A stretch of 63,064 nt of DNA. It comes from Nitrosopumilus sp. Its GTDB lineage: Archaea; Thermoproteota; Nitrososphaeria; Nitrososphaerales; Nitrosopumilaceae. The stretch is from positions 42,250 to 105,313 of the forward strand of contig JAOTWS010000004.1 in the NCBI GenBank assembly GCA_029862745.1, in the 5' to 3' direction. The notes beneath the pieces are model-generated. The model worked only from the letters and a program-made list of their open reading frames with translations. It had not been told where the DNA came from and made no database searches. How positions within the stretch are numbered: the stretch's first letter is position 1; every line of letters begins with the position of its first letter. The translations under genes were made by a program, and so were the position numbers. This document shows positions 1 to 63,064 of the stretch, one piece after another.

Positions 1-323
1 AGATATGTTTTTTGAAGATCAGGGTATGGTATTGCAACTTGTCTTTTATTTCCACCAAATTTTGCATCAGAAAAATTTCCAGTACTGTGGCAGGTCAAGG
101 CCAATACTCCTGACTCTGCAGCATGTTTTGACAAAAAAATAAAACCATCATAATCATCATATTTTTCCTCCAGCCAATCAGCGCAAATAGCAGGGGTTGG
201 AATAATCAACAAATCATAATATTTTCCACGAAAAACATCGCCGTCTTTAGTCATCTCTTTTGAAAGATATTTTGCCATGTTATGACCTGCAGGGTCATCT
301 CGATATGCAATAAGTAGTTCCAT
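1..323 (-). CDS. dtdA: D-aminoacyl-tRNA deacylase, archaeal type (partial)
   Basis: The gene runs off the left edge; about 107 N-terminal residues are visible. DtdA removes D-amino acids mischarged onto tRNA in the cytoplasm. The protein starts MELLIAYRDDPAGHNMA and then carries the family segment with LSKHAAESG followed by LTCHSTGN, the conserved zinc-site region of archaeal DtdA/GEK1. The start ATG is at 321-323. The family is normally about 240-270 residues, so more than half the gene lies outside the window. The identification is good; activity cannot be judged from a fragment. Confidence 0.85.
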   Translation of the reverse strand, partial: MELLIAYRDDPAGHNMAKYLSKEMTKDGDVFRGKYYDLLIIPTPAICADWLEEKYDDYDGFIFLSKHAAESGVLALTCHSTGNFSDAKFGGNKRQVAIPYPDLQKTY

Positions 324-560
324 GAAACAAGAGATATTACATATCCAATAAATATGTCATAAAAGACCAAAATAAAAAATAGATTTCAAGCCAAAAATTG
401 GGTTAAATTCTCTTCATTTACCATAAAAAATCAATTAGCAGTTCCATGACTTTTTGGCTAACTCATATTACGTCTGATAGGCTAAATGAGATTATAAAAT
501 TTGGTGGAATCAATTGGAGGTTTTTTTTGATTAGTACTACAACATGATATATCTCAAAAA

Positions 561-1406
561 TCATGGAACAAGATTGATTATTGATATCTCTGGTGGATTT
601 AGCAGTCTTGGCGCTGGTGCAAGACCACATGTTGTGTACACATGTGCACCATCATCTAAGACATAGTACCCCTTGTCATATTCTCCTGAAAAGCCAAAAA
701 TCTTTGGAATAGAACCCAAAACAGGCAACCTCATCTGTCCGCAATGAGTATGCCCAAACAGGTAGAGATCTGCAGTCTCCTTTTTGATGTCAAGTTCTTC
801 TTGATTATGTGAAAGTAAAATTTTGTATCCTGTACTTTTATCTGCATATGCCTTTGACTCGTCTCTTAGATTGGCCCACAGATCATCTAGACCTATCAAG
901 GTAACCTTGTCAGATATGACCACCTTCTCATTACGCAGAATTTTGATTCTGTCATTTTGGCTATCATTGATAGGATTTGGAGTCTCAAAGAATTGGAGTA
1001 TTTGTTGTGCCAAAACTGCATCACCTCCCACATTCCTTGCAAAGCCAAATGCCAAATAGTCATGATTTCCCATCACTCCATAAACACCATACTTTGATTT
1101 GAGGTCCTTTAACGGCTCAATTGAGGGCAATTCATCAATACTATTTTCAACATAATCGCCTCCAAGCAATATCAGATCTGGGTTTTTAGAATTGACCATA
1201 TCTACTGCTCTTTGAACAAATGTAGGATCTGCATCTCTTCGCTGAAAGTCAGACAGAAAAGCAATAGTCATGTTTATGCCAGTACCTTCTATCTCTACTG
1301 TATCAGTTTCTATTATTGCAGGCTCTACAAGAATCATATTTACAGACAAGACTGCAACAAACAATCCAAACATTGCAAGTACCTTTCTCTTTTTTGTAGA
1401 GTTCAA
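561..1406 (-). CDS. Membrane-anchored calcineurin-like metallophosphoesterase (YkuE-like)
   Basis: A 281-residue protein with one N-terminal hydrophobic segment (about residues 9-27, signal anchor) and a calcineurin-type phosphoesterase domain, so it probably acts on the outer face of the membrane. Metal-binding motifs are visible in order: LSDFQ (51-55), GGDY (82-85), GNHD (113-116), LSHN (198-201) and GHTHCGQ (218-224). In the first motif the usual D-x-H reads D-F-Q, so one metal ligand appears to be Gln. It starts 3 bases after the upstream nucleotidyltransferase gene on the same strand, which suggests one transcript. YkuE-like members act on phospholipid-type or other phosphodiester substrates; the substrate here is unknown. 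Confidence 0.8.
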   Translation of the reverse strand: MNSTKKRKVLAMFGLFVAVLSVNMILVEPAIIETDTVEIEGTGINMTIAFLSDFQRRDADPTFVQRAVDMVNSKNPDLILLGGDYVENSIDELPSIEPLKDLKSKYGVYGVMGNHDYLAFGFARNVGGDAVLAQQILQFFETPNPINDSQNDRIKILRNEKVVISDKVTLIGLDDLWANLRDESKAYADKSTGYKILLSHNQEELDIKKETADLYLFGHTHCGQMRLPVLGSIPKIFGFSGEYDKGYYVLDDGAHVYTTCGLAPAPRLLNPPEISIINLVP

Positions 1407-1409
1407 TTA

Positions 1410-2339
1410 TCAATCCATAAGCTGTCTATATGATGAAAACATTTTCTGCAGTGTCATAAGGTATAGTGTCATGATAAATTTTGTTGTCTTGAGCATATAC
1501 TTGAAAACAAATAGTCTTGAGAGATTGTCAGTTTCCTTGCGTCTTTTGTATTGAATCGACTGGTGTAAATGACTTACATCAAGAATCCATTCCGAATTTG
1601 AATCAGAAAATATATTTTCAATTTCTTTTATTTCAGACTCTGTGTCAGATAGAGGCTTTTCAAGTGCAAACAAGGAATTGTTGCATGCCCAAAAATTTGC
1701 CTTTACAGCATGTTGGAATGCAAAGTAGTAGTCAATTGGAAAAATTATAAAACTCATCATCAGTAAAAGCAATGCATTAAGGGATGCCTTGAACTTTTCA
1801 AGATGTGGAATCTTTGTAGGAAACTCCTTTGTAATGTCTTTTCCATACAGTACCTTTCCTGTACTTTTTATTCTGTGAAAGAACAAATTGATGGAAGCAA
1901 AAATATGTGTTCCAACATAGATCTTAAGATCATCAATTGTAATGATTCTGGCATTTGCAATATCAATCTGATCTTCAGACAAGACATAAAATGGTCTCCC
2001 AAACATGGAGAATTTTTCTGCCCGCAAAATCAGGTTTAGCATGTGATTCTGGGTTTTTTTGTAAGTGGTGCATGTCTCAGAAAGTTTTAGGTCATATTTT
2101 TTATCAAGCTCAAGTAATGTGTCACAGAAAAATCGCTCTATCTCTTTTGTGTGAGTTTTGTCTTTTACCAAGACAATACAATCAATGTCGGATTTGCCCT
2201 TTACCCATTCAGACGTGGTGGCAGAACCAAACAATACAATTGATGTAATCTGATTTTTGTATCGAGAAGTTACTACTCCTACAAACTCATCAAGTAGATT
2301 GTGCAGTCTTTTGATGTCATCGATCTTTGAGTATGTCAA
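1410..2339 (-). CDS. Nucleotidyltransferase-domain protein
   Basis: A 309-residue protein with an N-terminal pol-beta-type nucleotidyltransferase fold. The signature LFGSATTSEW...SDIDCIVLV gives the Gly-Ser of the nucleotide-binding turn (about 38-39) and the two metal-binding Asp (D51, D53). The remaining ~240 residues are helical and unrecognised, with a hydrophobic stretch near 190-205. It heads a two-gene unit with the phosphoesterase. Proteins of this type transfer a nucleotide to an antibiotic, protein or RNA end; the acceptor here cannot be read from the sequence. It is longer than minimal MNT toxin-antitoxin proteins, and no HEPN partner is adjacent. Confidence 0.7.
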   Translation of the reverse strand: MTYSKIDDIKRLHNLLDEFVGVVTSRYKNQITSIVLFGSATTSEWVKGKSDIDCIVLVKDKTHTKEIERFFCDTLLELDKKYDLKLSETCTTYKKTQNHMLNLILRAEKFSMFGRPFYVLSEDQIDIANARIITIDDLKIYVGTHIFASINLFFHRIKSTGKVLYGKDITKEFPTKIPHLEKFKASLNALLLLMMSFIIFPIDYYFAFQHAVKANFWACNNSLFALEKPLSDTESEIKEIENIFSDSNSEWILDVSHLHQSIQYKRRKETDNLSRLFVFKYMLKTTKFIMTLYLMTLQKMFSSYRQLMD

Positions 2340-2598
2340 GATTACACCTATTGTGATTCATATCACTAGTGATATTTTAATGATTAGTGCGCAGATGATT
2401 TAATCATTATCAAAGTCATCCATTCCAATAATGATTTGCTCAGAATCATGGAGATGTGTTTTTGATTTGTAGGGTGGAAAATGTATTCATCCTACTAAAT
2501 CAAAACCTAAATCAATATCCAAAACAGCGTTAATACAATAGTCTCATCTCAAAACATTTTTTGATAATGTTAAAAGACGTTTCTTTTTTGATAGTTAG

Positions 2599-2763
2599 TC
2601 AGTCTTCTGATTTTTCATATTCTTCGTCTTGCCCATAGCCTTCCATGAGCTCAATCTGATATTCTTCTTCTTTAATCTCACCTTGTTCTAGTTTCTTCCA
2701 TTCTTTTTCCAGCTCTTCTTTGTTTGCTCTCTTGGACACGAAATACAATAAGAGACAGAACAT
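2599..2763 (-). CDS. Small membrane-anchored acidic protein, SHOCT-like tail
   Basis: A 54-residue ORF. The first ~9 residues are hydrophobic (FCLLLYFV), followed by a highly charged helix containing LEQGEIKEEEYQIELMEGY. A Gly-Glu-Ile followed by a charged helix is the style of short C-terminal SHOCT-like segments, which mediate oligomerisation or membrane-associated roles. The composition is far from random AT-rich DNA. The start at 2761-2763 is the only ATG in frame before an upstream stop. Function unknown. Confidence 0.5.
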   Translation of the reverse strand: MFCLLLYFVSKRANKEELEKEWKKLEQGEIKEEEYQIELMEGYGQDEEYEKSED

Positions 2764-2843
2764 ATTAACAGAATCATAATTTCCAATTCTGATATTCTGG
2801 TTTTGGTCATAATTAGTATGAATTTAGATGGTTATTTGCTGAC

Positions 2844-3272
2844 ATGATAAAAAATAAGATTCAAAAAATCCTAGTTGCATTGGATGGCTCAAAAAACTCA
2901 TTCAGAGGGTTGGATGAAGCAATCATTATTGCCAGAAATAGTAAGTCTGTTATCAGTGGGACATATGTCACACCGCTTAGTCCACCTGCATCATCTGAGC
3001 AAAAAGCATACGTCAAAAATGTCCTTTTAAAAAATGCAAATGAGTTCATGGAAAAAGCAAAGACACGTTGTGCACAAAATGGAATCTTGTTTTATGAGAA
3101 AATATTGTACGGGAAGGAAGGCCCAAAAATAGTAAAATTTGCACATGATAAAAAATTTGATCTAATTGTTATCGGTTCAAGAGGAATGAGTTCACTAAAA
3201 GAGGCATTCCTTGGAAGCACATCAAATTATGTTCTTCATAAATCAAAAATACCTGTTTTGATAGTAAAGTGA
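2844..3272 (+). CDS. Universal stress protein, UspA family
   Basis: A 142-residue single Usp domain of full family length, cytoplasmic. It begins IQKILVALDGS, the first beta strand with the nucleotide-binding Asp, and ends with IGSRGMSSLKEAFLGSTSNYVL, matching the ATP-binding pattern G-x2-G-x9-G-[ST]. It therefore probably binds ATP and acts in stress signalling. Only 8 bases separate it from the downstream antiporter gene, so the two are likely co-transcribed; UspA-like domains often partner CPA-type antiporters. Confidence 0.9.
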   Translation: MIKNKIQKILVALDGSKNSFRGLDEAIIIARNSKSVISGTYVTPLSPPASSEQKAYVKNVLLKNANEFMEKAKTRCAQNGILFYEKILYGKEGPKIVKFAHDKKFDLIVIGSRGMSSLKEAFLGSTSNYVLHKSKIPVLIVK

Positions 3273-3280
3273 TTTAGCAT

Positions 3281-4504
3281 TTGGTTACTGAATTCGATAT
3301 TATTCCGACAATAATAGGCATACTGTTTTTGGTGTTGCCTGCCATGTTGTTAGGCCGAGTATGCAAACATTTCAAAATATCAGAGATTGTAGGGTTTGTT
3401 TTAGCTGGAGTTTTTTTGGGACCGTTTGCACTAGGTGGCATAGTTCCGTTCTTTGAGAAGCCCATAGTGGAATTAAATGAAGTCATGTTATCTTTCTGGC
3501 AGGTTTCTGGAATTATTATCTTATTTTCAGCAGGATTACACTTTACGTTTCATGATTTGATCAAAGCAGGATACAAGTCTGCCACAGTTGGAATCATGGG
3601 GGTTGTCACTCCATTGGTCTTAGGATATTTTGTATCTGGTCTATTCGGGTTTGACTGGATGGTGTGTGTCATTATTGGAGCAACGCTGAGTGCAACAAGC
3701 ATTGCAATTACAGTAACCATCCTTGAAGAATTAAAAAAAGAAAAATCAAAGGAAGGAAATATTCTGGTAAACGCAGCAGTATTAGATGACATACTAGGAT
3801 TAGCTGTACTCTCAGCAATAATTTCTCTAGTTACACTTCATGTCATGCCAAGTGCTGAATCGGTAGCCATTGTAGTTACAAAAGAGATCGGATTTTGGCT
3901 TTTGATTTTGATTGGTGCCGTATTCTTGCTTCCAAAAATTGTTCACGGCATAGCATCTGCAAAACCATCCTCTTTGGAAACTAGGGGAATCAAGCAGGCA
4001 GCCTCATTGGGTTCTGCATTTGGTTTTGCTGCAGTTGCATCAATTGCAGGACTTAATCCCATTGTCGGGGCATTTGCTGCAGGAATGGGTCTTGCAGGAT
4101 CAAAACTGGTAGGACAGGTAAGAGAATTTGTTGGAAGACTAAAAGTAATCATGGAACCACTGTTTTTTGCAATAATTGGAGCACATGTAAACATCAGTCA
4201 AATTGCAGAAATCGATTTGGTTTTCTTTGCCGTAATTACAGGAGTTGCAATATTTAGTAAGATTCTTGGATGTGGAATTCCATCAATTATCATGCTAAAA
4301 AACAGAGTCAAGGGATTACGAATTGGATATGGGATGATTGGAAGAGGTGAGGTGGCATTAATCACTGCAGGAATTGGACTGTCAAGTGGAGTAATCAGTT
4401 ATACGGTTTTTTCTACAATAGTCCTGGTTGTTTTAGCAACCATATTCATATCTCCTACTTTACTTCGGAATTCATATAAGAAAAAACAAGACAGAAAAGT
4501 ATAG
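3281..4504 (+). CDS. Monovalent cation:proton antiporter (CPA2/Kef-type)
   Basis: A 407-residue polytopic membrane protein with about 11-12 hydrophobic segments and the Kef/NapA-type core, including GLHFTFHDL, the GATLSATSIAIT region, NAAVLDDILGL with the conserved Asp-Asp, and GEVALI near the C-terminus. It would exchange Na+ or K+ for protons at the cytoplasmic membrane. There is no C-terminal TrkA-N/RCK domain; the separate UspA gene immediately upstream may supply the nucleotide-sensing role. The start is TTG at 3281, directly after the UspA stop. Confidence 0.88.
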   Translation: MVTEFDIIPTIIGILFLVLPAMLLGRVCKHFKISEIVGFVLAGVFLGPFALGGIVPFFEKPIVELNEVMLSFWQVSGIIILFSAGLHFTFHDLIKAGYKSATVGIMGVVTPLVLGYFVSGLFGFDWMVCVIIGATLSATSIAITVTILEELKKEKSKEGNILVNAAVLDDILGLAVLSAIISLVTLHVMPSAESVAIVVTKEIGFWLLILIGAVFLLPKIVHGIASAKPSSLETRGIKQAASLGSAFGFAAVASIAGLNPIVGAFAAGMGLAGSKLVGQVREFVGRLKVIMEPLFFAIIGAHVNISQIAEIDLVFFAVITGVAIFSKILGCGIPSIIMLKNRVKGLRIGYGMIGRGEVALITAGIGLSSGVISYTVFSTIVLVVLATIFISPTLLRNSYKKKQDRKV

Positions 4505-4791
4505 CGAGAAAATAGCATTACAGAAGAATAACTAGTTTTTAATGAATTTGATATTTTGTCCCATCAACATGAATACATTACCCATTCTCATTTTTATGGA
4601 TGTCTTTATCTCCACTGCATTTGCCATGAGTATATTCACATTATGCCAGAGTAATCATAAATGTACATGTATTAATCAGTGATCGGTATTTTCAACAATA
4701 ATTCCTAATCTTCAATTTTGATAATCTCTATTACTGTTAATAATAATTAAAAAAATACCATCTATAATGAATAATATAATTTTGAAAAAAT

Positions 4792-6918
4792 ATGTCTGAA
4801 ATTGAACTAAAAATTGAAGAGATGCCACAAACCTATGTGGGAAAAGGTGTAGCAATAGTAGATCCTAAAGTACTTGAAGAAAATAGTTGGAAACCGGGAG
4901 AAATTCTAGAACTGTCTGCAAAGAAAAAAAGCCACGTTAAATTATGGTCGGGATTTCCAGAAGATTATGGCAGTAACATCATTCGCATAGATGGCCTTAC
5001 CAGATATAACATAGGGGCAAGCATTGGAGAGAATCTTTTGATCAATGCAGTTAAAGGAGCAGAAGCAGAACAAATTGTATTATCCCCTATTGAAAAGATT
5101 CATGCTGAGGGATTACATGAGTACATGTCATCTCTTTATCAAGGACATGTGTTTACAACAGGAGATACGGTAATTGTCAACACACAGATGGGAAGTAAAA
5201 TCCAGCTGGTTGTAACTAGTACAAAACCATCAAAACCAGTATTTGTCACTGAGGATACTATATTCAAGCTTGGCACGATTACAAAATTAGATGATCCTTC
5301 CATACCAAGAATAACTTATGATGAACTTGGTGGATTGAAAAATGAAATTCAAAAGATACGTGAGATGGTAGAACTACCAATGAGACATCCAGAATTGTTT
5401 GAGAAAATTGGGATAGCATCACCAAAAGGAGTCTTGCTTTATGGTCCTCCTGGAACTGGAAAGACGCTGTTGGCAAAGGCAGTAGCTGGTGAAACAAATT
5501 CTCACTTTACCTCACTTAGCGGTCCAGAAATCATGGCAAAGCATTACGGAGAAAGCGAAGAGAAATTGCGAGAGATTTTCAATAAAGCTGAAGAGAATGC
5601 ACCTAGCATAATATTTATCGATGAGATTGATTCCATTGCTCCAAAAAGAGAAGAAGTTTCAGGAGAGCTTGAAAAAAGAATTGTCTCTCAACTGTTGACA
5701 TTGATGGATGGTATGAAATCTAGAGGAAAAGTCGTAGTGATTGCAGCAACTAACAGACCTGATAGCATAGATCCTGCACTTCGAAGGCCAGGAAGATTTG
5801 ACAGAGAGATTGAGATTGGAATTCCCGATGATGAGGGAAGATTGGAAATCCTAAACATTCACACTCGAGGGATGCCATTGGATAAAAATGTAAAACTTGA
5901 TAAAATATCCAAGACAACTCACGGGTTTGTGGGGGCCGACTTGGAAGTACTGTGTAAAGAAGCGGCAATGAGATCCCTTAGAAGGATATTGCCTGAAATC
6001 AATCTTGATGAAGAAAAAGTCTCAAAGGATGTACTGCAAAAAATAAAGATAACCGGAGAAGACTTTGCAGACGCACTAAAAGAAGTCAGGCCTTCTGCAC
6101 TTAGAGAGGTTCTGGTTCAAATTCCAAATGTCAGTTGGGATGATGTAGGGGGTCTGGACAAACTAAAGGAAGAATTACGTGAAGCAATAGAGTGGCCATT
6201 AAAACACAAAGAGGCTTTTGAATACGCCCATGTAAAGCCACCCAAAGGGGTCTTGCTTTATGGTCCTCCTGGAACTGGAAAGACACTGATTGCAAAGGCA
6301 GTTGCAACAACAACTGAATCCAACTTTATCAGTATCAAGGGACCTGAACTATTATCAAAGTGGGTTGGCGAATCAGAAAAAGGTGTGCGGGAGATATTTC
6401 GAAAGGCTCGCATGGCAGCACCATGTATCATCTTCTTTGATGAGATTGATGCCCTAGTTCCAAAAAGAGGTAGCGGAGGTTCTGAGTCACATGTTACAGA
6501 AAATGTTGTATCTCAAATACTCACTGAGATTGATGGACTTGAAGAACTACACAATGTCTTGATAATTGGTGCAACAAATAGACTAGACATTGTAGATCCT
6601 GCATTGCTCAGACCAGGTAGATTTGATAGGGTAATTGAAGTTCCAAATCCAGATGTTGCAGGAATAGAGATGATCCTCAAGATCCACACCAAAGACAAAC
6701 CGCTTGCAGAGGACGTCAATCTAAAAACATTGGCAGAAATGGCAAAGGGATTCAGTGGGGCAGAGATTGAAGAGGCATGCAACCGTGCAGCACTCTTAGG
6801 TGTAAAACGATTTGTTGAAAACAAGGAAAAAGATGTCAAATCCATCAAGATAACACGAAAAGATCTAGAGTTTTCCATAGATGAAATAAAGAAGACAAAA
6901 ACATCATCATCATCTTAG
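4792..6918 (+). CDS. cdc48: Cdc48/VCP-type AAA+ ATPase
   Basis: A 708-residue unfoldase with the archaeal VAT/Cdc48 layout: an N-terminal substrate- or cofactor-binding domain (about 1-175), then two AAA+ rings. Walker A GPPGTGKT occurs at 218-225 and again at 491-498; Walker B reads IIFIDEID and IIFFDEID. The ring segments [13 protein letters not shown] and [12 protein letters not shown] contain the Arg-finger regions. The C-terminal tail is short and Ser-rich (KTKTSSSS), replacing the eukaryotic HbYX end. The ATG is preceded by an AT-rich stretch typical of a leaderless or short-leader archaeal promoter. The protein extracts and unfolds proteins for the proteasome. Confidence 0.95.
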
Positions 6919-7142
6919 ATTTTCATATCTCCCTTAATTGATAAAATAACATTAATTTCATTTGTACACTATGTAAGACAGTGTGTAAAGTCATCATATC
7001 CAATTTCATTTAAGCTGTATGTTTGGTGAGTGATATTTTCATCAAAAAAGTTGAAGTATTTTTGAAGGATTGTTCACATAATGGATTGTAGTACATTTAG
7101 GAATATCGTTGATTCTTTTTGGATCATAATAATAATTAAAAA

Positions 7143-7455
7143 TCACGATTGTTCAAATCGCTCACATGCTCCACCTACTTTTCTCCAGCTCTTGCCACCC
7201 ATCTTCTTGCATTGTGTCTTGGTGACGTCTTTTGCTAGAACACTCCTGCATCCAGATTGGAGATAGCATGTACCTGTATTTCTTTTGATAGTTTTCTTTT
7301 TGTCTTTGTTTTGTGACGGTACTTGGTTTTGACAATCTTGGTTTTAAAGAGACACCTGATGGTTTTAGTCTGAGACGTTTTGATTTTGATATTGAAGGTT
7401 TTTTTATTTTAGGGATTTTTGGTCTAGGCATTCTTGGTGGTCTTACACTGGACAT
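7143..7455 (-). pseudogene. Small basic Cys-containing protein, reading frame split (frameshift candidate)
   Basis: The ORF starting at 7455 gives a very basic N-terminus rich in Pro/Lys/Arg. Its C-terminus, in that frame, looks like random sequence. In the next frame the same DNA reads GTCYLQSGCRSVLAKD followed by TKTQCKKMGGKSW and VGGACERFEQS, ending at 7143, with four regularly placed Cys and strong protein character. That second frame has no ATG, GTG or TTG start of its own before a stop. The simplest reading is one gene with a +1 shift near the A-rich run around 7280-7305. This could be a sequencing error, a decayed gene or programmed shifting. Confidence 0.4.
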
Positions 7456-7493
7456 CCATAAAGATTATTTTTTTTTATCAATATTAAATATAG

Positions 7494-7535
7494 CTGATCT
7501 TATTGATGTCTAATCTGGTATTATTATCAGATCAG
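7494..7535. promoter_or_regulatory. 7-bp inverted repeat CTGATCT...AGATCAG
   Basis: CTGATCT (7494-7500) and AGATCAG (7529-7535) are perfect inverted repeats 28 bases apart, in the gap between the basic small ORF and the Ala/Lys-rich gene. It could be a hairpin end of the leftward transcript or an operator. Chance occurrence in AT-rich DNA cannot be excluded. Confidence 0.25.
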
Positions 7536-7576
7536 TACCTTTTTGGATAAAGTCAAGATATTTGGTAAAATTAGAT

Positions 7577-7657
7577 ATGAAGACAATTCTTGTAGTATAT
7601 CATAAAGACACTACACCAGAAATTCTTGTAGAAATTATGAGACGAGAATTTATTTAA
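7577..7657 (+). CDS. Possible 26-residue ORF
   Basis: ATG-TAA frame reading MKTILVVYHKD...EILVEIMRREF. It has the hydrophobic beta strand then helix pattern of the start of a nucleotide-binding fold such as UspA, then stops. It may be a gene remnant or a real microprotein. The rest of the gap 7456-7782 shows nothing but the inverted repeat at its left end. Confidence 0.25.
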   Translation: MKTILVVYHKDTTPEILVEIMRREFI

Positions 7658-7782
7658 CACATTTAGATCACATGGAAATAAAAATAATTAAAAAAGTCTT
7701 GATATACAACAAGAAAAACAAATTCAAGAAAGATTCAATTTCATATACGTATAAATTCTATTTTTAGGATAAGCAATAACAC

Positions 7783-8274
7783 ATGAATATAGATTCTCAT
7801 ATTGAAAATGCAGCAAGAGCAATTCATAATGCAAAAATGGTTAGAGATGCATCAAAAAAAATCCTAGCAAAAAAATCCAATATCCATCCTGAACATATCC
7901 AAGAATTAAGTAAGATTATGCAAGGAGTGATTTCAAGTACAGATAAAGCAATGAAAGGAGCTCAACTAGCTGAATCTAGAGCAAAATCAAGATTGGCTGC
8001 AGTCAAAAAAGAAACATCAAAAATCATCACTCATACCAGAAATGCAAAATATGCTGCAATTGCAGCAAGAAAATCAGCTAATGCAGCATTGACTACATCA
8101 AAGAAAATGACAAATCCACAACTTGGAAAAAAATATCAAAGAACATATGATATTCAAATAACAGCAGCCATCCGTGCTGCCAAAGTTGCAGAGAAGGAGA
8201 CACAAAAAGCTACGTTGGCATCAAAAACTGCTAGAATTGCTGCAAGAATGGCCTTAAAAAAACTACAAATTTAA
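7783..8274 (+). CDS. Ala/Lys-rich helical protein
   Basis: A 163-residue, strongly basic, almost wholly helical protein made of Ala, Lys, Ser and Thr-rich heptad-like stretches (for example AAIAARKSANAALTTSKKM and AARMALKKLQI). It has no membrane segment or signal. Composition resembles histone-H1-like or coiled-coil DNA-binding proteins, so nucleoid association is an inference only. It stands alone with its own upstream AT-rich promoter region. Confidence 0.65.
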   Translation: MNIDSHIENAARAIHNAKMVRDASKKILAKKSNIHPEHIQELSKIMQGVISSTDKAMKGAQLAESRAKSRLAAVKKETSKIITHTRNAKYAAIAARKSANAALTTSKKMTNPQLGKKYQRTYDIQITAAIRAAKVAEKETQKATLASKTARIAARMALKKLQI

Positions 8275-8456
8275 TTTAAAACAACTTCAAATCTAGAATA
8301 GTCCTGATTACTGAGGAACTTACTTGTTTATTTGTACCAATTTTAGGATTGAATCATAGTTAAGAGAATTTCTGATGAATTGAAAACACACATGGAGTTT
8401 TTGGTTTAATTATCATCTAAGGAAATTCTTAATTAATCATTCATCTAATACAAGGT

Positions 8457-8612
8457 ATGCCCCAAAATGAATACATCGTAAATGATGATATCTCTCAGGC
8501 AACTCCAGATGAAAATGAGGAAAAATGTACCTGTGAGAAAAAGCAGTGTATGCTTGGAATTGCAAGCATTGCAATAGGTCTTGGTGGATTAGCGTTGGCA
8601 TTATTGCTTTAA
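8457..8612 (+). CDS. Small tail-anchored protein with Cys motif
   Basis: A 51-residue ORF. An acidic N-terminal half carries a CTC-x4-C motif (EEKCTCEKKQCM), followed by one C-terminal membrane helix (LGIASIAIGLGGLALALLL). That layout suggests a tail-anchored protein with a small metal or redox site on the cytoplasmic side. It is not related to any neighbour I can identify. Confidence 0.6.
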   Translation: MPQNEYIVNDDISQATPDENEEKCTCEKKQCMLGIASIAIGLGGLALALLL

Positions 8613-8852
8613 GAAAAACACTTCACATATTCAATAAAAGATCAGAAGAACTTGTGAATATCAAATTGAGCATGCAAGATAGAATAAGTAGTGTGTTCTG
8701 TCAGACGACTTATCCTTGAGATGACTTGCAAAGAACATTCAAGAGAAACAGTCTTTTTGCTATTTGTATTTCAAATGATAAGAGTTAGAGTTTACTTACA
8801 TCAATCACACTAAAAATGCTAGAATAGCATGTTTAGGAAATATGCTCTTTGA

Positions 8853-9245
8853 TTACAGAACTTGGGCACTTTTTCCAAAGTATGCCTTGACATGAGGTCT
8901 AAACAAGTAATACAAGATCACAACATCAATGATTAGTCCAATGATATTCATTGAAGGCAAGTCAAATATCAAACTGATTATTGTCAGAATTAGAGTGATA
9001 GTCCATGCCCACGGCTTTCCTTTGAGCAATCCCCATGCCATCAAAAATGAAATAGCACCAAGCGCAACAATGATACTGCTGATTAGCCCCATAATGGCGC
9101 TACCGCCAAAATCCATCATCATACCCATTCCCGTCGAGCCCCATAATGCACTAAAGAATATACCAATTCCAATTGCAATCACACCGGAGATTATCTCAAG
9201 TATTGCAAGAATTGTTACTCCTGTTGGCATGACCTTGGAGGACAT
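8853..9245 (-). CDS. Four-helix membrane protein, unknown function
   Basis: A 130-residue integral membrane protein with four hydrophobic segments (about 9-30, 50-70, 80-98, 100-117) and a short basic C-terminus (RPHVKAYFGKSAQVL). The Gly/Met-rich stretch STGMGMMMDFGG lies between helices 1 and 2. It resembles small DUF2127-type or similar archaeal membrane proteins in size and topology only. It is transcribed toward the cupredoxin-like gene but separated from it. Confidence 0.7.
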   Translation of the reverse strand: MSSKVMPTGVTILAILEIISGVIAIGIGIFFSALWGSTGMGMMMDFGGSAIMGLISSIIVALGAISFLMAWGLLKGKPWAWTITLILTIISLIFDLPSMNIIGLIIDVVILYYLFRPHVKAYFGKSAQVL

Positions 9246-9300
9246 GAGATTTTGCAGAATACATTGTGTAATAAGTGATTCATAGTTTCACAAGTTAAAA

Positions 9301-10863
9301 TCAATCAGATATAGAAAAACCGTTTCCAATTATCGTAACAGTATTTGTAGAATTGTCAATCATGAGCCCAAGAACTCTGTGAGATGGAGTCTTGATTCTC
9401 TCCCATGCATAAGCATCATCATCATCAGAGAGTTTCCCATCAAAGAGCAGTCCAAATCTATCCTCATTTAACATTTCATCATGAAATTTTGGATATAGTA
9501 ATTCATTGGGGATGGAGACAGTAAGCAAGTCACCATATTTGTTATTGTTTTTTTCAATGCTTATTGATAATTGGTCATTATCATTACTATTATTATCAAG
9601 ATGGATGTCTTGAATTTGAATGGCATCTGAATAGTAATTTACATCAAATCCATTTACTGTCTTTGCATCAAAGTATCCTCTGTTTAGAATCTTAAAGAAT
9701 GTCGATTCCTGAATACACATCAAATCTCCATTTGGTTTAAGATATCGTCCCAAATCAGGACCACATCCCATGTGCATTGGCATAACTCCCAGCATACGTT
9801 GTTCAGTAAGGGAAAGATCTTTTTTATGAATCAAAATGTATGTGGGATTTGTTTTATCATCCAGACTCAAGATTATTGGCCTTACCGGAAGGTCATGGTT
9901 AGTAGTAGAGCTAAAATAAGGATGTAGTGTTTCTTTGTCTTCTGTGTTCAGATATGCCATGGGGGGATGCACGAATATGTCTTCTTCTGCTCCATTAGGG
10001 AATGTCATCTTGACTCTAGTTATCGTACCAAGGTTTGGCTCATCAGAGTGTTTTTCATAGAATTGGAAATTTATCCCATGAAATGCGCGAGTTATTTTCT
10101 GACCTCCCAACACACCAAGATCATCTGTCAACGGCAATGCATGAAATTGCTTTCCTGTAAAAATCACATCACCATCATTGTGAAACTTTATCCATTCAGT
10201 TTCATATGACCATCCTGCAAAACCTGAATACTCTGAATCTGAACCAGAATTTATTGCAATTGAGATTCTTGTCTCAAAAGGAATCCAGTCTTCAAGTTTT
10301 TTGTGATAGTATGTTCCAGGAGTCTCATCTGTAAACTTGTCTGCAGACATGCCAACAATGACTTGTTTCCTGCCAAAGTCTAAGAACACATCTTTGAGAT
10401 CAACTTGTGTATGACCTAGTTTCTTGAGTATCTTTTCAGTTATCTCCATTCTTTGGTCAATGTTATCAAAAGTTATCTCATTTGATTGCACTACAGCAAT
10501 AATTCCGGCCATTTTTGTAAAATCAGCATCTGATGTAAATTCGTAGATGCCAGTTGCATTAAATTTCACAGATCCTGATTTGCCTGGACTTATTTTGCCA
10601 GTAGTCCAGCTACCGTCTTTTCCATTTATTGTAAAGGGATACTTGTCTTGATTTATCCATGTTATCGTATCTTTCTGGTCTAGAATTAATCCAATAAGAG
10701 TAGGTTCAAAATTCAGAGTGGTAGTATTATCTAATCTTAATGGGCTAAAAAGAATCACATGTTGATTTTCTTTTGATGTCTGTTTGATGTGATCATCTGC
10801 CAACACATTGTATGGCATCATAACAAGCATCATTGCTGCAAAAACATACAAAATCATGTTCAT
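9301..10863 (-). CDS. Secreted protein with N-terminal cupredoxin-like domain
   Basis: A 520-residue exported protein with an N-terminal signal peptide (about 1-22, cleavage near VLADD). Residues ~50-130 look like a plastocyanin/cupredoxin fold: DTITWINQDKYPFTI, then GSVKFNATGIYEFTSD and AGIIAVV. The usual C-terminal C-x-H-x-M copper loop is not evident, so copper binding is doubtful. The remaining ~380 residues are a large beta-rich extracellular region I do not recognise, containing LGVMPMHMGCGPDLGRYLKPNG. Likely a surface or periplasm-like protein. Confidence 0.7.
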   Translation of the reverse strand: MNMILYVFAAMMLVMMPYNVLADDHIKQTSKENQHVILFSPLRLDNTTTLNFEPTLIGLILDQKDTITWINQDKYPFTINGKDGSWTTGKISPGKSGSVKFNATGIYEFTSDADFTKMAGIIAVVQSNEITFDNIDQRMEITEKILKKLGHTQVDLKDVFLDFGRKQVIVGMSADKFTDETPGTYYHKKLEDWIPFETRISIAINSGSDSEYSGFAGWSYETEWIKFHNDGDVIFTGKQFHALPLTDDLGVLGGQKITRAFHGINFQFYEKHSDEPNLGTITRVKMTFPNGAEEDIFVHPPMAYLNTEDKETLHPYFSSTTNHDLPVRPIILSLDDKTNPTYILIHKKDLSLTEQRMLGVMPMHMGCGPDLGRYLKPNGDLMCIQESTFFKILNRGYFDAKTVNGFDVNYYSDAIQIQDIHLDNNSNDNDQLSISIEKNNNKYGDLLTVSIPNELLYPKFHDEMLNEDRFGLLFDGKLSDDDDAYAWERIKTPSHRVLGLMIDNSTNTVTIIGNGFSISD

Positions 10864-11029
10864 TTTTTCTTCAGCGATACTAACATTACAGGATTATTAA
10901 TGAATTAGTTAGTCAGAAGAAAAGATTACAGGTGGTACTCTTTAGAATTATTTTAGAATCGTACTGAAATAAAATGATCACACCATTTTAGGAATTTTGC
11001 ATTGTAATGGTTGTGCTGACCTTTTAGTG

Positions 11030-12076
11030 TCATCTACCACATAGTCTCATTTTTCCAGACAAATACAACAATTCTAGATTTTGTATGGCATCAAAATGCA
11101 ATCCCAAATTTGCAAGACGATTTTCTTCAGTATACACTTGTGATTCTGACCAGTTACCATGTAATGCGTGCAATAATTCATGAATTAAAACCACAGTTAC
11201 CATCTTGTATGATTCTACAGAATTTTTCTCTAAAGACCTGTGAATTCCAATTCGATAAAAAGGATATGTTCCATCAATGTATCCATATGCATTTTCTCTG
11301 TCATATTGAATGAATATGCTAAATTTGGCATCATGAAATAATTCAGAAATGCCTTCAAACTTGTGATGTTCCTCTATGATCTTCTTGGCATCTTGCAGAC
11401 ATCCGTACATCCAAGTATTTCCTTGTTCAGTAGGGTATGTCTTTCTGATAAATTCATCATCTGCTTTTCTGTCTTCTTCATGTTGACGAAGTTGAACCGT
11501 CTCTGATTTACAGTGATAGGCACGAATGTGTTCAATTCTGATCTGGTTCATCTTTTCAATGTCACTATAATCTGACGAAAACCCGCAGCTCTTGCATATT
11601 ACTGCAAATCTAGCAGTAGTGATGTTGACTCCTTTTTTTCGGACATAGTCTTTTTCAATATGCTTTGCTGCCATAACTTTTGGACATTCATGATTTTCAG
11701 CAAGACGGTGGTCACCACAATAATTTTTTTGACAATAATAGCATGAATTGATGTCAGGCCATACCAATTTCTTTTGGCAAGAGTAACAAAATTTTTCATT
11801 AGGTTCGTCATCTTTTTTGTTTAATGTCTCAGAATCACGATTAAGTGTTACTTGTTCTTGTTCCAAGTGCGTTTCATTCTCTTTTTTCTCTCTTCGCTCT
11901 ATCTGTTTTTTTAGTTGAAGGTCTACCTCAAAGGCGTTCATTTCAGATAATCGTTTTATATCATTATCTTTCTTCTCCAGTTGTTCTTTTGTTTTTCTTA
12001 ACTCCTCTCGTGCTTTTTCAAGTTCCTTATGCTGCTCTTTTGTTAATCTTTTTTTGAATCTGTCAAAAAAGTTCAT
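11030..12076 (-). CDS. AN1-type zinc finger protein with C-terminal HExxH metallopeptidase-like domain
   Basis: A 348-residue protein. Residues 1-90 form a charged coiled coil; 97-131 form an AN1-type zinc finger (CYSCQKKL, then CYYCQKNYCGDHRL, ending HECPK). A second zinc module C161-x2-C164 with H183 and H188 follows. The C-terminus has VVLIHELLHALHG, with HELLH at 299-303, a gluzincin or SprT-like catalytic helix. AN1 fingers occur in ubiquitin- and stress-linked eukaryotic proteins. A protease or peptide-binding role in protein quality control is an inference. The next upstream Glu/His ligand is not clear. Confidence 0.75.
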   Translation of the reverse strand: MNFFDRFKKRLTKEQHKELEKAREELRKTKEQLEKKDNDIKRLSEMNAFEVDLQLKKQIERREKKENETHLEQEQVTLNRDSETLNKKDDEPNEKFCYSCQKKLVWPDINSCYYCQKNYCGDHRLAENHECPKVMAAKHIEKDYVRKKGVNITTARFAVICKSCGFSSDYSDIEKMNQIRIEHIRAYHCKSETVQLRQHEEDRKADDEFIRKTYPTEQGNTWMYGCLQDAKKIIEEHHKFEGISELFHDAKFSIFIQYDRENAYGYIDGTYPFYRIGIHRSLEKNSVESYKMVTVVLIHELLHALHGNWSESQVYTEENRLANLGLHFDAIQNLELLYLSGKMRLCGR

Positions 12077-12294
12077 TTTTTTACATCCTTTTCAATAATG
12101 TGGATTTCCATATATGTAACAATTTCTGTGTTTACTTGCATAATGAATATAATATCACATAATGCAAATTAGACTCACCAACAAATCAACTTCCGTTATG
12201 ATTTTAGGTTGTATCAGAATTATGTACCTAAGGCCACCTTGTTTTGAGAAAAGTTTCATTTGTGCATAAAATTCACAGAAGATAACTTTTTTAT

Positions 12295-13149
12295 CTAAAA
12301 TGATTTCTTGATTTTGCCTATTACTTTTAACTGCTCAAAGTATTCCTTTTGTGAATCAGCCCTAACATCACATACCAGATGAGCCAATCCAACTTCTCGA
12401 TATTTTTGTATTTGTGAGATTATCTCATCAACACTTCCTACTAATCGCAGTCTAGGATGACCATCTGCCCCAGTGTATTGAGATTCAATTTTTTGATTTG
12501 CAGCAAAATTAATTCGTAAAGACCAGATAAAATTACTTTTTTTCATTTGTGTTATCTTTTGTATTCCCAAATCATACTCTTGAACAGATATTCCAACTGG
12601 ATGCCATCCATCACCAATTGATGCAACTCGCTTTAATGCCCCATCAGATTGCCCTCCAATCAATATTGGTGGTCCATTGTCAGATACTGGCATTGGTTCA
12701 CAAGAATAACCTAGTTTTGCATAATTGCCAGCCCACATCTTTCTCATAATGTCGATATTTTCTGCAACAGTCTTTGATCTATTTTTAAAATCATAGCCAA
12801 GCAAATCAAACTCTTTTTTGTTCCATCCTATTCCAACTCCAATCATCACCCTTCCATTTGACAACGAGTCTAAAGTTGCAATCTGTTTTGCCAGAACAAG
12901 GGGTTCCCTAAGTGGAACCAAAAGTACCGAAGAGCCTAGTTGAACAGATTCAGTAATTGATGATAAAAACCCCAGTGTCGTAATACTCTCAAATACTCTG
13001 TTCCAAGGAGCATCATTCTTTGGAACGATAATATGATCAGAGACCCATATGGAATCAAGCTCAAGTCGTTCAATCTCCAAGGCAGCATCTTTTAAAAAAG
13101 ACCGAGAAGGAAGCAATCCATAATTTGAAAGAGAGACACCAATCTTCAT
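12295..13149 (-). CDS. LLM-class F420-dependent oxidoreductase
   Basis: A 284-residue luciferase-like monooxygenase-fold TIM barrel: start MKIGVSLSNYG, then LDSIWVSDHI, LGFLSSITE, VLLVPLREPLVLAKQIATLD and NGRVMIGVGIGWNKKEFD, all hallmarks of F420-dependent family members. C-terminal GPPILIGG is also typical. It would use coenzyme F420, which thaumarchaea make, for hydride transfer to an unknown substrate. It is full length and sits alone. Confidence 0.88.
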   Translation of the reverse strand: MKIGVSLSNYGLLPSRSFLKDAALEIERLELDSIWVSDHIIVPKNDAPWNRVFESITTLGFLSSITESVQLGSSVLLVPLREPLVLAKQIATLDSLSNGRVMIGVGIGWNKKEFDLLGYDFKNRSKTVAENIDIMRKMWAGNYAKLGYSCEPMPVSDNGPPILIGGQSDGALKRVASIGDGWHPVGISVQEYDLGIQKITQMKKSNFIWSLRINFAANQKIESQYTGADGHPRLRLVGSVDEIISQIQKYREVGLAHLVCDVRADSQKEYFEQLKVIGKIKKSF

Positions 13150-13354
13150 GGCTAAACCAATAGTTACCTAGATTTTAGATTTTTGAGCAAATTGATTGAT
13201 TGATTTTGGTTTGAAGGTATTGGAAAGATCAATTTGATTCCATACCAGAGAATCACGTTGATGGCATATAGGTAGACCAGATAGGATACAACTACCGCAC
13301 AGTAGTAAAAAAATATACACAATATTATTTATGATTAGATCTAAAAGATAGATT

Positions 13355-13546
13355 CTAAGTTCTTTTTTGATTTAAGACTGATTTACGAAATTTAGCCTTT
13401 CGTTTGAGCCTGAGAAGAGAGTTACAGCAAGGACATGCTATTCCCTCATACCACAAATAGACATTGCAAGATGTGCATCGCTTGGCATTGTCTGAATACA
13501 TTCTCTTCTCAGACCTGTATCTCTCACAAATTCCTCTACAAGTCAT
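13355..13546 (-). CDS. Small CPCC zinc protein, duplicated copy 1
   Basis: A 63-residue, basic, Cys-rich protein. Pattern: C-x3-C near the N-terminus (TCRGICERY), then RC-x2-C (KRCTSCNVYL) and CPCC-x3-LR (ACPCCNSLLRLKRK). Three Cys pairs suggest a zinc-binding nucleic-acid or regulatory protein. Its ATG overlaps the stop of the upstream zinc ribbon (ATGA), so the two are translationally coupled. It lies inside the 391-bp duplicated block. Paralogs are at 22889-23176 and in the array at 47550-48671. Confidence 0.75.
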   Translation of the reverse strand: MTCRGICERYRSEKRMYSDNAKRCTSCNVYLWYEGIACPCCNSLLRLKRKAKFRKSVLNQKRT

Positions 13547-13756
13547 GCTGGATGATAATCAGATACAAAAAGACGTCTACAATCTGGACACAATTTTGAA
13601 TTTTTTAGAATATAGTATGAAAATGCTTTACTGCAACCAATGCAACATCTAATGGAAACTCCAAGAGACACAAATCTATTTTATTTGTACAAAAATTAAA
13701 ACAAGATCCTCATTCTTTGATTTTATTCTAATGTCTTGGAATTATTATGATTGTGT
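13366..13756. repeat. 391-bp duplicated segment, copy 1
   Basis: Matches 22996-23386 in the same orientation with only three mismatches that I can find (about 99% identity), at a constant offset of 9630. It contains the complete zinc-ribbon gene and nearly all of the CPCC zinc protein gene. No terminal inverted repeats or transposase are visible, so it is not an obvious insertion sequence. The near identity implies a recent duplication or gene conversion. Confidence 0.95.
13543..13671 (-). CDS. 42-residue zinc ribbon, duplicated copy 1
   Basis: GTG start at 13669-13671. The protein contains IRCCIGCSKAF and KLCPDCRRLF, giving C-x2-C-x14-C-x2-C, a compact zinc ribbon. The stop overlaps the start of the downstream CPCC protein as ATGA, so the two form a coupled pair. 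Too short for standard gene finders, but the motif and the coupling support it. Role unknown; probably nucleic-acid or protein binding. Confidence 0.6.
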   Translation of the reverse strand: MSLGVSIRCCIGCSKAFSYYILKNSKLCPDCRRLFVSDYHPA

Positions 13757-13904
13757 AGAGTTCTAGTACCGATGCTAACAATATCACACTAACATCAAAA
13801 AATACTGTACATTGTTATACTAGCATCCAAAATTCATTTAAAATAAAATTTTCATTTAAAAATAATCATGAATTCTATATTGTAAAAATATAGAAAATGA
13901 GAAA

Positions 13905-14126
13905 TTACTTTCTCAATCTTATTGCCATTTTAGCTGCTAATCCCCATGAGAACAAAGTAAATCCAATTGGAAATACTCCACTCGTAAGTATTTGAGGTAC
14001 CTGTTCTAGGCCCATACTTTCTGAGGAATACATTGCAGCAGCTATAGGCAAGGCAACCAAGCCTACTACTCCGAGTTTTGTCTTTGTGTTCTCAGAGACT
14101 GTTTTTTGTATGCTGTATGTGCTCAT
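13905..14126 (-). CDS. Small two-helix membrane protein
   Basis: A 73-residue protein with two hydrophobic helices (about 20-36 and 47-66), a polar N-terminus and a basic C-terminus (AKMAIRLRK). It stands alone. No family recognised. Confidence 0.6.
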   Translation of the reverse strand: MSTYSIQKTVSENTKTKLGVVGLVALPIAAAMYSSESMGLEQVPQILTSGVFPIGFTLFSWGLAAKMAIRLRK

Positions 14127-14260
14127 GATAGTATAAGAGGGCTACAAGTATTTGGAATGGATCTAACTTTTTGCTATGGTTTTGTTCTGATATGGAATAG
14201 AGAGATGAGTAGTTTGTTCAGTTGTTGAACTGGGATGCTCTCATCTAACAACCCCTTGAT

Positions 14261-14401
14261 TTAAGATATATCATCGTACAGAATATCCATTTTTTGCATA
14301 TCTTCTTTGATTATCGATACGTTTGTCTCAGGTGCAGAGATTCTACTTGAATGATTTACAAACTTGTGAAGCAAGAATCCTAATGGTGTAACAAAAAACA
14401 T
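14261..14401 (-). CDS. Small membrane-associated protein, unknown
   Basis: A 46-residue ORF beginning MFFVTPLGFLLHKFV, hydrophobic, followed by a polar helical tail (NVSIIKEDMQKMDILYDD). The same frame extends upstream to a TTG at 14428, which would add nine residues (EDFANYWN) before the Met and may be the true start. The protein-like composition supports it. The rest of 14127-14621 shows no other gene. Confidence 0.45.
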   Translation of the reverse strand: MFFVTPLGFLLHKFVNHSSRISAPETNVSIIKEDMQKMDILYDDIS

Positions 14402-14621
14402 GTTCCAATAGTTTGCAAAATCCTCCAAACGACAAAGTAATAATCAAACAGAGTTTGATACAAAATGAAAGCAGATCCCGAAAGAACTTGATAGATTGGG
14501 CAATAATTTAGATCCAGTTAGATGTAAAACTGATTATTGTAAACATTATTCTTTATTGACCTAGATCGAACCAAAAATCAATAAGATAATTCAAATTGTC
14601 TTTGTATGAGAGGATAGATCC

Positions 14622-14744
14622 ATGGGCGAACTATTAAGATTCAGAGGTTTGTGTACAAAATGTCATTCTTCTGGTGTTGAACTTGTGTTAGATGATGAGA
14701 CACTTGAGGCAGTTTGTGATGAGTGTAGAAATAATACAAATTAG
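14622..14744 (+). CDS. 40-residue zinc ribbon
   Basis: Starts MGELLRFRGLCTKCHSS and ends EAVCDECRNNTN, giving two C-x2-C knuckles about 21 residues apart with an acidic loop between. A minimal zinc ribbon like many in this window. Stand-alone, with an AT-rich upstream region. Function unknown. Confidence 0.6.
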   Translation: MGELLRFRGLCTKCHSSGVELVLDDETLEAVCDECRNNTN

Positions 14745-14928
14745 TTTATTCATCAGTAAGATCTAAAACCCATGATTCTATCCACACATTGTAGTGTCTA
14801 ATTCTATTCCAAAATGGTAAAATCAAATCATAGAGATCCAAGATATTTAACTAAATGTAGTTTTTAAAAGGAATTCATTAAAAGACATTACAGATGATTT
14901 TCTGTTTAAAAACAACCCGTGATATCTC

Positions 14929-15174
14929 TTAATTTTGGATAGTAGAATCTTGATGTCTGTATCTGGTCTGCTGATATTTACTAAGCATCCAATACATTCC
15001 AATTTCTAGATCCAATTTAGCATTATGCATATAATCAGCTACTACTGCTTTTCGTTCTTTGAATGCAGGTATGGAGTTTGCTTGTGAAATAGTTTGTCTT
15101 TCTTTTACTGGCTTATTTCCAACCAGATTCTTTAGAGCCTCAGATTGGCTGATGTTTTTTTGCATTAGTTGCAT
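14929..15174 (-). CDS. Hypothetical 81-residue protein
   Basis: Polar, probably helical protein containing SQSEALKNLVGNKPVKERQTIS and DLEIGMYWMLSKYQQTRY. No signal, membrane segment or metal motif. It lies just upstream of the secreted repeat protein on the same strand but about 80 bases separate them from a likely promoter. I do not recognise a family. Confidence 0.5.
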   Translation of the reverse strand: MQLMQKNISQSEALKNLVGNKPVKERQTISQANSIPAFKERKAVVADYMHNAKLDLEIGMYWMLSKYQQTRYRHQDSTIQN

Positions 15175-15255
15175 GAATGCTATAACGTAGAAAAATATTT
15201 GCCAATACCCTTTACTTTGTGGTATGCCATAATCGAATTAAAAAAGAAAAGGAGG

Positions 15256-16284
15256 TTATTTTGTAAGAACTATAGAGTAGCTTACAGTAAATGGTGTATC
15301 TTTCATGGTATGTAGTGCCAGTGCGTTACCTGAGAACTGTACTGAACCTGCAGCCTTTGATTCAACAAGTACTAATCCATAGTGTGTTTTACCATCTGTA
15401 GTCCATGTTGGCATGTCTGCTAGGTCACCTTTTACTATAGGACCAATTAGACTCACAATCTGAACTGGTTCAGATGCATCAAATGTGATGTATCCTCTGT
15501 ATGGTTTATCATTTGGAGGTAACAACAATGCAAGCTGATGGGTCTGATGTCCTATTCCTGGGTCTTGTGAGGATGTAGTGGTTCCCATGATAACATTTTC
15601 ACCATCTTTTACCAATTCTGTGTATGTGACAGAGTAGGTTACAGTAAATGGCTTAGAGTTTGTTGTATGCAATGCTATTGCATTACCTGAAAACTGCCAG
15701 AATCCTGCAGCCTTTTCATTATCTACCAATGTGAGGCCAAACTTTGTGTTACCATCAGTACTCCAAATTGGTTGTCCTTTATCCATACCTGCCTTTAGAG
15801 GGCCGTGTAATGCTACAAGCTGAACATTTTCAGATGCAGTATAGGTAAGATGTCCGCGATACGTGTTCGTATTTTGAGGAAGGATTACTGCCAACTGATG
15901 TCCTTCATGTCCTTGACCAGGATCTTGCACAGATGTAATTGTACCAGTTACTGTTTTTGGGACTTTTAATGAAGATTGTACTTCAGCTGTCTTCATTGTT
16001 TCTTCTTTATTGTCTTTCTTTGGAACTTCTTTAGCTTTTTCTACAGCTTCTGTTTTCTTTTCTTGTTTTACTTCTTCTTTCTTTTTCTCAGGAGATTTTA
16101 CTTCTGATGGTTTTTCAGAACATAATCTATCGCCACAGACTTTTTTTGAATTAATCACACTTAATGAAGTGCCTTTACTTTTTACAGCATCAGCTGATTG
16201 AATTAATCCAATAGGGCCTGTAACCGTTCCTGTGAACAGAACTATAACTGCAAAAATTGCCATAATAGTTGTTTTATTTGTCAT
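15256..16284 (-). CDS. Secreted surface protein with a duplicated domain
   Basis: A 342-residue exported protein. Signal peptide at about 1-33 (IMAIFAVIVLFTGTVTGPIG...). Residues ~45-105 are a Lys/Glu-rich linker. Two homologous ~110-residue domains follow: the first with TGTITSVQDPGQGHEGHQLA, the second with TTTSSQDPGIGHQTHQLA. Each also repeats VQ[LI]V[AS]L.GP, FS.G[NN]A.ALHT and PFTV.YS. The domain binds something unknown; the paired His (GHxxHQ) in each copy could bind a metal. Probably a cell-surface protein. Confidence 0.75.
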   Translation of the reverse strand: MTNKTTIMAIFAVIVLFTGTVTGPIGLIQSADAVKSKGTSLSVINSKKVCGDRLCSEKPSEVKSPEKKKEEVKQEKKTEAVEKAKEVPKKDNKEETMKTAEVQSSLKVPKTVTGTITSVQDPGQGHEGHQLAVILPQNTNTYRGHLTYTASENVQLVALHGPLKAGMDKGQPIWSTDGNTKFGLTLVDNEKAAGFWQFSGNAIALHTTNSKPFTVTYSVTYTELVKDGENVIMGTTTSSQDPGIGHQTHQLALLLPPNDKPYRGYITFDASEPVQIVSLIGPIVKGDLADMPTWTTDGKTHYGLVLVESKAAGSVQFSGNALALHTMKDTPFTVSYSIVLTK

Positions 16285-16663
16285 TATAATTTGCCGATTA
16301 TAGCAGTAATTAAAGGGACTGAATTTAGTTAAGAGTCAATTTAACTTCTTAGTGAAAAATACAAGTTTTCACATAATGATGATACTTGAGGAAATAAGAC
16401 CTTGTTACTAGGCCAAAATTACAATTTGATACTCCTTGGATTTTTGTCCTTCTTTTTTATGCTTATACGATAAACAATACCCAAAATATCCTGTAACACC
16501 TGGCTGCCATAACCGCTCTAATTATTGTTACAAGGTATCATGACTATCAAAGCCAGACAGTTAGAATACATGTAAAATCTCATTATTCATAAAGTTGGCA
16601 TCTAGAATAAACGATGTTCTCATAATCTTGAGATGGTAATCTTTTTGTAATTAATTACAAATG
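16285..16663. other. Intergenic stretch without a supported gene
   Basis: AT-rich gap between the divergent-free upstream ends of the secreted repeat protein and the fic terminus. I see only short frames broken by stops, no Cys motif and no clear RNA structure. Confidence 0.5.
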
Positions 16664-17539
16664 TCATTTTAGAAATTTTTTATTGTCTCTGAGATATTTT
16701 GAGATAAACCATTTCACAAAGATCATCTCGTCATTTTTTACATATGATGATTCTAGTTTGTTGATGTAGGTCTGTTTTTCTTTTGGGTCAATGTTTGACA
16801 TTGAATAATGATTCTTGTGTAAAATAAAGATCATCAACAGTCTTCCAATTCTGCCATTCCCATCAATAAATGGATGAATCAACTCGAATCTTTTATGAAA
16901 TCGGGCCGATAGCTCAACTGGATTCATTATTTTCTTTTCTTTGTTGTACCATTTTATCAAATTGGAAATTTCATCTGAGACGTCACACCATGGAACATAT
17001 TCAGTCTTTCCAAGATATGGTTGCACATCTTGTCTTCTAAAACTACCTGCATTGTTAGTATCAGTCTTTTGATATAGTTTGTTGTGCCAATTCAACATTA
17101 GTTTTTGATTAATATCATTATCTGTAACTAACATATCATCAAACAATTCTGCAAGCTGTTGAGCTTCGATAATATCTTCTAATGATGTATCCTTTGGAGA
17201 CAATCCTGTCTCCAATAATTTACGGGTTTGACCCAATGTCATAGTACTTCCCTCAATTTTTTGGGTACTGTAAGTATGAATTATTTTAAATCCGTGATTC
17301 TCATTTTTAATAATTTTCTTGTCTGCAGTTTTGATATGTTCAGAATAATTTTGATGAATTTTTTGGAGTGAAATTCCTTTATCTTCTCTGTAACATTTTA
17401 ATTCAAAATCCATTATTTTCTGATCTATGTCTTTTGGGATTTTGGTTCCAAGATATTTTTGTTGGGGGTTTTCCCTAGAGGAATATTTCAGATAGTAACG
17501 GGTTTGTCCTTTTTCCTTTCTTTTTATCAAACTTGTCAT
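16664..17539 (-). CDS. Fic-family AMPylation-domain protein
   Basis: A 291-residue protein with the complete Fic signature HPFIDGNGRIGR at 222-233; the catalytic His and the anion-binding Asn/Gly/Arg are all intact, so it is probably an active AMP transferase. An inhibitory-helix motif [ST]-x3-E-G is present upstream (T92-QKI-E96-G97), which marks the self-inhibited class II arrangement. The basic N-terminus (residues 1-50) with YYLKYSSREN and KYLGTKIPKD may be an extra binding domain. The gene is preceded by a strong palindrome overlapping its start, implying tight control or autoregulation. Confidence 0.88.
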   Translation of the reverse strand: MTSLIKRKEKGQTRYYLKYSSRENPQQKYLGTKIPKDIDQKIMDFELKCYREDKGISLQKIHQNYSEHIKTADKKIIKNENHGFKIIHTYSTQKIEGSTMTLGQTRKLLETGLSPKDTSLEDIIEAQQLAELFDDMLVTDNDINQKLMLNWHNKLYQKTDTNNAGSFRRQDVQPYLGKTEYVPWCDVSDEISNLIKWYNKEKKIMNPVELSARFHKRFELIHPFIDGNGRIGRLLMIFILHKNHYSMSNIDPKEKQTYINKLESSYVKNDEMIFVKWFISKYLRDNKKFLK

Positions 17540-17602
17540 GACATATGTATGTCACTACAACATTATAAGATTTACAAATTATAGTGATTTTGTAGTGACA
17601 TA
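17538..17602. promoter_or_regulatory. Nested palindromes at the fic start
   Basis: TATGTCACTACAA (17548-17560) and TTGTAGTGACATA (17590-17602) form a perfect 13-bp inverted repeat with a 29-bp spacer. The left arm is itself part of a second palindrome, TGACATA-TG-TATGTCA, which abuts the fic start codon. TATA-like TTATAATG lies between the arms on the minus strand. This looks like a two-site operator covering the fic promoter. Confidence 0.65.
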
Positions 17603-17730
17603 TAGGTGTATTTTTTTACAAATTAGTATTATGATTCTTCACTGCAGTACATTTAGGATTGGCTATAATCATCAAAAAATGCGGTTAGTGTAGTAATACT
17701 TTCATAATACCAAGAAAAAACTTTTCAAAA

Positions 17731-19215
17731 TTATGGATTTTGCGGAATTGTTAACCAGAATGGGATTTTTCCTGTCTGAATTTTTTCTTTAATGTCAAAA
17801 GAATCAGAATCAATAACTAGAATCTCATTGGTTGTAGTTATTCCTACATACACTTTGGAACCATCCTCACTAGCTCGTATGCCATGTGGTCCCTGACCCA
17901 CACTAATCTGTTTTATCAGTTCTAATGATTCTGCATCAATTACGTTTACCTTGTCTGCACCAATTCCAGACACATAGATTCTTGTTCCATCATTTGTGAC
18001 ATCTATCCCGTGATGTCCTGTACTAACCTTGATTCTCTTGATTATTTTCTTGTTTTCCAGATCAATTACTGCAACGTCACTAGTGCCGATGTTTGCAGTG
18101 TACAGGTATCTGTCATCAGGAGACAAGTCTAGATTATGTGGTAATTTCTCGACTGCAATGTAATCTGTCACCTCTAGATTACCTACATCAATTACTACAA
18201 CCTTGTCTTCTCCCTGCAATGTAATATACGCTGTATCTCCTCCTTGTGAAGTAAACCTAATGTTGTGAGGTATTTTGCCTACCTCGATTTCTTTTGTTAC
18301 TGTAAGTGAATCTACATCTATTACACTGATTGTTCCAGAATTTTCATTTGCAACAAAAGCCAAGTTTCCATCAGGATGAATCTTTACACCTTTTGGAGTT
18401 TGACCAACAGGTATCATTGATACAAGATTTCCAGATTCAAATGCATATACAGTATTAGAGCCGCTGCTAGTTGCCAAAACTAGTGAACCATCAGCATTGG
18501 AATCAAGGTATGTCATCCCTGATCCTGCATCTAATCTTGTATTGTCTAGCATACCCACCTGGTTGTCACCTTGCAATGTAAAAAACAAGTTTTGATTATC
18601 TTGCATTGTGTTAACATCTGCAGATACTAGTTTTGCCTGTCCAAAATGAACACCAAAGGGCTGACAATAAATCACAATGGTATCATATTTTTGCCAATTG
18701 ACATCATCAAGCAGATAATTCTGGCTTCCCTTACTTCCTTTTAGTTTTTCAAGATGTAGTCCAGTTTTGACATCTCCATTATTGGTAAGATACACTCTCA
18801 AGTCAGGCCCATTTGTAACCTGAAAATCCTCAAATCTCAGATATACAGAATCTGAAACCTTGAGGATCTTTGCAATACCTGAAGCATCATGGCCTATCAG
18901 TCCTTGAAACTCTCCTACATGAAGCACTTGAAGATCATCAGAATCTGTCATCTCTTCAGATACACTTGTTGTCATAGTTGCAGCCTTTTGCATTATCATG
19001 TCTTGTACTTCAGAAGACATGGAATCTATGATTGGTTGACGTGCAGAATCATCCATTGATACAAATTTCTCAAAAGTTAGACCTTCTTCCATATCATTTA
19101 GTTTACCTGGAAGTGATTCATCTATACTTGTTTCATAAAATAATGGACTAGAAAGTCCTCCACCTATTGCTACTACAACGCCAACTATTATTGCAATCCA
19201 TACGCCTTTTTTCAC
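17731..19215 (-). CDS. Membrane-anchored DM13 plus YVTN beta-propeller protein
   Basis: A 494-residue protein. N-terminal signal anchor (about 5-24), then a DM13 domain (about 95-200: GEFQGLIGHDASGIAKIL, LRFEDFQVTNGPDLRVYLT, YDTIVIYCQPFGVHFGQA) with the conserved Cys seen in redox-linked DM13 proteins. Residues ~215-494 form a seven-bladed YVTN-type propeller with repeats such as GQTPKGVKIHPDG, GKIPHNIRFTSQG and GQGPHGIRASEDG. Extracellular; DM13 domains are thought to act in electron transfer. It lies next to another copper/propeller protein. Confidence 0.82.
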   Translation of the reverse strand: MKKGVWIAIIVGVVVAIGGGLSSPLFYETSIDESLPGKLNDMEEGLTFEKFVSMDDSARQPIIDSMSSEVQDMIMQKAATMTTSVSEEMTDSDDLQVLHVGEFQGLIGHDASGIAKILKVSDSVYLRFEDFQVTNGPDLRVYLTNNGDVKTGLHLEKLKGSKGSQNYLLDDVNWQKYDTIVIYCQPFGVHFGQAKLVSADVNTMQDNQNLFFTLQGDNQVGMLDNTRLDAGSGMTYLDSNADGSLVLATSSGSNTVYAFESGNLVSMIPVGQTPKGVKIHPDGNLAFVANENSGTISVIDVDSLTVTKEIEVGKIPHNIRFTSQGGDTAYITLQGEDKVVVIDVGNLEVTDYIAVEKLPHNLDLSPDDRYLYTANIGTSDVAVIDLENKKIIKRIKVSTGHHGIDVTNDGTRIYVSGIGADKVNVIDAESLELIKQISVGQGPHGIRASEDGSKVYVGITTTNEILVIDSDSFDIKEKIQTGKIPFWLTIPQNP

Positions 19216-19285
19216 AAGTTTAGAAAGATTTTGGATTAATTATACATTTTAGAATCATAATCAGGATAAAAAAAGAAAAAAAAGA

Positions 19286-21118
19286 TTATTGGATTGGATT
19301 TTGTTGCTCTAAAGTCAACTGATCCTTCCACACATCTGGTAGGTTCTGAACCCAACCATTGTATGGTATTGGAATCGCTAATACTCCTTGTCCTCCCATT
19401 CCATTACTTCCAACGATTGTATCATCGATTGCAGTAGTGGGCAATGAAACCAAGGATATACGACCTGCAATCAATGCATCTGATGCATCACCATCGTTGT
19501 CAGGATCTGCATCTACTACAAGTAATTCATTTGAGAACTTGCTTGAGACATATGCATAGTATCCCCCATCTTGTTTTGCTCCAAATTGAACCCCGTGACA
19601 TCCAGGATCACATGGAAGCATAGCTACCAATTGATCTGTATCAGTATCAAGTATGGTGATAGTTCCTGTCAAAGTATTTGCAGTGACCATATAGTTTCCA
19701 TCAGGACTTACTGGAGTCTGTATAGGCAATGCACCTACTGGACCTGTTATTGTACCGCTGATTGGGTCATAGTTTGCAATCAGGTTAACTGTACCAAGTA
19801 CATCTCCAGATGAGGTTTCAATCACAGTCATTGTACTGTCAAGCAAATTTGCAACATAGTACTTGCTTGAATCAGGCATCATACCTGTTGCAATAGGATG
19901 AGAACCTACATCAGCTATTGCAGTAACAGAGTCTGAATCAAAGTCATAAATTGTTGAATCAGAATCAAGAACATTTGGTGTTACCATTGTCTTTCCATCA
20001 TGGCTCATCCAGTGAGCATGTGGATGTCCTCGTCCAATGTCAATCTCTCTTTCAATTCCTTTTGCCAAAGGTTTTAGCTCAACTACAGATCTGCTGTCCT
20101 CCTCTCCGTTTAGCGTGACGTGAATCTGGTCAGTATCAACTCTAGTCATGACATGTGCGGGAGACTCACCAACGCTGATGTTTTTGACAAGATTTCCAGT
20201 AACTCTGTCAAACACTGTTAGTTTTGAATCAAACCATTGTGTTTGGTATATGAGATTCTGGTCTCTATCAGTCCACATGTTGTGAGGGTTGTTCATTTCA
20301 ATCTGTGGTAGGGATACCTTTCTTTCTGGCTCCCATGTCTGAGCATTAATTACAGTAGCAGTACCTGGTTTCTCTTTTCCTGATGTTAGCTCAAATTGAG
20401 TGTCAACCCATACTTCGCCTACTCCGGGAGTTGATGGATTAAACAATCCTTCTAGGAAAATGTCATTTCCATATCTTGCATCCAAAACTTCAGGCAGATT
20501 TACCACGGCTCCACCAGTTATTCGAACATCCACATCTGGGTATGTTACATGCCATGGTGCAGATGATGTATAGTCTTGCCAGTTGTCAGGATTAGTTGCA
20601 ATGAAGAATGTTCTCAATAGTCTTGTTGCAAGATCACTGCTTGTAGGAACCGTAATTCCATTAATTGTGGTTATCTCTTCTCCAAGATCAAGTCCTGCAG
20701 TTGAGGGGTCATCAATTATTACAGCTCCGAACATGTATGGGTGAATCTGGCAAGTAAATACGTAAAGGCCAGGAGTCTCCAAATCAACCTCTTCACTTCC
20801 CTTTTGTGCTTTTGTCTCAAAAGGCATGTTTGCTGCACCTGTAGGATATAGCAAACTGGTGTATGTGTGAACAGTGTTTGAATCTCCTCTAAATTTCACC
20901 TCTACGTCAGGAGTCGATACTGCAAGGGATCGAGTTCCTGCAATATCATTACCCGTATCAAACCAGTGTCCTGGATTATCAGTAACGTCAAACTCTATGC
21001 GATCCTCTCCGCCTGCTTCTGCACTGTTGATTGGACTAATTGTGAATAGTGCAACAGTCAGTACAGATAGTATTGCGGCAGTAAAGTACATTGATTTTGT
21101 TTTCTTTGTTAAAGTCAT
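19286..21118 (-). CDS. Exported cupredoxin plus YVTN beta-propeller protein
   Basis: About 610 residues from the ATG at 21116-21118, which gives a proper signal peptide (MYFTAAILSVLTVALFTISP); the open frame extends 32 residues further but that part has no signal character. A cupredoxin domain follows with LYVFTCQIHPYMFGAV, the C-x2-H-x2-M copper loop. Then a propeller region with repeats such as GESPAHVMTRVDTD, GSHPIATGMMPDSSKYYVAN and QTPVSPDGNYMVTAN. Likely an extracellular copper electron-transfer or nitrogen-metabolism-related protein. A conserved CDPGCHGVQFG sits near the C-terminus. Confidence 0.82.
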   Translation of the reverse strand: MTLTKKTKSMYFTAAILSVLTVALFTISPINSAEAGGEDRIEFDVTDNPGHWFDTGNDIAGTRSLAVSTPDVEVKFRGDSNTVHTYTSLLYPTGAANMPFETKAQKGSEEVDLETPGLYVFTCQIHPYMFGAVIIDDPSTAGLDLGEEITTINGITVPTSSDLATRLLRTFFIATNPDNWQDYTSSAPWHVTYPDVDVRITGGAVVNLPEVLDARYGNDIFLEGLFNPSTPGVGEVWVDTQFELTSGKEKPGTATVINAQTWEPERKVSLPQIEMNNPHNMWTDRDQNLIYQTQWFDSKLTVFDRVTGNLVKNISVGESPAHVMTRVDTDQIHVTLNGEEDSRSVVELKPLAKGIEREIDIGRGHPHAHWMSHDGKTMVTPNVLDSDSTIYDFDSDSVTAIADVGSHPIATGMMPDSSKYYVANLLDSTMTVIETSSGDVLGTVNLIANYDPISGTITGPVGALPIQTPVSPDGNYMVTANTLTGTITILDTDTDQLVAMLPCDPGCHGVQFGAKQDGGYYAYVSSKFSNELLVVDADPDNDGDASDALIAGRISLVSLPTTAIDDTIVGSNGMGGQGVLAIPIPYNGWVQNLPDVWKDQLTLEQQNPIQ

Positions 21119-21300
21119 TGGTACAACTGTACAAAAAGAGTAATTAAGATTAGAGGTTATTCTATAATTGTAAAATATATCTTTGTTTACTCTTATGTGT
21201 AGAAACTTGAGCATTTATTAGAATTTTTTTAGATATATGCTTTATCATTTGTCAGAAGAAGATATTCTCAAGTAAGTCTTTTACACATGTAATTTTTTAA

Positions 21301-21939
21301 CTAGTGTCTTTCATGAGACGCTAATGTCCACAACACAGAATTTATTGCAGATATCTTTGCGACAAATTTTTCATCAGAAGATCCAATGATGACAAGATCG
21401 TTTTCTTCTGGTTTCAGATTCTCTAGCAGAATCTTTTTTGTTTTTGGATCATCTTGTAGACAATCCTTTGTCTCTTTAGGAAAAACAAACCGATTCTTAT
21501 CAAATGCTAATGTAGTTGCGCCTTTTGCCCCATACAGTATTGCATAGTCACGTTGCTCCATTCCATTGCCAATATTCATTGCATAATCTTTTAGAAGAAC
21601 TGCGTGGTTATGTTTTTCTCTTGCAATGTTACACGGTTCAATAATGCATTGAGATGGAATTACATCAAAGAACTTTTTTGCAAAACGTATTCCCTTTTGT
21701 GTCAGAAACGTTCCTGCTCTGATAGAATCTGCAAAACCAGATTGTTTTAGATGCAGCACCAATGTTCTTGCAGCGCCTTCCCCAATGTGCAGCTCTTTGC
21801 AAAATGTTTGCCTGCTTGTGTATTTTTGTTTTGATAATAATTCCAAAGCCAGTAAAACATGTGGTGTACTAAACGTCAAGACTCTACTTGATCTCTTTCT
21901 TGTCACAATGCTTTGCAATATTTTGATCTGGTTGTGCAA
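21301..21939 (-). CDS. Winged-helix regulator, DUF4443-like, divergent from cbtBA
   Basis: A 212-residue protein with an N-terminal helix-turn-helix (about 25-85: TSRQTFCKELHIGEGAARTLVLHLKQS) and a C-terminal domain resembling DUF4443 proteins common in thaumarchaea. C-terminal residues include NDLVIIGSSDEKFVAKISAINSVLWTLA. The divergent position next to cbtB-cbtA, with a palindrome between, suggests it controls cobalt uptake in response to cobalt or a corrinoid. The domain name is from memory. Confidence 0.7.
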   Translation of the reverse strand: MHNQIKILQSIVTRKRSSRVLTFSTPHVLLALELLSKQKYTSRQTFCKELHIGEGAARTLVLHLKQSGFADSIRAGTFLTQKGIRFAKKFFDVIPSQCIIEPCNIAREKHNHAVLLKDYAMNIGNGMEQRDYAILYGAKGATTLAFDKNRFVFPKETKDCLQDDPKTKKILLENLKPEENDLVIIGSSDEKFVAKISAINSVLWTLASHERH

Positions 21940-21969
21940 TTATGCCTAGTTATTCATTTTAATATATAA

Positions 21970-21988
21970 ATTGGATGAATTATCCAAT
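21970..21988. promoter_or_regulatory. Palindromic operator ATTGGAT-N5-ATCCAAT
   Basis: Perfect 7-bp arms around GAATT, directly after a TATA-like AATATATAAA at 21961-21970, in the 72-85 bp gap between the divergent regulator and cbtB. Position over the promoter fits a repressor site for the adjacent winged-helix protein. Confidence 0.55.
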
Positions 21989-22023
21989 CGTTTAATAGCA
22001 AGAACAGTTTTTTGAACAATTAC

Positions 22024-22242
22024 ATGTCATCTTTACCAAGGCAGATTGCAAAGACAGACCGACATATTCCTGTTTTTGCAATTGCTGTCTTGGCTTTGAT
22101 TTTTGCATTTGGTTTGTTTATTGTCGGTTTTGATCAAGGACACATCTTTAGTATTGCATTTGGTGAGCAGGCATTTGAGGATCTTTACATTCACGAGCTA
22201 ACACACGACATGAGACATGCTGCAGGATTTCCCTGTCATTAA
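22024..22242 (+). CDS. cbtB: Cobalt transporter subunit CbtB
   Basis: A 72-residue protein with one membrane helix (PVFAIAVLALIFAFGLFIVGF) and the diagnostic C-terminal His-rich end HELTHDMRHAAGFPCH, which binds cobalt in CbtB. I chose the ATG at 22024 over the TTG at 22012 because it keeps the family length. It is followed 19 bases later by cbtA. The pair replaces CbiMNQO in many cobalamin-making archaea and bacteria. Confidence 0.9.
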   Translation: MSSLPRQIAKTDRHIPVFAIAVLALIFAFGLFIVGFDQGHIFSIAFGEQAFEDLYIHELTHDMRHAAGFPCH

Positions 22243-22261
22243 ACTATAGAGGTGAAATGAT

Positions 22262-22993
22262 TTGAGGACTGTCATATTCATTGTAATTGTCTTGGTTTCA
22301 GGTGCATTGGCTGGAACTATTCATGGAATGGCCAACCTTGCAATTGTAGAGCCATATCTTGATGAGGCAATAGGAATTGAAAACCAGAATATGTTTGCAG
22401 CAGGTGAGGAGGAAGACACTCCAGAGTTTTGGGTAGAGTATGACTCTTACAGGAACTGGCAGAAAGGCGGGCAGATACTGGCAGGTGCAATACTTGGAAC
22501 ATCAATTGGTGCACTGTTTGGAATTGTTTATGCGTTGTCAAGAGGAGTGTTACCACAAGGCAACGACATGAAAAAAATCTTTGTGTTGGCTGCAGTAATG
22601 TGGTTTTCAATGTACATCATTCCATTTTTGAAATACCCTGCAAACCCACCAACAGTAGGAGATGGGGAAACTGTAGTGCTACGTGCAATTTTGTATTTAT
22701 CTTTTATTGCCATCTCAGGATTTGGTGTCGTTGGATTTTATCAGGTTTACAAGAGATTAGAGAAGAACAAAAAGTTTGTAGCGTTTGCAGGTTATGCTGC
22801 ATTTATTGGAATCGTGTTTGTATTGATGCCACCAAACCCAGATGAGATTACAGCCCCCATGGATTTGGTCAACGGGTTTAGAGCAATGTCAGTTGTTGCA
22901 GTTACAATATTCTGGATAGCACTTGCCTTTATTATGGGTGCATTCTGGCATAAATTTAAGCCTGATTCTGAGGCCAAGGTGGAGAGACACTAG
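22262..22993 (+). CDS. cbtA: Cobalt transporter subunit CbtA
   Basis: A 243-residue polytopic membrane protein with about five to six helices, matching CbtA length and its conserved N-terminal helix followed by HGMANLAIVEPYLDEAIGIEN. The start is TTG at 22262: the nearby ATG is followed at once by TGA, and GAGGTG lies about nine bases before the TTG. It would form the cobalt channel with CbtB. The duplicated 391-bp segment begins two bases after its stop codon, so that insertion left cbtA intact. Confidence 0.88.
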   Translation: MRTVIFIVIVLVSGALAGTIHGMANLAIVEPYLDEAIGIENQNMFAAGEEEDTPEFWVEYDSYRNWQKGGQILAGAILGTSIGALFGIVYALSRGVLPQGNDMKKIFVLAAVMWFSMYIIPFLKYPANPPTVGDGETVVLRAILYLSFIAISGFGVVGFYQVYKRLEKNKKFVAFAGYAAFIGIVFVLMPPNPDEITAPMDLVNGFRAMSVVAVTIFWIALAFIMGAFWHKFKPDSEAKVERH

Positions 22994-23176
22994 TCTTTGA
23001 TTTAAGACTGATTTACGAAATTTAGCCTTTCGTTTGAGCCTGAGAAGAGAGTTACAGCAAGGACATGCTATTCCCTCATACCACAAATAGACATTGCAAG
23101 ATGTGCATCGCTTGGCATTGTCTGAATACATTCTCTTCTCAGACCTGTATCTCTCACAAATTCCTCTACAAGTCAT
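22889..23176 (-). CDS. Small CPCC zinc protein, duplicated copy 2, with altered tail
   Basis: The first 59 residues are identical to the copy at 13355-13546, with the same three Cys pairs. In this copy the coding frame runs through the duplication junction and continues about 36 residues antisense to the end of cbtA before stopping. The added tail (RLVSLHLGLRIRL..., with CTHNKGKCYPEYCNCNN) is junction sequence, not conserved protein, though by chance Cys-rich. The gene is otherwise intact and coupled to the zinc ribbon upstream. Confidence 0.65.
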   Translation of the reverse strand: MTCRGICERYRSEKRMYSDNAKRCTSCNVYLWYEGIACPCCNSLLRLKRKAKFRKSVLNQRLVSLHLGLRIRLKFMPECTHNKGKCYPEYCNCNN

Positions 23177-23386
23177 GCTGGATGATAATCAGATACAAAA
23201 AGACGTCTACAATCTGGACACAATTTTGAATTTTTTAGAATATAGTATGAAAATGCTTTACTGCAAGCAATGCAACACCTAATGGAAACTCCAAGAGACA
23301 CAAATCTATTTTATTTGTACAAAAATTAAAACAAGATCCTCATTCTTTGATTTTATTCTAACGTCTTGGAATTATTATGATTGTGT
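22996..23386. repeat. 391-bp duplicated segment, copy 2
   Basis: Second copy of the block at 13366-13756, three mismatches. Its left end is two bases past the cbtA stop. Its right end supplies the last residues of the small Cys protein at 23353-23517. Which copy is older is not certain, but here the right flank forms a continuous gene, which argues this may be the native site, while the altered left tail argues otherwise. Confidence 0.95.
23173..23301 (-). CDS. 42-residue zinc ribbon, duplicated copy 2
   Basis: Same as the protein at 13543-13671 except for one Gly-to-Ala change inside the first knuckle (CCIACSKAF). Both C-x2-C pairs are kept, the GTG start is kept, and the stop again overlaps the downstream start (ATGA). 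Preservation of both copies suggests each is functional or the duplication is recent. Confidence 0.6.
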   Translation of the reverse strand: MSLGVSIRCCIACSKAFSYYILKNSKLCPDCRRLFVSDYHPA

Positions 23387-23517
23387 TGATGCAACCTAAT
23401 CTCATCAATGTTTTTGCAGTATTTACAGATTGTAGATACTACCATATTGCATTGTGGATAATTTTTGTATTCTTGTACATCACAACCACACATTTTACAC
23501 AATTCATTTTTTAACAT
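23353..23517 (-). CDS. 54-residue Cys/His-rich zinc protein
   Basis: MLKNELCKMCGCDV...YPQCNMVVSTICKYCKNIDEIRLHQHNHNN. Two C-x2-C knuckles plus extra Cys and a His-rich tail suggest zinc binding. Its last ~11 codons are inside the 391-bp duplicated block. It is followed on the same strand by the zinc ribbon and the CPCC protein, so three tiny zinc proteins may form one transcript. Confidence 0.55.
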   Translation of the reverse strand: MLKNELCKMCGCDVQEYKNYPQCNMVVSTICKYCKNIDEIRLHQHNHNNSKTLE

Positions 23518-23699
23518 GTTGAAAAATATTTCAGAGATTATTTCATCAGATCAGCAATTCTAATGAATTTTAAACAAGATTTAGAGTCAAAAAACGAATT
23601 ACAAGATAAATTGAACCTGCAGATGAAAAAAGTATTCATTAATCAAAAAATGATCAACTCACCCTAATTAAAATACAAATCCTAGAAACTGTTTATCAA

Positions 23700-23807
23700 T
23701 TATGTTTTAGAACATTTTTCACACAGTACAGGTTTGTCTGTAGTATAAACTAGTTTTGCATCTTTCTCTGTAATTCCACACTTGAAACATTCTGCAACTC
23801 TTACCAT
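23700..23807 (-). CDS. 35-residue zinc ribbon
   Basis: MVRVAECFKCGITEKDA...PVLCEKCSKT: C-x2-C-x18-C-x2-C with a short strand-turn linker, a complete minimal zinc ribbon. No recognised family. Confidence 0.55.
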   Translation of the reverse strand: MVRVAECFKCGITEKDAKLVYTTDKPVLCEKCSKT

Positions 23808-24026
23808 TAGTATTTCTTGGTTTTTCCATTATTTCTCTTTTTCTAAATTTCGGATTGTTTCTCCAATAGTTCTGGGTTTTCATCAATCATTTCTTTTATC
23901 TCCTCACCAGTTTAGAATTCCTTACATCTTTTGGAAGTGGAGATACTACTGCAGCCATACAATCAACAATGACACAAATTAGTATTAATTTTTCATTGAA
24001 TTTACATTTAGGATCAAGTCTGAAAT

Positions 24027-24197
24027 TTACTGACTCTGCTCTATTTTGACATACTTTCTGCCAATTACAAACTTTAACTTTTCAGGATTTTCTAAAAACT
24101 CCAAGATAGGCTTTGGAATATTGCACTGAGTCCCTCTAGCATCATTATAATTGATAGATACTACAAACTCTTTTGCGTCTTTTTTCCATTTGGGCAT
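24027..24197 (-). CDS. 56-residue basic protein, possible DNA-binding
   Basis: MPKWKKDAKEFVVSINYND...CNIPKPILEFLENPEKLKFVIGRKYVKIEQ. Strand-helix-strand pattern with basic edges, reminiscent of small swapped-hairpin or AbrB-like proteins but without a clear match. Divergent from the gene at 24338 across a promoter that holds two related palindromic sites, so it may be the local regulator. Confidence 0.5.
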   Translation of the reverse strand: MPKWKKDAKEFVVSINYNDARGTQCNIPKPILEFLENPEKLKFVIGRKYVKIEQSQ

Positions 24198-24231
24198 ATT
24201 TTCAGCGGTTTATCTCCAGTATTTATACTAT

Positions 24232-24274
24232 CCACGTGGTTAATAGTAATAATTATATAATATCCTCGTGGATA
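24232..24274. promoter_or_regulatory. Paired sites TATCCACGTGGTTA / TATCCTCGTGGATA
   Basis: CCACGTGG (24232-24239) is a perfect palindrome. TATCCTCGTGGATA (24261-24274) is a near-perfect palindrome of the same pattern about 30 bp away. Both lie in the divergent promoter between 24197 and 24338, with TATA-like sequences around them. Likely operator pair. Confidence 0.5.
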
Positions 24275-24337
24275 TAATAGATATAATATGAACAAAATCA
24301 ATCAATGTCTTTTTATGCAAATGGAGTGTAATTATTC

Positions 24338-25057
24338 ATGGGTAACACATTGACTCAAAACAATCCATACGTAAACAGATTCGAGGATATGCTAAAACCA
24401 TTACAATCCAAACTATCAAAATTAGAGATAAAGTTGAATTCTATTGATGGTAATCATCCAGACAAACAGCAATCTACATTAAATGTTTTAGAAGAAATTA
24501 ACAAAACCAAACAATATATTCAGATTGCTGAAAAGAATTTGGAATGTGCTAAAGAAATGATTCATGTAAGATCAGACAAAATTCCATCTAATGTTACATA
24601 CCATAATGCTTGGAATGATTGTTGGTATGATGAGGAAAGAAAATTGTATGTGACTCATTGTAAATATTTCAAAGAATTATCTGATTCTAGAGAAAGATCT
24701 CATCAAATTCAATATGAAAAAGAAACTAATGATGATGGAATTGTCGCATTGGCAGACAAAGTTAAATTTAGATTTGGATATCCTTGTGTAATACAGAAAG
24801 ATAAAGAAGAGAATCCAGTTTGGTATTTACTTCCAACTTTAACAGATAGTATGCTCACGGAAGAGATTGTTGTTACAAGATTAAGACCAAAATCGCATGA
24901 AGAATCTATTCTTTATAGAACAGAATCTGAACAATGGATAACAATTGGTACACAAGGATTACGATTATGTGAGAAGGAAAATGAGATTTCTGACAAATTG
25001 GAATTGTATCCTAAAGTTCCACTTGAAGAATTAAAGATGCTTTACGAGAAAAAATAA
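24338..25057 (+). CDS. Hypothetical protein with N-terminal coiled coil
   Basis: A 239-residue cytoplasmic protein. Residues 1-80 are a coiled coil (LKPLQSKLSKLEIKLNSIDG, then a second helix pair). Residues ~85-239 are mixed alpha/beta with WNDCWYDEERKLYVTHCKYF and FRFGYPCVIQKDKEENPVWYLLP. No family recognised. It converges with the VirB6-like gene, with 12 bases between stops, and has a promoter with paired palindromes. Confidence 0.6.
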   Translation: MGNTLTQNNPYVNRFEDMLKPLQSKLSKLEIKLNSIDGNHPDKQQSTLNVLEEINKTKQYIQIAEKNLECAKEMIHVRSDKIPSNVTYHNAWNDCWYDEERKLYVTHCKYFKELSDSRERSHQIQYEKETNDDGIVALADKVKFRFGYPCVIQKDKEENPVWYLLPTLTDSMLTEEIVVTRLRPKSHEESILYRTESEQWITIGTQGLRLCEKENEISDKLELYPKVPLEELKMLYEKK

Positions 25058-25069
25058 AAAATTTCTTAT

Positions 25070-26977
25070 TTAAAAGTCTCCACTACTGTTACCAGAAACA
25101 GTTTCAACTTTGTTGATGTTACCTTTCATACTCTCAAACATCTTTCCAGCAGAACTTGGATGCTCATGCAATTGCTCCAATAATTTAGCATCTGCTTTTG
25201 CCTGAACATTTGGATTAAACCTCTCAAATCCCTTTATCTGATTGTGTTGCATATCCAAGTATTCTTTTTGTAATGATGGATTCTCCATTATGTTGTGACC
25301 AGTACTCACATATTCCATCTCATTTACAATAATTCCTGGATTCATGAGAATTGGTGCTGTTTGGCCAGTTTGTGGAATTACCGTTTTTTCAATGACTTGA
25401 GTGTATCCACTAGGCTCTAGTGATTTTAGATGACTATCCATAAAGTTGAGATTGTGATTTACAACTCCAGTCTGGCCAATTTCTGCACCCTTGGCATTTC
25501 CTGTTTCTAGTATGTTACCTGCAATTGGTCTTCCTATTTGCGGAATGTGCATTGCCTGAGTTGCAGCTTGTACTCCACCTGCTGCAAGTCCTGCAGTTCC
25601 ACCTGCTAGTCCTGCTTTTGCATATGTCTTGAATTTCTCACCAAATGACATGGGGTTTTGCTCTACAGTATTGCCACCAAAAGCCATTGGTTGTGCACTT
25701 GCATGAGAAGATCCATTGCTAGTAATGCCTCCATCACTATTACTATTGCTACCTGCCAAACCCATCTGACCTGAAGATATAGGACCTCTTCCTAATCCTC
25801 CTAAAACATTAGCTCCTGCTGCACCTGCAGATCCTACCATTCCTGCTCCTGCCATAGTTGTAGCAGCTCCTGACATCTGGTTTGCAGCATTCTGTATTCC
25901 CCCAAGCGCTCCTTGTCCTGCTACTGCACCAACGACAGAGGATGCCATGATTGCAGTTGACATCATCTGCCCAACCTGTGTTGTAAGATTGCCTAGCATT
26001 GGTGCAAGCATTACTGGAACAAACACAGCTAGAAATCCTACTGCCAGACTTGCAAACCAGTCCTGCATTGCAGGCAATGTAGTAGAATCAAGATATGCAA
26101 GTCCAGTAGTCAAAACAAGTGCTGAAAATATAGGAGCCATGGAAAGACCAACCAGATTGGTAGTTATCATGTCCTGTAATTTTCTAAATATTGGAATCAT
26201 TCCCAAAGTCAAAACTAGTGGAATTGACATTGCAAATACCATAGTCAGCATCATACGAATTGTAGATATTACAAACATCATTGCAGTCATGAACATTACT
26301 GCAAATCCCTTGAATAACCCCAAGAACACATCTTTCATTACTCCCTGTGCAAATGCTCCAGGATCAACAAATGCTGCTGCCCATTCTTCAGGATTAAATG
26401 CACCTGCAGGTATTGTACCGCCCATGGAATTCCATAGTGCAGCAGTTCTAGCAGCAGGATCCACTCCAGAGTTAAACGGATCAAGCAAAAACAATGAAAA
26501 ATTTTCAATTAACATTGCAAAAATATCCCAAAGAAATGGAAATACTGCAAAAAATGGAACAAACAAGATAACTTTTCTTAAAATTTGCCAGGCAGTACCA
26601 GGTTGAATCCATTTTATTGATTCTAACATTAAAACTAAAACAGATACAATTCCCACTGCAATTAACACCAAAAAGGAGATCATAAAGAGAATCCAATACA
26701 AATCAATTCTTTCATTTGTCTGTGGGTTGCCTTCACCATCAAGAATCATATCACCTGTTACGCCATCATAGTCAAAGAATGTCGGCATGTCTGTAATTAG
26801 TTGAGGTACCAATGAACCACCTAGTGCAACTACAACTTGTGAAATAGTGATTAGTGCTGCTAAAATGATAATGCCAATTGCAAGCATCAAGGGAATGGTA
26901 AATACAAATCCGTGGTGAGAGGATCTCAGATTTAGTGTATTTTTAAATAAATGATATTTTTGATTGTTGGTTTTCAA
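25070..26977 (-). CDS. VirB6/TrbL-like polytopic membrane protein
   Basis: A 635-residue protein. Residues ~25-330 contain about seven to eight long hydrophobic helices (VFTIPLMLAIGIIILAAL, LYWILFMISFLVLIAVGIVSV, ILFVPFFAVFPFLWDIFAML, MLTMVFAMSIPLVLTLGMIP, WFASLAVGFLAVFVPVMLAPML). A Gly/Ala/Ser-rich, non-membrane C-terminal half follows. That layout is characteristic of the inner-membrane channel subunit of type IV secretion or archaeal DNA-import (CedA-like) systems. The matching VirB4 ATPase and PrgI-like genes are about 25 kb away at 51-55 kb. Assignment rests on topology rather than motifs. Confidence 0.6.
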   Translation of the reverse strand: MKTNNQKYHLFKNTLNLRSSHHGFVFTIPLMLAIGIIILAALITISQVVVALGGSLVPQLITDMPTFFDYDGVTGDMILDGEGNPQTNERIDLYWILFMISFLVLIAVGIVSVLVLMLESIKWIQPGTAWQILRKVILFVPFFAVFPFLWDIFAMLIENFSLFLLDPFNSGVDPAARTAALWNSMGGTIPAGAFNPEEWAAAFVDPGAFAQGVMKDVFLGLFKGFAVMFMTAMMFVISTIRMMLTMVFAMSIPLVLTLGMIPIFRKLQDMITTNLVGLSMAPIFSALVLTTGLAYLDSTTLPAMQDWFASLAVGFLAVFVPVMLAPMLGNLTTQVGQMMSTAIMASSVVGAVAGQGALGGIQNAANQMSGAATTMAGAGMVGSAGAAGANVLGGLGRGPISSGQMGLAGSNSNSDGGITSNGSSHASAQPMAFGGNTVEQNPMSFGEKFKTYAKAGLAGGTAGLAAGGVQAATQAMHIPQIGRPIAGNILETGNAKGAEIGQTGVVNHNLNFMDSHLKSLEPSGYTQVIEKTVIPQTGQTAPILMNPGIIVNEMEYVSTGHNIMENPSLQKEYLDMQHNQIKGFERFNPNVQAKADAKLLEQLHEHPSSAGKMFESMKGNINKVETVSGNSSGDF

Positions 26978-27021
26978 TACAATATAGAATATGGATTTTA
27001 TTTAAGGAGTAAAGTAGTGTG

Positions 27022-27099
27022 ATGAATAATTCAAATCAGATTGGAAGTACAACATACATGGGGCTATCTTGGATTTTTACTAGGACTAAGTTTTTCTGA
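27022..27099 (+). pseudogene. Decayed third copy of the GLSWIF microprotein
   Basis: A 25-residue frame containing GLSWIF. At DNA level it aligns with the intact microproteins at 50514-50594 and 58418-58498 (shared TGGAAG, ATACA, GGGGCT, TTGGATTTTTAC and AGGACTA blocks), but small indels change the WEE region and the C-terminus. TTTATTTAA about 25 bases upstream of the ATG matches the leaderless promoter layout of the intact copies. It is divergent from the VirB6-like gene. It could also be a diverged functional variant. Confidence 0.5.
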
Positions 27100-27229
27100 T
27101 TTGAGTACACAGTCATTTAGAAATTTTTATCTCCATTTTATTCAATATCCAAACTATGATTTATGAAGAAAAATTCTCAAGAAATACTTTCATGAAAAAA
27201 TGTAAGCGTATTTCCTGAATCAAGGCAAC

Positions 27230-27535
27230 TTAATCAAGAACAACTCTTCGAATATTCTCAAAAGGATTGAACTCTCTTTCTTGTTGCACTAAGTACGTTC
27301 CTTCTGGGATGTGTATGGTTTTATGCTCCTGATGTACAAGGTCTGCGGATGTTTTGACTTCAAAATAAAGAGCATCAATCTCTTGCTTGTATACAATAAC
27401 ATTTCCTTGTAACTGATGTCTGTGTCCTGTTTTTTCTCCTTCTGCTAAGATGTTCGTATTTGTCGGTTTTAAATTTTGAGGGATTTCCTTTATCTTTCTT
27501 ATCAACAAATCCCCATGTCTTGCAATCCACACCAT
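27230..27535 (-). CDS. Small partner protein of the DUF6745 gene
   Basis: A 101-residue, beta-rich protein: HGDLLIRKIKEIP, then EGEKTGHRHQLQG, then LYFEVKTSADLVHQEHKTIHIPEG and YLVQQEREFNPFENIRRVV. In bacteria a protein of this pattern (GD-LL-R, GE-TGH-H, H-EH--I-LP-G-Y-V--QRE) sits next to DUF6745 proteins, as here. The GHRH and HQEH motifs could form a metal site. A strong Shine-Dalgarno AAGGAGGTGA lies five bases before the ATG, fitting an internal gene of an operon. Confidence 0.7.
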   Translation of the reverse strand: MVWIARHGDLLIRKIKEIPQNLKPTNTNILAEGEKTGHRHQLQGNVIVYKQEIDALYFEVKTSADLVHQEHKTIHIPEGTYLVQQEREFNPFENIRRVVLD

Positions 27536-27572
27536 TATTTCACCTCCTTTTCATTTTTTATCAAAACGGACT

Positions 27573-28673
27573 TCATGTCTCAATATCCAAATTGTCGTAT
27601 TCTTTTGGCGTAAGATGAAATTTCCATGCCATTGCATTGTCTGCAAAATGTATGTTGTCAGGTACAAAACTAAAGTATATTCTGTCAGTAGATGGACATT
27701 TGTACTTTAGAAGTTTGATTGATCTTCCACTGATGAGATTGTTCCTTAACACGTATAGTTCGTTTCCACGTTTTGATCTGTTCAAGAGTTCTGCATCAAG
27801 TTCATCAACCACAGTATCATATCCATACAATTGTATGGCAACATGTCTCTGCTCAATATTTTGAATTTGGAGCATCTCTTTGATCTTTAACTCCCTCCGG
27901 GTAACTTTCTCCCAAAGATTTTTCTCAAACATAACACCATGAATGAAATAGTCATTTTGGTCACCTTGCCAATGCATGGCAGCTTCTGATACTGAGTGTA
28001 ATCTACCCTGATTATCTTTCTTTATTTTTTTAGGAGTACTACAAAGTATGGCAACATCCTTGAAAAATGATGCATGCCAAATGCCTCTCATCATCATGTT
28101 GGAATAACGAGTAAAGTCTTCTTTTATCGTGCTGTCATCCAAACATCCTATCCTGTCAAAAAAAGAACCAGTCATAATCCAAACTTCGGTGGAGAGGCCA
28201 AAGTCAGTTTGATGTGCCATGACTCCATTTAGATAATTCTGTCCGCTGCCGTTGAGTACATCTAAAACATCTCGTATTATCTTGTTTGTAAAGACCTGTT
28301 CAAGTTTTATCAATTCAAGTATCACGTCATTGTCAACGTTCTTTTCGATCAGTTTGGTTGTGTTTCTGACAAGTTTTTTTCTGAATTTTTTGTGTATGTT
28401 CTGATTAATTGGATGAGACAAAGAGAGAGTTTTCCTACTGGATGTAAATGAAGGTATTTTTTGGTATTCTGCAAAAGAATCAGCTGTTACAATTTTAGGT
28501 TTAGAAAAACCTGCAATGTCATACAGCCAATCAATATCTCTTTCTGTTTCTGGATTTGCAGGATTTTTGCCTGATACAGTAACTAATTCAAACCATTCTC
28601 GTTTTAGATCTGCCAGAATTCTTTTCTGATCAGAGTCAAGCTCAAGTATCTTCTTTTTCCCAAACAATTTCAT
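27573..28673 (-). CDS. DUF6745-family protein
   Basis: A 366-residue cytoplasmic protein. The C-terminal half has the DUF6745 pattern: GRLHSVSEAAMHWQGD, YFIHGVMFEKNLWEKV, IKEMLQIQNIEQRHVAIQLYGYD and a final strand region with DNIHFADNAMAWKFHL. Family members have been seen across bacteria with an adjacent ~100-residue partner; function is unknown as far as I know. The gene is the first of a two-gene unit with 27230-27535. Confidence 0.7.
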   Translation of the reverse strand: MKLFGKKKILELDSDQKRILADLKREWFELVTVSGKNPANPETERDIDWLYDIAGFSKPKIVTADSFAEYQKIPSFTSSRKTLSLSHPINQNIHKKFRKKLVRNTTKLIEKNVDNDVILELIKLEQVFTNKIIRDVLDVLNGSGQNYLNGVMAHQTDFGLSTEVWIMTGSFFDRIGCLDDSTIKEDFTRYSNMMMRGIWHASFFKDVAILCSTPKKIKKDNQGRLHSVSEAAMHWQGDQNDYFIHGVMFEKNLWEKVTRRELKIKEMLQIQNIEQRHVAIQLYGYDTVVDELDAELLNRSKRGNELYVLRNNLISGRSIKLLKYKCPSTDRIYFSFVPDNIHFADNAMAWKFHLTPKEYDNLDIET

Positions 28674-28778
28674 ACTATTTTGTTATCTTTTTTGAAACTA
28701 AAACTTGCATAGGCAAATTATCTAAAACTAGTCAAATTATCTATCAATCAGTATATTCTATTTCATTGCATTAATGTT

Positions 28779-29333
28779 ATGATGTTCTTATGGGGAATAC
28801 TTGTAATTTTGGCACTGGGTATTTTTTTGATTTTTCAGCCGTATGGAGACGAATACAAATTACTGTACTTTCCAATCGGAGTTGGTTTAGGATCATTGTT
28901 GATAACAGTAGATGATTTTGTTACACAGCGAAGGTTGTTTAAACGAAAAAGATGTTACAGATGTCATAGAATCAATACAGAACTAACCCATGTAATTGAG
29001 CATGGGTTGACAAAATATTACTTGTGCAATGACTGTCCAAAAAAACATCATTTTCTACTACGACGTGGAGGTTCAATAATATCTGCAGTTACTGTGATTA
29101 TCTTCTTTGTGGAACCTATCTCGGCTCACATAATTTTCATAATAGGAATGCTGATTTTCAATATAAAAAGAAGTGATTATGAAAACAGATTGTATTCCGA
29201 ACAAGGTCGTTGCTATGACTGTAAGAAAAATAATGATACAGTAAGACTAATGCAAACTCAACACATTCCAAAATACTTTGTATGTTTTGAATGTCCTAGG
29301 AAATATGATGCCATTACAACTTCGGAGGGATAG
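28779..29333 (+). CDS. Membrane protein with two repeated zinc-ribbon loops
   Basis: A 184-residue protein with helix pairs at about 4-18/27-43 and 105-125. Each is followed by a zinc ribbon: CYRCHRINTE...YYLCNDCPKK and CYDCKKNNDT...YFVCFECPRK. The halves look like an internal duplication of a helix-plus-ribbon unit. The gene is followed at once by a 41-residue zinc ribbon gene, so the two are likely co-expressed. Function unknown. Confidence 0.65.
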   Translation: MMFLWGILVILALGIFLIFQPYGDEYKLLYFPIGVGLGSLLITVDDFVTQRRLFKRKRCYRCHRINTELTHVIEHGLTKYYLCNDCPKKHHFLLRRGGSIISAVTVIIFFVEPISAHIIFIIGMLIFNIKRSDYENRLYSEQGRCYDCKKNNDTVRLMQTQHIPKYFVCFECPRKYDAITTSEG

Positions 29334-29334
29334 T

Positions 29335-29460
29335 TTGACTGAAAAGATCGACAGCATTTGTTCTTTTTGCGGTAACAAAGTACAGAGATATTGGGATTTG
29401 AGATATAATGGAATGCGAGGCAAGTGTGATTATTGTGACTCAAACTGGCCTGAATCGTGA
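29335..29460 (+). CDS. 41-residue zinc ribbon
   Basis: TTG start at 29335 with GGAGGG five to six bases upstream, two bases after the stop of the membrane zinc protein. Contains ICSFCGNKV and GKCDYCDSNW, giving C-x2-C-x16-C-x2-C. The ribosome site and the tight spacing support translation. Confidence 0.6.
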   Translation: MTEKIDSICSFCGNKVQRYWDLRYNGMRGKCDYCDSNWPES

Positions 29461-29621
29461 ATAATTTATGAATCACTAGTAATATTTGCTATTAGTAGAT
29501 GAAGTTACTACTTATTGTCTTTAGGAACTTTGTCTAGTGTTATTTATGGTCGCAATATCAGAATTGTGCTTTATTTGCTTGACAGAAATTCAAATTACAG
29601 GATCAAATAAGGGTAAATAAT

Positions 29622-30437
29622 ATGGACAGTGATGAATACAAATCCACGCCTCACATGCCATTTTTTATCTTAGGCAATGGTCATAGATATGATCTTATCA
29701 GGCTATTGTTGCAACATGATAATCTAAAACCAATTCAAATGGCTGAAAAACTCGACATACCTCTACAAAATTTTTCAAGAGAAATTAGCACTTTGTACAA
29801 GCAATGGGGTTGGTTAACAAGAGACAAAGATGATAATTATCACCTAAAACCATGGGTCAAAACTATGTGCAAAGTTTTGTTTTCCACATCATCATTTATT
29901 ACAAAAAATATTGAATATTGGGAAGATCACGATTTCGGAGATATTCCGGATTCACTCCTACAACAAATCGGAGTTTTTGATAATACTTATCACATAAGAG
30001 GTAAAACCAAAATTGCTGATAAATGGAAAAAGATATACAAAAATGCTGGTGTTTACATTTACAACACGTTTTACGAGGCAGAGTACTCAAAAGAAATAAT
30101 GGATATAGTTTATGAAAAACTCAAAAATGGCATTCACACTAGAACAATTTTTTCTGATGATTCTCACACATTGTTTCCAGATGATCACGGAGAAGTTACA
30201 AAAAAATTCTCCAAATTTAAGACAAAGGGGCAAATAGAACAAAGAACAAAGAACAAAGTTTCAGTATCTGTGGTAATGACAGAAAAAGAGGCATTTGTCA
30301 TGTTTCCAAGGATCAAAGGACAGACAGATATTGAAGAGGCGTTTTACAGTGGCGATAAAGATTTTCATTTATGGTGTCAGGAATATTTTGATCATTGTTG
30401 GAATAATGCAGAACAATTCAGAAATGGAGACAAATGA
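29622..30437 (+). CDS. Winged-helix regulator with FilR1-like sensor domain
   Basis: A 271-residue protein. N-terminal winged helix (about 17-75: HRYDLIRLLLQHDNLKPIQMAEKL, then the recognition region). The middle and C-terminal region (about 130-255) resembles the FilR1/DUF1724 ligand-sensing domain of archaeal regulators, including TRTIFSDD and VSVSVVMTEKEAFVMFP. The stop overlaps the start of the downstream cyclase (ATGA), so the regulator and the cyclase are made together. Confidence 0.65.
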   Translation: MDSDEYKSTPHMPFFILGNGHRYDLIRLLLQHDNLKPIQMAEKLDIPLQNFSREISTLYKQWGWLTRDKDDNYHLKPWVKTMCKVLFSTSSFITKNIEYWEDHDFGDIPDSLLQQIGVFDNTYHIRGKTKIADKWKKIYKNAGVYIYNTFYEAEYSKEIMDIVYEKLKNGIHTRTIFSDDSHTLFPDDHGEVTKKFSKFKTKGQIEQRTKNKVSVSVVMTEKEAFVMFPRIKGQTDIEEAFYSGDKDFHLWCQEYFDHCWNNAEQFRNGDK

Positions 30438-32014
30438 TGTCTTCTCACATTGATTTTATATCGGTCATAGGATTCGATATCGTAAGATCAGCTGATCCTA
30501 GAATACCAGGTGAGATATTAAAAGAAAGAAAGAAAGCATTCCGTAATTGTTTGCATGATTCAAAAACATATCAGACCTTATTGCATTATGCAAACGAGAT
30601 TGGTACAGGTGATGGGGAATTTTTCATTGTAGATACAAAGGATTCTACAAAATTACTTGACATTGTAAAAGAAGTACAAAAAAATCTAGAGAAATACAAT
30701 GAGTCTGTAAAAAACTCTGATTGGCACGTCATGATTAGAACGGGAATAAATGTGGGGCCTGCAGAAGTTAAACGAGAAGGGGGGAAAATAATCTACACAA
30801 GTGGGAATGCCATAGATTATACTAAACGAATAATGGATATTGGTCAAGAAAGTCATATTCTTTTAACTTCTAGTGCAGTCACAACAATTTTAGCTATCGA
30901 TCATACATATCATGATAAAATTCAGTATATTGGAGAATATCCATCAAAACACGGAGAAAAATTCAATGTACATAATTACTTTGATAAAGAAATCGGAAAT
31001 CCAAAAAATCCTCCAAAACATGATCTATCTTTAGATGGAATCAGTGATGAATTCAGGAAAAAAATAGAAAAGGAGATCAAAGAAAAATATGAATCCAAAA
31101 TTAATGAAAATAAGGAAGAAAATACCAAGTTTATAAAAAAGCTGAAATTCACTTATCTTGGAATTATTGTTGCAATTGTTGCAGTTTCAATAATTTCGCT
31201 TGCCATACTATATTCAAGTAATATGAATTCAGAATTATATCTAGATGATATCTACGATAATCAATACAATACTGTCAAAGTATCCATAACAAATAAGATT
31301 CAAAGTTTTATTGATGCATCACATATTTTAGAAAATATCGTCACTATGGGTTACATAGAAAATGAAAATAAAACCTTGTTTATCGATAAAAAAGTAGGGG
31401 AATTACAAAACTCAGATTTATTTGCAATAAATAAGAAGCCAATTCAGAATTCTCTTTATTTTTACATGTTGAGTCCATCCCCAGAATGCAAATTTCTTCT
31501 ATATCCATTTAAAATAGACATGAGTAGAACCAACGCAGTAGGGTTAGAATCATGTGATCTTGTAAATCAAGATTTGTTTATTACAAACAACTATCCTTCT
31601 ACAGGGTCTGGAACTTTTGTAAATACCGTATCTCAGAAGATAAGATTGACTAATGGAGAAGGGTACGATTTAACCACTGGTATTGCTATTGATTGGGATA
31701 GCATTTCTGAAGATATAAGAAGAACCAGCATCAAATCATCTGATGTAAAATTTGTACTTGTTGATAGAGAACAATTTCTCATCATGGAGTGTACGTTTGA
31801 TAAATGCAAGAGTATGAAAAGCTATGCTGTAGAAAACAGTCCAATAACTAAAAACTCTACGTATGTCAAATATGATCCGATAAACTATGGTGATTATGTG
31901 CTTTACAAAGATGAGGTATTCCAGGATAAAGAATTTCACATGTATGATACATTACGAAATAGAATCTTAGATGGTTGGAGACTCATCATGTACGTAATAC
32001 CATCAGATCCATGA
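30434..32014 (+). CDS. Class III nucleotidyl cyclase-like protein with C-terminal extracellular sensor
   Basis: A 526-residue protein. The N-terminal domain (about 1-190) is class III cyclase-like: metal Asp in IGFDIVRS, second metal Asp in GTGDGEFFIV, and the later GNAIDYTKRI segment. A single membrane helix follows (about 236-258: YLGIIVAIVAVSIISLAIL), then ~265 extracellular residues resembling a Cache-type sensor. Most sensor cyclases place the sensor first; here it is last. Coupled to the winged-helix regulator upstream. Product nucleotide and ligand unknown. Confidence 0.65.
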   Translation: MMSSHIDFISVIGFDIVRSADPRIPGEILKERKKAFRNCLHDSKTYQTLLHYANEIGTGDGEFFIVDTKDSTKLLDIVKEVQKNLEKYNESVKNSDWHVMIRTGINVGPAEVKREGGKIIYTSGNAIDYTKRIMDIGQESHILLTSSAVTTILAIDHTYHDKIQYIGEYPSKHGEKFNVHNYFDKEIGNPKNPPKHDLSLDGISDEFRKKIEKEIKEKYESKINENKEENTKFIKKLKFTYLGIIVAIVAVSIISLAILYSSNMNSELYLDDIYDNQYNTVKVSITNKIQSFIDASHILENIVTMGYIENENKTLFIDKKVGELQNSDLFAINKKPIQNSLYFYMLSPSPECKFLLYPFKIDMSRTNAVGLESCDLVNQDLFITNNYPSTGSGTFVNTVSQKIRLTNGEGYDLTTGIAIDWDSISEDIRRTSIKSSDVKFVLVDREQFLIMECTFDKCKSMKSYAVENSPITKNSTYVKYDPINYGDYVLYKDEVFQDKEFHMYDTLRNRILDGWRLIMYVIPSDP

Positions 32015-32186
32015 TATTTTAATGAATTAATTTGTAAAAAACATAACAAGAACTAATGAAATCAAGCCTGTTTTAAGAGAATCCTCAACATACTGTTGAA
32101 TTTTTGACTGTTGTTATTTTGATAGGCATACAATGAGATTATGTTGTATGGGAATACTTTGAAGGTATTACTGCTCCTTTTGGTTT

Positions 32187-32399
32187 TTGTACCGTTTGTG
32201 CGGATTGGAAAGACCATTAAAAATAACCCCCGCCATTATAGGACTATCGGTAGATTCTATGACTTTTGTATTTGTCATATTTCCAGTAATGTTTATTCTT
32301 CCAGGATTTGTCTCAGCCATGTCTTTGATATTTGTTGGATATTACATCAACAAGTGGTCAGAGCAATGGAATCAGCAATGTTGGATAGTTAGAAAATGA
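32187..32399 (+). CDS. Small two-helix membrane protein
   Basis: Up to 70 residues from a TTG; another TTG at 32205 gives 64 residues. Hydrophobic segments AIIGLSVDSMTFVFVIFPVMFIL and GFVSAMSLIFVGYYI end in the charged tail NKWSEQWNQQCWIVRK. The pattern looks real, but both starts are weak. Confidence 0.45.
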   Translation: MYRLCGLERPLKITPAIIGLSVDSMTFVFVIFPVMFILPGFVSAMSLIFVGYYINKWSEQWNQQCWIVRK

Positions 32400-32557
32400 A
32401 AACTAGATTTTTGATAATTGGTGTGATTTTGTCTCTTGTGACTATTAGGAGATAAATCTGCTGGAATCAAGGGATTGGTATAAGTAAATAATCAAAAACC
32501 CCAATTTTCAAACTCCAATAATTTTGAAATAAATACTAGATAGATAAAGTAATTCTT

Positions 32558-33970
32558 GTGAAAACTGGATTTTTTGTGATTTTGGTTTTTTCTGTAATGC
32601 TTGCTATTTCTATGAATGATAATTCTATTTTTGCATCCCATAATTCATCTCATCATGAAGAAAAAACATCGATGAAAAACAATGAGAAATCCACTCATCA
32701 CATTCCCTACAAAGGCGTATGTGCACCAGGTTTTACATCATTAGGAGAAATCTGCGTTCTCAATGACAGATGTGGTCCTGGAGCATATCCAGGTAAGGTT
32801 TGTACAATGGATGGTAAGACACAACCATACCTAAAACCCATACATCAGGGACATGCAGGAATCTCTGCAGATAACATAATCTGTGCAGAAGGAAAACATT
32901 TGATGTTCAAACAGCATGATGCATCTCCTGCATGTGTAAATTCCCATTCTGTTGAAAAATTAAAACACAGAGGATGGGATATTGAAAAACCAGGAATTGC
33001 TTGCACCAAGGAATACAATCCCATCTGCGGTACAGATAACAAAACATATGGCAACATGTGCATGCTGAATGCAGAACATGTTGTAATGAAGCACAAGGGA
33101 GAATGTATGATGCAATCATCAACACCTGGAGTCTTTCCAGATGTGTTGAAATTTACCAAAAATGCTCCAACCATAGATTCAGAGAAAGGATATAGCGTCA
33201 TAGAGATTGCAGACGGAGTATACTGGTTGATCGGAAGTGGTTACCAGACAATGTTTCTAACTACAGGGCAAGGAGTAATTGTAATTGATGCGCCACAATC
33301 AATTGGAGAAAAATACATTGCTGCAATAAACGAGGTAACTGATGAGCCAATAACACACATGATATATTCACACCATCACCAAGACCATACCGGTGCTGCA
33401 GGACAGATATTTCCTGCAGATATACAATACATCTCACACAAGCAAACTGCAGATGTATTGATGCAAGAAAATGATCCAAATAGACCAGTCCCAACTGTTA
33501 CATTTGATGATGACATGCACACATTATCTGTAGGAGACAAAACATTGGAACTGTATTTTGTTGGAAACTATCACTCAAACGGTGACCTCATAATTACAAT
33601 TCCAGATAGCAACATTGCAATGGCAGTGGATTTGCTAAGACCTGGAATCACACCATATCGAGCATTTGCTGTGACTCCTGACATGGACCAGTATCTGCAA
33701 ACTCATGACATTTTGATTAATGATTTCGATTTTGATGTATTGGTTTCAGGGCATACAGGAATTCTTGCAACAAAGGATCACATCAAGCAGAACAAACAGT
33801 TTGCGATGGATGTAATGAACAATATCAAAGAAGCAGTAACTCTAGTTGGTGCAGATAATGCTGTTGAAAAATGTGTTAAAATAACTACTGAACAATGGCA
33901 AGGAAAACTCAACAATTTAGATGAGTACATGACAGAGCATTGTCAAGCCATGAAAGACTATGTAGGATAA
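32558..33970 (+). CDS. Secreted Kazal-domain plus metallo-beta-lactamase-fold protein
   Basis: A 470-residue exported protein with a GTG start and signal peptide (about 1-27). Cys-rich segment at 54-126, then a Kazal-type inhibitor domain at C149-C183 (CTKEYNPICGTDNKTYGN...), then a metallo-beta-lactamase domain from ~205. The metal motif HHHQDH is complete (H272, H274, D276, H277), with later VSGHTG. The MBL part resembles extracellular hydrolases; the Kazal part could bind proteases. This fusion is unusual and both parts look intact. Confidence 0.85.
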   Translation: MKTGFFVILVFSVMLAISMNDNSIFASHNSSHHEEKTSMKNNEKSTHHIPYKGVCAPGFTSLGEICVLNDRCGPGAYPGKVCTMDGKTQPYLKPIHQGHAGISADNIICAEGKHLMFKQHDASPACVNSHSVEKLKHRGWDIEKPGIACTKEYNPICGTDNKTYGNMCMLNAEHVVMKHKGECMMQSSTPGVFPDVLKFTKNAPTIDSEKGYSVIEIADGVYWLIGSGYQTMFLTTGQGVIVIDAPQSIGEKYIAAINEVTDEPITHMIYSHHHQDHTGAAGQIFPADIQYISHKQTADVLMQENDPNRPVPTVTFDDDMHTLSVGDKTLELYFVGNYHSNGDLIITIPDSNIAMAVDLLRPGITPYRAFAVTPDMDQYLQTHDILINDFDFDVLVSGHTGILATKDHIKQNKQFAMDVMNNIKEAVTLVGADNAVEKCVKITTEQWQGKLNNLDEYMTEHCQAMKDYVG

Positions 33971-34116
33971 AGTAAAAACTAAATCCATCAAAGTAAATTA
34001 CTTGAAATTTTAAAACTAGATTGAATTCAGTCCAATACAACCCATGTAAAAGAGAAACTCCTGAAAAGATCACTGGACAAAATTGTTAATATGTGGTAAG
34101 TGATATTTCTCATACA

Positions 34117-34623
34117 ATGGCACAGACAACAGATACACCAATAGAAAAAAATTTAGACATAGGAATTGCAGAGCAAGACCGTGAAGGACTAGTAAGCATC
34201 CTCACATTACAGCTTGCAGACGAATATGCGCTGTACACCAAAACAAGAAACTACCATTGGAACGTAACTGGACCTCATTTCAATGACTACCACAAGTTCT
34301 TTGAAGGACAGTATGGCGAGATTGAAGTATTTATCGACGATATTGCAGAAAGGGTGAGACAACTTGGCGGCAAAGCCATAGGAACACTTGATGAACTAAA
34401 GTCACACACCAGATTACCTGAACATCCAGGACAATACCCATCAGACAAAGAAATGCTATCTAACCTGATTGCAGATCATGAGACAGTTATCAGGAATTTG
34501 AGAGTAGATGTAGAAAAGTCTGCTGAAAGTTTCCATGATGCAGGTACGAGTGACTTTCTTACTGGTTTGATGGAAAGTCATGAGAAGATGACCTGGATGC
34601 TAAGGGCAACTGCAAATTCCTAA
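34117..34623 (+). CDS. dps: Dps-family ferritin-like DNA protection protein
   Basis: 168 residues from the ATG at 34117; a GTG at 34093 would add eight. Four-helix ferritin fold with the Dps dinuclear iron site: YHWNVTGPHFNDYHKFFEGQYGE gives the conserved His, Asp and Glu, followed by DIAERVRQLGGKA. It oxidises iron with peroxide and protects DNA during stress. It stands alone with an upstream AT-rich promoter. Confidence 0.93.
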   Translation: MAQTTDTPIEKNLDIGIAEQDREGLVSILTLQLADEYALYTKTRNYHWNVTGPHFNDYHKFFEGQYGEIEVFIDDIAERVRQLGGKAIGTLDELKSHTRLPEHPGQYPSDKEMLSNLIADHETVIRNLRVDVEKSAESFHDAGTSDFLTGLMESHEKMTWMLRATANS

Positions 34624-34855
34624 TTTTTTTATTTTAAGACCCACATAGAAATAAAGGAATATCAAAAAATTGGATCAAGTTAATCTTTTCTCTAAACTAT
34701 GTTATTTTAGACGTTTGTAGATTTCTTTGAATTCAGCTGCCCACGTCAAAAAAAAGAGAGTGATTCGGTTTAGAAGAAAAATCTCAATGAAAAAACAAAG
34801 TATCAATTTTGTTTAAGAATCAGTAATAAATGCAAACAAATTATTCATAGTAGCG

Positions 34856-35194
34856 ATGAATGAATTGGAATTTTTCATGGATGTATCACCAGGTTGGTGG
34901 CTTAAGGCTAGAGAGGATGAGATTTTTCTAAAAAAATATGTCTTTGAAAAATTTGAGTATGACTATTATCCAAGAATTATCACCCAAGGAAAAAAGAAAA
35001 TAGATTTGGATAAATCAGACCAACCAATTAAAAAACGTATTTTAAAAAATCTAGGGCTTGGAAATTTTAAGTATGAATTTTTACCCGAAGATGAGAGCAT
35101 GAAAGAAAGCTATTTGATTTCAAATGGATCTGTTCATTTTCATCCAAGAAGGAAAAGAACTAACTCTCGTATTTTGATCAAAGTCAAAATTTAG
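34856..35194 (+). CDS. Hypothetical 112-residue protein
   Basis: A basic, soluble protein: MNELEFFMDVSPGWWLKARED...FEYDYYPRIITQGKKK...LGNFKYEFLPED...SVHFHPRRKR. Mixed alpha/beta; no membrane segment or metal motif. It converges on the small membrane protein gene at 35208. No family recognised. Confidence 0.5.
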   Translation: MNELEFFMDVSPGWWLKAREDEIFLKKYVFEKFEYDYYPRIITQGKKKIDLDKSDQPIKKRILKNLGLGNFKYEFLPEDESMKESYLISNGSVHFHPRRKRTNSRILIKVKI

Positions 35195-35207
35195 ATACGC
35201 ATTGAAA

Positions 35208-35579
35208 TCATTTTGTCTTCAATTCCAGATTCTTTCGATTCTTGAAAGCCATCATGTTTGTAATTAAAAGCAAACCCTGTAGCAGGTATCCTCCAACAAT
35301 TAAGACTACTGCATTTTCAAGAGGCTGAAAGGTACTCATTATTTCAATATGTTTTGGAGAGGCAGTATTTCCAATGATCACAATTATTGCAATTATCATA
35401 TTTGGGAAAAGCGTGTATTTTAATCTCCACAAGGAGAAGACAGTCAATACAACAAATGCAGATTCAAGTGCAATTGCATTTGTGATAAATTTTGGGTTGC
35501 CTATTGGAATACCAATAATACCCATTATAACTATAGAAACTAAAATCACAACGATTATTTTTTGTTGCAGATGCATCAT
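35208..35579 (-). CDS. Four-helix membrane protein, unknown function
   Basis: A 123-residue integral membrane protein with four helices (about 8-27, 33-50, 55-72, 83-108) and a basic Lys-rich C-terminus. Compact and full of Ile/Val. No family recognised. Confidence 0.6.
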   Translation of the reverse strand: MMHLQQKIIVVILVSIVIMGIIGIPIGNPKFITNAIALESAFVVLTVFSLWRLKYTLFPNMIIAIIVIIGNTASPKHIEIMSTFQPLENAVVLIVGGYLLQGLLLITNMMAFKNRKNLELKTK

Positions 35580-35771
35580 CTACAAAAAATATCTAAGATA
35601 ATATTAGATTGGCGATATAGTGAATGTGTCATCTCAATTCACGAAATTATAGGCAATACTATGACAAATGTATAATATCAAATTTTTGTTGCAAGATAGA
35701 AAAGATTCGAAAAGTTAGCACCAGATGTGATTCTTTTGAAATATTAAATGAGGTTGTTTTAGAAAGGCTAC

Positions 35772-36686
35772 ATGGGACAAATTCTAGTTACAGGTGCCAC
35801 TGGTTTTATTGGTTCAAGACTTGTGTCTGAATTGGTCAGAAAAAGATATTCTGTATCAGCACTTGTCAGAAATGGAAAACACACAGAAGTAAAAACCGAT
35901 GAAATTGTAGGAGATTTGACTGATTCAAATCTTAATTTTGAAGGAAGAGATTTTGACTGTGTCTTTCATTTGGCATCCCATACACCATTAGAGAAAAATT
36001 CCAAAATTTTAGAAAATGTGAATCTCAATGGAACAAAAAATCTTTTTGAAGCAATTAATGGAAAGACAAAGTCAGTCATATACATCTCAGGCTTGGGTGT
36101 ATTTGGTGATTCGGGCGAGAAAATAATTGATGAATCTTACCCGCACAATGCAAATACCAAGTTTGTCAAAATCAGACTAGAAGCTGAAAAACATCTGAGA
36201 AAGAAATGTCAAGACAACGGGATTGATTTTTCTGTAGTTTATTTTGGAGATGTATACGGCTCAAAAGGATGGTTTTATGATATTCTAGTCAAAAGACTAC
36301 AAAAAAAGTCCTTCAGGTTACCAAGTGGAGGGAAATATTTCAAAGGATTTGTCAATGTAGATGATGCAGTTGGAAGCATGATTGCAATAATGGAAAAACA
36401 AGCATTTGGGGAATCATTCATTGTGGCCGATTCCACCCCTGCACTTTTCAGAGACTTTGTCAACTTTACTGCTGATGAATTGGGGTTAAAGCATCCAGGA
36501 AATGTTCCAACATTTTTGGTAAAGGCAGTTTTGGGATCTGATCTGGTTAAACTCCTTACTACATCAATGAAGGTATCCAACAAGAAAATTTCAAAGATAT
36601 ATTCTTTCAAGTATCCTAGCTACAAAGAAGGAATCCCCAAAGTAATTTCTGAATTAAAAGAAAAATATCCTTTATTGAAAAAATAA
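35772..36686 (+). CDS. NAD-dependent epimerase/dehydratase (extended SDR)
   Basis: A 304-residue extended short-chain dehydrogenase: NAD-binding GATGFIGSRL at the N-terminus, VFHLASHTP and ISGLGVFGDSG in the expected places. The catalytic Tyr of the usual YxxxK is not obvious in ESYPHNANTKFVKIRLEAEK, where the Y-x3-K motif is replaced (FVKIRLEAEK); a role in binding rather than redox chemistry is possible. Similar to UDP-sugar epimerase-like proteins. It stands alone. Confidence 0.82.
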   Translation: MGQILVTGATGFIGSRLVSELVRKRYSVSALVRNGKHTEVKTDEIVGDLTDSNLNFEGRDFDCVFHLASHTPLEKNSKILENVNLNGTKNLFEAINGKTKSVIYISGLGVFGDSGEKIIDESYPHNANTKFVKIRLEAEKHLRKKCQDNGIDFSVVYFGDVYGSKGWFYDILVKRLQKKSFRLPSGGKYFKGFVNVDDAVGSMIAIMEKQAFGESFIVADSTPALFRDFVNFTADELGLKHPGNVPTFLVKAVLGSDLVKLLTTSMKVSNKKISKIYSFKYPSYKEGIPKVISELKEKYPLLKK

Positions 36687-36749
36687 AAAGATTTCATCCT
36701 TTACTATACTTTAAAACAAATTCCACAACGATATTTGAATTAGAGTGAG

Positions 36750-36965
36750 TCAGCAGATATCATTAAAACAAATAAAACAAGTCATATGCTGGCAATCACA
36801 CTTTGAGATATCCTCAATTGCCAAGTCAGGGCAGAAATATTCTTCATTGCACTTGTTGCAGGTGTGAATCAAAGCTAAATCCTTTTGATCATCTGTTTCA
36901 GGAATACTACTAATCTCACTTCTGCTGCAAATCTTTTCAAATCTATGTTGATTCATTCTAATCAT
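36750..36965 (-). CDS. Small Cys-rich protein
   Basis: 71 residues with HTCNKCNEEYFCPDL and SKCDCQHMTCFICFNDIC, giving two or more zinc-binding Cys groups in the C-terminal two-thirds. RING-like spacing is suggested but incomplete. Stand-alone; unknown function. Confidence 0.5.
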   Translation of the reverse strand: MIRMNQHRFEKICSRSEISSIPETDDQKDLALIHTCNKCNEEYFCPDLAIEDISKCDCQHMTCFICFNDIC

Positions 36966-37043
36966 TAATTTGACATTATTTTTAATTCCAAGTATCTAAA
37001 GTGTATCTATCGATAATTTGTTAGAGGCATAATTTGGTTTGAT

Positions 37044-37175
37044 TTGAGTGCTAAGACTACCTTTAATGTTGATTCTTCAAACAAAAATGGAATTACCATA
37101 AGAATAAAAGTGCAGGTTGTGCAAATTCCTGACAAATTAGACATTTTCTTGAAATTACCACCATGCAAAAATTAA
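37044..37175 (+). CDS. Possible 43-residue protein
   Basis: TTG start; reads SAKTTFNVDSSNKNGITIRIKV and QIPDKLDIFLKLPP. The alternating strand pattern looks protein-like. It sits upstream of the PepSY-like secreted protein, 40 bases apart, on the same strand. No family. Confidence 0.35.
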   Translation: MSAKTTFNVDSSNKNGITIRIKVQVVQIPDKLDIFLKLPPCKN

Positions 37176-37214
37176 TAGAGACCCTTATAACGGATAAAAC
37201 TTTGAAATCATTAC

Positions 37215-37916
37215 TTGGCTAAAATTTCAAAAATAAAAATTACAATTCCAATACTTGCTGCTGCAAGCATTTTTGCAATTGCTATGATTTCATTTTCTCC
37301 AATTAATGCTAGTGCTGAATATGGTCAATCCCAAATCCCAGAAATTTCTGGAACCATTGCAATCTCTGAAGAATCTGATGGTTATTCTGATAAAGCAATA
37401 ATTGCACTAAGTGTCGCAATGGCAGTATCTGAAAATTCTGTTGAAAACGCAAAGGCAATGTGGGGCAAACTTGATGTTGTTCAGGGATTTCTTGTTTACA
37501 AGGTTGGCGTATTGGCAAATGATAATATTTTTCATAAGGTTGTAGTTGATGCCGGAAATGGAGAGGCACTATATGTTTCAGAGGGAGTATCAAAAGATAG
37601 TTGGAAACATTCCAAACATTCTGATAAAGAATCAGACAAAAAATGGAAAGATCATTATGCGGATTTAACTCCAGAAGAAATAGAGACTAAAAAACAACAA
37701 TGGGGTGAAGTTAAAGATGCATTCTTTGCATTATCCCTTGATGAAAGAGCAAAGATGATCATGCATTTTATGTCTATGAAAGTCCAGCTCGAATCATTGT
37801 CCGATGAGCAAAAAGACGCTAAACGATTTGAAATGAAGTCAATGATGCAAGAACTATTGCCTTTATCAGTAGAAGAAAAAACTCAAAAATTACGTGAATA
37901 CGTAAATTCACTTTGA
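37215..37916 (+). CDS. Secreted PepSY-like protein with helical C-terminus
   Basis: A 233-residue exported protein with a TTG start and signal peptide to about residue 34 (cleavage near ASAEYG). Residues ~60-122 resemble a PepSY domain (AKAMWGKLDVVQGFLVYKVGVL, VVVDAGNGEALYVSEG). The C-terminal 100 residues are charged and helical (LTPEEIETKKQQW, LSLDERAKMIMHF). PepSY domains restrain extracellular peptidases. Inference from fold pattern only. Confidence 0.6.
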   Translation: MAKISKIKITIPILAAASIFAIAMISFSPINASAEYGQSQIPEISGTIAISEESDGYSDKAIIALSVAMAVSENSVENAKAMWGKLDVVQGFLVYKVGVLANDNIFHKVVVDAGNGEALYVSEGVSKDSWKHSKHSDKESDKKWKDHYADLTPEEIETKKQQWGEVKDAFFALSLDERAKMIMHFMSMKVQLESLSDEQKDAKRFEMKSMMQELLPLSVEEKTQKLREYVNSL

Positions 37917-38197
37917 GTGAGATTTGTATAGATAACAATTTTTTATAATATACAAAATTTTCATCTAGGTAAACCCCAACCACTACATTCAAAAGAAATT
38001 TTCATAAAAAAAAAAGTACACAGATCTGAGCGAATGCTTTAATCATTTGGTTCTCCTCCCCTACGGCCTCATTGTAATTGTAAAAAATTTGAATATCTCA
38101 AATGTTTTAAAATCAATTATTTATGAGTAAATTATTCTAGTGCCAAAATAATTATCATGTAAGATATTCTAATATCTTAATAAAATCAAAACAAATC

Positions 38198-38485
38198 ATG
38201 ACTGACATAATATGGGGAAATGGTTCCAAAGTATTATCTGCCAATTCTTTTCTCCTTAATGTGACTCATAGAAAACAGGGAAACAAGCAGGATTATTCAG
38301 ACTCTGAAAAGATAATTATGACATCAGCTGATCTGCCGGGATTGCCTCAAAATCAAAGCGATTGGGATGAGGAATCGCTGAAAACTTACATAATTGATGC
38401 ATTTCTCAAGTGCGAGATAGAACAAAGAGATGAATCAGGAGTTATTTTGGCAAAAGTGTCCCACTCAGGGGCTGGTGGATACTAG
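38198..38485 (+). CDS. Small protein coupled to a 2OG-Fe(II) oxygenase
   Basis: A 95-residue acidic protein, MTDIIWGNGSKVLSANSFLL ... DLPGLPQNQSDWDEESLKTYI ... ending VSHSGAGGY. Its stop overlaps the oxygenase start by one base (TAGTG), so the two are translationally coupled. The glycine-rich C-terminus and the partner oxygenase make it a candidate substrate, leader-bearing peptide or accessory subunit. There is no signal or membrane segment. Confidence 0.6.
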   Translation: MTDIIWGNGSKVLSANSFLLNVTHRKQGNKQDYSDSEKIIMTSADLPGLPQNQSDWDEESLKTYIIDAFLKCEIEQRDESGVILAKVSHSGAGGY

Positions 38486-39261
38486 TGTGGGAACCATTAG
38501 TGGTAAACTATTCACAACTCGATAAAGTTAGTTTTGAATCTATTCTGTCAGAGAAAATTCCTGCAATAGTAATTCGTAATTTTTACGATAAAAAAAATTG
38601 TCAAACTATAGCAAGTAGAATAAAAAATTACAATCATAGTGATTTTCAAAATGGGAAATTAAAACACATAGGCCCTTACCTAATGTCTAACACAACCAAC
38701 AAGAAAAAATACTTTGAGGATGCAAAAGATGCTCAAAGGGAGTTTGAGAAGATCTTTGATGGGATAAAAAATCCAATAACGCATATCTATGAATCCATCG
38801 GTGACAAGTTTCCAGACCATTCTATTTCTCTTGCCAGGGAATTCAAAAATGATTATTCTCCAGCTATAATTCGAATACATGAAAAAGGAAAATCCATCCC
38901 AATCCATAAGGACAATGTCAGATATGAAGGAAAAGAGTATGCATTATCAGACGTAGATCATCAGATATCATGCATACTTCATCTGCAAGAATCAGAGAGC
39001 GGAGGAGATTTAGTCATGTACAACAAGCAGTGGAAAAAACAGGATGAGAGGTTTCGAAATATTGATTTTGGCTACACGTCAAGACTGATAGACTCAAGTC
39101 AAGTCTGCAAGATGTCCAACTTTAACGCAGGAGATCTAGTTGTTATGAACCCTAACTATTATCACAAAGTCACAGAAATAACTGGAAATACTCCGAGGTT
39201 TACTCTGGGTATGTTTTTGGGATTCTATAGGAAAAATTGTAAAATTGTTACATGGGCTTAA
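38485..39261 (+). CDS. 2-oxoglutarate/Fe(II)-dependent oxygenase
   Basis: A 258-residue double-stranded beta-helix oxygenase. Iron ligands: IPIHKDNVRYE (H-x-D) and YYHKVTEITGNTPRFTLGMF (distal His, with the 2OG-binding Arg ten residues on). The strand LHLQESESGGDLVMYNKQW is typical of prolyl-hydroxylase-like and Rps23-hydroxylase-like members. It uses 2-oxoglutarate and oxygen to hydroxylate a substrate. GTG start overlaps the upstream gene's stop. The coupled 95-residue protein is the obvious candidate partner. Confidence 0.82.
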   Translation: MWEPLVVNYSQLDKVSFESILSEKIPAIVIRNFYDKKNCQTIASRIKNYNHSDFQNGKLKHIGPYLMSNTTNKKKYFEDAKDAQREFEKIFDGIKNPITHIYESIGDKFPDHSISLAREFKNDYSPAIIRIHEKGKSIPIHKDNVRYEGKEYALSDVDHQISCILHLQESESGGDLVMYNKQWKKQDERFRNIDFGYTSRLIDSSQVCKMSNFNAGDLVVMNPNYYHKVTEITGNTPRFTLGMFLGFYRKNCKIVTWA

Positions 39262-39665
39262 AATCATATAGTTATCATTAGTTCAATTCACTTTCTTATT
39301 CATTGCAAAAAAAATTATCTTTTTTTTAATTTTACAGTTCCAAGTGGGTATGAAATCCATTCACAAAAACATACCCCAATACAACTTGTATGGGAATATA
39401 GTTAGTATTATTACTTTCATCTCCAAGTGAAAAAACAAGATTAAAAAATACTCTCAAAAATTACATAGAAGAATTTATTTTATTTAATTTAGATGATTGA
39501 AGGTTTTTCTTTCCGTATGATTTGTCAACTAGGTTTTGCCTACAAACCTTGTAACGGCAGCTGCAGATTATTATCCAGAAATATAAACTATCTGAACAAT
39601 CATTTGGTAGTTTATTTTTCACTCAAATAGTATTTTACTGTGTATGATAATTACCAATGATTATT
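39262..39665. other. Intergenic stretch, no supported gene
   Basis: AT-rich gap between the oxygenase and TFB. One 45-codon frame at 39493-39630 has two Cys but little protein character. A partial ATTACCA half-site lies at its right end near 39652. Nothing else supported. Confidence 0.4.
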
Positions 39666-40607
39666 TTACACTATGGTTAATGCCTTGTTTAACACAACGA
39701 GCGCCTTTCTGATCGAGGGTGAAGAGACATGAGTGTTCTTTGCAATTTTTATTTGTGAAATATTCTCGCCATTTGCAATACATGCAAGATACAGTGCGCC
39801 TGCGCATACTACTGCAGGTTTTGAGCCAGACATTATTCTCAAACTGTTTGCCCGTTGGAGAATCTCAAACGCATGTCGTTTTGTTTTTTCCCCAACATTC
39901 AGAGCACTACAAAATTTTGAAAGGCAGTCAAGAGGATTTGCAAGTTCTGGTTTTAGGTCTAGACGCCTGATCATCATCATATAGCATCTTGAAACTTTCT
40001 TTTTTGTAACATTTAGTGTGTCTGAAACCTCATCAAGAGATCTTGGTATTCCCTGTTCTCTGCATGCAGCATAGATTGAGGCTGCCATGATTTCAGGAGT
40101 ACCCCTTCCTCGGATTAGACCTGCAGAAGACGCCTTTCTGTATAGGAATGCAATGTGTTCTGCAATAGTGTTTGAGAGCCCTAGTTTCTGCTTGACTCCA
40201 TCTAGCAGCAAAAGTGCAGATATAAGATTCCGTCCAGTCGACTTTGTTTTGCTTCTACTGTCCCACACCCTCATGCTCTTGAATCTAGAGATGGTTTTGG
40301 AGGAGATTCTCTTTCCAGTAAAGTCGACATTTCTTGCACCAATGTTGGTGTAAAGTCCCTTGTCATATACTGTCAGTGATGATTTGGGGCCTGTCTGTGA
40401 GTTGTTCAAAAAACCATCAAGTGTATGCGTCAATATAGAATCAGAATTGCTAATACCTTCTGTAAGTACCTGGCCACAAGGTCTGCATATTATCTCTCCT
40501 CTTTCATCATCTGTAATCAATCCTTTTTCGTCATGATCACAGATTAGAGATGTGGATCCGTTTCCATTCTGAATTTGTTCTATTTTTTTAATTACCATTA
40601 TCATCAT
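39666..40607 (-). CDS. tfb: Transcription initiation factor B (TFB)
   Basis: A 313-residue archaeal TFIIB homolog: N-terminal zinc ribbon (C23-x-H25 ... C41-x2-C44, so one knuckle is C-x-H), a linker B-reader region, then two cyclin repeats (about 110-200 and 205-300) with RGRGTPEIMAASIYAACREQ and GSKPAVVCAGALYLACI. It recruits RNA polymerase to TATA/BRE promoters. Thaumarchaea carry several TFBs; this is one of them. The start could also be the Met at residue 4. Confidence 0.93.
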   Translation of the reverse strand: MMIMVIKKIEQIQNGNGSTSLICDHDEKGLITDDERGEIICRPCGQVLTEGISNSDSILTHTLDGFLNNSQTGPKSSLTVYDKGLYTNIGARNVDFTGKRISSKTISRFKSMRVWDSRSKTKSTGRNLISALLLLDGVKQKLGLSNTIAEHIAFLYRKASSAGLIRGRGTPEIMAASIYAACREQGIPRSLDEVSDTLNVTKKKVSRCYMMMIRRLDLKPELANPLDCLSKFCSALNVGEKTKRHAFEILQRANSLRIMSGSKPAVVCAGALYLACIANGENISQIKIAKNTHVSSPSIRKALVVLNKALTIV

Positions 40608-40956
40608 CTGAAATAAACTATTTTTTTTAAATCTGTAAAAGAAATTTCTATTTTATTCCCCTAAGTTGTGACATCTATTACGTTGATGTAGTACTTAAAC
40701 ATGGTATTCATAATACAATGGTAGAATCAAAACACAAACCAGTTGATTATGTTTGGATTAAAGTCAAGAGGTTCATGTCTTAATAGGTTGAACATACAAT
40801 ACATTATGAGTGAATTCGTGATAAGTACAGCTGCGCTGTATTGTGTTTCATTGCTTCCTATTGGAATGCAGGTCTGCTTTCATGGGAATTCACTCGATGC
40901 AAGTTGTGAATAAAATCAATAGGGATCACTTGTTAATCGCGTGTAAACTGATTTTG
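40608..40956. other. Intergenic stretch upstream of TFB
   Basis: Contains the TFB promoter region (TTTTTTTAAAT tract) and short frames only. A small hairpin TACAGC-TGC-GCTGTA lies near 40828-40842. No supported gene. Confidence 0.4.
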
Positions 40957-41076
40957 TTAACATTTGAAAGTTGTGGATAGAGATTTGGTGTAAAGTAAAT
41001 TCAATCCATAATTGCATGAAACTGACTTGCTTGATGATTTCCAATGAGGCATATTTTCAAAGGTTAATTTTAACAT
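40957..41076 (-). pseudogene. Remnant of a DUF6659-like gene
   Basis: The first ~16 residues (LKLTFENMPHW...) and the upstream DNA match the start and leader of the DUF6659-like gene at 45059-45448: 41024-41110 aligns with 45399-45485. After the match the frame becomes unrelated (SVSCNYGLNLLY...) and stops. So the body of the gene has been lost while its promoter and start remain. It sits beside a cyclase paralog of the one at 46498. Confidence 0.65.
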
Positions 41077-41152
41077 CAAATTGTATATGGTGGTTTTTTG
41101 CATTAAGGCATTAATCGACTGATTTGAGAAAATAAAATCAATTTGACAAAAT

Positions 41153-41944
41153 TCACTGGGTTTTGTACCTGTAAACGCGGTAAATTTTATCGTGGTCATC
41201 TGAATAATGCTGTAAAGGATAATCCAACTCGTCTGTCATGTCTGAGAAAAACCCTTGCATGTATGGGTCTAGTTTATCATATGTGTCTTGGCCCACTATG
41301 ATCTGATTTGGTTTTGCCAAATTTTGTATCTTTGATGCCACATTCATTGTAGGTCCTAGCAAATCAACATATGCCTTTTGTTTATCAGCACCATATCTGA
41401 CTACTGTATTATTCCCAAAATCAATGCCGATTTTTACGCTAATCTCAGAAAGCCCTACTTTTTCAATTAATATGGGATTGATTCCTTGTTTTACGACTTT
41501 TATCATAGATTCTGCACAGGCCACCGTATTGTATATTGCAGGTATTTGGTCTGCCTCGTTTTCTATAAAATATCCTATCACCGCATCACCGACAAATTTT
41601 AGAACATATCCATGAAACTGCTCAATCACATAAGACATTTCCTGAGAAAATGAGCTTATTATTATAGATAGTTTGTCTGGTGGCAATGTCATACTCATTT
41701 TTGTAGAGCCAACAATATCCACATAAAGTACTGCCATGTTTATCTGCCCAAATACATTTTTTCTCAGGAATTTTTCAGACGAATCAATCACTCTCGTATA
41801 TTGATATCCTTTTTCCAATGCCTTGTTGATTCTGTCTCGCACATTTTTTAACAGCGTGTCCGAATCAATTGTTTTATCCGGATTTTTGCTCAAGAGCATA
41901 TCTATTATGTTAGGGGTGTGTTCTTTGTCTGGTTTGAAACTCAT
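41153..41944 (-). CDS. Class III adenylate/guanylate cyclase, paralog 1
   Basis: A 263-residue soluble cyclase. N-terminal helical part (1-80), catalytic domain ~85-245. Metal Asp residues lie in YVDIVGSTKMS and KFVGDAVIGYF. The later motif reads PTMNVASKIQ: the catalytic Asn is kept but the usual Arg four positions on is Lys. No membrane segment. Closely similar to 46498-47292. It may make a cyclic nucleotide or have become a regulatory cyclase-fold protein. Confidence 0.8.
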   Translation of the reverse strand: MSFKPDKEHTPNIIDMLLSKNPDKTIDSDTLLKNVRDRINKALEKGYQYTRVIDSSEKFLRKNVFGQINMAVLYVDIVGSTKMSMTLPPDKLSIIISSFSQEMSYVIEQFHGYVLKFVGDAVIGYFIENEADQIPAIYNTVACAESMIKVVKQGINPILIEKVGLSEISVKIGIDFGNNTVVRYGADKQKAYVDLLGPTMNVASKIQNLAKPNQIIVGQDTYDKLDPYMQGFFSDMTDELDYPLQHYSDDHDKIYRVYRYKTQ

Positions 41945-42170
41945 TAATTTTGTAATGTTTATCTAGTATATACGCCATAATCTTCTTTTATTTTTTCAGA
42001 ATTGAAAAAACATGAAGTATTCAAGATAGCAGTAGTAGTCAAAACTATTTCAAAATAACAGTGTGTAGTTTGATTGGCATTGAAGCATATTTCAGAGCTA
42101 AGATATCTTAAGCCAGACTAGAGAAAACATACTTTATTCTAGTTTTGATGTTTTGCAATAATCTATAATC

Positions 42171-42353
42171 TTAGTCATCTTCCCAACTATTCTCCAAATA
42201 TTGTGGTGCTGCAGAATCAATCTCTTTTGATTTAATCATGGGAATAAATTTGTGACAATTTGTGCATTCGTACATATCCTTGAGTCCTGCCATCCTGACT
42301 TTTGCATCATGAGGACAAGCATCTTGAGTGAATACTACTACTCCGTATGCCAA
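42171..42353 (-). CDS. 60-residue zinc ribbon protein
   Basis: TTG start with AAGGA about eight bases upstream. Reads FTQDACPHDAKVRMAGLKD then MYECTNCHKFIP, giving C-x-H and C-x2-C ligands, then an acidic tail. It follows a 32-residue Cys-rich ORF by nine bases and is likely co-transcribed with it. Confidence 0.55.
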   Translation of the reverse strand: MAYGVVVFTQDACPHDAKVRMAGLKDMYECTNCHKFIPMIKSKEIDSAAPQYLENSWEDD

Positions 42354-42362
42354 AATTGTTCC

Positions 42363-42461
42363 TTAAGGCTCCCAATGACAATCGCAGTTACAGCCTCGCT
42401 GGCAAGACACTCTCTTGCAGTCCGAACATATTTTTTGACCGTGTGATTGCATTGTATTCAT
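42363..42461 (-). CDS. 32-residue Cys-rich microprotein
   Basis: MNTMQSHGQKICSDCKRVSCQ then RGCNCDCHWEP. Six Cys and a His in 21 residues, including C-x2-C and C-x-C-x-C. Too dense to be chance and immediately upstream of the zinc ribbon gene. Likely metal-binding. Confidence 0.5.
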   Translation of the reverse strand: MNTMQSHGQKICSDCKRVSCQRGCNCDCHWEP

Positions 42462-42510
42462 AATATCAATGGTCCTTTCATCCTAATTAACCTAAAACAA
42501 TATGAAACGC

Positions 42511-42609
42511 CATAACAAAATTGGTGTAATGCCAGTAAAGTAATGGTGGAATCTGCATATCTGCAAGAAAGGACTGAAATGACACTCAGATACGTATTGT
42601 TGTATTGTG
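42511..42609. ncRNA. Repeated ~95-nt element, copy A (possible RNA or regulatory repeat)
   Basis: About 75% identical to 46365-46460 in the same orientation. The core CTGCATATCTGCAAGAAAGG is conserved, then GGACTGAA and CTCAG-x-TACGTATTG. Both copies lie beside class III cyclase genes. Neither has an open frame. It could be a small RNA, a leader of the tiny operon at 42655 or a protein-binding repeat; strand is not settled. Confidence 0.35.
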
Positions 42610-42654
42610 ATTGAAATTTTCTGTCTTTATAAGCCAGTAGCGACCTAGTTAAAC

Positions 42655-42765
42655 ATGATAAAAAATATTTTTGCAAGACTAAAAGGAAAACAAGAAAAGA
42701 CATCAAATGACGTAAACGTGTTTGAAGAATCTGGAAAAGAGAAACCAGAGGATGTACAAAAATAA
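42655..42765 (+). CDS. 36-residue charged microprotein
   Basis: MIKNIFARLKGKQEKTSND...EKPEDVQK. First gene of a three-gene tiny operon; its stop is followed directly by the next ATG. Amphipathic start (KNIFARLKGK) may touch membrane or nucleic acid. Unknown function. Confidence 0.5.
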   Translation: MIKNIFARLKGKQEKTSNDVNVFEESGKEKPEDVQK

Positions 42766-42894
42766 ATGGCATACAGATGCAAGCAATGCAATTTTAGGTG
42801 GGATTCATGGGAAGGCAATTTTCAAAGAGTGTTAGACCATGAAAAAACTCATTTGAAAGAAAAGGCAATACACATTGCGGGAAAAATGGTATAA
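42766..42894 (+). CDS. 42-residue C2H2-type zinc protein
   Basis: MAYRCKQCNFRWDSWEGNF followed by RVLDHEKTHLKEK, giving C-x2-C ... H-x3-H, a classic single C2H2 finger. Starts on the base after the previous stop. Confidence 0.65.
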   Translation: MAYRCKQCNFRWDSWEGNFQRVLDHEKTHLKEKAIHIAGKMV

Positions 42895-42897
42895 GAA

Positions 42898-43026
42898 ATG
42901 ATTGCAGTTGATGATTTGAGATCCTGTGAAAATTGTGGTAACGTGTTTTTGAAAAAAGTAGCAGACAAGTTAACAAGCAGATGTCCTGCATGCAATGTGT
43001 GGAAGAAGGAAATTATTCCTCAATGA
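42898..43026 (+). CDS. 42-residue zinc ribbon
   Basis: DLRSCENCGNVFLKK ... TSRCPACNVWKKE: C-x2-C-x16-C-x2-C. Three bases after the C2H2 gene stop. Last member of the tiny operon. Confidence 0.65.
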   Translation: MIAVDDLRSCENCGNVFLKKVADKLTSRCPACNVWKKEIIPQ

Positions 43027-43162
43027 AGTTAAGCATGTATTCTTATCTCAAGAAATTGCTGCATAAATTTCTGCACCACAATGTAGAAAAAAAGCATTAT
43101 TGGTGGACTGAACAATAAACATACAGAATCCCATCAGCGTAGGACAATGTATGTTTCACAAT

Positions 43163-43615
43163 TCATTTGATTGTGATTTTATATTTGCAAAGCAAGTCAA
43201 CAAATAACTTCAGATCTTTTTTGTGTTCCTTTTTTGCCTCGTTTGATTCCTTGAGCAAGTCTTTGTAGTCATAGTCTGAATGTGATTTCATTGATTCCAG
43301 ATTTACCTCGTTTTCTGAAATCCTTTTTTGGATTTGTTTGATCTTGTTTTCTCCGTATTCGATTATGGAGTTAATCTTCTGCATATGCTCGTCGGGACTT
43401 TGCTTTGAATTATCCTGCAGTTCAGTCATATTTGCAACTATTTCCTGGTTTTGCAGGATCTGATTCCATTCCTCAACAGTTAACGGATATTTTAGCATGC
43501 AAACTTCAGTCTCATCACGTATGTCTTTGTGCATGTATTCTGTAGTGTGTATTACCCTCTCTTCAGTCAATTTTGTTTTGTCAGCAGTATGTTCAAAAGT
43601 CATTATATTATACAA
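43163..43615 (-). CDS. Hypothetical coiled-coil protein
   Basis: A 150-residue charged protein; residues 75-150 are a long coiled coil (NKIKQIQKRISENEVNLESM, SNEAKKEHKKDLKL). The N-terminal part contains VCMLKYPLTVEEWNQILQNQE. The MYNIM start could instead be MTFEHT. No family recognised. Confidence 0.55.
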   Translation of the reverse strand: MYNIMTFEHTADKTKLTEERVIHTTEYMHKDIRDETEVCMLKYPLTVEEWNQILQNQEIVANMTELQDNSKQSPDEHMQKINSIIEYGENKIKQIQKRISENEVNLESMKSHSDYDYKDLLKESNEAKKEHKKDLKLFVDLLCKYKITIK

Positions 43616-43751
43616 TTATCCCCGATTTCTTTTGCTTTTTTTGCAACACATGAGGAGTATAATGTTTCATAGATCATCATACCAAACATCATTTACAAGT
43701 GTCAATTAACCATAATCCAAAAAGATATCTTCATGCTAGCGAAATGTTCCA

Positions 43752-43889
43752 TCATTTTTGTTGACTTGTTCTGATATCTTTTTTTAATTCGTCATAGGAT
43801 TTCAAATATTCTTTTTTCTTCAGATTCTCCGGAATTGTCTTGTTATTCTTGTTTACTTGTGGTTTTTTTTCTTTTTTTGATTTTGTCAT
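43752..43889 (-). CDS. 45-residue Lys-rich protein
   Basis: MTKSKKEKKPQVNKNNKT followed by IPENLKKKEYLKSYDELKKD. Very basic and disordered N-terminus, short helical C-terminus. Unknown function; perhaps nucleic-acid binding. Confidence 0.4.
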   Translation of the reverse strand: MTKSKKEKKPQVNKNNKTIPENLKKKEYLKSYDELKKDIRTSQQK

Positions 43890-44161
43890 AGTGTAAGTAT
43901 GCGAATCTAGCATATATCGTTGATCTATTTGTCATGAGTACATAATCTCTTGAATTAAGCTTGTTTAATGCAAATAGAGGACTATCAAACCGCATCAAGA
44001 AAGTTGAGAAAAAAACTAAGGACAAGTTAAAAAATATAGAATTGGAAACATAGTAGAAGAAAGATTTCCATCAGTAAATGGAATTTAAAACCAAGCAAAA
44101 CTAGATAGGAAAACCGACAAAAGAAAATCTCACAAATCTATTTAATGAAACTCAAAAGAAT

Positions 44162-44782
44162 CTATTGAAAGATTTCACTTATTCCATTTATCATAAACTG
44201 AATTGCAAAAGCGGCCAAAAAAATCGCAAAGACCCTGGTCACAATTAATGATCCACGTTTTCCCAGAATTTTGTTAATCGGTTCAGAAGATAGCAACACA
44301 AGATATGTTATTGCAGTTACAATCAGGATTGCAATAAAAGTCACCAGACCTCCAGATGATTGAAATGATATTAGCGCAATAGTCAATGCCCCTGGACCAG
44401 AAAGCAACGGAAATGCCAATGGCACTATCCCTTGCTCTTGGTCTATTTTGCCTCCACCCATTCTCCATTCGCCATGGGTCAGAAATTCAATGGCAACTAT
44501 GAATAACAGTACCCCTCCTGCTATCATGAAACTGGAGATTTGAATCTCGAAAATTGAGAGAATTTCATTTCCTGCAAATGCAAAGACTAGCAACAAAATT
44601 ACCACCACCAGAACGGTATTTTTGAAAAGTGATCTTTTCTTGCTCTTTTCCATATTTTTAGTCACGCCAATTGTAATTGGAATGGTTCCAATGGGGTCAA
44701 TCACCACAAAAAGGATGATGATCGTTCGGATTAGATCTATAGAAAAATTTTCTGGGATAAAAAACAGGTTCTCAAATGACAT
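44162..44782 (-). CDS. MarC-family membrane protein
   Basis: A 206-residue protein with six membrane helices and the MarC pattern FVVIDPIGTIPITIGVT near the start, PLAFPLLSGPGALT in the middle and a C-terminal helix FAIFLAAFAIQFMINGI. MarC proteins are small-molecule transporters of uncertain substrate, once linked to antibiotic resistance. Full family length. Confidence 0.9.
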   Translation of the reverse strand: MSFENLFFIPENFSIDLIRTIIILFVVIDPIGTIPITIGVTKNMEKSKKRSLFKNTVLVVVILLLVFAFAGNEILSIFEIQISSFMIAGGVLLFIVAIEFLTHGEWRMGGGKIDQEQGIVPLAFPLLSGPGALTIALISFQSSGGLVTFIAILIVTAITYLVLLSSEPINKILGKRGSLIVTRVFAIFLAAFAIQFMINGISEIFQ

Positions 44783-45058
44783 TCATTACTTACAATGCAA
44801 TCAAGTCTATAAAGCAACCAGCATTTCGTGTTGTGAGTTATCAAACCAATACAAAATAGTTCCAACCAGTTGGGATTTAGTAATAAAACGATGGTTTAAT
44901 CCGTATAGATTAAAGCAATATTCAACATTTTAAAACATATTTTTTAAATCCTTTTTATTTGCTATATCAGCATCAAGATCTATCTTGTCTTTGTGTCTTT
45001 AGATTTTGTCCTTAGAACATAACTGTACCACGGATAATATTTGCCATGATTTTGCGGT

Positions 45059-45448
45059 TTAACCGTTTTGCTCCAAATCTTTCAGAGTTTGAATTATCTC
45101 GTCTATTATTGATTCAACCTTTACAGTCGGTTCAGCAGAAATCAATACAAGATGATTGTTATTCATCGGAATCGTAATTATTGTAATATTCTTTCTTTTT
45201 GAGACGATATAGTCAAGAGGTCCCAAAGAGTCATCAAGATCCTTTTTCATGAACAACTCCAATGCATGCTCCATACACATCTTGTATTGGTTTATCTCTG
45301 CGATTGGAACAATTCCCTTTTTGTAATCGCCTACAACGAGATTACCCATGCTGTTTATGACTCCAACAAATCTAATTTCTGGAAAACTCAAAATGTACTT
45401 ACTTACAGATTCCCAATGAGGTGTTTTTTCAAATGTTAATTTTGACAT
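45059..45448 (-). CDS. DUF6659-like small protein 1
   Basis: About 129 residues from the ATG at 45448 (a TTG three bases earlier is also possible). Roadblock-like alpha/beta pattern: IRFVGVINSMGNLVVGDYKKG, HALELFMKK, ITIITIPMNNNHLVLISAEP. Soluble. Similar in plan to the proteins at 45556 and 49551. These appear thaumarchaea-specific; the DUF6659 name is from memory. Suspected partner of the cyclases nearby. Confidence 0.7.
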   Translation of the reverse strand: MSKLTFEKTPHWESVSKYILSFPEIRFVGVINSMGNLVVGDYKKGIVPIAEINQYKMCMEHALELFMKKDLDDSLGPLDYIVSKRKNITIITIPMNNNHLVLISAEPTVKVESIIDEIIQTLKDLEQNG

Positions 45449-45555
45449 CAAATTGTATATGGTTGTTGTTTGTATTAAGGCACGAAGCAGTTGTGTTTAA
45501 ACCAAACCAAATCAACTTCCAGTTACCTTAATGCCCACACTAACGGCATAGCTTT

Positions 45556-45963
45556 ATGCAACAACTAAAACTTGTAGATCAAGAAAAATTTCTGAACAGC
45601 ATCCTGAATATTTCGGGAAATATCAGATATGTTATGGTTTATGATTTGCAAGGAAATATAATCCATAAACGAATTATGGATGGGGTTTCTGATCATCTTA
45701 ATGATAAAGAAAACATAATTGCATTAAAACACACCATTGAATCATGGAATTTTAGAAATTCTGTTTCAGAAAAAATTGGAAATGCAAAGTATACTTTACA
45801 GGTATATGATAATCTGATGAGAGTAATTTTGCCATTTGGTAGTAAAATACTTCTGATTGTTACCTTAGATAATACAGGCAAACCAAATGAGATTATCGAC
45901 CGTATTCAGACAATATTGTCTGGTGGGAATACTAAATCAAAAGGAGGCGAAAAGAAGTTTTGA
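45556..45963 (+). CDS. DUF6659-like small protein 2
   Basis: A 135-residue protein with the same plan as its neighbour: IRYVMVYDLQGNIIHKRIMDG, ALKHTIESWNFRNS, RVILPFGSKILLIVTLDN. The middle SEKIGNAKYTLQ matches SEKIGDGKYAMA in the protein at 49551, so these two are closest. Its stop overlaps a following TTG-start membrane ORF. Confidence 0.7.
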   Translation: MQQLKLVDQEKFLNSILNISGNIRYVMVYDLQGNIIHKRIMDGVSDHLNDKENIIALKHTIESWNFRNSVSEKIGNAKYTLQVYDNLMRVILPFGSKILLIVTLDNTGKPNEIIDRIQTILSGGNTKSKGGEKKF

Positions 45964-46064
45964 AATTAAAACAGCTCAGCATACCCAGACATGAAAAAAC
46001 ATACTATGCGTTTGTACTAGGATTATTGGCAATTGCCATCACAATGGCACTAGTAAACCAATAA
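45960..46064 (+). CDS. 34-residue membrane microprotein
   Basis: TTG start overlapping the stop of the DUF6659-like gene (TTGA). Basic N-terminus KLKQLSIPRHEK, then one helix YAFVLGLLAIAITMALVN. AAGGAGG lies about twelve bases upstream. Coupled translation is likely; function unknown. Confidence 0.45.
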   Translation: MKLKQLSIPRHEKTYYAFVLGLLAIAITMALVNQ

Positions 46065-46096
46065 TTTCCATTTTTTTCATACACGTAAAATCAATC

Positions 46097-46282
46097 ATGG
46101 CAGGATATCTGGGGGATAAATTGAATATGGTTGCTCATCACTTGGCGATGATGAAACCTGAATGTAAAATCTACTATGTAAAAAAAGTAGATAGAGTTTA
46201 CTTTGTTCCAGACACATTGGATCAATCAATAAGAGAAAAATTTGTTACATGCAAATACTGTAATAGTGGTATACCAATCTAA
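46097..46282 (+). CDS. Hypothetical 61-residue protein
   Basis: MAGYLGDKLNMVAHHLAMMKPE ... VDRVYFVPDTLDQSIREKFVTCKYCNSGIPI. One C-x2-C near the end plus two His in the N-terminal helix might form a metal site. Own upstream promoter region. Unknown. Confidence 0.5.
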   Translation: MAGYLGDKLNMVAHHLAMMKPECKIYYVKKVDRVYFVPDTLDQSIREKFVTCKYCNSGIPI

Positions 46283-46364
46283 CTAAGACAAATTTTGTAA
46301 TGGGTGAAATTATGATTCTGTATATCTTGAGTTTGTTGTATGCCAACATTACTTTAGGAAACCA

Positions 46365-46460
46365 TATAAGCAATATTGACGTAATGTAAGTAACGTAGTG
46401 GTGTGAGTTTGCATATCTGCAAAGAAGGACTGAATTAACTACTCAGCTACGTATTGTGTG
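46365..46460. ncRNA. Repeated ~95-nt element, copy B (possible RNA or regulatory repeat)
   Basis: Partner of 42511-42609. Here the fold is convincing: ACGTAG pairs with CTACGT outside, TGAG with CTCA inside, and TTTGCA-TATC-TGCAAA forms a 6-bp hairpin. TATA-like CATATAAG lies about 25 bases before GACGTAATG, compatible with rightward transcription. The outer stem is poorly kept in copy A, so RNA identity is uncertain. Confidence 0.4.
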
Positions 46461-46497
46461 ATGACTGATACTCTAATAATAATAAAACAGGAAAACA

Positions 46498-47292
46498 TTA
46501 TTCTTTTTTGTAGGCAAAAACACGGTAAATTTCACGAGAGTCTTTTGATGTGTACGCCCAATCACTCAAGCTGTCAGTGGTATCTTCAAACATTTCTTGT
46601 ATACTTGGATGCAGTCTGTCATGGATGTTCTTTCCCACAACAATCTGGTTTGGTTGTGCAAGTCCCTGGACCTTTGCTGCCATGTTCATAGATGGCCCTA
46701 GCAGGTCAACAAGTGACTTTTTTTCATCTGAGCCATATTGTACCACAGTATTTGCACCAAAATCAATTCCAATCTTTATGGCAAGTTTAGGTAAACCCGT
46801 ATCTTCCTCACCTAGAATTTTATTGATACCATCCTTTACCACTCTTAACATTGATTCAGCGCAACCAGCAGCATCATCTGCTGCTTGAAGGGAGCTTCCC
46901 TTGCCAACAAAATATCCGATAACTGCATCTCCGGAAAACTTTAGCACAAATCCTCCACACTGACTAATCACATATGACATCTCCTGAACAAAAGAACTGA
47001 TAACAGTTGAGAGTTTTTCAGGTGGTAATCTTAGACTCATTTTCGTTGAACCGACAAGATCAACATAGATTACTGCCATTTCGACTTGCTCATACACATG
47101 TTTTCTTAGAAACTCTTCAGAAGCATCAACAATTTTTGAATATCTGTAACCATTTTTCAGAGAATCATGTATGCGCTTTTGAACTTCTTTTATCAGGGTT
47201 TCAGAGTCTAGGGTTTTATTCTCTGATTTGCCTAAGAGCATATCTACAATGCTGTGTGGTTTATCATCGTCTTTTTTTGAGCTTGAAGACAC
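46498..47292 (-). CDS. Class III adenylate/guanylate cyclase, paralog 2
   Basis: A 264-residue soluble cyclase very like 41153-41944. Metal Asp residues in YVDLVGSTKMS and KFSGDAVIGYF; PSMNMAAKVQ again has Lys where Arg is usual. The first 55 residues (VDMLLGKSENKTLDSETLIKEV) are a shared N-terminal extension. It sits near DUF6659-like genes and the copy B element, mirroring the other cyclase locus. Confidence 0.8.
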   Translation of the reverse strand: MSSSSKKDDDKPHSIVDMLLGKSENKTLDSETLIKEVQKRIHDSLKNGYRYSKIVDASEEFLRKHVYEQVEMAVIYVDLVGSTKMSLRLPPEKLSTVISSFVQEMSYVISQCGGFVLKFSGDAVIGYFVGKGSSLQAADDAAGCAESMLRVVKDGINKILGEEDTGLPKLAIKIGIDFGANTVVQYGSDEKKSLVDLLGPSMNMAAKVQGLAQPNQIVVGKNIHDRLHPSIQEMFEDTTDSLSDWAYTSKDSREIYRVFAYKKE

Positions 47293-47549
47293 ATTTTCAG
47301 ATAAGAAATGTAGAAATTTATATTTTTATTATGTAATGGAAAATTCAAAGGAATCAGATTATTATCTAATGATTTATTGTTTATGGTGGTGGTGTTGTAT
47401 CTTCTTACAAAATAATTAGCAGATAACATTTTTTATCATAGGTTTTAAAAATGCAATTTGTTTTGTATTTTTCCAATTTGGTATTGGATTGAGAAATTCT
47501 TTTTTCTGCTTAAATAATTTCAAACTATTTTTGATGGCATACTCTAAGA

Positions 47550-47780
47550 CTATTTTGAGAATTCAACTACCAGGTTAATCTGTTCATTAAATTTTTGTCT
47601 ATATTTTGATAGTTTTGGTTTTGTTCTTAGCATCATTTTACAGCAAGGGCAATATTGTCCATCCCGTCTAACAAAGATTTCACATACATTTTGCATCTTT
47701 TCTGACCCGAAGGTGCATTAGGATAATGTTGTATTCCCCCACTTGATCTTGTATCTATTGCATATCTCTTTGCAAATCAT
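47550..47780 (-). pseudogene. Broken CPCC zinc protein gene
   Basis: Frame one gives MICKEICNRYKIKWG, hits a stop, and resumes with VCEIFVRRDGQYCPCCKMML. The missing middle is read in another frame as HYPNAPSGQKRCK. The pieces together match the family order GIC-RY, SGQKRC, C-x-F, DG--CPCC, LR. Two compensating frameshifts therefore interrupt an otherwise complete gene. It is the last member of the array and its start lies in a 17-bp tandem repeat. Confidence 0.75.
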
Positions 47781-47821
47781 TTTACTTTGCAAACCATTTT
47801 ACTTTACAAATCATTTTACTT
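47771..47821. repeat. Three tandem 17-bp repeats
   Basis: TGCAAATCATTTTACTT, TGCAAACCATTTTACTT and TACAAATCATTTTACTT follow one another without gaps between the broken and the intact CPCC genes, covering the last codons of one and the first of the other. Probably slippage products. Confidence 0.9.
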
Positions 47822-48037
47822 TCCAGCCCTTAGTGCAATTTTTTCTTTCAGTCTTTCTTTGTAGAGTCTATTTCTAGACTGTAGTCTTAGTCTGCAGCCA
47901 CAGCACGGACACCAAAAACCATCCCAGTTCAGAAATACAGTGCATGAATTGCATCTTTTCTGACCTGAAGCATAGCGACCCTCTTTAGGCTTTATTGCCT
48001 TGTGTCTAGTGCATATGCCTTTACAATGAAATGACAT
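47816..48037 (-). CDS. Small CPCC zinc protein, array member 3
   Basis: 73 residues from the ATG at 48037, chosen because GGAGGAGGTG lies just upstream; the longer frame only adds a Lys/Glu run. Pattern: HCKGICTRHK, YASGQKRCNSCTVFL, DGFWCPCCGCRLRL. All three Cys pairs intact, basic C-terminus. Probably a zinc-binding nucleic-acid or regulatory protein. Confidence 0.75.
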   Translation of the reverse strand: MSFHCKGICTRHKAIKPKEGRYASGQKRCNSCTVFLNWDGFWCPCCGCRLRLQSRNRLYKERLKEKIALRAGK

Positions 48038-48233
48038 AAACACCTCCTCCTCTTTCTTCTTCTTCTTCTTCTCCATCATGTATGAAGAATTTCTCTAGTC
48101 GTGTTTTTGAAATATTATCATAAACACCAAAACTCGTTTTAGATTTTAGCATGCAAACATCTATGCCATTAGAGAAATCTATATGATAAATACTCAAAAC
48201 AGTGGCGGCATTTTTTATTTTTTTTAAAATCAT
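48021..48233 (-). CDS. Possible 70-residue ORF inside the CPCC array
   Basis: ATG overlaps the stop of the CPCC gene upstream (ATGA), which favours coupled translation. The body (IKNAATVLSIYHIDFSNG, VCMLKSKTSFGVYD) is unrecognised and the tail is a Glu/Gly run that overlaps the ribosome site and start of the next gene. May be only spacer. Confidence 0.3.
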   Translation of the reverse strand: MILKKIKNAATVLSIYHIDFSNGIDVCMLKSKTSFGVYDNISKTRLEKFFIHDGEEEEEERGGGVYVISL

Positions 48234-48442
48234 AGTTTATTTGCCAACATTTTGTTTTTGCCAGTTTTTGTTTTGACTGATCTAGGTCGTGTTCTTAATA
48301 TTATACCACAACAAGGACAAGAGAAACCATCCCAGTTTACAAATAATTCACATACATTGCATCTTTTCTGTCCTGAAGCATATCTGAATTGGCTTGATGT
48401 CCACTTTGCCTTGTATTTGTGACAAATTCCTCTACACGCCAT
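48230..48442 (-). CDS. Small CPCC zinc protein, array member 2
   Basis: 70 residues: ACRGICHKYKAK, RYASGQKRCNVCELFV, DGFSCPCCGIILRTRPR, then a Lys-rich tail. AAAGGAGAT lies about nine bases before the ATG, which sits inside the end of the upstream gene (overlap of 11 bases). Closely matches member 1 in the central motif. Confidence 0.78.
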   Translation of the reverse strand: MACRGICHKYKAKWTSSQFRYASGQKRCNVCELFVNWDGFSCPCCGIILRTRPRSVKTKTGKNKMLANKL

Positions 48443-48671
48443 TTATGGAGATCTCCTTTTTTGCAGATTTTGAATGGAGGAATTTTTCTTTGTATTTTGA
48501 ACTACGTGGTGCTAATCTTAGTCTGTTGTTGCAGCATGGACATCTCAACCCATCCCAAAAAAGAAATACACCACAAGAGTTGCACCGCTTCTGACCTGCT
48601 GTGTACCGTGTTGTGTTTCCAGGCATTAAGGCCTTGTATTTAATGCAAACATGATTACATGAAACACTCAA
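48432..48671 (-). CDS. Small CPCC zinc protein, array member 1
   Basis: 79 residues: SCNHVCIKYKAL, RYTAGQKRCNSCGVFL, DGLRCPCCNNRLRLAPR, with a Lys/Ser tail. First gene of the array; overlaps the next by 11 bases. The Trp-Asp-Gly before CPCC is shared by the array members. Confidence 0.78.
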   Translation of the reverse strand: MSVSCNHVCIKYKALMPGNTTRYTAGQKRCNSCGVFLFWDGLRCPCCNNRLRLAPRSSKYKEKFLHSKSAKKEISINGV

Positions 48672-48719
48672 TACAAAAAATCCTCACAATAGTTTTGTTT
48701 TGATCTACATCCAATCAAC

Positions 48720-49247
48720 TCAATGCCTCAACTCATAAAGATCTCTGGATAAAGCATAGATGTCATTCTTCTCTGCCATATTTTTTTGTAGTAAATTCAC
48801 ATTTTTTTGCAAAGTCTTTTTGGATACAGGTAAATCAATATCTGAAAGGAAACATCTTTTTATTTTACATGCAAGAAATATGGAAGCACATGCAACACCA
48901 AGTTTGTTTTTTGGAATATAGTTTGTATTTTCAAATGTTGTAATGACTAAAATTTTTGCCAACTTGCAAACATGTTGATTGATGTTCAACTTTGTTCCAA
49001 TTGATTCTATATCGTTTAATACATTTGGGATAAACTCATAATTGTGAAGATCAATTTGTAATTTTCCAGTTACAAGGTTTATCTGAGTTGCACATTTGTA
49101 ACAATACCGCTTTGTCGTAGTTGACGTTGCAATGACATCATTTTCCTTAAAATTACAAAGACATTTTGCACAGTTAGCCATACCCTGATTTTGGAATTTA
49201 GTCAAGTTACCCTTGGTTAGAACATAGACTTGTTTGGAATGTGACAA
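48720..49247 (-). CDS. Zinc ribbon fused to a single cyclin repeat (small TFB-like protein)
   Basis: 175 residues. Zinc ribbon with C26-x2-C29 and C49-x2-C52 (GMANCAKCLCNFKEND, KRYCYKCATQI), then a cyclin-like repeat at about 76-160 (IESIGTKLNI, LGVACASIFLACKI, VSKKTLQKNVNLLQKNM), the helix pattern of a TFB core repeat. It could act as a transcription-factor mimic or regulator. Its ribbon is homologous to the stand-alone protein at 50175. A palindrome TTACCA-N5-TGGTAA lies about 75 bases upstream. Confidence 0.7.
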   Translation of the reverse strand: MSHSKQVYVLTKGNLTKFQNQGMANCAKCLCNFKENDVIATSTTTKRYCYKCATQINLVTGKLQIDLHNYEFIPNVLNDIESIGTKLNINQHVCKLAKILVITTFENTNYIPKNKLGVACASIFLACKIKRCFLSDIDLPVSKKTLQKNVNLLQKNMAEKNDIYALSRDLYELRH

Positions 49248-49317
49248 TCTCTTGCGAAACTTACCTCAAAATACTATCATCATCATCATTGAAAACCTTT
49301 TTTGCTTAGAAAATTAT

Positions 49318-49334
49318 TTACCAATGAATGGTAA
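49318..49334. promoter_or_regulatory. Operator-like palindrome TTACCA-N5-TGGTAA
   Basis: Perfect 6-bp arms with centre ATGAA, upstream of the zinc-ribbon/cyclin gene (start 49247). Same arm sequence and spacer length as the site at 50051-50075, upstream of the paralogous zinc ribbon gene. Confidence 0.6.
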
Positions 49335-49550
49335 TGATTGTCAATTCTGATGATCTAATTTTATTAGTCATGAGGGTGTAAAGGTTGGGAAAAATGATCT
49401 TGCAGATATCTAATAGTTTTTCTTCGAAATTTTTGGAAGAAATAGTTTGCATGTCATATAGAACAAAAATAAAGAATTATCAAACAATGATGTGATTAGC
49501 TGATTGATTGAACTCTTGGCAAAAAAAGCACACCCTATGTTACCTAGATC

Positions 49551-49931
49551 TTACTTGTTTTTCTCATGTGCTTCTTTGAGTTTTAGTACATCCTCAATAA
49601 AAGAGTCATTGATTTCTGGCTCAGTTGTGATATACAACAAATGTGCATAGTTCAGAGGAATGGTGAATCGTTTTATCTTGCCATATTTTGCCATTGCATA
49701 TTTTCCATCACCAATTTTTTCAGAAAACTCGCTTCTAAGAAACCATGAATCAAGTGCATGCTGTATTGATTTTTTCTGCTCTGTCTCACTCAGATGATTT
49801 TTGATGCCTTCTCTTTGACCACCAAACACAACCGTTCCTGACTTGTCAAGTATGGTCACAAACCTTGTCTTTTCATCAAGATTCATGATAGAGTTGTAAA
49901 GGGTATAGTAATCTTTGATATTTGAAATCAC
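49551..49931 (-). CDS. DUF6659-like small protein 3
   Basis: A 126-residue protein: RFVTILDKSGTVVFGGQREG, HALDSWFLRSEFSEKIGDGKY, FTIPLNYAHLLYITTEPE. Same fold plan as the proteins at 45059 and 45556. Divergent from the operator and zinc-ribbon gene at 50175. Possible small signalling or scaffold protein; no membrane segment. Confidence 0.7.
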   Translation of the reverse strand: MISNIKDYYTLYNSIMNLDEKTRFVTILDKSGTVVFGGQREGIKNHLSETEQKKSIQHALDSWFLRSEFSEKIGDGKYAMAKYGKIKRFTIPLNYAHLLYITTEPEINDSFIEDVLKLKEAHEKNK

Positions 49932-50050
49932 AAAATATCATTTATTTTGTATCTTAAATAATTTTTATAAATTAATTTTCAAATAAATCAGGTACATCAG
50001 GTTTGTCTAAAAATATTATTTTAAAATATATCTGAAATTATCTATTGCCA

Positions 50051-50075
50051 ATAATTACCATATATTGGTAATTAT
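50051..50075. promoter_or_regulatory. 25-bp operator-like palindrome ATAATTACCA-N5-TGGTAATTAT
   Basis: Perfect 10-bp arms around TATAT, in the divergent gap between 49931 and 50175. It contains the shorter palindrome found upstream of the zinc-ribbon/cyclin gene. Strong candidate binding site of one of these two regulators. Confidence 0.7.
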
Positions 50076-50174
50076 CATCAAACATGCCAATCCACAACAT
50101 GTTTTTCAACTAGTATAAGTTACGGATTAGGAGAATATCTCAACTAGTTAGAAAAAATATGGAGGAAAAATTGA

Positions 50175-50357
50175 TTGTCAAAACAAAGTAGAAGAAAGAT
50201 CAAAGTAAAAAAGAACATACTTGCAAACCTAAAAAGATCTGGTTTGGCTACATGTGCTGTTTGTGAAAGAGATTTTGAAGAAAATGACACAATAGTTGCC
50301 AATTCAATAAGAAAGCGTTACTGTATGGATTGTGCAATCAAAATCAATATATTCTAA
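50175..50357 (+). CDS. Stand-alone zinc ribbon related to the cyclin fusion
   Basis: 60 residues, TTG start. A basic N-terminus (SKQSRRKIKVKKN) is followed by GLATCAVCERDFEEND and RKRYCMDCAIKINIF; C27, C30, C50 and C53 align with the ribbon of the protein at 48720. It lacks the cyclin part. It may bind DNA at the shared palindrome or compete with the fused protein. Confidence 0.7.
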   Translation: MSKQSRRKIKVKKNILANLKRSGLATCAVCERDFEENDTIVANSIRKRYCMDCAIKINIF

Positions 50358-50513
50358 AAAAAAGTTAGAATTTTTTAAATTCTTTACTCAAAACTGGTTA
50401 ATAAAAAAAATAATTGACTTGTTTGTATGTGAGTAGCATTTGTAAGTACTTTGGATGGGTTGTAGTAGGAGGGGAGAAAATAGTGGGATCAAGCCCACAA
50501 TAATTAAAGGAAT

Positions 50514-50594
50514 CTAGTCCTCGTAAAAAATCCAGGACAATCCCTGTACTTCTTCCCAGCTACTTGATTTGTTTTGATTAGGTTCATTGCTCAT
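50514..50594 (-). CDS. GLSWIF microprotein, copy 1
   Basis: 26 residues with a polar N-terminus (MSNEPNQNKSSS) and core SWEEVQGLSWIFYED. The core matches the protein at 58418-58498 at 9 of 11 positions while the flanks differ, which shows selection on the peptide. A TATA-like TTTTATTC lies about 25 bases upstream of the ATG, so the transcript is leaderless. It is divergent from the structured RNA block at 50697. Acidic, amphipathic, no metal motif. Confidence 0.7.
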   Translation of the reverse strand: MSNEPNQNKSSSWEEVQGLSWIFYED

Positions 50595-50696
50595 GGTATT
50601 GTATTGGTACAATTTGAATAAAAGCAAAACGAATGATTCGTTCATCTCATTCATCAGGTTATTTGTATGAACTAATAACTTACAAAAGATAATTTG

Positions 50697-50955
50697 AAAG
50701 GATGGGCAGAAGCTGGCCCGATCCCTTGTATGGTAGATAATGGTCGGTTTTTGGTTAAACGGTTAGAAAATGACTCCTCCGCATAATCCCAAATTACTAA
50801 TTACAAAGTTTGCATAAAAGAGAGACGAATAATTCCTCAGTATGATCTAAATACTATTTCTGTAAAACTAGGACATAGATATATTGGATCTTTCACCAGA
50901 TAACTGATCGTTGCTGGTCTTAAGATTCAACATTTTATAAAAAAATAATTTTTTT
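50697..50955 (+). ncRNA. Structured RNA candidate, copy 1
   Basis: A ~260-nt non-coding block homologous to 58585-58856. A 5' hairpin GGATGGGC/GCCC(G)ATCC (50700-50724) and a 3' stem ACCAG/CTGGT (50895-50899 with 50914-50918) plus AAC/GTT are kept. Identical short blocks: GGTCGGTT, TTTGCATAAAAG, CTAAATAC, GGTCTTAAG. It ends in the T-run at 50949-50955. No frame is conserved between copies. Transcription is inferred rightward from the terminal T-run; not proven. Confidence 0.6.
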
Positions 50956-50990
50956 AGTATAAAATGCACTTGAATGCCAAAAAAATAGTT

Positions 50991-51164
50991 CTAGACCTCT
51001 TTTATCAGAGATTTTACTTTTTTCTCAAGATCTGGAGTGATGGTATCATGTCCGTGTAGTTTTGCATGTTCTGCAATCTTTTTCATCAGATCCTCTTCAG
51101 TATTCTCAGTTGCGCTCCATGAGCACTCTGAATGAACGTGTGAGCAGCTAAATGTTTTTGCCAT
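50991..51164 (-). CDS. DUF1059-family small protein
   Basis: 57 residues matching the DUF1059 pattern: MAKTFSCSHVHSECSWSA, TEEDLMKKIAEHAKLHG, then PDLEKKVKSLIKEV. Two Cys and several His in the N-terminal part are conserved in this family. Small cytoplasmic protein of unknown function, widespread in archaea and bacteria. It ends 36 bases after the RNA block's T-run. Confidence 0.8.
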   Translation of the reverse strand: MAKTFSCSHVHSECSWSATENTEEDLMKKIAEHAKLHGHDTITPDLEKKVKSLIKEV

Positions 51165-51356
51165 AATTATGATTCATATCCATTCTATTTATCTTCAATT
51201 ATGAGGAAGATAAGTAGTCTGCAAATAATTATCTTCAAAAAAAAGCCGTTTATACTCTTCTTCAAACATACATGACCTGTAAGCAACTTTGAGGCTACAA
51301 GATCTCAGATACTACACACCATAAGCTTGTACCATCAGTGATTTTTAGAATAGAGA

Positions 51357-53303
51357 TTACTCCAGAGGTGTCGTATCAAACATCTCTTTTTCCTGTGCAG
51401 TAGGCTCAAACTTTGTAAATACTCGATGCTCTTCAGTTAGGAATAATGCCTGACCTTTACTGAGTCTCTTAAGATTCTCAGTTTCCTTCTCAGATAAATT
51501 AAGAACTTCTTTTGCCTTTTGTGCTGCCTGTTCATTTAGACCCAGCATTATCTTGGTTGCAATATTATCAATGATCTTGCCAATTCCTCCTTGTGATTCT
51601 TCAGAGATATCCTCTACTCTCTGAGATATGAACACAAACATGATGTTGAGTTTTCTTCCCATTCTCACTATCAGATCAATGTATTTGGCAGTATGTGGCA
51701 TCTTAAACATGCGCCATGCCTCATCAACAACTAGAATTTTTCTAGTCGTTACAGGCAAGTCATGACAAATCTTAAAAATTTTATTTAATAATAATACGAG
51801 AATCATTGCTTCTGAATCAGTTGCAGTTGCACCACCCTCCATTGATACAACGATTCTCTTCTGAGTGTTGAGTTTAGGGTAACCAGACATGACTCTAGAT
51901 AATGGTCCATCAATTAGATGATCAAGGTATTCTCTATCTTTTTTTGAGAGTTTTTTGTAAAACTCTTTGATAGATGAGGCCTTGTCACAATACTTTTGAA
52001 ATTGAATACGTGTGGTATCAGGTGCGTTTGTGATTTCTGATAAAATGTCAGCTGCATCCTGTGCATCAAGTATTTGGAATGGATCTAGCCCCAACTCTTC
52101 ATCACTTTTTGTTATGTTTAGTGTATCCATTCCAAAAAAATTAGCAATTCTGCCATACTCGTTTGTAGGATCTATAACATACACATGTGAATCAGGAAAT
52201 TTCTGGTTCAGTCTATTTAATAGAATCTTTGCTGTAAATGATTTTCCTGAACCTGATGTTCCAATCACTGCAATGTTGTAATTGGTTCTTTTACCAATAT
52301 CAAAAATTACTGGGCCTTTAGAGTAGATGTTTCTGCCCAACAGAACACCATTTGGAATTTCAAGCATGTCACCTGATGAGAAAGCATAAAGAATTGCACA
52401 ACTACCAAGATCAAAAGTTAATTTTTTTCCAAACCCTTCCAGTAATACAGCTGCTTGTTTTGCAGGAACAACAGTAAATGATCCTTTCTCTCTTTTTGTA
52501 GTTTCCTTGAATTTTGTCTCAGCTTCTTTTAGTTTCTTTTTATCCATAGCTGCCACTGTACAATTGATGGTACACTCGTACAATCCCGTCTCTTGTCTGT
52601 CCAATAACTTTAGTGTGGAATCTGCCTTGTCATGTAACTTTTTAGAATTGTAATTTATTTTTGAATCCTCTGCAATTACACTCTTGAATCTATTTAGCCT
52701 AACTGCTGCATCCTTTTCATTTACGGGGTTCATCCAGATTTGTACCTGTGAGCAGGCAGAAAATATGTTGACAATCCATGAGGCGTATCTAGTTGCAGGT
52801 AATTGATACAAACAATAGCATTTGGCGTGAATTGTATCAAATTCTGTATTGATATTATCATCAGAATCTGAATTTGTCTCTAATAGTTCCAGTCCGTTGA
52901 AGAATTCCTTTTTTATTCTCAGGTTTGGTGGTCTCTCACCTGCAATGTATTCTAGTTTGATCTGCTCTAGTGTGTCAGATAGTGGCTCCATTGACTCTAG
53001 ATGAACCTGCATTACAGGCATTGCCCTTAGTTGACCCTCAATTACTATGTTCATTATTTTTTTAAATATTGTAATTTTGATTTTATCTTCTATTACACGC
53101 AAAATATCCAAGAATTGTCCAATCTTTTTTGTTTGGTTTTCAGGTGATAGATTAACAAAGTTTGTTGGAATTATTCCATAACTATACTCAAAAGAGTTTT
53201 TCAGTTTTGTATCTGGTAATTTGTATAGTCTTTTTTTTATTTTCTTTGGAGTAGATTTTTTCTTTGCATTTGTTTTATTTTCAAATAGACTTGGCTTCTT
53301 CAC
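51357..53303 (-). CDS. VirB4/CedB-like conjugation ATPase
   Basis: 648 residues. A basic N-terminus and an ~300-residue VirB4-type N-domain precede the ATPase. Walker A GTSGSGKS at about 348-355, then VYVIDPTNEYG, and Walker B KILVVDEAW at about 522-530, followed by an ISQRVEDISEESQG sensor region. This matches VirB4/TrbE and archaeal CedB-like ATPases that power type IV secretion or DNA import. It lies downstream of membrane and PrgI-like genes, forming the energetic core of the module. Confidence 0.85.
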   Translation of the reverse strand: MKKPSLFENKTNAKKKSTPKKIKKRLYKLPDTKLKNSFEYSYGIIPTNFVNLSPENQTKKIGQFLDILRVIEDKIKITIFKKIMNIVIEGQLRAMPVMQVHLESMEPLSDTLEQIKLEYIAGERPPNLRIKKEFFNGLELLETNSDSDDNINTEFDTIHAKCYCLYQLPATRYASWIVNIFSACSQVQIWMNPVNEKDAAVRLNRFKSVIAEDSKINYNSKKLHDKADSTLKLLDRQETGLYECTINCTVAAMDKKKLKEAETKFKETTKREKGSFTVVPAKQAAVLLEGFGKKLTFDLGSCAILYAFSSGDMLEIPNGVLLGRNIYSKGPVIFDIGKRTNYNIAVIGTSGSGKSFTAKILLNRLNQKFPDSHVYVIDPTNEYGRIANFFGMDTLNITKSDEELGLDPFQILDAQDAADILSEITNAPDTTRIQFQKYCDKASSIKEFYKKLSKKDREYLDHLIDGPLSRVMSGYPKLNTQKRIVVSMEGGATATDSEAMILVLLLNKIFKICHDLPVTTRKILVVDEAWRMFKMPHTAKYIDLIVRMGRKLNIMFVFISQRVEDISEESQGGIGKIIDNIATKIMLGLNEQAAQKAKEVLNLSEKETENLKRLSKGQALFLTEEHRVFTKFEPTAQEKEMFDTTPLE

Positions 53304-53346
53304 AAAATAAAATAATTCATTTCTTTAAAAGGAAGTAAATTATATT

Positions 53347-53835
53347 TTATTTTTTTCCAGTTTGAGAAAAATTATTTCCAAGTACTTGCTTGATTGTCTT
53401 TTTATTTTGGTACCATGCAATAACATGTAACACACCAACTATTCCTCCAAGTATGGCAGAACCCGTCCAGTCCATCTTAATTGATGAACCTGCTTCTCGT
53501 ATTGTAGATATTATAGGAAACAACATGATAAAGAATACTTCAATGAATAGTTGTAACATTACTGCAATTGCCGAATGCAGTTTAGTATACAAAATTCTAA
53601 AAAGAAAATTTGCCTCATGTCTTTTTATTTTCTCTTTTATTGACAAGGTACTTTTCATATCTAACAACAAAGACAAGATCCAAAATAGATAAAGAACAAT
53701 CATAATTGTATAAGGAATTTCAGGTCTTTTCCAAACAAAATAAAAAAAGAGAGGAGAGAACAGCAATGAGAAAAACAAACTCTGATAGATTTTGGCTCTT
53801 GCAAACCACTCTCTGAATATACCAATGTTTTTCAT
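53347..53835 (-). CDS. Membrane protein of the VirB-like module
   Basis: 162 residues with about four helices (20-35, 40-58, 85-112, 125-142) and a basic tail (QNKKTIKQVLGNNFSQTGKK). Overlaps the stop of the VirB2-like gene by four bases (ATGA), so it is translationally coupled to it. No family recognised; a structural component of the same machine is likely. Confidence 0.6.
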   Translation of the reverse strand: MKNIGIFREWFARAKIYQSLFFSLLFSPLFFYFVWKRPEIPYTIMIVLYLFWILSLLLDMKSTLSIKEKIKRHEANFLFRILYTKLHSAIAVMLQLFIEVFFIMLFPIISTIREAGSSIKMDWTGSAILGGIVGVLHVIAWYQNKKTIKQVLGNNFSQTGKK

Positions 53836-54263
53836 TTTCTTTTATATGCTGTATCTAATATTGCTGTGTTTTTTGCAGGAGTGATTACATCTGCTACAAT
53901 TCTATACCTTAGAGTCATTATTGCTCCAACGAGAATCATACCAACTGCCACTACCACAAGTAAGGTACTTACAAGATCGGCAACTATCGTCCTGACATTA
54001 TCAGGCAAAAATACAGAGCCGCTAGCAGGTGGGCCTGTTGCTATACCATCACCGTCTACTTCACAGTGCAAAGTGGTGGTATCTGCAAACACAGATTCAG
54101 GCACGACACAAAGGTGGTTAATACTGACACCCAGAACGTTTGGCACGACTATAGTGACTATAATCAATGCAAAGATTCCGGCAATCAGCATGACTACAAA
54201 CTTACCGATACCTCCTTCATCGCCCTTTGAGTCTTGGCTTCGAGTCTTTAACATAGTTCTCAA
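53832..54263 (-). CDS. VirB2/CedA1-like two-helix pilin candidate
   Basis: 143 residues. Helix 1 FVVMLIAGIFALIIVTIVVPNVLG and helix 2 LVSTLLVVVAVGMILVGAIM flank an exposed loop with two Cys (HLCVVPES, LHCEVDGD) that may form a disulfide. Two hydrophobic helices with a polar loop and short ends fit VirB2-type pilins; CedA1-like archaeal pilins have this plan. It sits between PrgI-like and VirB4 genes. Inferred from topology and context. Confidence 0.5.
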   Translation of the reverse strand: MRTMLKTRSQDSKGDEGGIGKFVVMLIAGIFALIIVTIVVPNVLGVSINHLCVVPESVFADTTTLHCEVDGDGIATGPPASGSVFLPDNVRTIVADLVSTLLVVVAVGMILVGAIMTLRYRIVADVITPAKNTAILDTAYKRK

Positions 54264-54316
54264 AAGAGAATAATGCTTTGCTTAAAAGGGACAAAAAATT
54301 ATGTGTAAATCTAGCA

Positions 54317-55201
54317 TTAAGATACAACGAGTGTCTCTTTGTTGCGCTCATCGATTACCATTACAGAATATTTTGAATTATTATAATTATCATTATGTAG
54401 TGGAATTGACACAGATTTGTCTTTGCTGTTTATTGTGTAATCTGTTGGAATAATCTTTGATCCATTCAAGTAAACTGTTATGATTTGAGGAATCATTTCA
54501 TTTTGATTGTTGTTGTTTTTTTTCTTTGTAAACAGACTAAATATTTTATGTAACATATTTTGTTTTGGGAAATCAAAGTGATTATTGTCTTGGAAATTTG
54601 ATATGTGTAAAACATTGTTTGACTGCAATGTTACATCTACTGAATATCTTTTCTCTTCTTGGAAATCATTTACTATATTGTTATCATAATTATTATTATT
54701 ATTATTATCATCGTCATTAATTGTTTCTTCTTTTTCTTCTATCTGTTTATTTTTTTTATATGTTAATTGTTTACCAAACAATGACTCTATTTGATAAATT
54801 ATTCGCCACACAATATTCTTGTTTTCAGTAGGAGTTTCTTTGTTTAATTGTATACTACTATCAACATTATCAGAATTTACAGACTTCTTTTTCTCATCTA
54901 GCATGTATTGTGGTTTTTTTGAAAGAGATGTTCCCCTTATCAAAAATAAAATCATACTTTTTATTATCTGGTCTAGTGTAAGGACTTTAGTACTAACCAT
55001 TCCCAGCGCAACAAATATTCCAAAGACAATGACAGGATACAAAATTTCACCGGTAACTGAATATGCAATTACTGCGCCAATCATTCCTGCAGATAACATT
55101 AGTAGTTGCCGTAGTGAGACCTTACCAAATGGCAAAGATAATGCCTTTTGGTGCATTACAGATACGTTCTCAAATACTACTAACTCTATTTCTTGGGTCA
55201 C
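54317..55201 (-). CDS. PrgI/VirB3-like membrane protein with long tail
   Basis: 294 residues. N-terminal PrgI-like part: SLPFGKVSLRQLLMLSAG, then two helices (about 32-50 and 54-72), the short VirB3-type anchor. The remaining ~190 residues are polar, with an Asn/Asp run (54689-54713 region codes NNNNNYDNN) and a C-terminal beta domain ending DERNKETLVVS. The tail is unusual for the family and may be exposed. It is followed by the VirB2-like gene. Confidence 0.6.
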   Translation of the reverse strand: MTQEIELVVFENVSVMHQKALSLPFGKVSLRQLLMLSAGMIGAVIAYSVTGEILYPVIVFGIFVALGMVSTKVLTLDQIIKSMILFLIRGTSLSKKPQYMLDEKKKSVNSDNVDSSIQLNKETPTENKNIVWRIIYQIESLFGKQLTYKKNKQIEEKEETINDDDNNNNNNYDNNIVNDFQEEKRYSVDVTLQSNNVLHISNFQDNNHFDFPKQNMLHKIFSLFTKKKNNNNQNEMIPQIITVYLNGSKIIPTDYTINSKDKSVSIPLHNDNYNNSKYSVMVIDERNKETLVVS

Positions 55202-55242
55202 TGTTATTTCAAATTATGATAAATGGTTTGCTTAAAAGTAGG

Positions 55243-55926
55243 TCACATGCCAAGCGGAGCAGTTACTAGTGAAGATATTATCATGACCAAAATTACAAGA
55301 CCAAATGCCTTTGCAGTACTAAACCCACTTACTATCTTGAGTCCCTTGATTGAGACGATAAAAATCCACACAACAAACACAATTGCAACAAGTACCAACA
55401 AACTAGCATATCCTAATACAGGCATAACCAAGGAGAGTATCTCATCGTCACTGGCATCAGATGACATTAGATATGAAGGCTCTATTGCAACAAGGGAGCC
55501 CCACATGAGAAACACCAATACTGATATCACAATCATCATCGGAATGACTGGAACATAGGCATAAAACATCACAGAAAATACCTTCTTCCAGTTTGTGTTA
55601 CCACCTAGTTTTTTTCCAATGAAATAAAACAACACATTTGAGATAATTCCAGTTATTATGCTAATTCCCACAAATAGTACAATGTCTGAGCCGCTTGTAG
55701 GAATATCAACATCGATGTCGTTTTCCTCAAAGGTTTCATAGTATGCATCATCAAGTGGCATCATAACAAATGGTGCAATCACAAGTAGGCCAATTACTGA
55801 TGCGATAAGAAAAACCCCGATTGAAGATGCAAAGTATCTCTCCTCATTGTCTCTGATTTGTGCAAACGCAGAGTTTGGTGCAGTGATTACTTGTAAGAAT
55901 ACATTTAGATCAAAAGAAAACGACAA
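55243..55926 (-). CDS. Yip1-family membrane protein
   Basis: 227 residues, five to six helices; begins FLQVITAPNSAFAQIRDNEERYFASS, the Yip1 entry motif, then FLIASVIGLLVIAPFVM. Yip1-type proteins are of unclear role in archaea. It lies upstream of the PrgI-like gene on the same strand with about 40 bases between. Confidence 0.7.
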   Translation of the reverse strand: MSFSFDLNVFLQVITAPNSAFAQIRDNEERYFASSIGVFLIASVIGLLVIAPFVMMPLDDAYYETFEENDIDVDIPTSGSDIVLFVGISIITGIISNVLFYFIGKKLGGNTNWKKVFSVMFYAYVPVIPMMIVISVLVFLMWGSLVAIEPSYLMSSDASDDEILSLVMPVLGYASLLVLVAIVFVVWIFIVSIKGLKIVSGFSTAKAFGLVILVMIISSLVTAPLGM

Positions 55927-55986
55927 GATTAACAGTCTAGATTTAGAGTGTGTTCATAAACATTTTGGTTGTTTTATGATATTGTT

Positions 55987-57459
55987 CTAGTCTAAGATAT
56001 TTGTAATGTTAATTGTAATAGAGTCATCAAATAAAATGGTCTTTGCTTTTGGAATTTGTGCTTTAGAGTAGATGTCATCTTTTCCAAATATATCATAATT
56101 TTCTTTTTTGTTTTTCTTAAATTTTTTGAGATAGACAAAGATGACTACTGTAGTTGTTGATACTAGTACAATTCCAATAACCAAAACTAACAGAGTCATC
56201 AAACTTGATTTCGGTTTGATTCTGTCTTCTTTTATTGTTACATCAATGTTGATTGTATCTGTGACATAATGATCATCATCATCGTGTTGATCCTTTGCGT
56301 TATCAACTGAATTATCGTTATTGTTTTTGATTGTATCATCAGTATTTATGATGTAACCATTATTTTGACTATTTGGGTTATCATCAGTAGAAGAATCGGT
56401 ATTGTTATTATTATTATTATCAGGAAAAGTTAACTTAATTGTTCCAAACTCAATAATGATATTATCTGTTATATCATCATCATCTACTATAACATCTAGA
56501 TTAATTGGATTATTGTTTTTTATCGTATTACTTGCATTAAAAAATGAAATTAACTGAAACTCATACTCCTTGAATGGCTCCACAATATGTGATGGACTAA
56601 AATATACTGCCTCCACAGGAAATGGAATATTTTGGTTTACAAGAAAGAAATTTGTAACATTGTTTGTGTCTTTTTTTGTTTGTTTTTCTATTACTTTATC
56701 AATAATATCAATCTCGTATCCTACCTTTGATACATTCAGTATGCTAGATATTGGTTCTAACCTGTTATAAATTGGCAGAAATGATTTCTGGACAAACAAC
56801 TCTACTGTCTCAAATTTTAGATCATCATCTAATACCATCATGTATGGATTGATTTGTTTAGAGCCATGATATTCAGTCACCTCGCCCCACTTGATTCCCT
56901 CTTGCAGTAATTTTGATTCTTGTGCAGTATACTTTAGAATTGAGAATAGTGTATTTTCTATAGAGTCAGATAATCTAACAGTATCAAGATGGTAACGATG
57001 ATTATGATTATCATTATGGATGATATCAGATGACTTTATGTTCCATGAATTAGCATCGATGTGAAATATTGACTTTCTAATCTCACCTGATGAATAGTCA
57101 ATGATTGCAACATCAACAATCCAGGTATCTCCACTAATCTGATTTTCATCAGAAATTACGCGATCAATAAAGTTCAGATGTATTGTATAGCACATACTGG
57201 AGTTGTGCTCTAGATTCTTTGTAAAATAGTGATATGATTCAGCAGAATAGTTCTGTATGAAATTAAGATCACAAATCTTGTAGGTAAAAGAATCTCCTAT
57301 CTTTAGGTTTTTTCCCAACTCCCACATGTTATTTTTTTGATTAGATACTTGGTCATTGTAAGAAAGAGAATAAGCATTTGGAATTATCACATCAAATGTC
57401 AATCCAATTATTAATACAAAAACAACAAACAGCGGCAGATAGATCTTTGTCTTTTTCAC
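55987..57459 (-). CDS. Exported membrane-anchored surface protein
   Basis: 490 residues. Signal peptide (about 5-32), a long extracellular domain (about 35-400) ending in an Asn/Asp-rich low-complexity linker (DNNNNNNTDSS), then one membrane helix (LVLVIGIVLVSTTTVVIFVYL) and a basic cytoplasmic tail. Two Cys at CDLNF and SMCYT may form a disulfide. A likely surface component of the module; no domain recognised. Confidence 0.6.
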   Translation of the reverse strand: MKKTKIYLPLFVVFVLIIGLTFDVIIPNAYSLSYNDQVSNQKNNMWELGKNLKIGDSFTYKICDLNFIQNYSAESYHYFTKNLEHNSSMCYTIHLNFIDRVISDENQISGDTWIVDVAIIDYSSGEIRKSIFHIDANSWNIKSSDIIHNDNHNHRYHLDTVRLSDSIENTLFSILKYTAQESKLLQEGIKWGEVTEYHGSKQINPYMMVLDDDLKFETVELFVQKSFLPIYNRLEPISSILNVSKVGYEIDIIDKVIEKQTKKDTNNVTNFFLVNQNIPFPVEAVYFSPSHIVEPFKEYEFQLISFFNASNTIKNNNPINLDVIVDDDDITDNIIIEFGTIKLTFPDNNNNNNTDSSTDDNPNSQNNGYIINTDDTIKNNNDNSVDNAKDQHDDDDHYVTDTINIDVTIKEDRIKPKSSLMTLLVLVIGIVLVSTTTVVIFVYLKKFKKNKKENYDIFGKDDIYSKAQIPKAKTILFDDSITINITNILD

Positions 57460-57522
57460 AAAAGACTATTGTGATTTATTTAAAAGAAGAAGAAAAGAAA
57501 AGAAAAAAATAGATTGGAAGGC

Positions 57523-58323
57523 TTAGTTGCTTCCAATCAGAAATACTACGTTTGCAGTTGTACTGACATCTTGATCAGATGAGAACACGGGTGTTGAAGC
57601 AAATGATCTTTCCATGCGTTCATCAAATGCCATGTTAAACATTGGCATTGGAGGTGGAGTCATTCCAAATTCTGATAGTGACACTGCCTTTACTCCTATA
57701 ATTGAATACTCTAGTGGAGCAAGTGCATTTTCAGCTTTGGTCTTTGCATGTAGAATTGCTTGTTCAATTAACTCATCTTTGAGCTGCAGATGTTTTTCAG
57801 GTGACAATGTAAATGATACATTGTCTACTCTGTTTGCCCCTGCAGTTACAGCACCATCTATGATGTCAGCTGCCAAATCTAACTTTGTAGTCTCAACAGT
57901 TATGGTGTTTGTCACGCGATATCCTGTCAAGTCTTGCTTCCATCTTTTGGTAATTGGATCCTCATATCCATCGTATACAGGATAGATGTTGAATCTTGAT
58001 GTGTTGATTTCATCTTCGACTATTCCAGTCAGATTGATTGCCTCTATGATTCCAGTCATTGCCTGGGAATTAGCATCAAGTGCTTGTTTTGCAGTAATTT
58101 CTTGGGTTTCCACTCCAAAGGTAATTACCAACAAGTCAGGCTCAACTGTGGTAGTTGCAGTGCCTGTAACTGAGATTGTTTTTTCCTCTGAGGATGTAGG
58201 TACCTCTTGAGCCAGTGCTTGACTGTTCTCCAGAGACATAGATCCTGCAGATGTGATAGTCATGACAGCAGCTATCAATACTGCTGCACTAATCACAAAT
58301 GTCGTTGATTTTGTTGTTTTCAT
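57523..58323 (-). CDS. Secreted SIMPL-domain (DUF541) protein
   Basis: 266 residues with a signal peptide (about 1-35) and a SIMPL/DUF541 domain: SVTGTATTTVEPDLLVITFGVETQ, AKQALDANSQAMTGIIEAI, YRVTNTITVETT, RVDNVSFTLSPEKHL. These periplasmic or surface proteins form oligomers of unclear role. Own AT-rich promoter upstream; it precedes the microprotein copy 2 region. Confidence 0.85.
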   Translation of the reverse strand: MKTTKSTTFVISAAVLIAAVMTITSAGSMSLENSQALAQEVPTSSEEKTISVTGTATTTVEPDLLVITFGVETQEITAKQALDANSQAMTGIIEAINLTGIVEDEINTSRFNIYPVYDGYEDPITKRWKQDLTGYRVTNTITVETTKLDLAADIIDGAVTAGANRVDNVSFTLSPEKHLQLKDELIEQAILHAKTKAENALAPLEYSIIGVKAVSLSEFGMTPPPMPMFNMAFDERMERSFASTPVFSSDQDVSTTANVVFLIGSN

Positions 58324-58417
58324 TGTATTAGAATAGGATAATCAGAAGATAAGGTTTGATTAAATTACAATTATACCGTAAATATTATAAGCTAAAAAAA
58401 ATGAAAATGAAAAAAAA

Positions 58418-58498
58418 TTATTCGTTACTATTATCATCAACGAATATCCAGGACAACCCCTGTATTTCTTCCCAAGTTGAATTGTTATCTTGATTCAT
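58418..58498 (-). CDS. GLSWIF microprotein, copy 2
   Basis: 26 residues, MNQDNNST followed by WEEIQGLSWIFVDD and a polar end. It has the same length and core as copy 1 with conservative changes (V/I, YED/VDD). TATA-like TTTATATAC lies about 22-28 bases before the ATG, giving a leaderless message. Divergent from the structured RNA block at 58585. Confidence 0.7.
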   Translation of the reverse strand: MNQDNNSTWEEIQGLSWIFVDDNSNE

Positions 58499-58584
58499 GG
58501 TGTGACATTACAAAATTTGTATATAAAATTCAAGAAGGAATTGTTCATACAAATCATCAGTAAAGGTCATAAGAATTTTAAGAT

Positions 58585-58856
58585 AAGAGTTGGGCCAAAG
58601 TTGCCCAACTCGGTATGGGACGTAAACTATCTGGTCGGTTAACAGATGAATAACTACTCCATCGTATTATGTACGGATAAACTATACAAAATTTGCATAA
58701 AAGGTAAACTGAGGAATCATCAGCAGGTCCTAAATACCATAATATCAAAATCAATTCAGTTGGAACTGTCACCGAGACAACAAACCATAATTCATCTCCC
58801 GTGCATCATGTATCGTTGTCGGTCTTAAGTTCCAATGTTATTGTTTTCTTTTTTTT
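58585..58856 (+). ncRNA. Structured RNA candidate, copy 2
   Basis: Homolog of 50697-50955. The 5' hairpin GAGTTGGGC/GCCCAACTC (58587-58611) is a perfect 9-bp stem whose sequence differs from copy 1 but pairs as well. The 3' stem ACCGA/TCGGT (58771-58775 with 58819-58823) replaces ACCAG/CTGGT, two compensated pairs, followed by CAAC/GTTG. A middle hairpin CGTA-TTATG-TACG is also seen. It ends with the T-tract at 58843-58856. Not protein coding. Confidence 0.6.
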
Positions 58857-58944
58857 GTTGTTTGCATTTAGAATAGTTTGATCTTAATTGTTCCAACATC
58901 ATTCACAAAAGAAATATTACAAATTCTTTAAAACCAATCAAAAA

Positions 58945-59433
58945 TTAGAAAGCATTACTGTGATCCCATGTTGCAAAATATTTTGGTTTTAGTTCCAAGA
59001 GTACAGAAGAGCCATTCTTGACTCCATCTAGCAAGAACTTTGCCACATTGTTTTTCAAATCTCCAGTATATTTTACCATAATTTTCTCTGCAATTGGAAG
59101 CATTGTAGAGATATCTTCAATTATTGTTGCCACGGCTTTGCCTCTGACTCCTTTGTATGGGATTTTCTCGTCATCTATGCAGAAATATACCGTATTTTTG
59201 CCGTTGCGAATGTTTTGAGCTTTCTTTGTAGTCTTGCTAGTCTCAACATACAGCTTTTCATTTTCATAAAGATACCAGACTGGATGGACATTTGGTTCGC
59301 TTTTTTCATCGATGGTTCCTAAAAGCAAGTTTAGAGTTGAATTTCTCAGAAAATCACTTACTTGTGATGAAGATAATGTTGAGCCAATTCCAGGACTTGC
59401 ATGTGTAATTTTGATCATATTTCTTGCTTGCAT
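58945..59433 (-). CDS. Pyridoxamine 5'-phosphate oxidase-fold protein
   Basis: 162 residues of the FMN/F420-binding split-barrel family: NLLLGTIDEKSEPNVHPVWYLYE, LYVETSKTTKKAQNIRNGKNTVYFCID and GVRGKAVATIIED. It would bind a flavin or F420 and act as a small oxidoreductase or cofactor-binding protein. The true start may be the Met five residues in. Confidence 0.85.
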   Translation of the reverse strand: MQARNMIKITHASPGIGSTLSSSQVSDFLRNSTLNLLLGTIDEKSEPNVHPVWYLYENEKLYVETSKTTKKAQNIRNGKNTVYFCIDDEKIPYKGVRGKAVATIIEDISTMLPIAEKIMVKYTGDLKNNVAKFLLDGVKNGSSVLLELKPKYFATWDHSNAF

Positions 59434-59495
59434 TTGTCTTTATGATATAAAATATTACTGGAGCAAACTGCTTCAAATCATACTGGAAATTAAAA

Positions 59496-59894
59496 CTATA
59501 GTCCGCCACCAGAGATTTCACTTAGCTCAATTTCATATCCGCTAGGATCTTTGATGTATACTGACCGTGATTTTTCAAATTCCACAGGACCATCATAGAG
59601 AACCTCTACATTCAATTCCTTGCATTTTTCCATAATATCTTCAAAGTTTGCAATATGAAAACCAAAGTGGGCAATTCCTCCACTATTTGCAGACATTTGA
59701 GGATCCTCATACAGACAAAGCTTGATAGAGTCATTGCCAATAATTTTTGAAGGAGCATCCAGCTTGTTTGGAGAATTATCTTCTTTTCTCACCTCAAACC
59801 CAAATAGATCTTTGTAAAACTGTATGCTTTGCTCCAAGTTCTTGACGTTCATATTTACATGATCCATGGATATGGCTTTGAGAAAATCACTCAT
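59496..59894 (-). CDS. VOC/glyoxalase-fold protein
   Basis: About 132 residues from the ATG at 59894; the frame opens 15 residues earlier but the fold starts at MDHVNMNVKNLEQSIQFYKDLFGFEV. Metal ligands: His near the start, HFGFHIANFED in the middle and the Glu in YEIELSEI. Isomerase, lyase or dioxygenase activity possible. Full length; stands alone. Confidence 0.82.
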   Translation of the reverse strand: MSDFLKAISMDHVNMNVKNLEQSIQFYKDLFGFEVRKEDNSPNKLDAPSKIIGNDSIKLCLYEDPQMSANSGGIAHFGFHIANFEDIMEKCKELNVEVLYDGPVEFEKSRSVYIKDPSGYEIELSEISGGGL

Positions 59895-60028
59895 AACATG
59901 TCTTCTAATCAATGTAATTAAGAATTTTTCTAAATTCATTTAATTAAAAAAATTAATTTCATCAAGATGAATTTCAGATAAAAAAATATTTTTTTGTCAA
60001 TCATAATAATAATAGAGTTTATGATATA

Positions 60029-62626
60029 TCATTGAATAGTTCTCCACAATTTCTTGTAGATTTTATACAAAACCCATCCAGTAAACATCAAAACCAATAG
60101 TATGACCATCCATTCGTATAACACCAAATCAAATATTGATGTGATCGGGTTGGGGGGTGAAGGATTCAGTACAGCTTCATCAATTTCTGGAAGTGTTGCA
60201 ACAGATTTTCCACTCCAGATGTTAGTTGCAGTAATGTTTAGTTGTATTAAATATTCTGATTCAGGTAATGACACAATGCATGTTCTGCTAGATTTTATTT
60301 GGAAACATGATGGCAAAACATTTTCTCCATCAGTCTCACCACTGTCATATACAATACCGTTAATCTCTAATGTTTCTATTGTACCAAAGTTCTCATCATA
60401 CTTGTAAATTAAAACACGTGGATTTGCAGGATCTCTTTTGATATCAAGTGTATTAGAGTCATCCATATTGATTTGATAAAAATAATCAATTGAGAAATCA
60501 TACCAAGGATACTCAATTGTATTTGTTATCTCATGTATTCCATTATTTCCTGTAATCTCCAAGTCATATGGAGATAATGCATCAAGTCCAGTGGTCAATG
60601 GAATTGACAACAATGCATCTTTAGTATCTAGTAAATATTTGTCAGAGATGTCAACTACCTCATTTAGATCAAAGGTTTGGTCCAGTATAGTGTCATATTG
60701 AGTAAAGGATGATAAAACACGCCTAGTTTTTTCTAGTTTAACGCTTCCATTTCCTTCTATAGCCAGGTTGTCAAGAGGATAGATTTCATGATCATTGATA
60801 ACTACAATATCATTTCCACTCATATCTAATCCTGAAATTATTTGGGCAAACCCATCATCATTATCGGTATCAAAGATAACTTTGTCATGGATGTACTGGT
60901 TTAGTTTAGTGGTACCGCCATCTGTTTCTTCTCTTGGAATTACATTAATTGAAATATTTACAGAATCATCTTCTTCTCCATCTGCATTAACTGCATTGAC
61001 TTGTATGGTATTGTAGAAAAAAGATTCGGGATACATGTATTCATCATTTGTCAAAAAGAACACCTCATGTCCTGCAAAATAAGTAGATTCCAATGTGTTG
61101 AATACGGTTGTATTCTCATATCTTGGAATCTTTTTTTCTTGGTTTAATACTACATCTAGTATTCCATCATAGCTAAAGTTAATCTTACCGTATCCGGCCT
61201 TTAAGAAATTAGATGTTCCATGTTGTCCTACCTCATATGGAACAATTCCTGGAAACTCTGTTGCAATTAGATCACCTGCAATCTCTACAGACTTGCCAAC
61301 TGTAACTTCATTAGCAATGATACCTACATGATGTGCCTCATCCCATGTTAATTCTATACTATCTGAGAATTCAGACTCTCCAATTGTTCCATCAATAAAG
61401 TTAAACTCCCAAGGATCTGCACCCCATGTAGAGTAAAAGTAATCATTTATTTTTGAACGTCTGTCCTCATGTATACCAATTACATCATCAGGATTTGCAT
61501 CTGTACTTTCTGATCCAAAATAATGCAACGAGTAACCTATCCTATCATCAAATGCTAATCGTTTGTCATCTCTTAGTACAGGATACACATAACTCTCATA
61601 GATTGGAAAGTATTCTACCACAAGAGATGATGTTGAATTATAATTGATATCAATCTGTGGGGTAATGTTAAACAGCTTGGTATTGTATGATATAGTCTGA
61701 TCTCCAATCAGTGATAGGTCAGTTGCATTGTACACGTTGTTTCCTCCACCGTAATCAAATGTACCAGTCCATGGTTGGAATCCTGGAATCATCATTGTGT
61801 TTGTGCATATTGCAAACTCACAGAAAAATTCATCTTCTAAAATTAATGGATCATGAGACTTTTCAATTTCTACAAATAATGTTCCAACTCTGTCATTTTT
61901 CCACTTGTATATTGGATTGTGTATCACGTTGATTGCATCCCAAACATAGTATGTTCCATCAAGATTTCTAGATGTGTAACCATCATCTTCAGTTAACTCA
62001 TATCCATCTTTTTCTATTGTGACTTCTAAATGTGGTAAGATTACTGGTGGGAAATAACTTGCAGATGCAGAAACAGTTGGCCACCCACAATGCCATTTGC
62101 CGCCTGCCTTGTGGCATGTGTATTGTTCTGCAGAAGCTGTCTTTGATACTGAAACTGGTTCTGACTCTCCAATGTTTGAGGATATTTCTGCAACACCAGA
62201 ATTAAAGGCAGAACCGTATGTACCGTCTGTGGGAGTCTCACTATCACCAGAATGACCGTGTATTACACAGTTTGGACCATTTTGTACACTAGTGATGCTT
62301 GGGGTGGATTGTATTGGACATGGTTGAAAATGACGACATCCATCTGTCCAAGTGTTAATGTTGTAATCAAACGCATCCCCAGGATAGAATGTCTTGTCAG
62401 GATTGTTTCTATGGTATGTATTGTGATGTGATGATGTGACTGTTATTTCTACGTGAACAAAGCATTTTTCTCTATATGTTGTGTCAGTTGATATGGTGTC
62501 ACTTCCTGTAACTTGATGAGTAGTAAACAAGAGTTTTGGATCACCAAATGAATAATTGACATTTAATGGAACTACAAAAGTTCCCAAGAGAAATAAACTA
62601 ACAAATAATAACGATATGAACTTCAC
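60029..62626 (-). CDS. Large cell-surface protein with C-terminal membrane anchor
   Basis: 865 residues. Signal peptide (about 1-28, FISLLFVSLFLLGTFVVPL), a Cys-containing segment with HxC groups (YTCHKAGGKWHCGW), long beta-rich extracellular region, and one C-terminal helix (WMVILLVLMFTGWVLYKIY) with a basic tail. Upstream-most large gene of the VirB-like cluster on this strand, so it may be an adhesion or channel-surrounding component. No domain recognised. Confidence 0.65.
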   Translation of the reverse strand: MKFISLLFVSLFLLGTFVVPLNVNYSFGDPKLLFTTHQVTGSDTISTDTTYREKCFVHVEITVTSSHHNTYHRNNPDKTFYPGDAFDYNINTWTDGCRHFQPCPIQSTPSITSVQNGPNCVIHGHSGDSETPTDGTYGSAFNSGVAEISSNIGESEPVSVSKTASAEQYTCHKAGGKWHCGWPTVSASASYFPPVILPHLEVTIEKDGYELTEDDGYTSRNLDGTYYVWDAINVIHNPIYKWKNDRVGTLFVEIEKSHDPLILEDEFFCEFAICTNTMMIPGFQPWTGTFDYGGGNNVYNATDLSLIGDQTISYNTKLFNITPQIDINYNSTSSLVVEYFPIYESYVYPVLRDDKRLAFDDRIGYSLHYFGSESTDANPDDVIGIHEDRRSKINDYFYSTWGADPWEFNFIDGTIGESEFSDSIELTWDEAHHVGIIANEVTVGKSVEIAGDLIATEFPGIVPYEVGQHGTSNFLKAGYGKINFSYDGILDVVLNQEKKIPRYENTTVFNTLESTYFAGHEVFFLTNDEYMYPESFFYNTIQVNAVNADGEEDDSVNISINVIPREETDGGTTKLNQYIHDKVIFDTDNDDGFAQIISGLDMSGNDIVVINDHEIYPLDNLAIEGNGSVKLEKTRRVLSSFTQYDTILDQTFDLNEVVDISDKYLLDTKDALLSIPLTTGLDALSPYDLEITGNNGIHEITNTIEYPWYDFSIDYFYQINMDDSNTLDIKRDPANPRVLIYKYDENFGTIETLEINGIVYDSGETDGENVLPSCFQIKSSRTCIVSLPESEYLIQLNITATNIWSGKSVATLPEIDEAVLNPSPPNPITSIFDLVLYEWMVILLVLMFTGWVLYKIYKKLWRTIQ

Positions 62627-62748
62627 TGTAGATTATAATTAATTTTTTAAAAAGGAAGAAAATTACTAGTCAGGTTATCCAAAATGAGGATAAATGAGAC
62701 GCATAGACGTGAAAATACTTATCTGAATTGAATTCATGAAATTCTGTT

Positions 62749-63064
62749 ATGGGTTTGTTGGATAGATTTAGTCGTACGTTTGACAAGCATGGATACGACC
62801 TAGATGGGTATGATAAAAATGGGTTTAATAAAAAAGGATATGACAAAAATGGGTACGATAAAAAAGGATATGACAAAAATGGGTACGATAAAAAAGGATA
62901 TGACAAAAACGGGTTTAACAAAAAAGGATATGACAAAAAAGGATATGACAAAAGAGGATACAAAAACGGGTATGATGAAGATGGATTTGATTTTAAGGGT
63001 TACAATAAAGATGGATTTAACAAAAACGGGTTTAACAAAAAAGGATACGACAAAGATGGGTATG
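62749..63064 (+). CDS. YDKNG-repeat protein (partial)
   Basis: Runs off the right edge; 105 residues visible. After MGLLDRFSRTF the protein is a tandem array of the pentapeptide G-[YF]-[DN]-K-[NKDR], about 18 units, for example GYDKNGYDKKG. The DNA repeats with a 15-base unit. Asp/Asn-Gly-Tyr spacing resembles calcium-binding or carbohydrate-contacting repeats, but no known family is certain. No signal peptide, so likely cytoplasmic. The two strands both stay open, an effect of the repeat. Confidence 0.7.
   Translation, partial: MGLLDRFSRTFDKHGYDLDGYDKNGFNKKGYDKNGYDKKGYDKNGYDKKGYDKNGFNKKGYDKKGYDKRGYKNGYDEDGFDFKGYNKDGFNKNGFNKKGYDKDGY

Follow-up and report, generated by a model that had tools for sequence, protein, structure and literature searches.

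Two repeated non-coding blocks in a Nitrosopumilus genome, candidate loci of divergent structured small RNAs linked to a microprotein

Among the non-coding RNAs described from marine microbes, Yfr103 of picocyanobacteria is an expressed, multi-copy RNA of ~290–328 nt (PMC5069720), and the Tan1 RNA of Thalassoarchaea is a euryarchaeal, abundant transcript of 229 nt (PMC5069720). Here, we analyse two blocks, at 50697–50955 and 58585–58856, in a 63,064-nt stretch of DNA from Nitrosopumilus sp. (contig JAOTWS010000004.1; hereafter, the window). As a sequence-only reading of the window had reported, the two blocks align end to end, including the identical short islands that it named, and end in T-runs. 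Any frame, on either strand, is open through ~240 nt in just 1 of 106 distinct copies, consistent with its claim that the blocks are non-coding. That reading proposed a selected, structured RNA of ~260 nt; selection, structure and compensated helices are upheld, and many homologs are found, whereas a single rightward ~260-nt transcript is probably wrong. The blocks are homologous, non-coding, selected and structured, and the compensatory helices beyond controls, together with the lack of a conserved reading frame, place them among structured non-coding RNAs.

In dozens of relatives, base changes on one side of the two hairpins reported earlier are compensated on the other. In the 3' hairpin (ATTGGAACTnTCACCAA..CGTTGnTGGTCTTAAGnTCCAAT), 87.4% of the cells are paired and the covariation score is 0.138, a count that also takes in a proposed 5' mini-hairpin, and 0 of 500 shuffles (0.099 ± 0.005) match this score; slid versions reach 0.044 at most. 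Compensatory change occurs at several of its pairs, with AU 15 and UA 14 at pair 58/124, and CG 35, UG 13 and UA 4 at pair 71/112. The 5' hairpin, GGGC, is 92.1% paired with a covariation of 0.322 against 0.133 ± 0.018 (again 0 of 500 shuffles), and varies as AU 15, GC 15 and CG 5 at one pair and as UA 27 and AU 8 at another. A long-range pairing noticed by eye between the apical loop of the 3' part and its 5' domain (CTAACCG/CGGTTAG) is broken in several copies and was rejected.

The two hairpins differ in their strand signals. Read on the plus strand, the 3' hairpin contains GU in 37 and AC in 12 cells, a count that omits the alignment-ambiguous pair 69/113 (48 to 27 with 69/113 and 58/124), whereas the 5' hairpin is reversed, with GU 7 and AC 16 in a small sample of 23 cells; these are counts of sequences, not of independent events, and presuppose a correct alignment. 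On the same presupposition, TTTTT follows the 3' hairpin in 50% of copies against a background of 12%, and AAAAA, a T-run on the other strand absent from the earlier reading, precedes the 5' hairpin on the plus strand in 30% against 3%. Because the wobble is reversed and A-runs precede it, the 5' hairpin is best read as terminating an RNA of the minus strand (GATTGGGCAATTTGGCCCAATCTTTTTT). A TTTGC[TA]TAAAAG block between the hairpins is conserved ahead of 105 aligned copies, and the central TTTGCATAAAAG island resembles a TATA box. This TATA-like block, taken with the reversed wobble and the A-runs, argues for two RNAs diverging from one TATA box: RNA-R on the plus strand, which looks to end in the GGTCTTAAG hairpin and a U-run, and RNA-L on the minus strand, which looks to end in the GGGC/GCCC hairpin and a U-run. 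The central promoter, P2, would thus be used in both directions, and a single 260-nt RNA fits the wobble asymmetry and the A-runs less well.

Homology extends left past the reported blocks to about 50514 in copy 1 and 58418 in copy 2, and at both places its limit is the stop codon of a 26-codon minus-strand ORF. The features are listed below, with RNA-R matched by R1, a covariance model built on the ~90 conserved nt of the 3' part, and RNA-L by a second model, R2.

50514..50594, minus strand: micro-ORF copy 1, read from the sequence, 26 aa (MSNEPNQNKSSSWEEVQGLSWIFYED), pointing away from the RNA block
50613..50657, no strand assigned: putative promoter module P1, copy 1, TATA-like TTTGAATAAAAG with CGAATGATTCGTTCAT..TTCATCAG
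50690..50788, minus strand: candidate RNA-L copy 1, ends estimated, leftward as far as the GGATGGGC/GCCCGATCC hairpin (50700–50724) and U-run; R2 match 50694–50790 (minus), 42.1 bits, within the model's own alignment
50809..50838, no strand assigned: putative central bidirectional promoter P2, copy 1, TTTGCATAAAAG and a conserved ACGAATAATTCCTC spacer
50839..50945, plus strand: candidate RNA-R copy 1, ends estimated, with a 5' AGTAT-GATCTAA-ATACT mini-hairpin, then the ATTGGATC..ACCAG..CTGGTCTTAAGATTCAA hairpin and a U-run; R1 match 50836–50932, 90.8 bits, within the model's own alignment
58418..58498, minus strand: micro-ORF copy 2, 26 aa (MNQDNNSTWEEIQGLSWIFVDDNSNE), from the sequence and family matches
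58516..58560, no strand assigned: P1-like module, copy 2, TTTGTATATAAAATTCAAGAAGGAATTGTTCATACAAATCATCAG, by comparison with copy 1
58578..58672, minus strand: candidate RNA-L copy 2, with estimated ends and the GAGTTGGGC/GCCCAACTC hairpin at 58587–58611; R2 match 58582–58673 (minus), 51.1 bits, within the model's own alignment
58691..58721, no strand assigned: putative P2, copy 2, ATTTGCATAAAAGGTAAACTGAGGAATCATC, from the conserved-block alignment and the sequence
58722..58856, plus strand: candidate RNA-R copy 2, whose apical arm is longer and whose end is a T-run; R1 match 58719–58837, 70.5 bits, within the model's own alignment

Since the window copies sit in the alignments of both models, these R1 and R2 scores are not independent evidence. 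Folded alone, the copy 1 block is no better than its own shuffles (z −0.78), and the copy 2 block is better (z −3.49), as are its RNA-L hairpin (z −3.18) and RNA-R fold (z −2.97). In RNA-R, the CTAAATAC loop and a TC/CTTA internal loop are unpaired and strictly conserved. The AGTAT/ATACT mini-hairpin, which stands at the 5' end of RNA-R if the estimated start A50839 holds, shows no two-sided changes and is therefore only suggested. The P1 motif is the sole zero-mismatch match in the window, has none in shuffles, and also precedes other copies. A wider regulon sharing this promoter motif was considered and rejected, the few additional sites being close to the control count. One further copy of the promoter module (L272) adjoins a different small gene and has no RNA-R downstream.

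A DNA search with a 461-base query gives matches in 44 of 150 relatives (E ≤ 1e-4) and many diverged partial copies in the home genome. In response to the question of further homologs, R1 finds 12 copies in this genome (E < 1e-6) and matches in 72 of 300 relatives, with 1–14 copies per genome. Across a sample of the phylum it matches 43 of 397 genomes, and among the matches listed in the R1 searches RNA-R is restricted to the family to which the window belongs; a scan with an exact pattern returns Nitrosopumilus and Nitrosarchaeum records and a few others with broader or inconsistent labels. No match was found in the viral contigs, phages and plasmids searched. The earlier impression that the RNA is neither RNase P, SRP nor another known family agrees with Rfam 15, which gives no match in the window at the gathering score, sub-threshold ones lying far below the cut-off, and in the relatives' loci matches a neighbouring tRNA alone, in 8 loci. 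A search of the literature available to us found no paper describing this RNA.

The module is not always complete. The 5' GGGC hairpin is undetected by pattern in about half of the 106 RNA-R copies, and in short forms it is the micro-ORF or a secreted-protein gene that occupies this promoter's left side; an enrichment of signal peptides among divergent neighbours (26 of 52 vs 76 of 274) is confounded by synteny and was set aside. With R2, 23 of 120 genomes have matches, about 50 copies in all; among the matches listed most adjoin an RNA-R copy, with a few remnants lacking an intact one.

Paralogous cassettes within one genome have ~220–410 bp in common between unrelated flanks, and a stretch of 99 nt recurs at 100% identity in two contexts. 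The homology of the cassettes breaks off abruptly at the stop codon of the micro-ORF and at the RNA-R hairpin, so that the cassette appears to move or to be copied as a unit. At several loci both flanks are kept across species, and at several the neighbours are convergent and lie within 10–20 nt of the hairpin, which argues that the RNA is not the UTR of a fixed gene. The copy 2 locus has the same arrangement in one relative, and the RNA is decayed at paralogous loci; three orthologs of the DUF541-like gene beside copy 2 (named by eye) have neither the RNA nor the microprotein part. Elsewhere in the window, 62749–63063 (plus strand) encodes a highly repetitive YDKxGYDKKG protein, a similar one standing beside another RNA copy (L030), and a VirB4/TraC-like ATPase ORF, assigned by eye, at 51357–53303 (minus strand) lies near small membrane-like ORFs, which suggests a secretion or conjugation-like cluster.

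The divergent peptide to the left of each block, missed by the earlier reading, is ~25 aa long with the family motif x-W-E-E-x-x-G-L-S-W, and is acidic, Trp-rich and soluble-looking. The microprotein family occurs in 60 of 160 genomes and 6 genera of the same archaeal family. Of its 102 members, 29 have an RNA-R copy no more than 600 nt away, where 0.06 would be expected, and all 29 are divergent to it at a spacing of 44–58 or 199–257 nt; many RNA copies have no intact micro-ORF. Codon changes in the micro-ORF are mostly synonymous, with a dN/dS of about 0.15 over a 14-codon block, a value biased low by pattern selection. These comparisons indicate that the microprotein is under purifying selection and tightly linked to the RNAs. 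Three members gave no Pfam or NCBIfam family at E ≤ 1. Longer relatives of about 50–60 aa (L239–L256) have W-[EQ]-[ED]-x-x-G-L-S-W close to their C terminus, which suggests that the family of small proteins is a broader one. In addition, some of the microproteins that lack RNA-R stand opposite another kind of hairpin RNA, itself preceded by a similar promoter motif (type B; L192, L193, L222, L228, L229, L230 and L236), in which ACCCGACCATACC is followed by a GATTCAA..TTTGAATC hairpin and a T-run, divergent to MQDNNNQSSWEEVIGLSWLISDE-like microproteins. RNA-L and type B have CCGACCATACC in common by eye, yet type B goes undetected by R2, so that their homology is unproven.

Taken together, we regard it as reasonably likely that each block is a divergent small-RNA locus with one central TATA box, joined by a divergent microprotein expressed from P1. 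P2 would drive RNA-R (~95–130 nt) rightward and RNA-L (~90–100 nt) leftward, each ending in its own hairpin and U-run, and P1, a second module of the same kind on the left, would drive expression of a leaderless microprotein of ~25 aa in the direction leading away from the RNAs. The RNAs would be made and stable and may act in trans; most simply, the conserved unpaired parts of RNA-R would form a protein- or target-binding platform, with the microprotein as its partner or a co-regulated product. We infer a trans-acting RNA, or an RNP with a microprotein partner. It is a more tentative proposal, and a rather doubtful one, that these loci make up a family-wide archaeal regulatory module in which the two divergent small RNAs cooperate with a dedicated microprotein of ~25 aa, in an RNP or feedback circuit, and which spreads within genomes as a discrete cassette.

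The strongest rival, though an unlikely one, is a non-autonomous mobile cassette resembling a MITE or an IS200/605 derivative, whose terminal hairpins are constrained by mobility and not by RNA function. The shared ~220–410 bp bounded by the micro-ORF stop and the 3' hairpin between unrelated flanks, the 1–14 copies per genome and the identical 99-nt stretch would all suit such an element. However, flanks are conserved on both sides across species at several loci, the promoter block, terminator runs and microprotein are all maintained, the viral, phage and plasmid collections are without a match, and no transposase was identified, nor any target duplication in an unsystematic search. Less probable again is one continuous ~260-nt rightward RNA running from P1 to 50949–50955, the central TATA-like box being a motif of that RNA: covariation is seen in both hairpins, which are found together in about half of the copies, a plus-strand T-run closes the block and P1 is plausible as a rightward promoter, but the excess of AC over GU in the 5' hairpin and the A-runs ahead of it point the other way, and many copies consist of the 3' half alone behind the same TATA block.

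The tight divergent linkage might also reflect a type I toxin–antitoxin-like or microprotein-autoregulation pair, with the microprotein as effector and the RNA as its control, the more so as further microproteins without RNA-R adjoin a second, similar-looking RNA. We consider this improbable: type I systems combine a small hydrophobic toxin with an antisense RNA, whereas this peptide, acidic and Trp-rich, is not of the hydrophobic membrane type, the RNAs are located next to the micro-ORF and not antisense to it, and many RNA copies occur without an intact micro-ORF. A DNA regulatory or terminator element, with a bidirectional promoter between two terminators and no functional RNA as its product, would fit the L272 module, which has no RNA, and the conserved features that include a promoter-like block and terminator-like hairpins. 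This is very unlikely, since a terminator would not require the conserved CTAAATAC loop and internal-loop residues, and no fixed downstream genes accompany the block.

Nitrosopumilaceae are among the most abundant archaea of the ocean. An RNA family with up to 14 copies per genome that is missing from Rfam, together with linked microproteins that match no known family and share a putative bidirectional promoter layout with it, would be a concrete, testable regulatory system, and would also explain intergenic repeats in these genomes. Our analysis further cautions that covariation across a block need not mean one RNA, as the block can comprise two RNAs on opposite strands.

Comparison with known systems places the locus as follows. 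Like MITE- or PATE-like insertion-sequence derivatives, it is a short cassette found at scattered sites, with a hairpin close to each end; it differs in its conserved syntenic loci, TATA block and coding microprotein, and no transposase or target duplication was identified. Yfr103-type RNAs are likewise paralogous, structured, lineage-restricted and non-coding in marine microbes, a likeness drawn from their description, and belong to a different domain of life. Tan1, also likened by description, is an orphan structured RNA of marine archaea as here, but is euryarchaeal and detected as a transcript. The archaeal intergenic regulatory small RNAs are structured and multi-copy, as here, and stand-alone with a promoter and terminator of their own, as the candidate RNAs would be; by comparison, the present family has no sequence or model match in Rfam 15 and appears to combine a divergent pair of RNAs with a microprotein.
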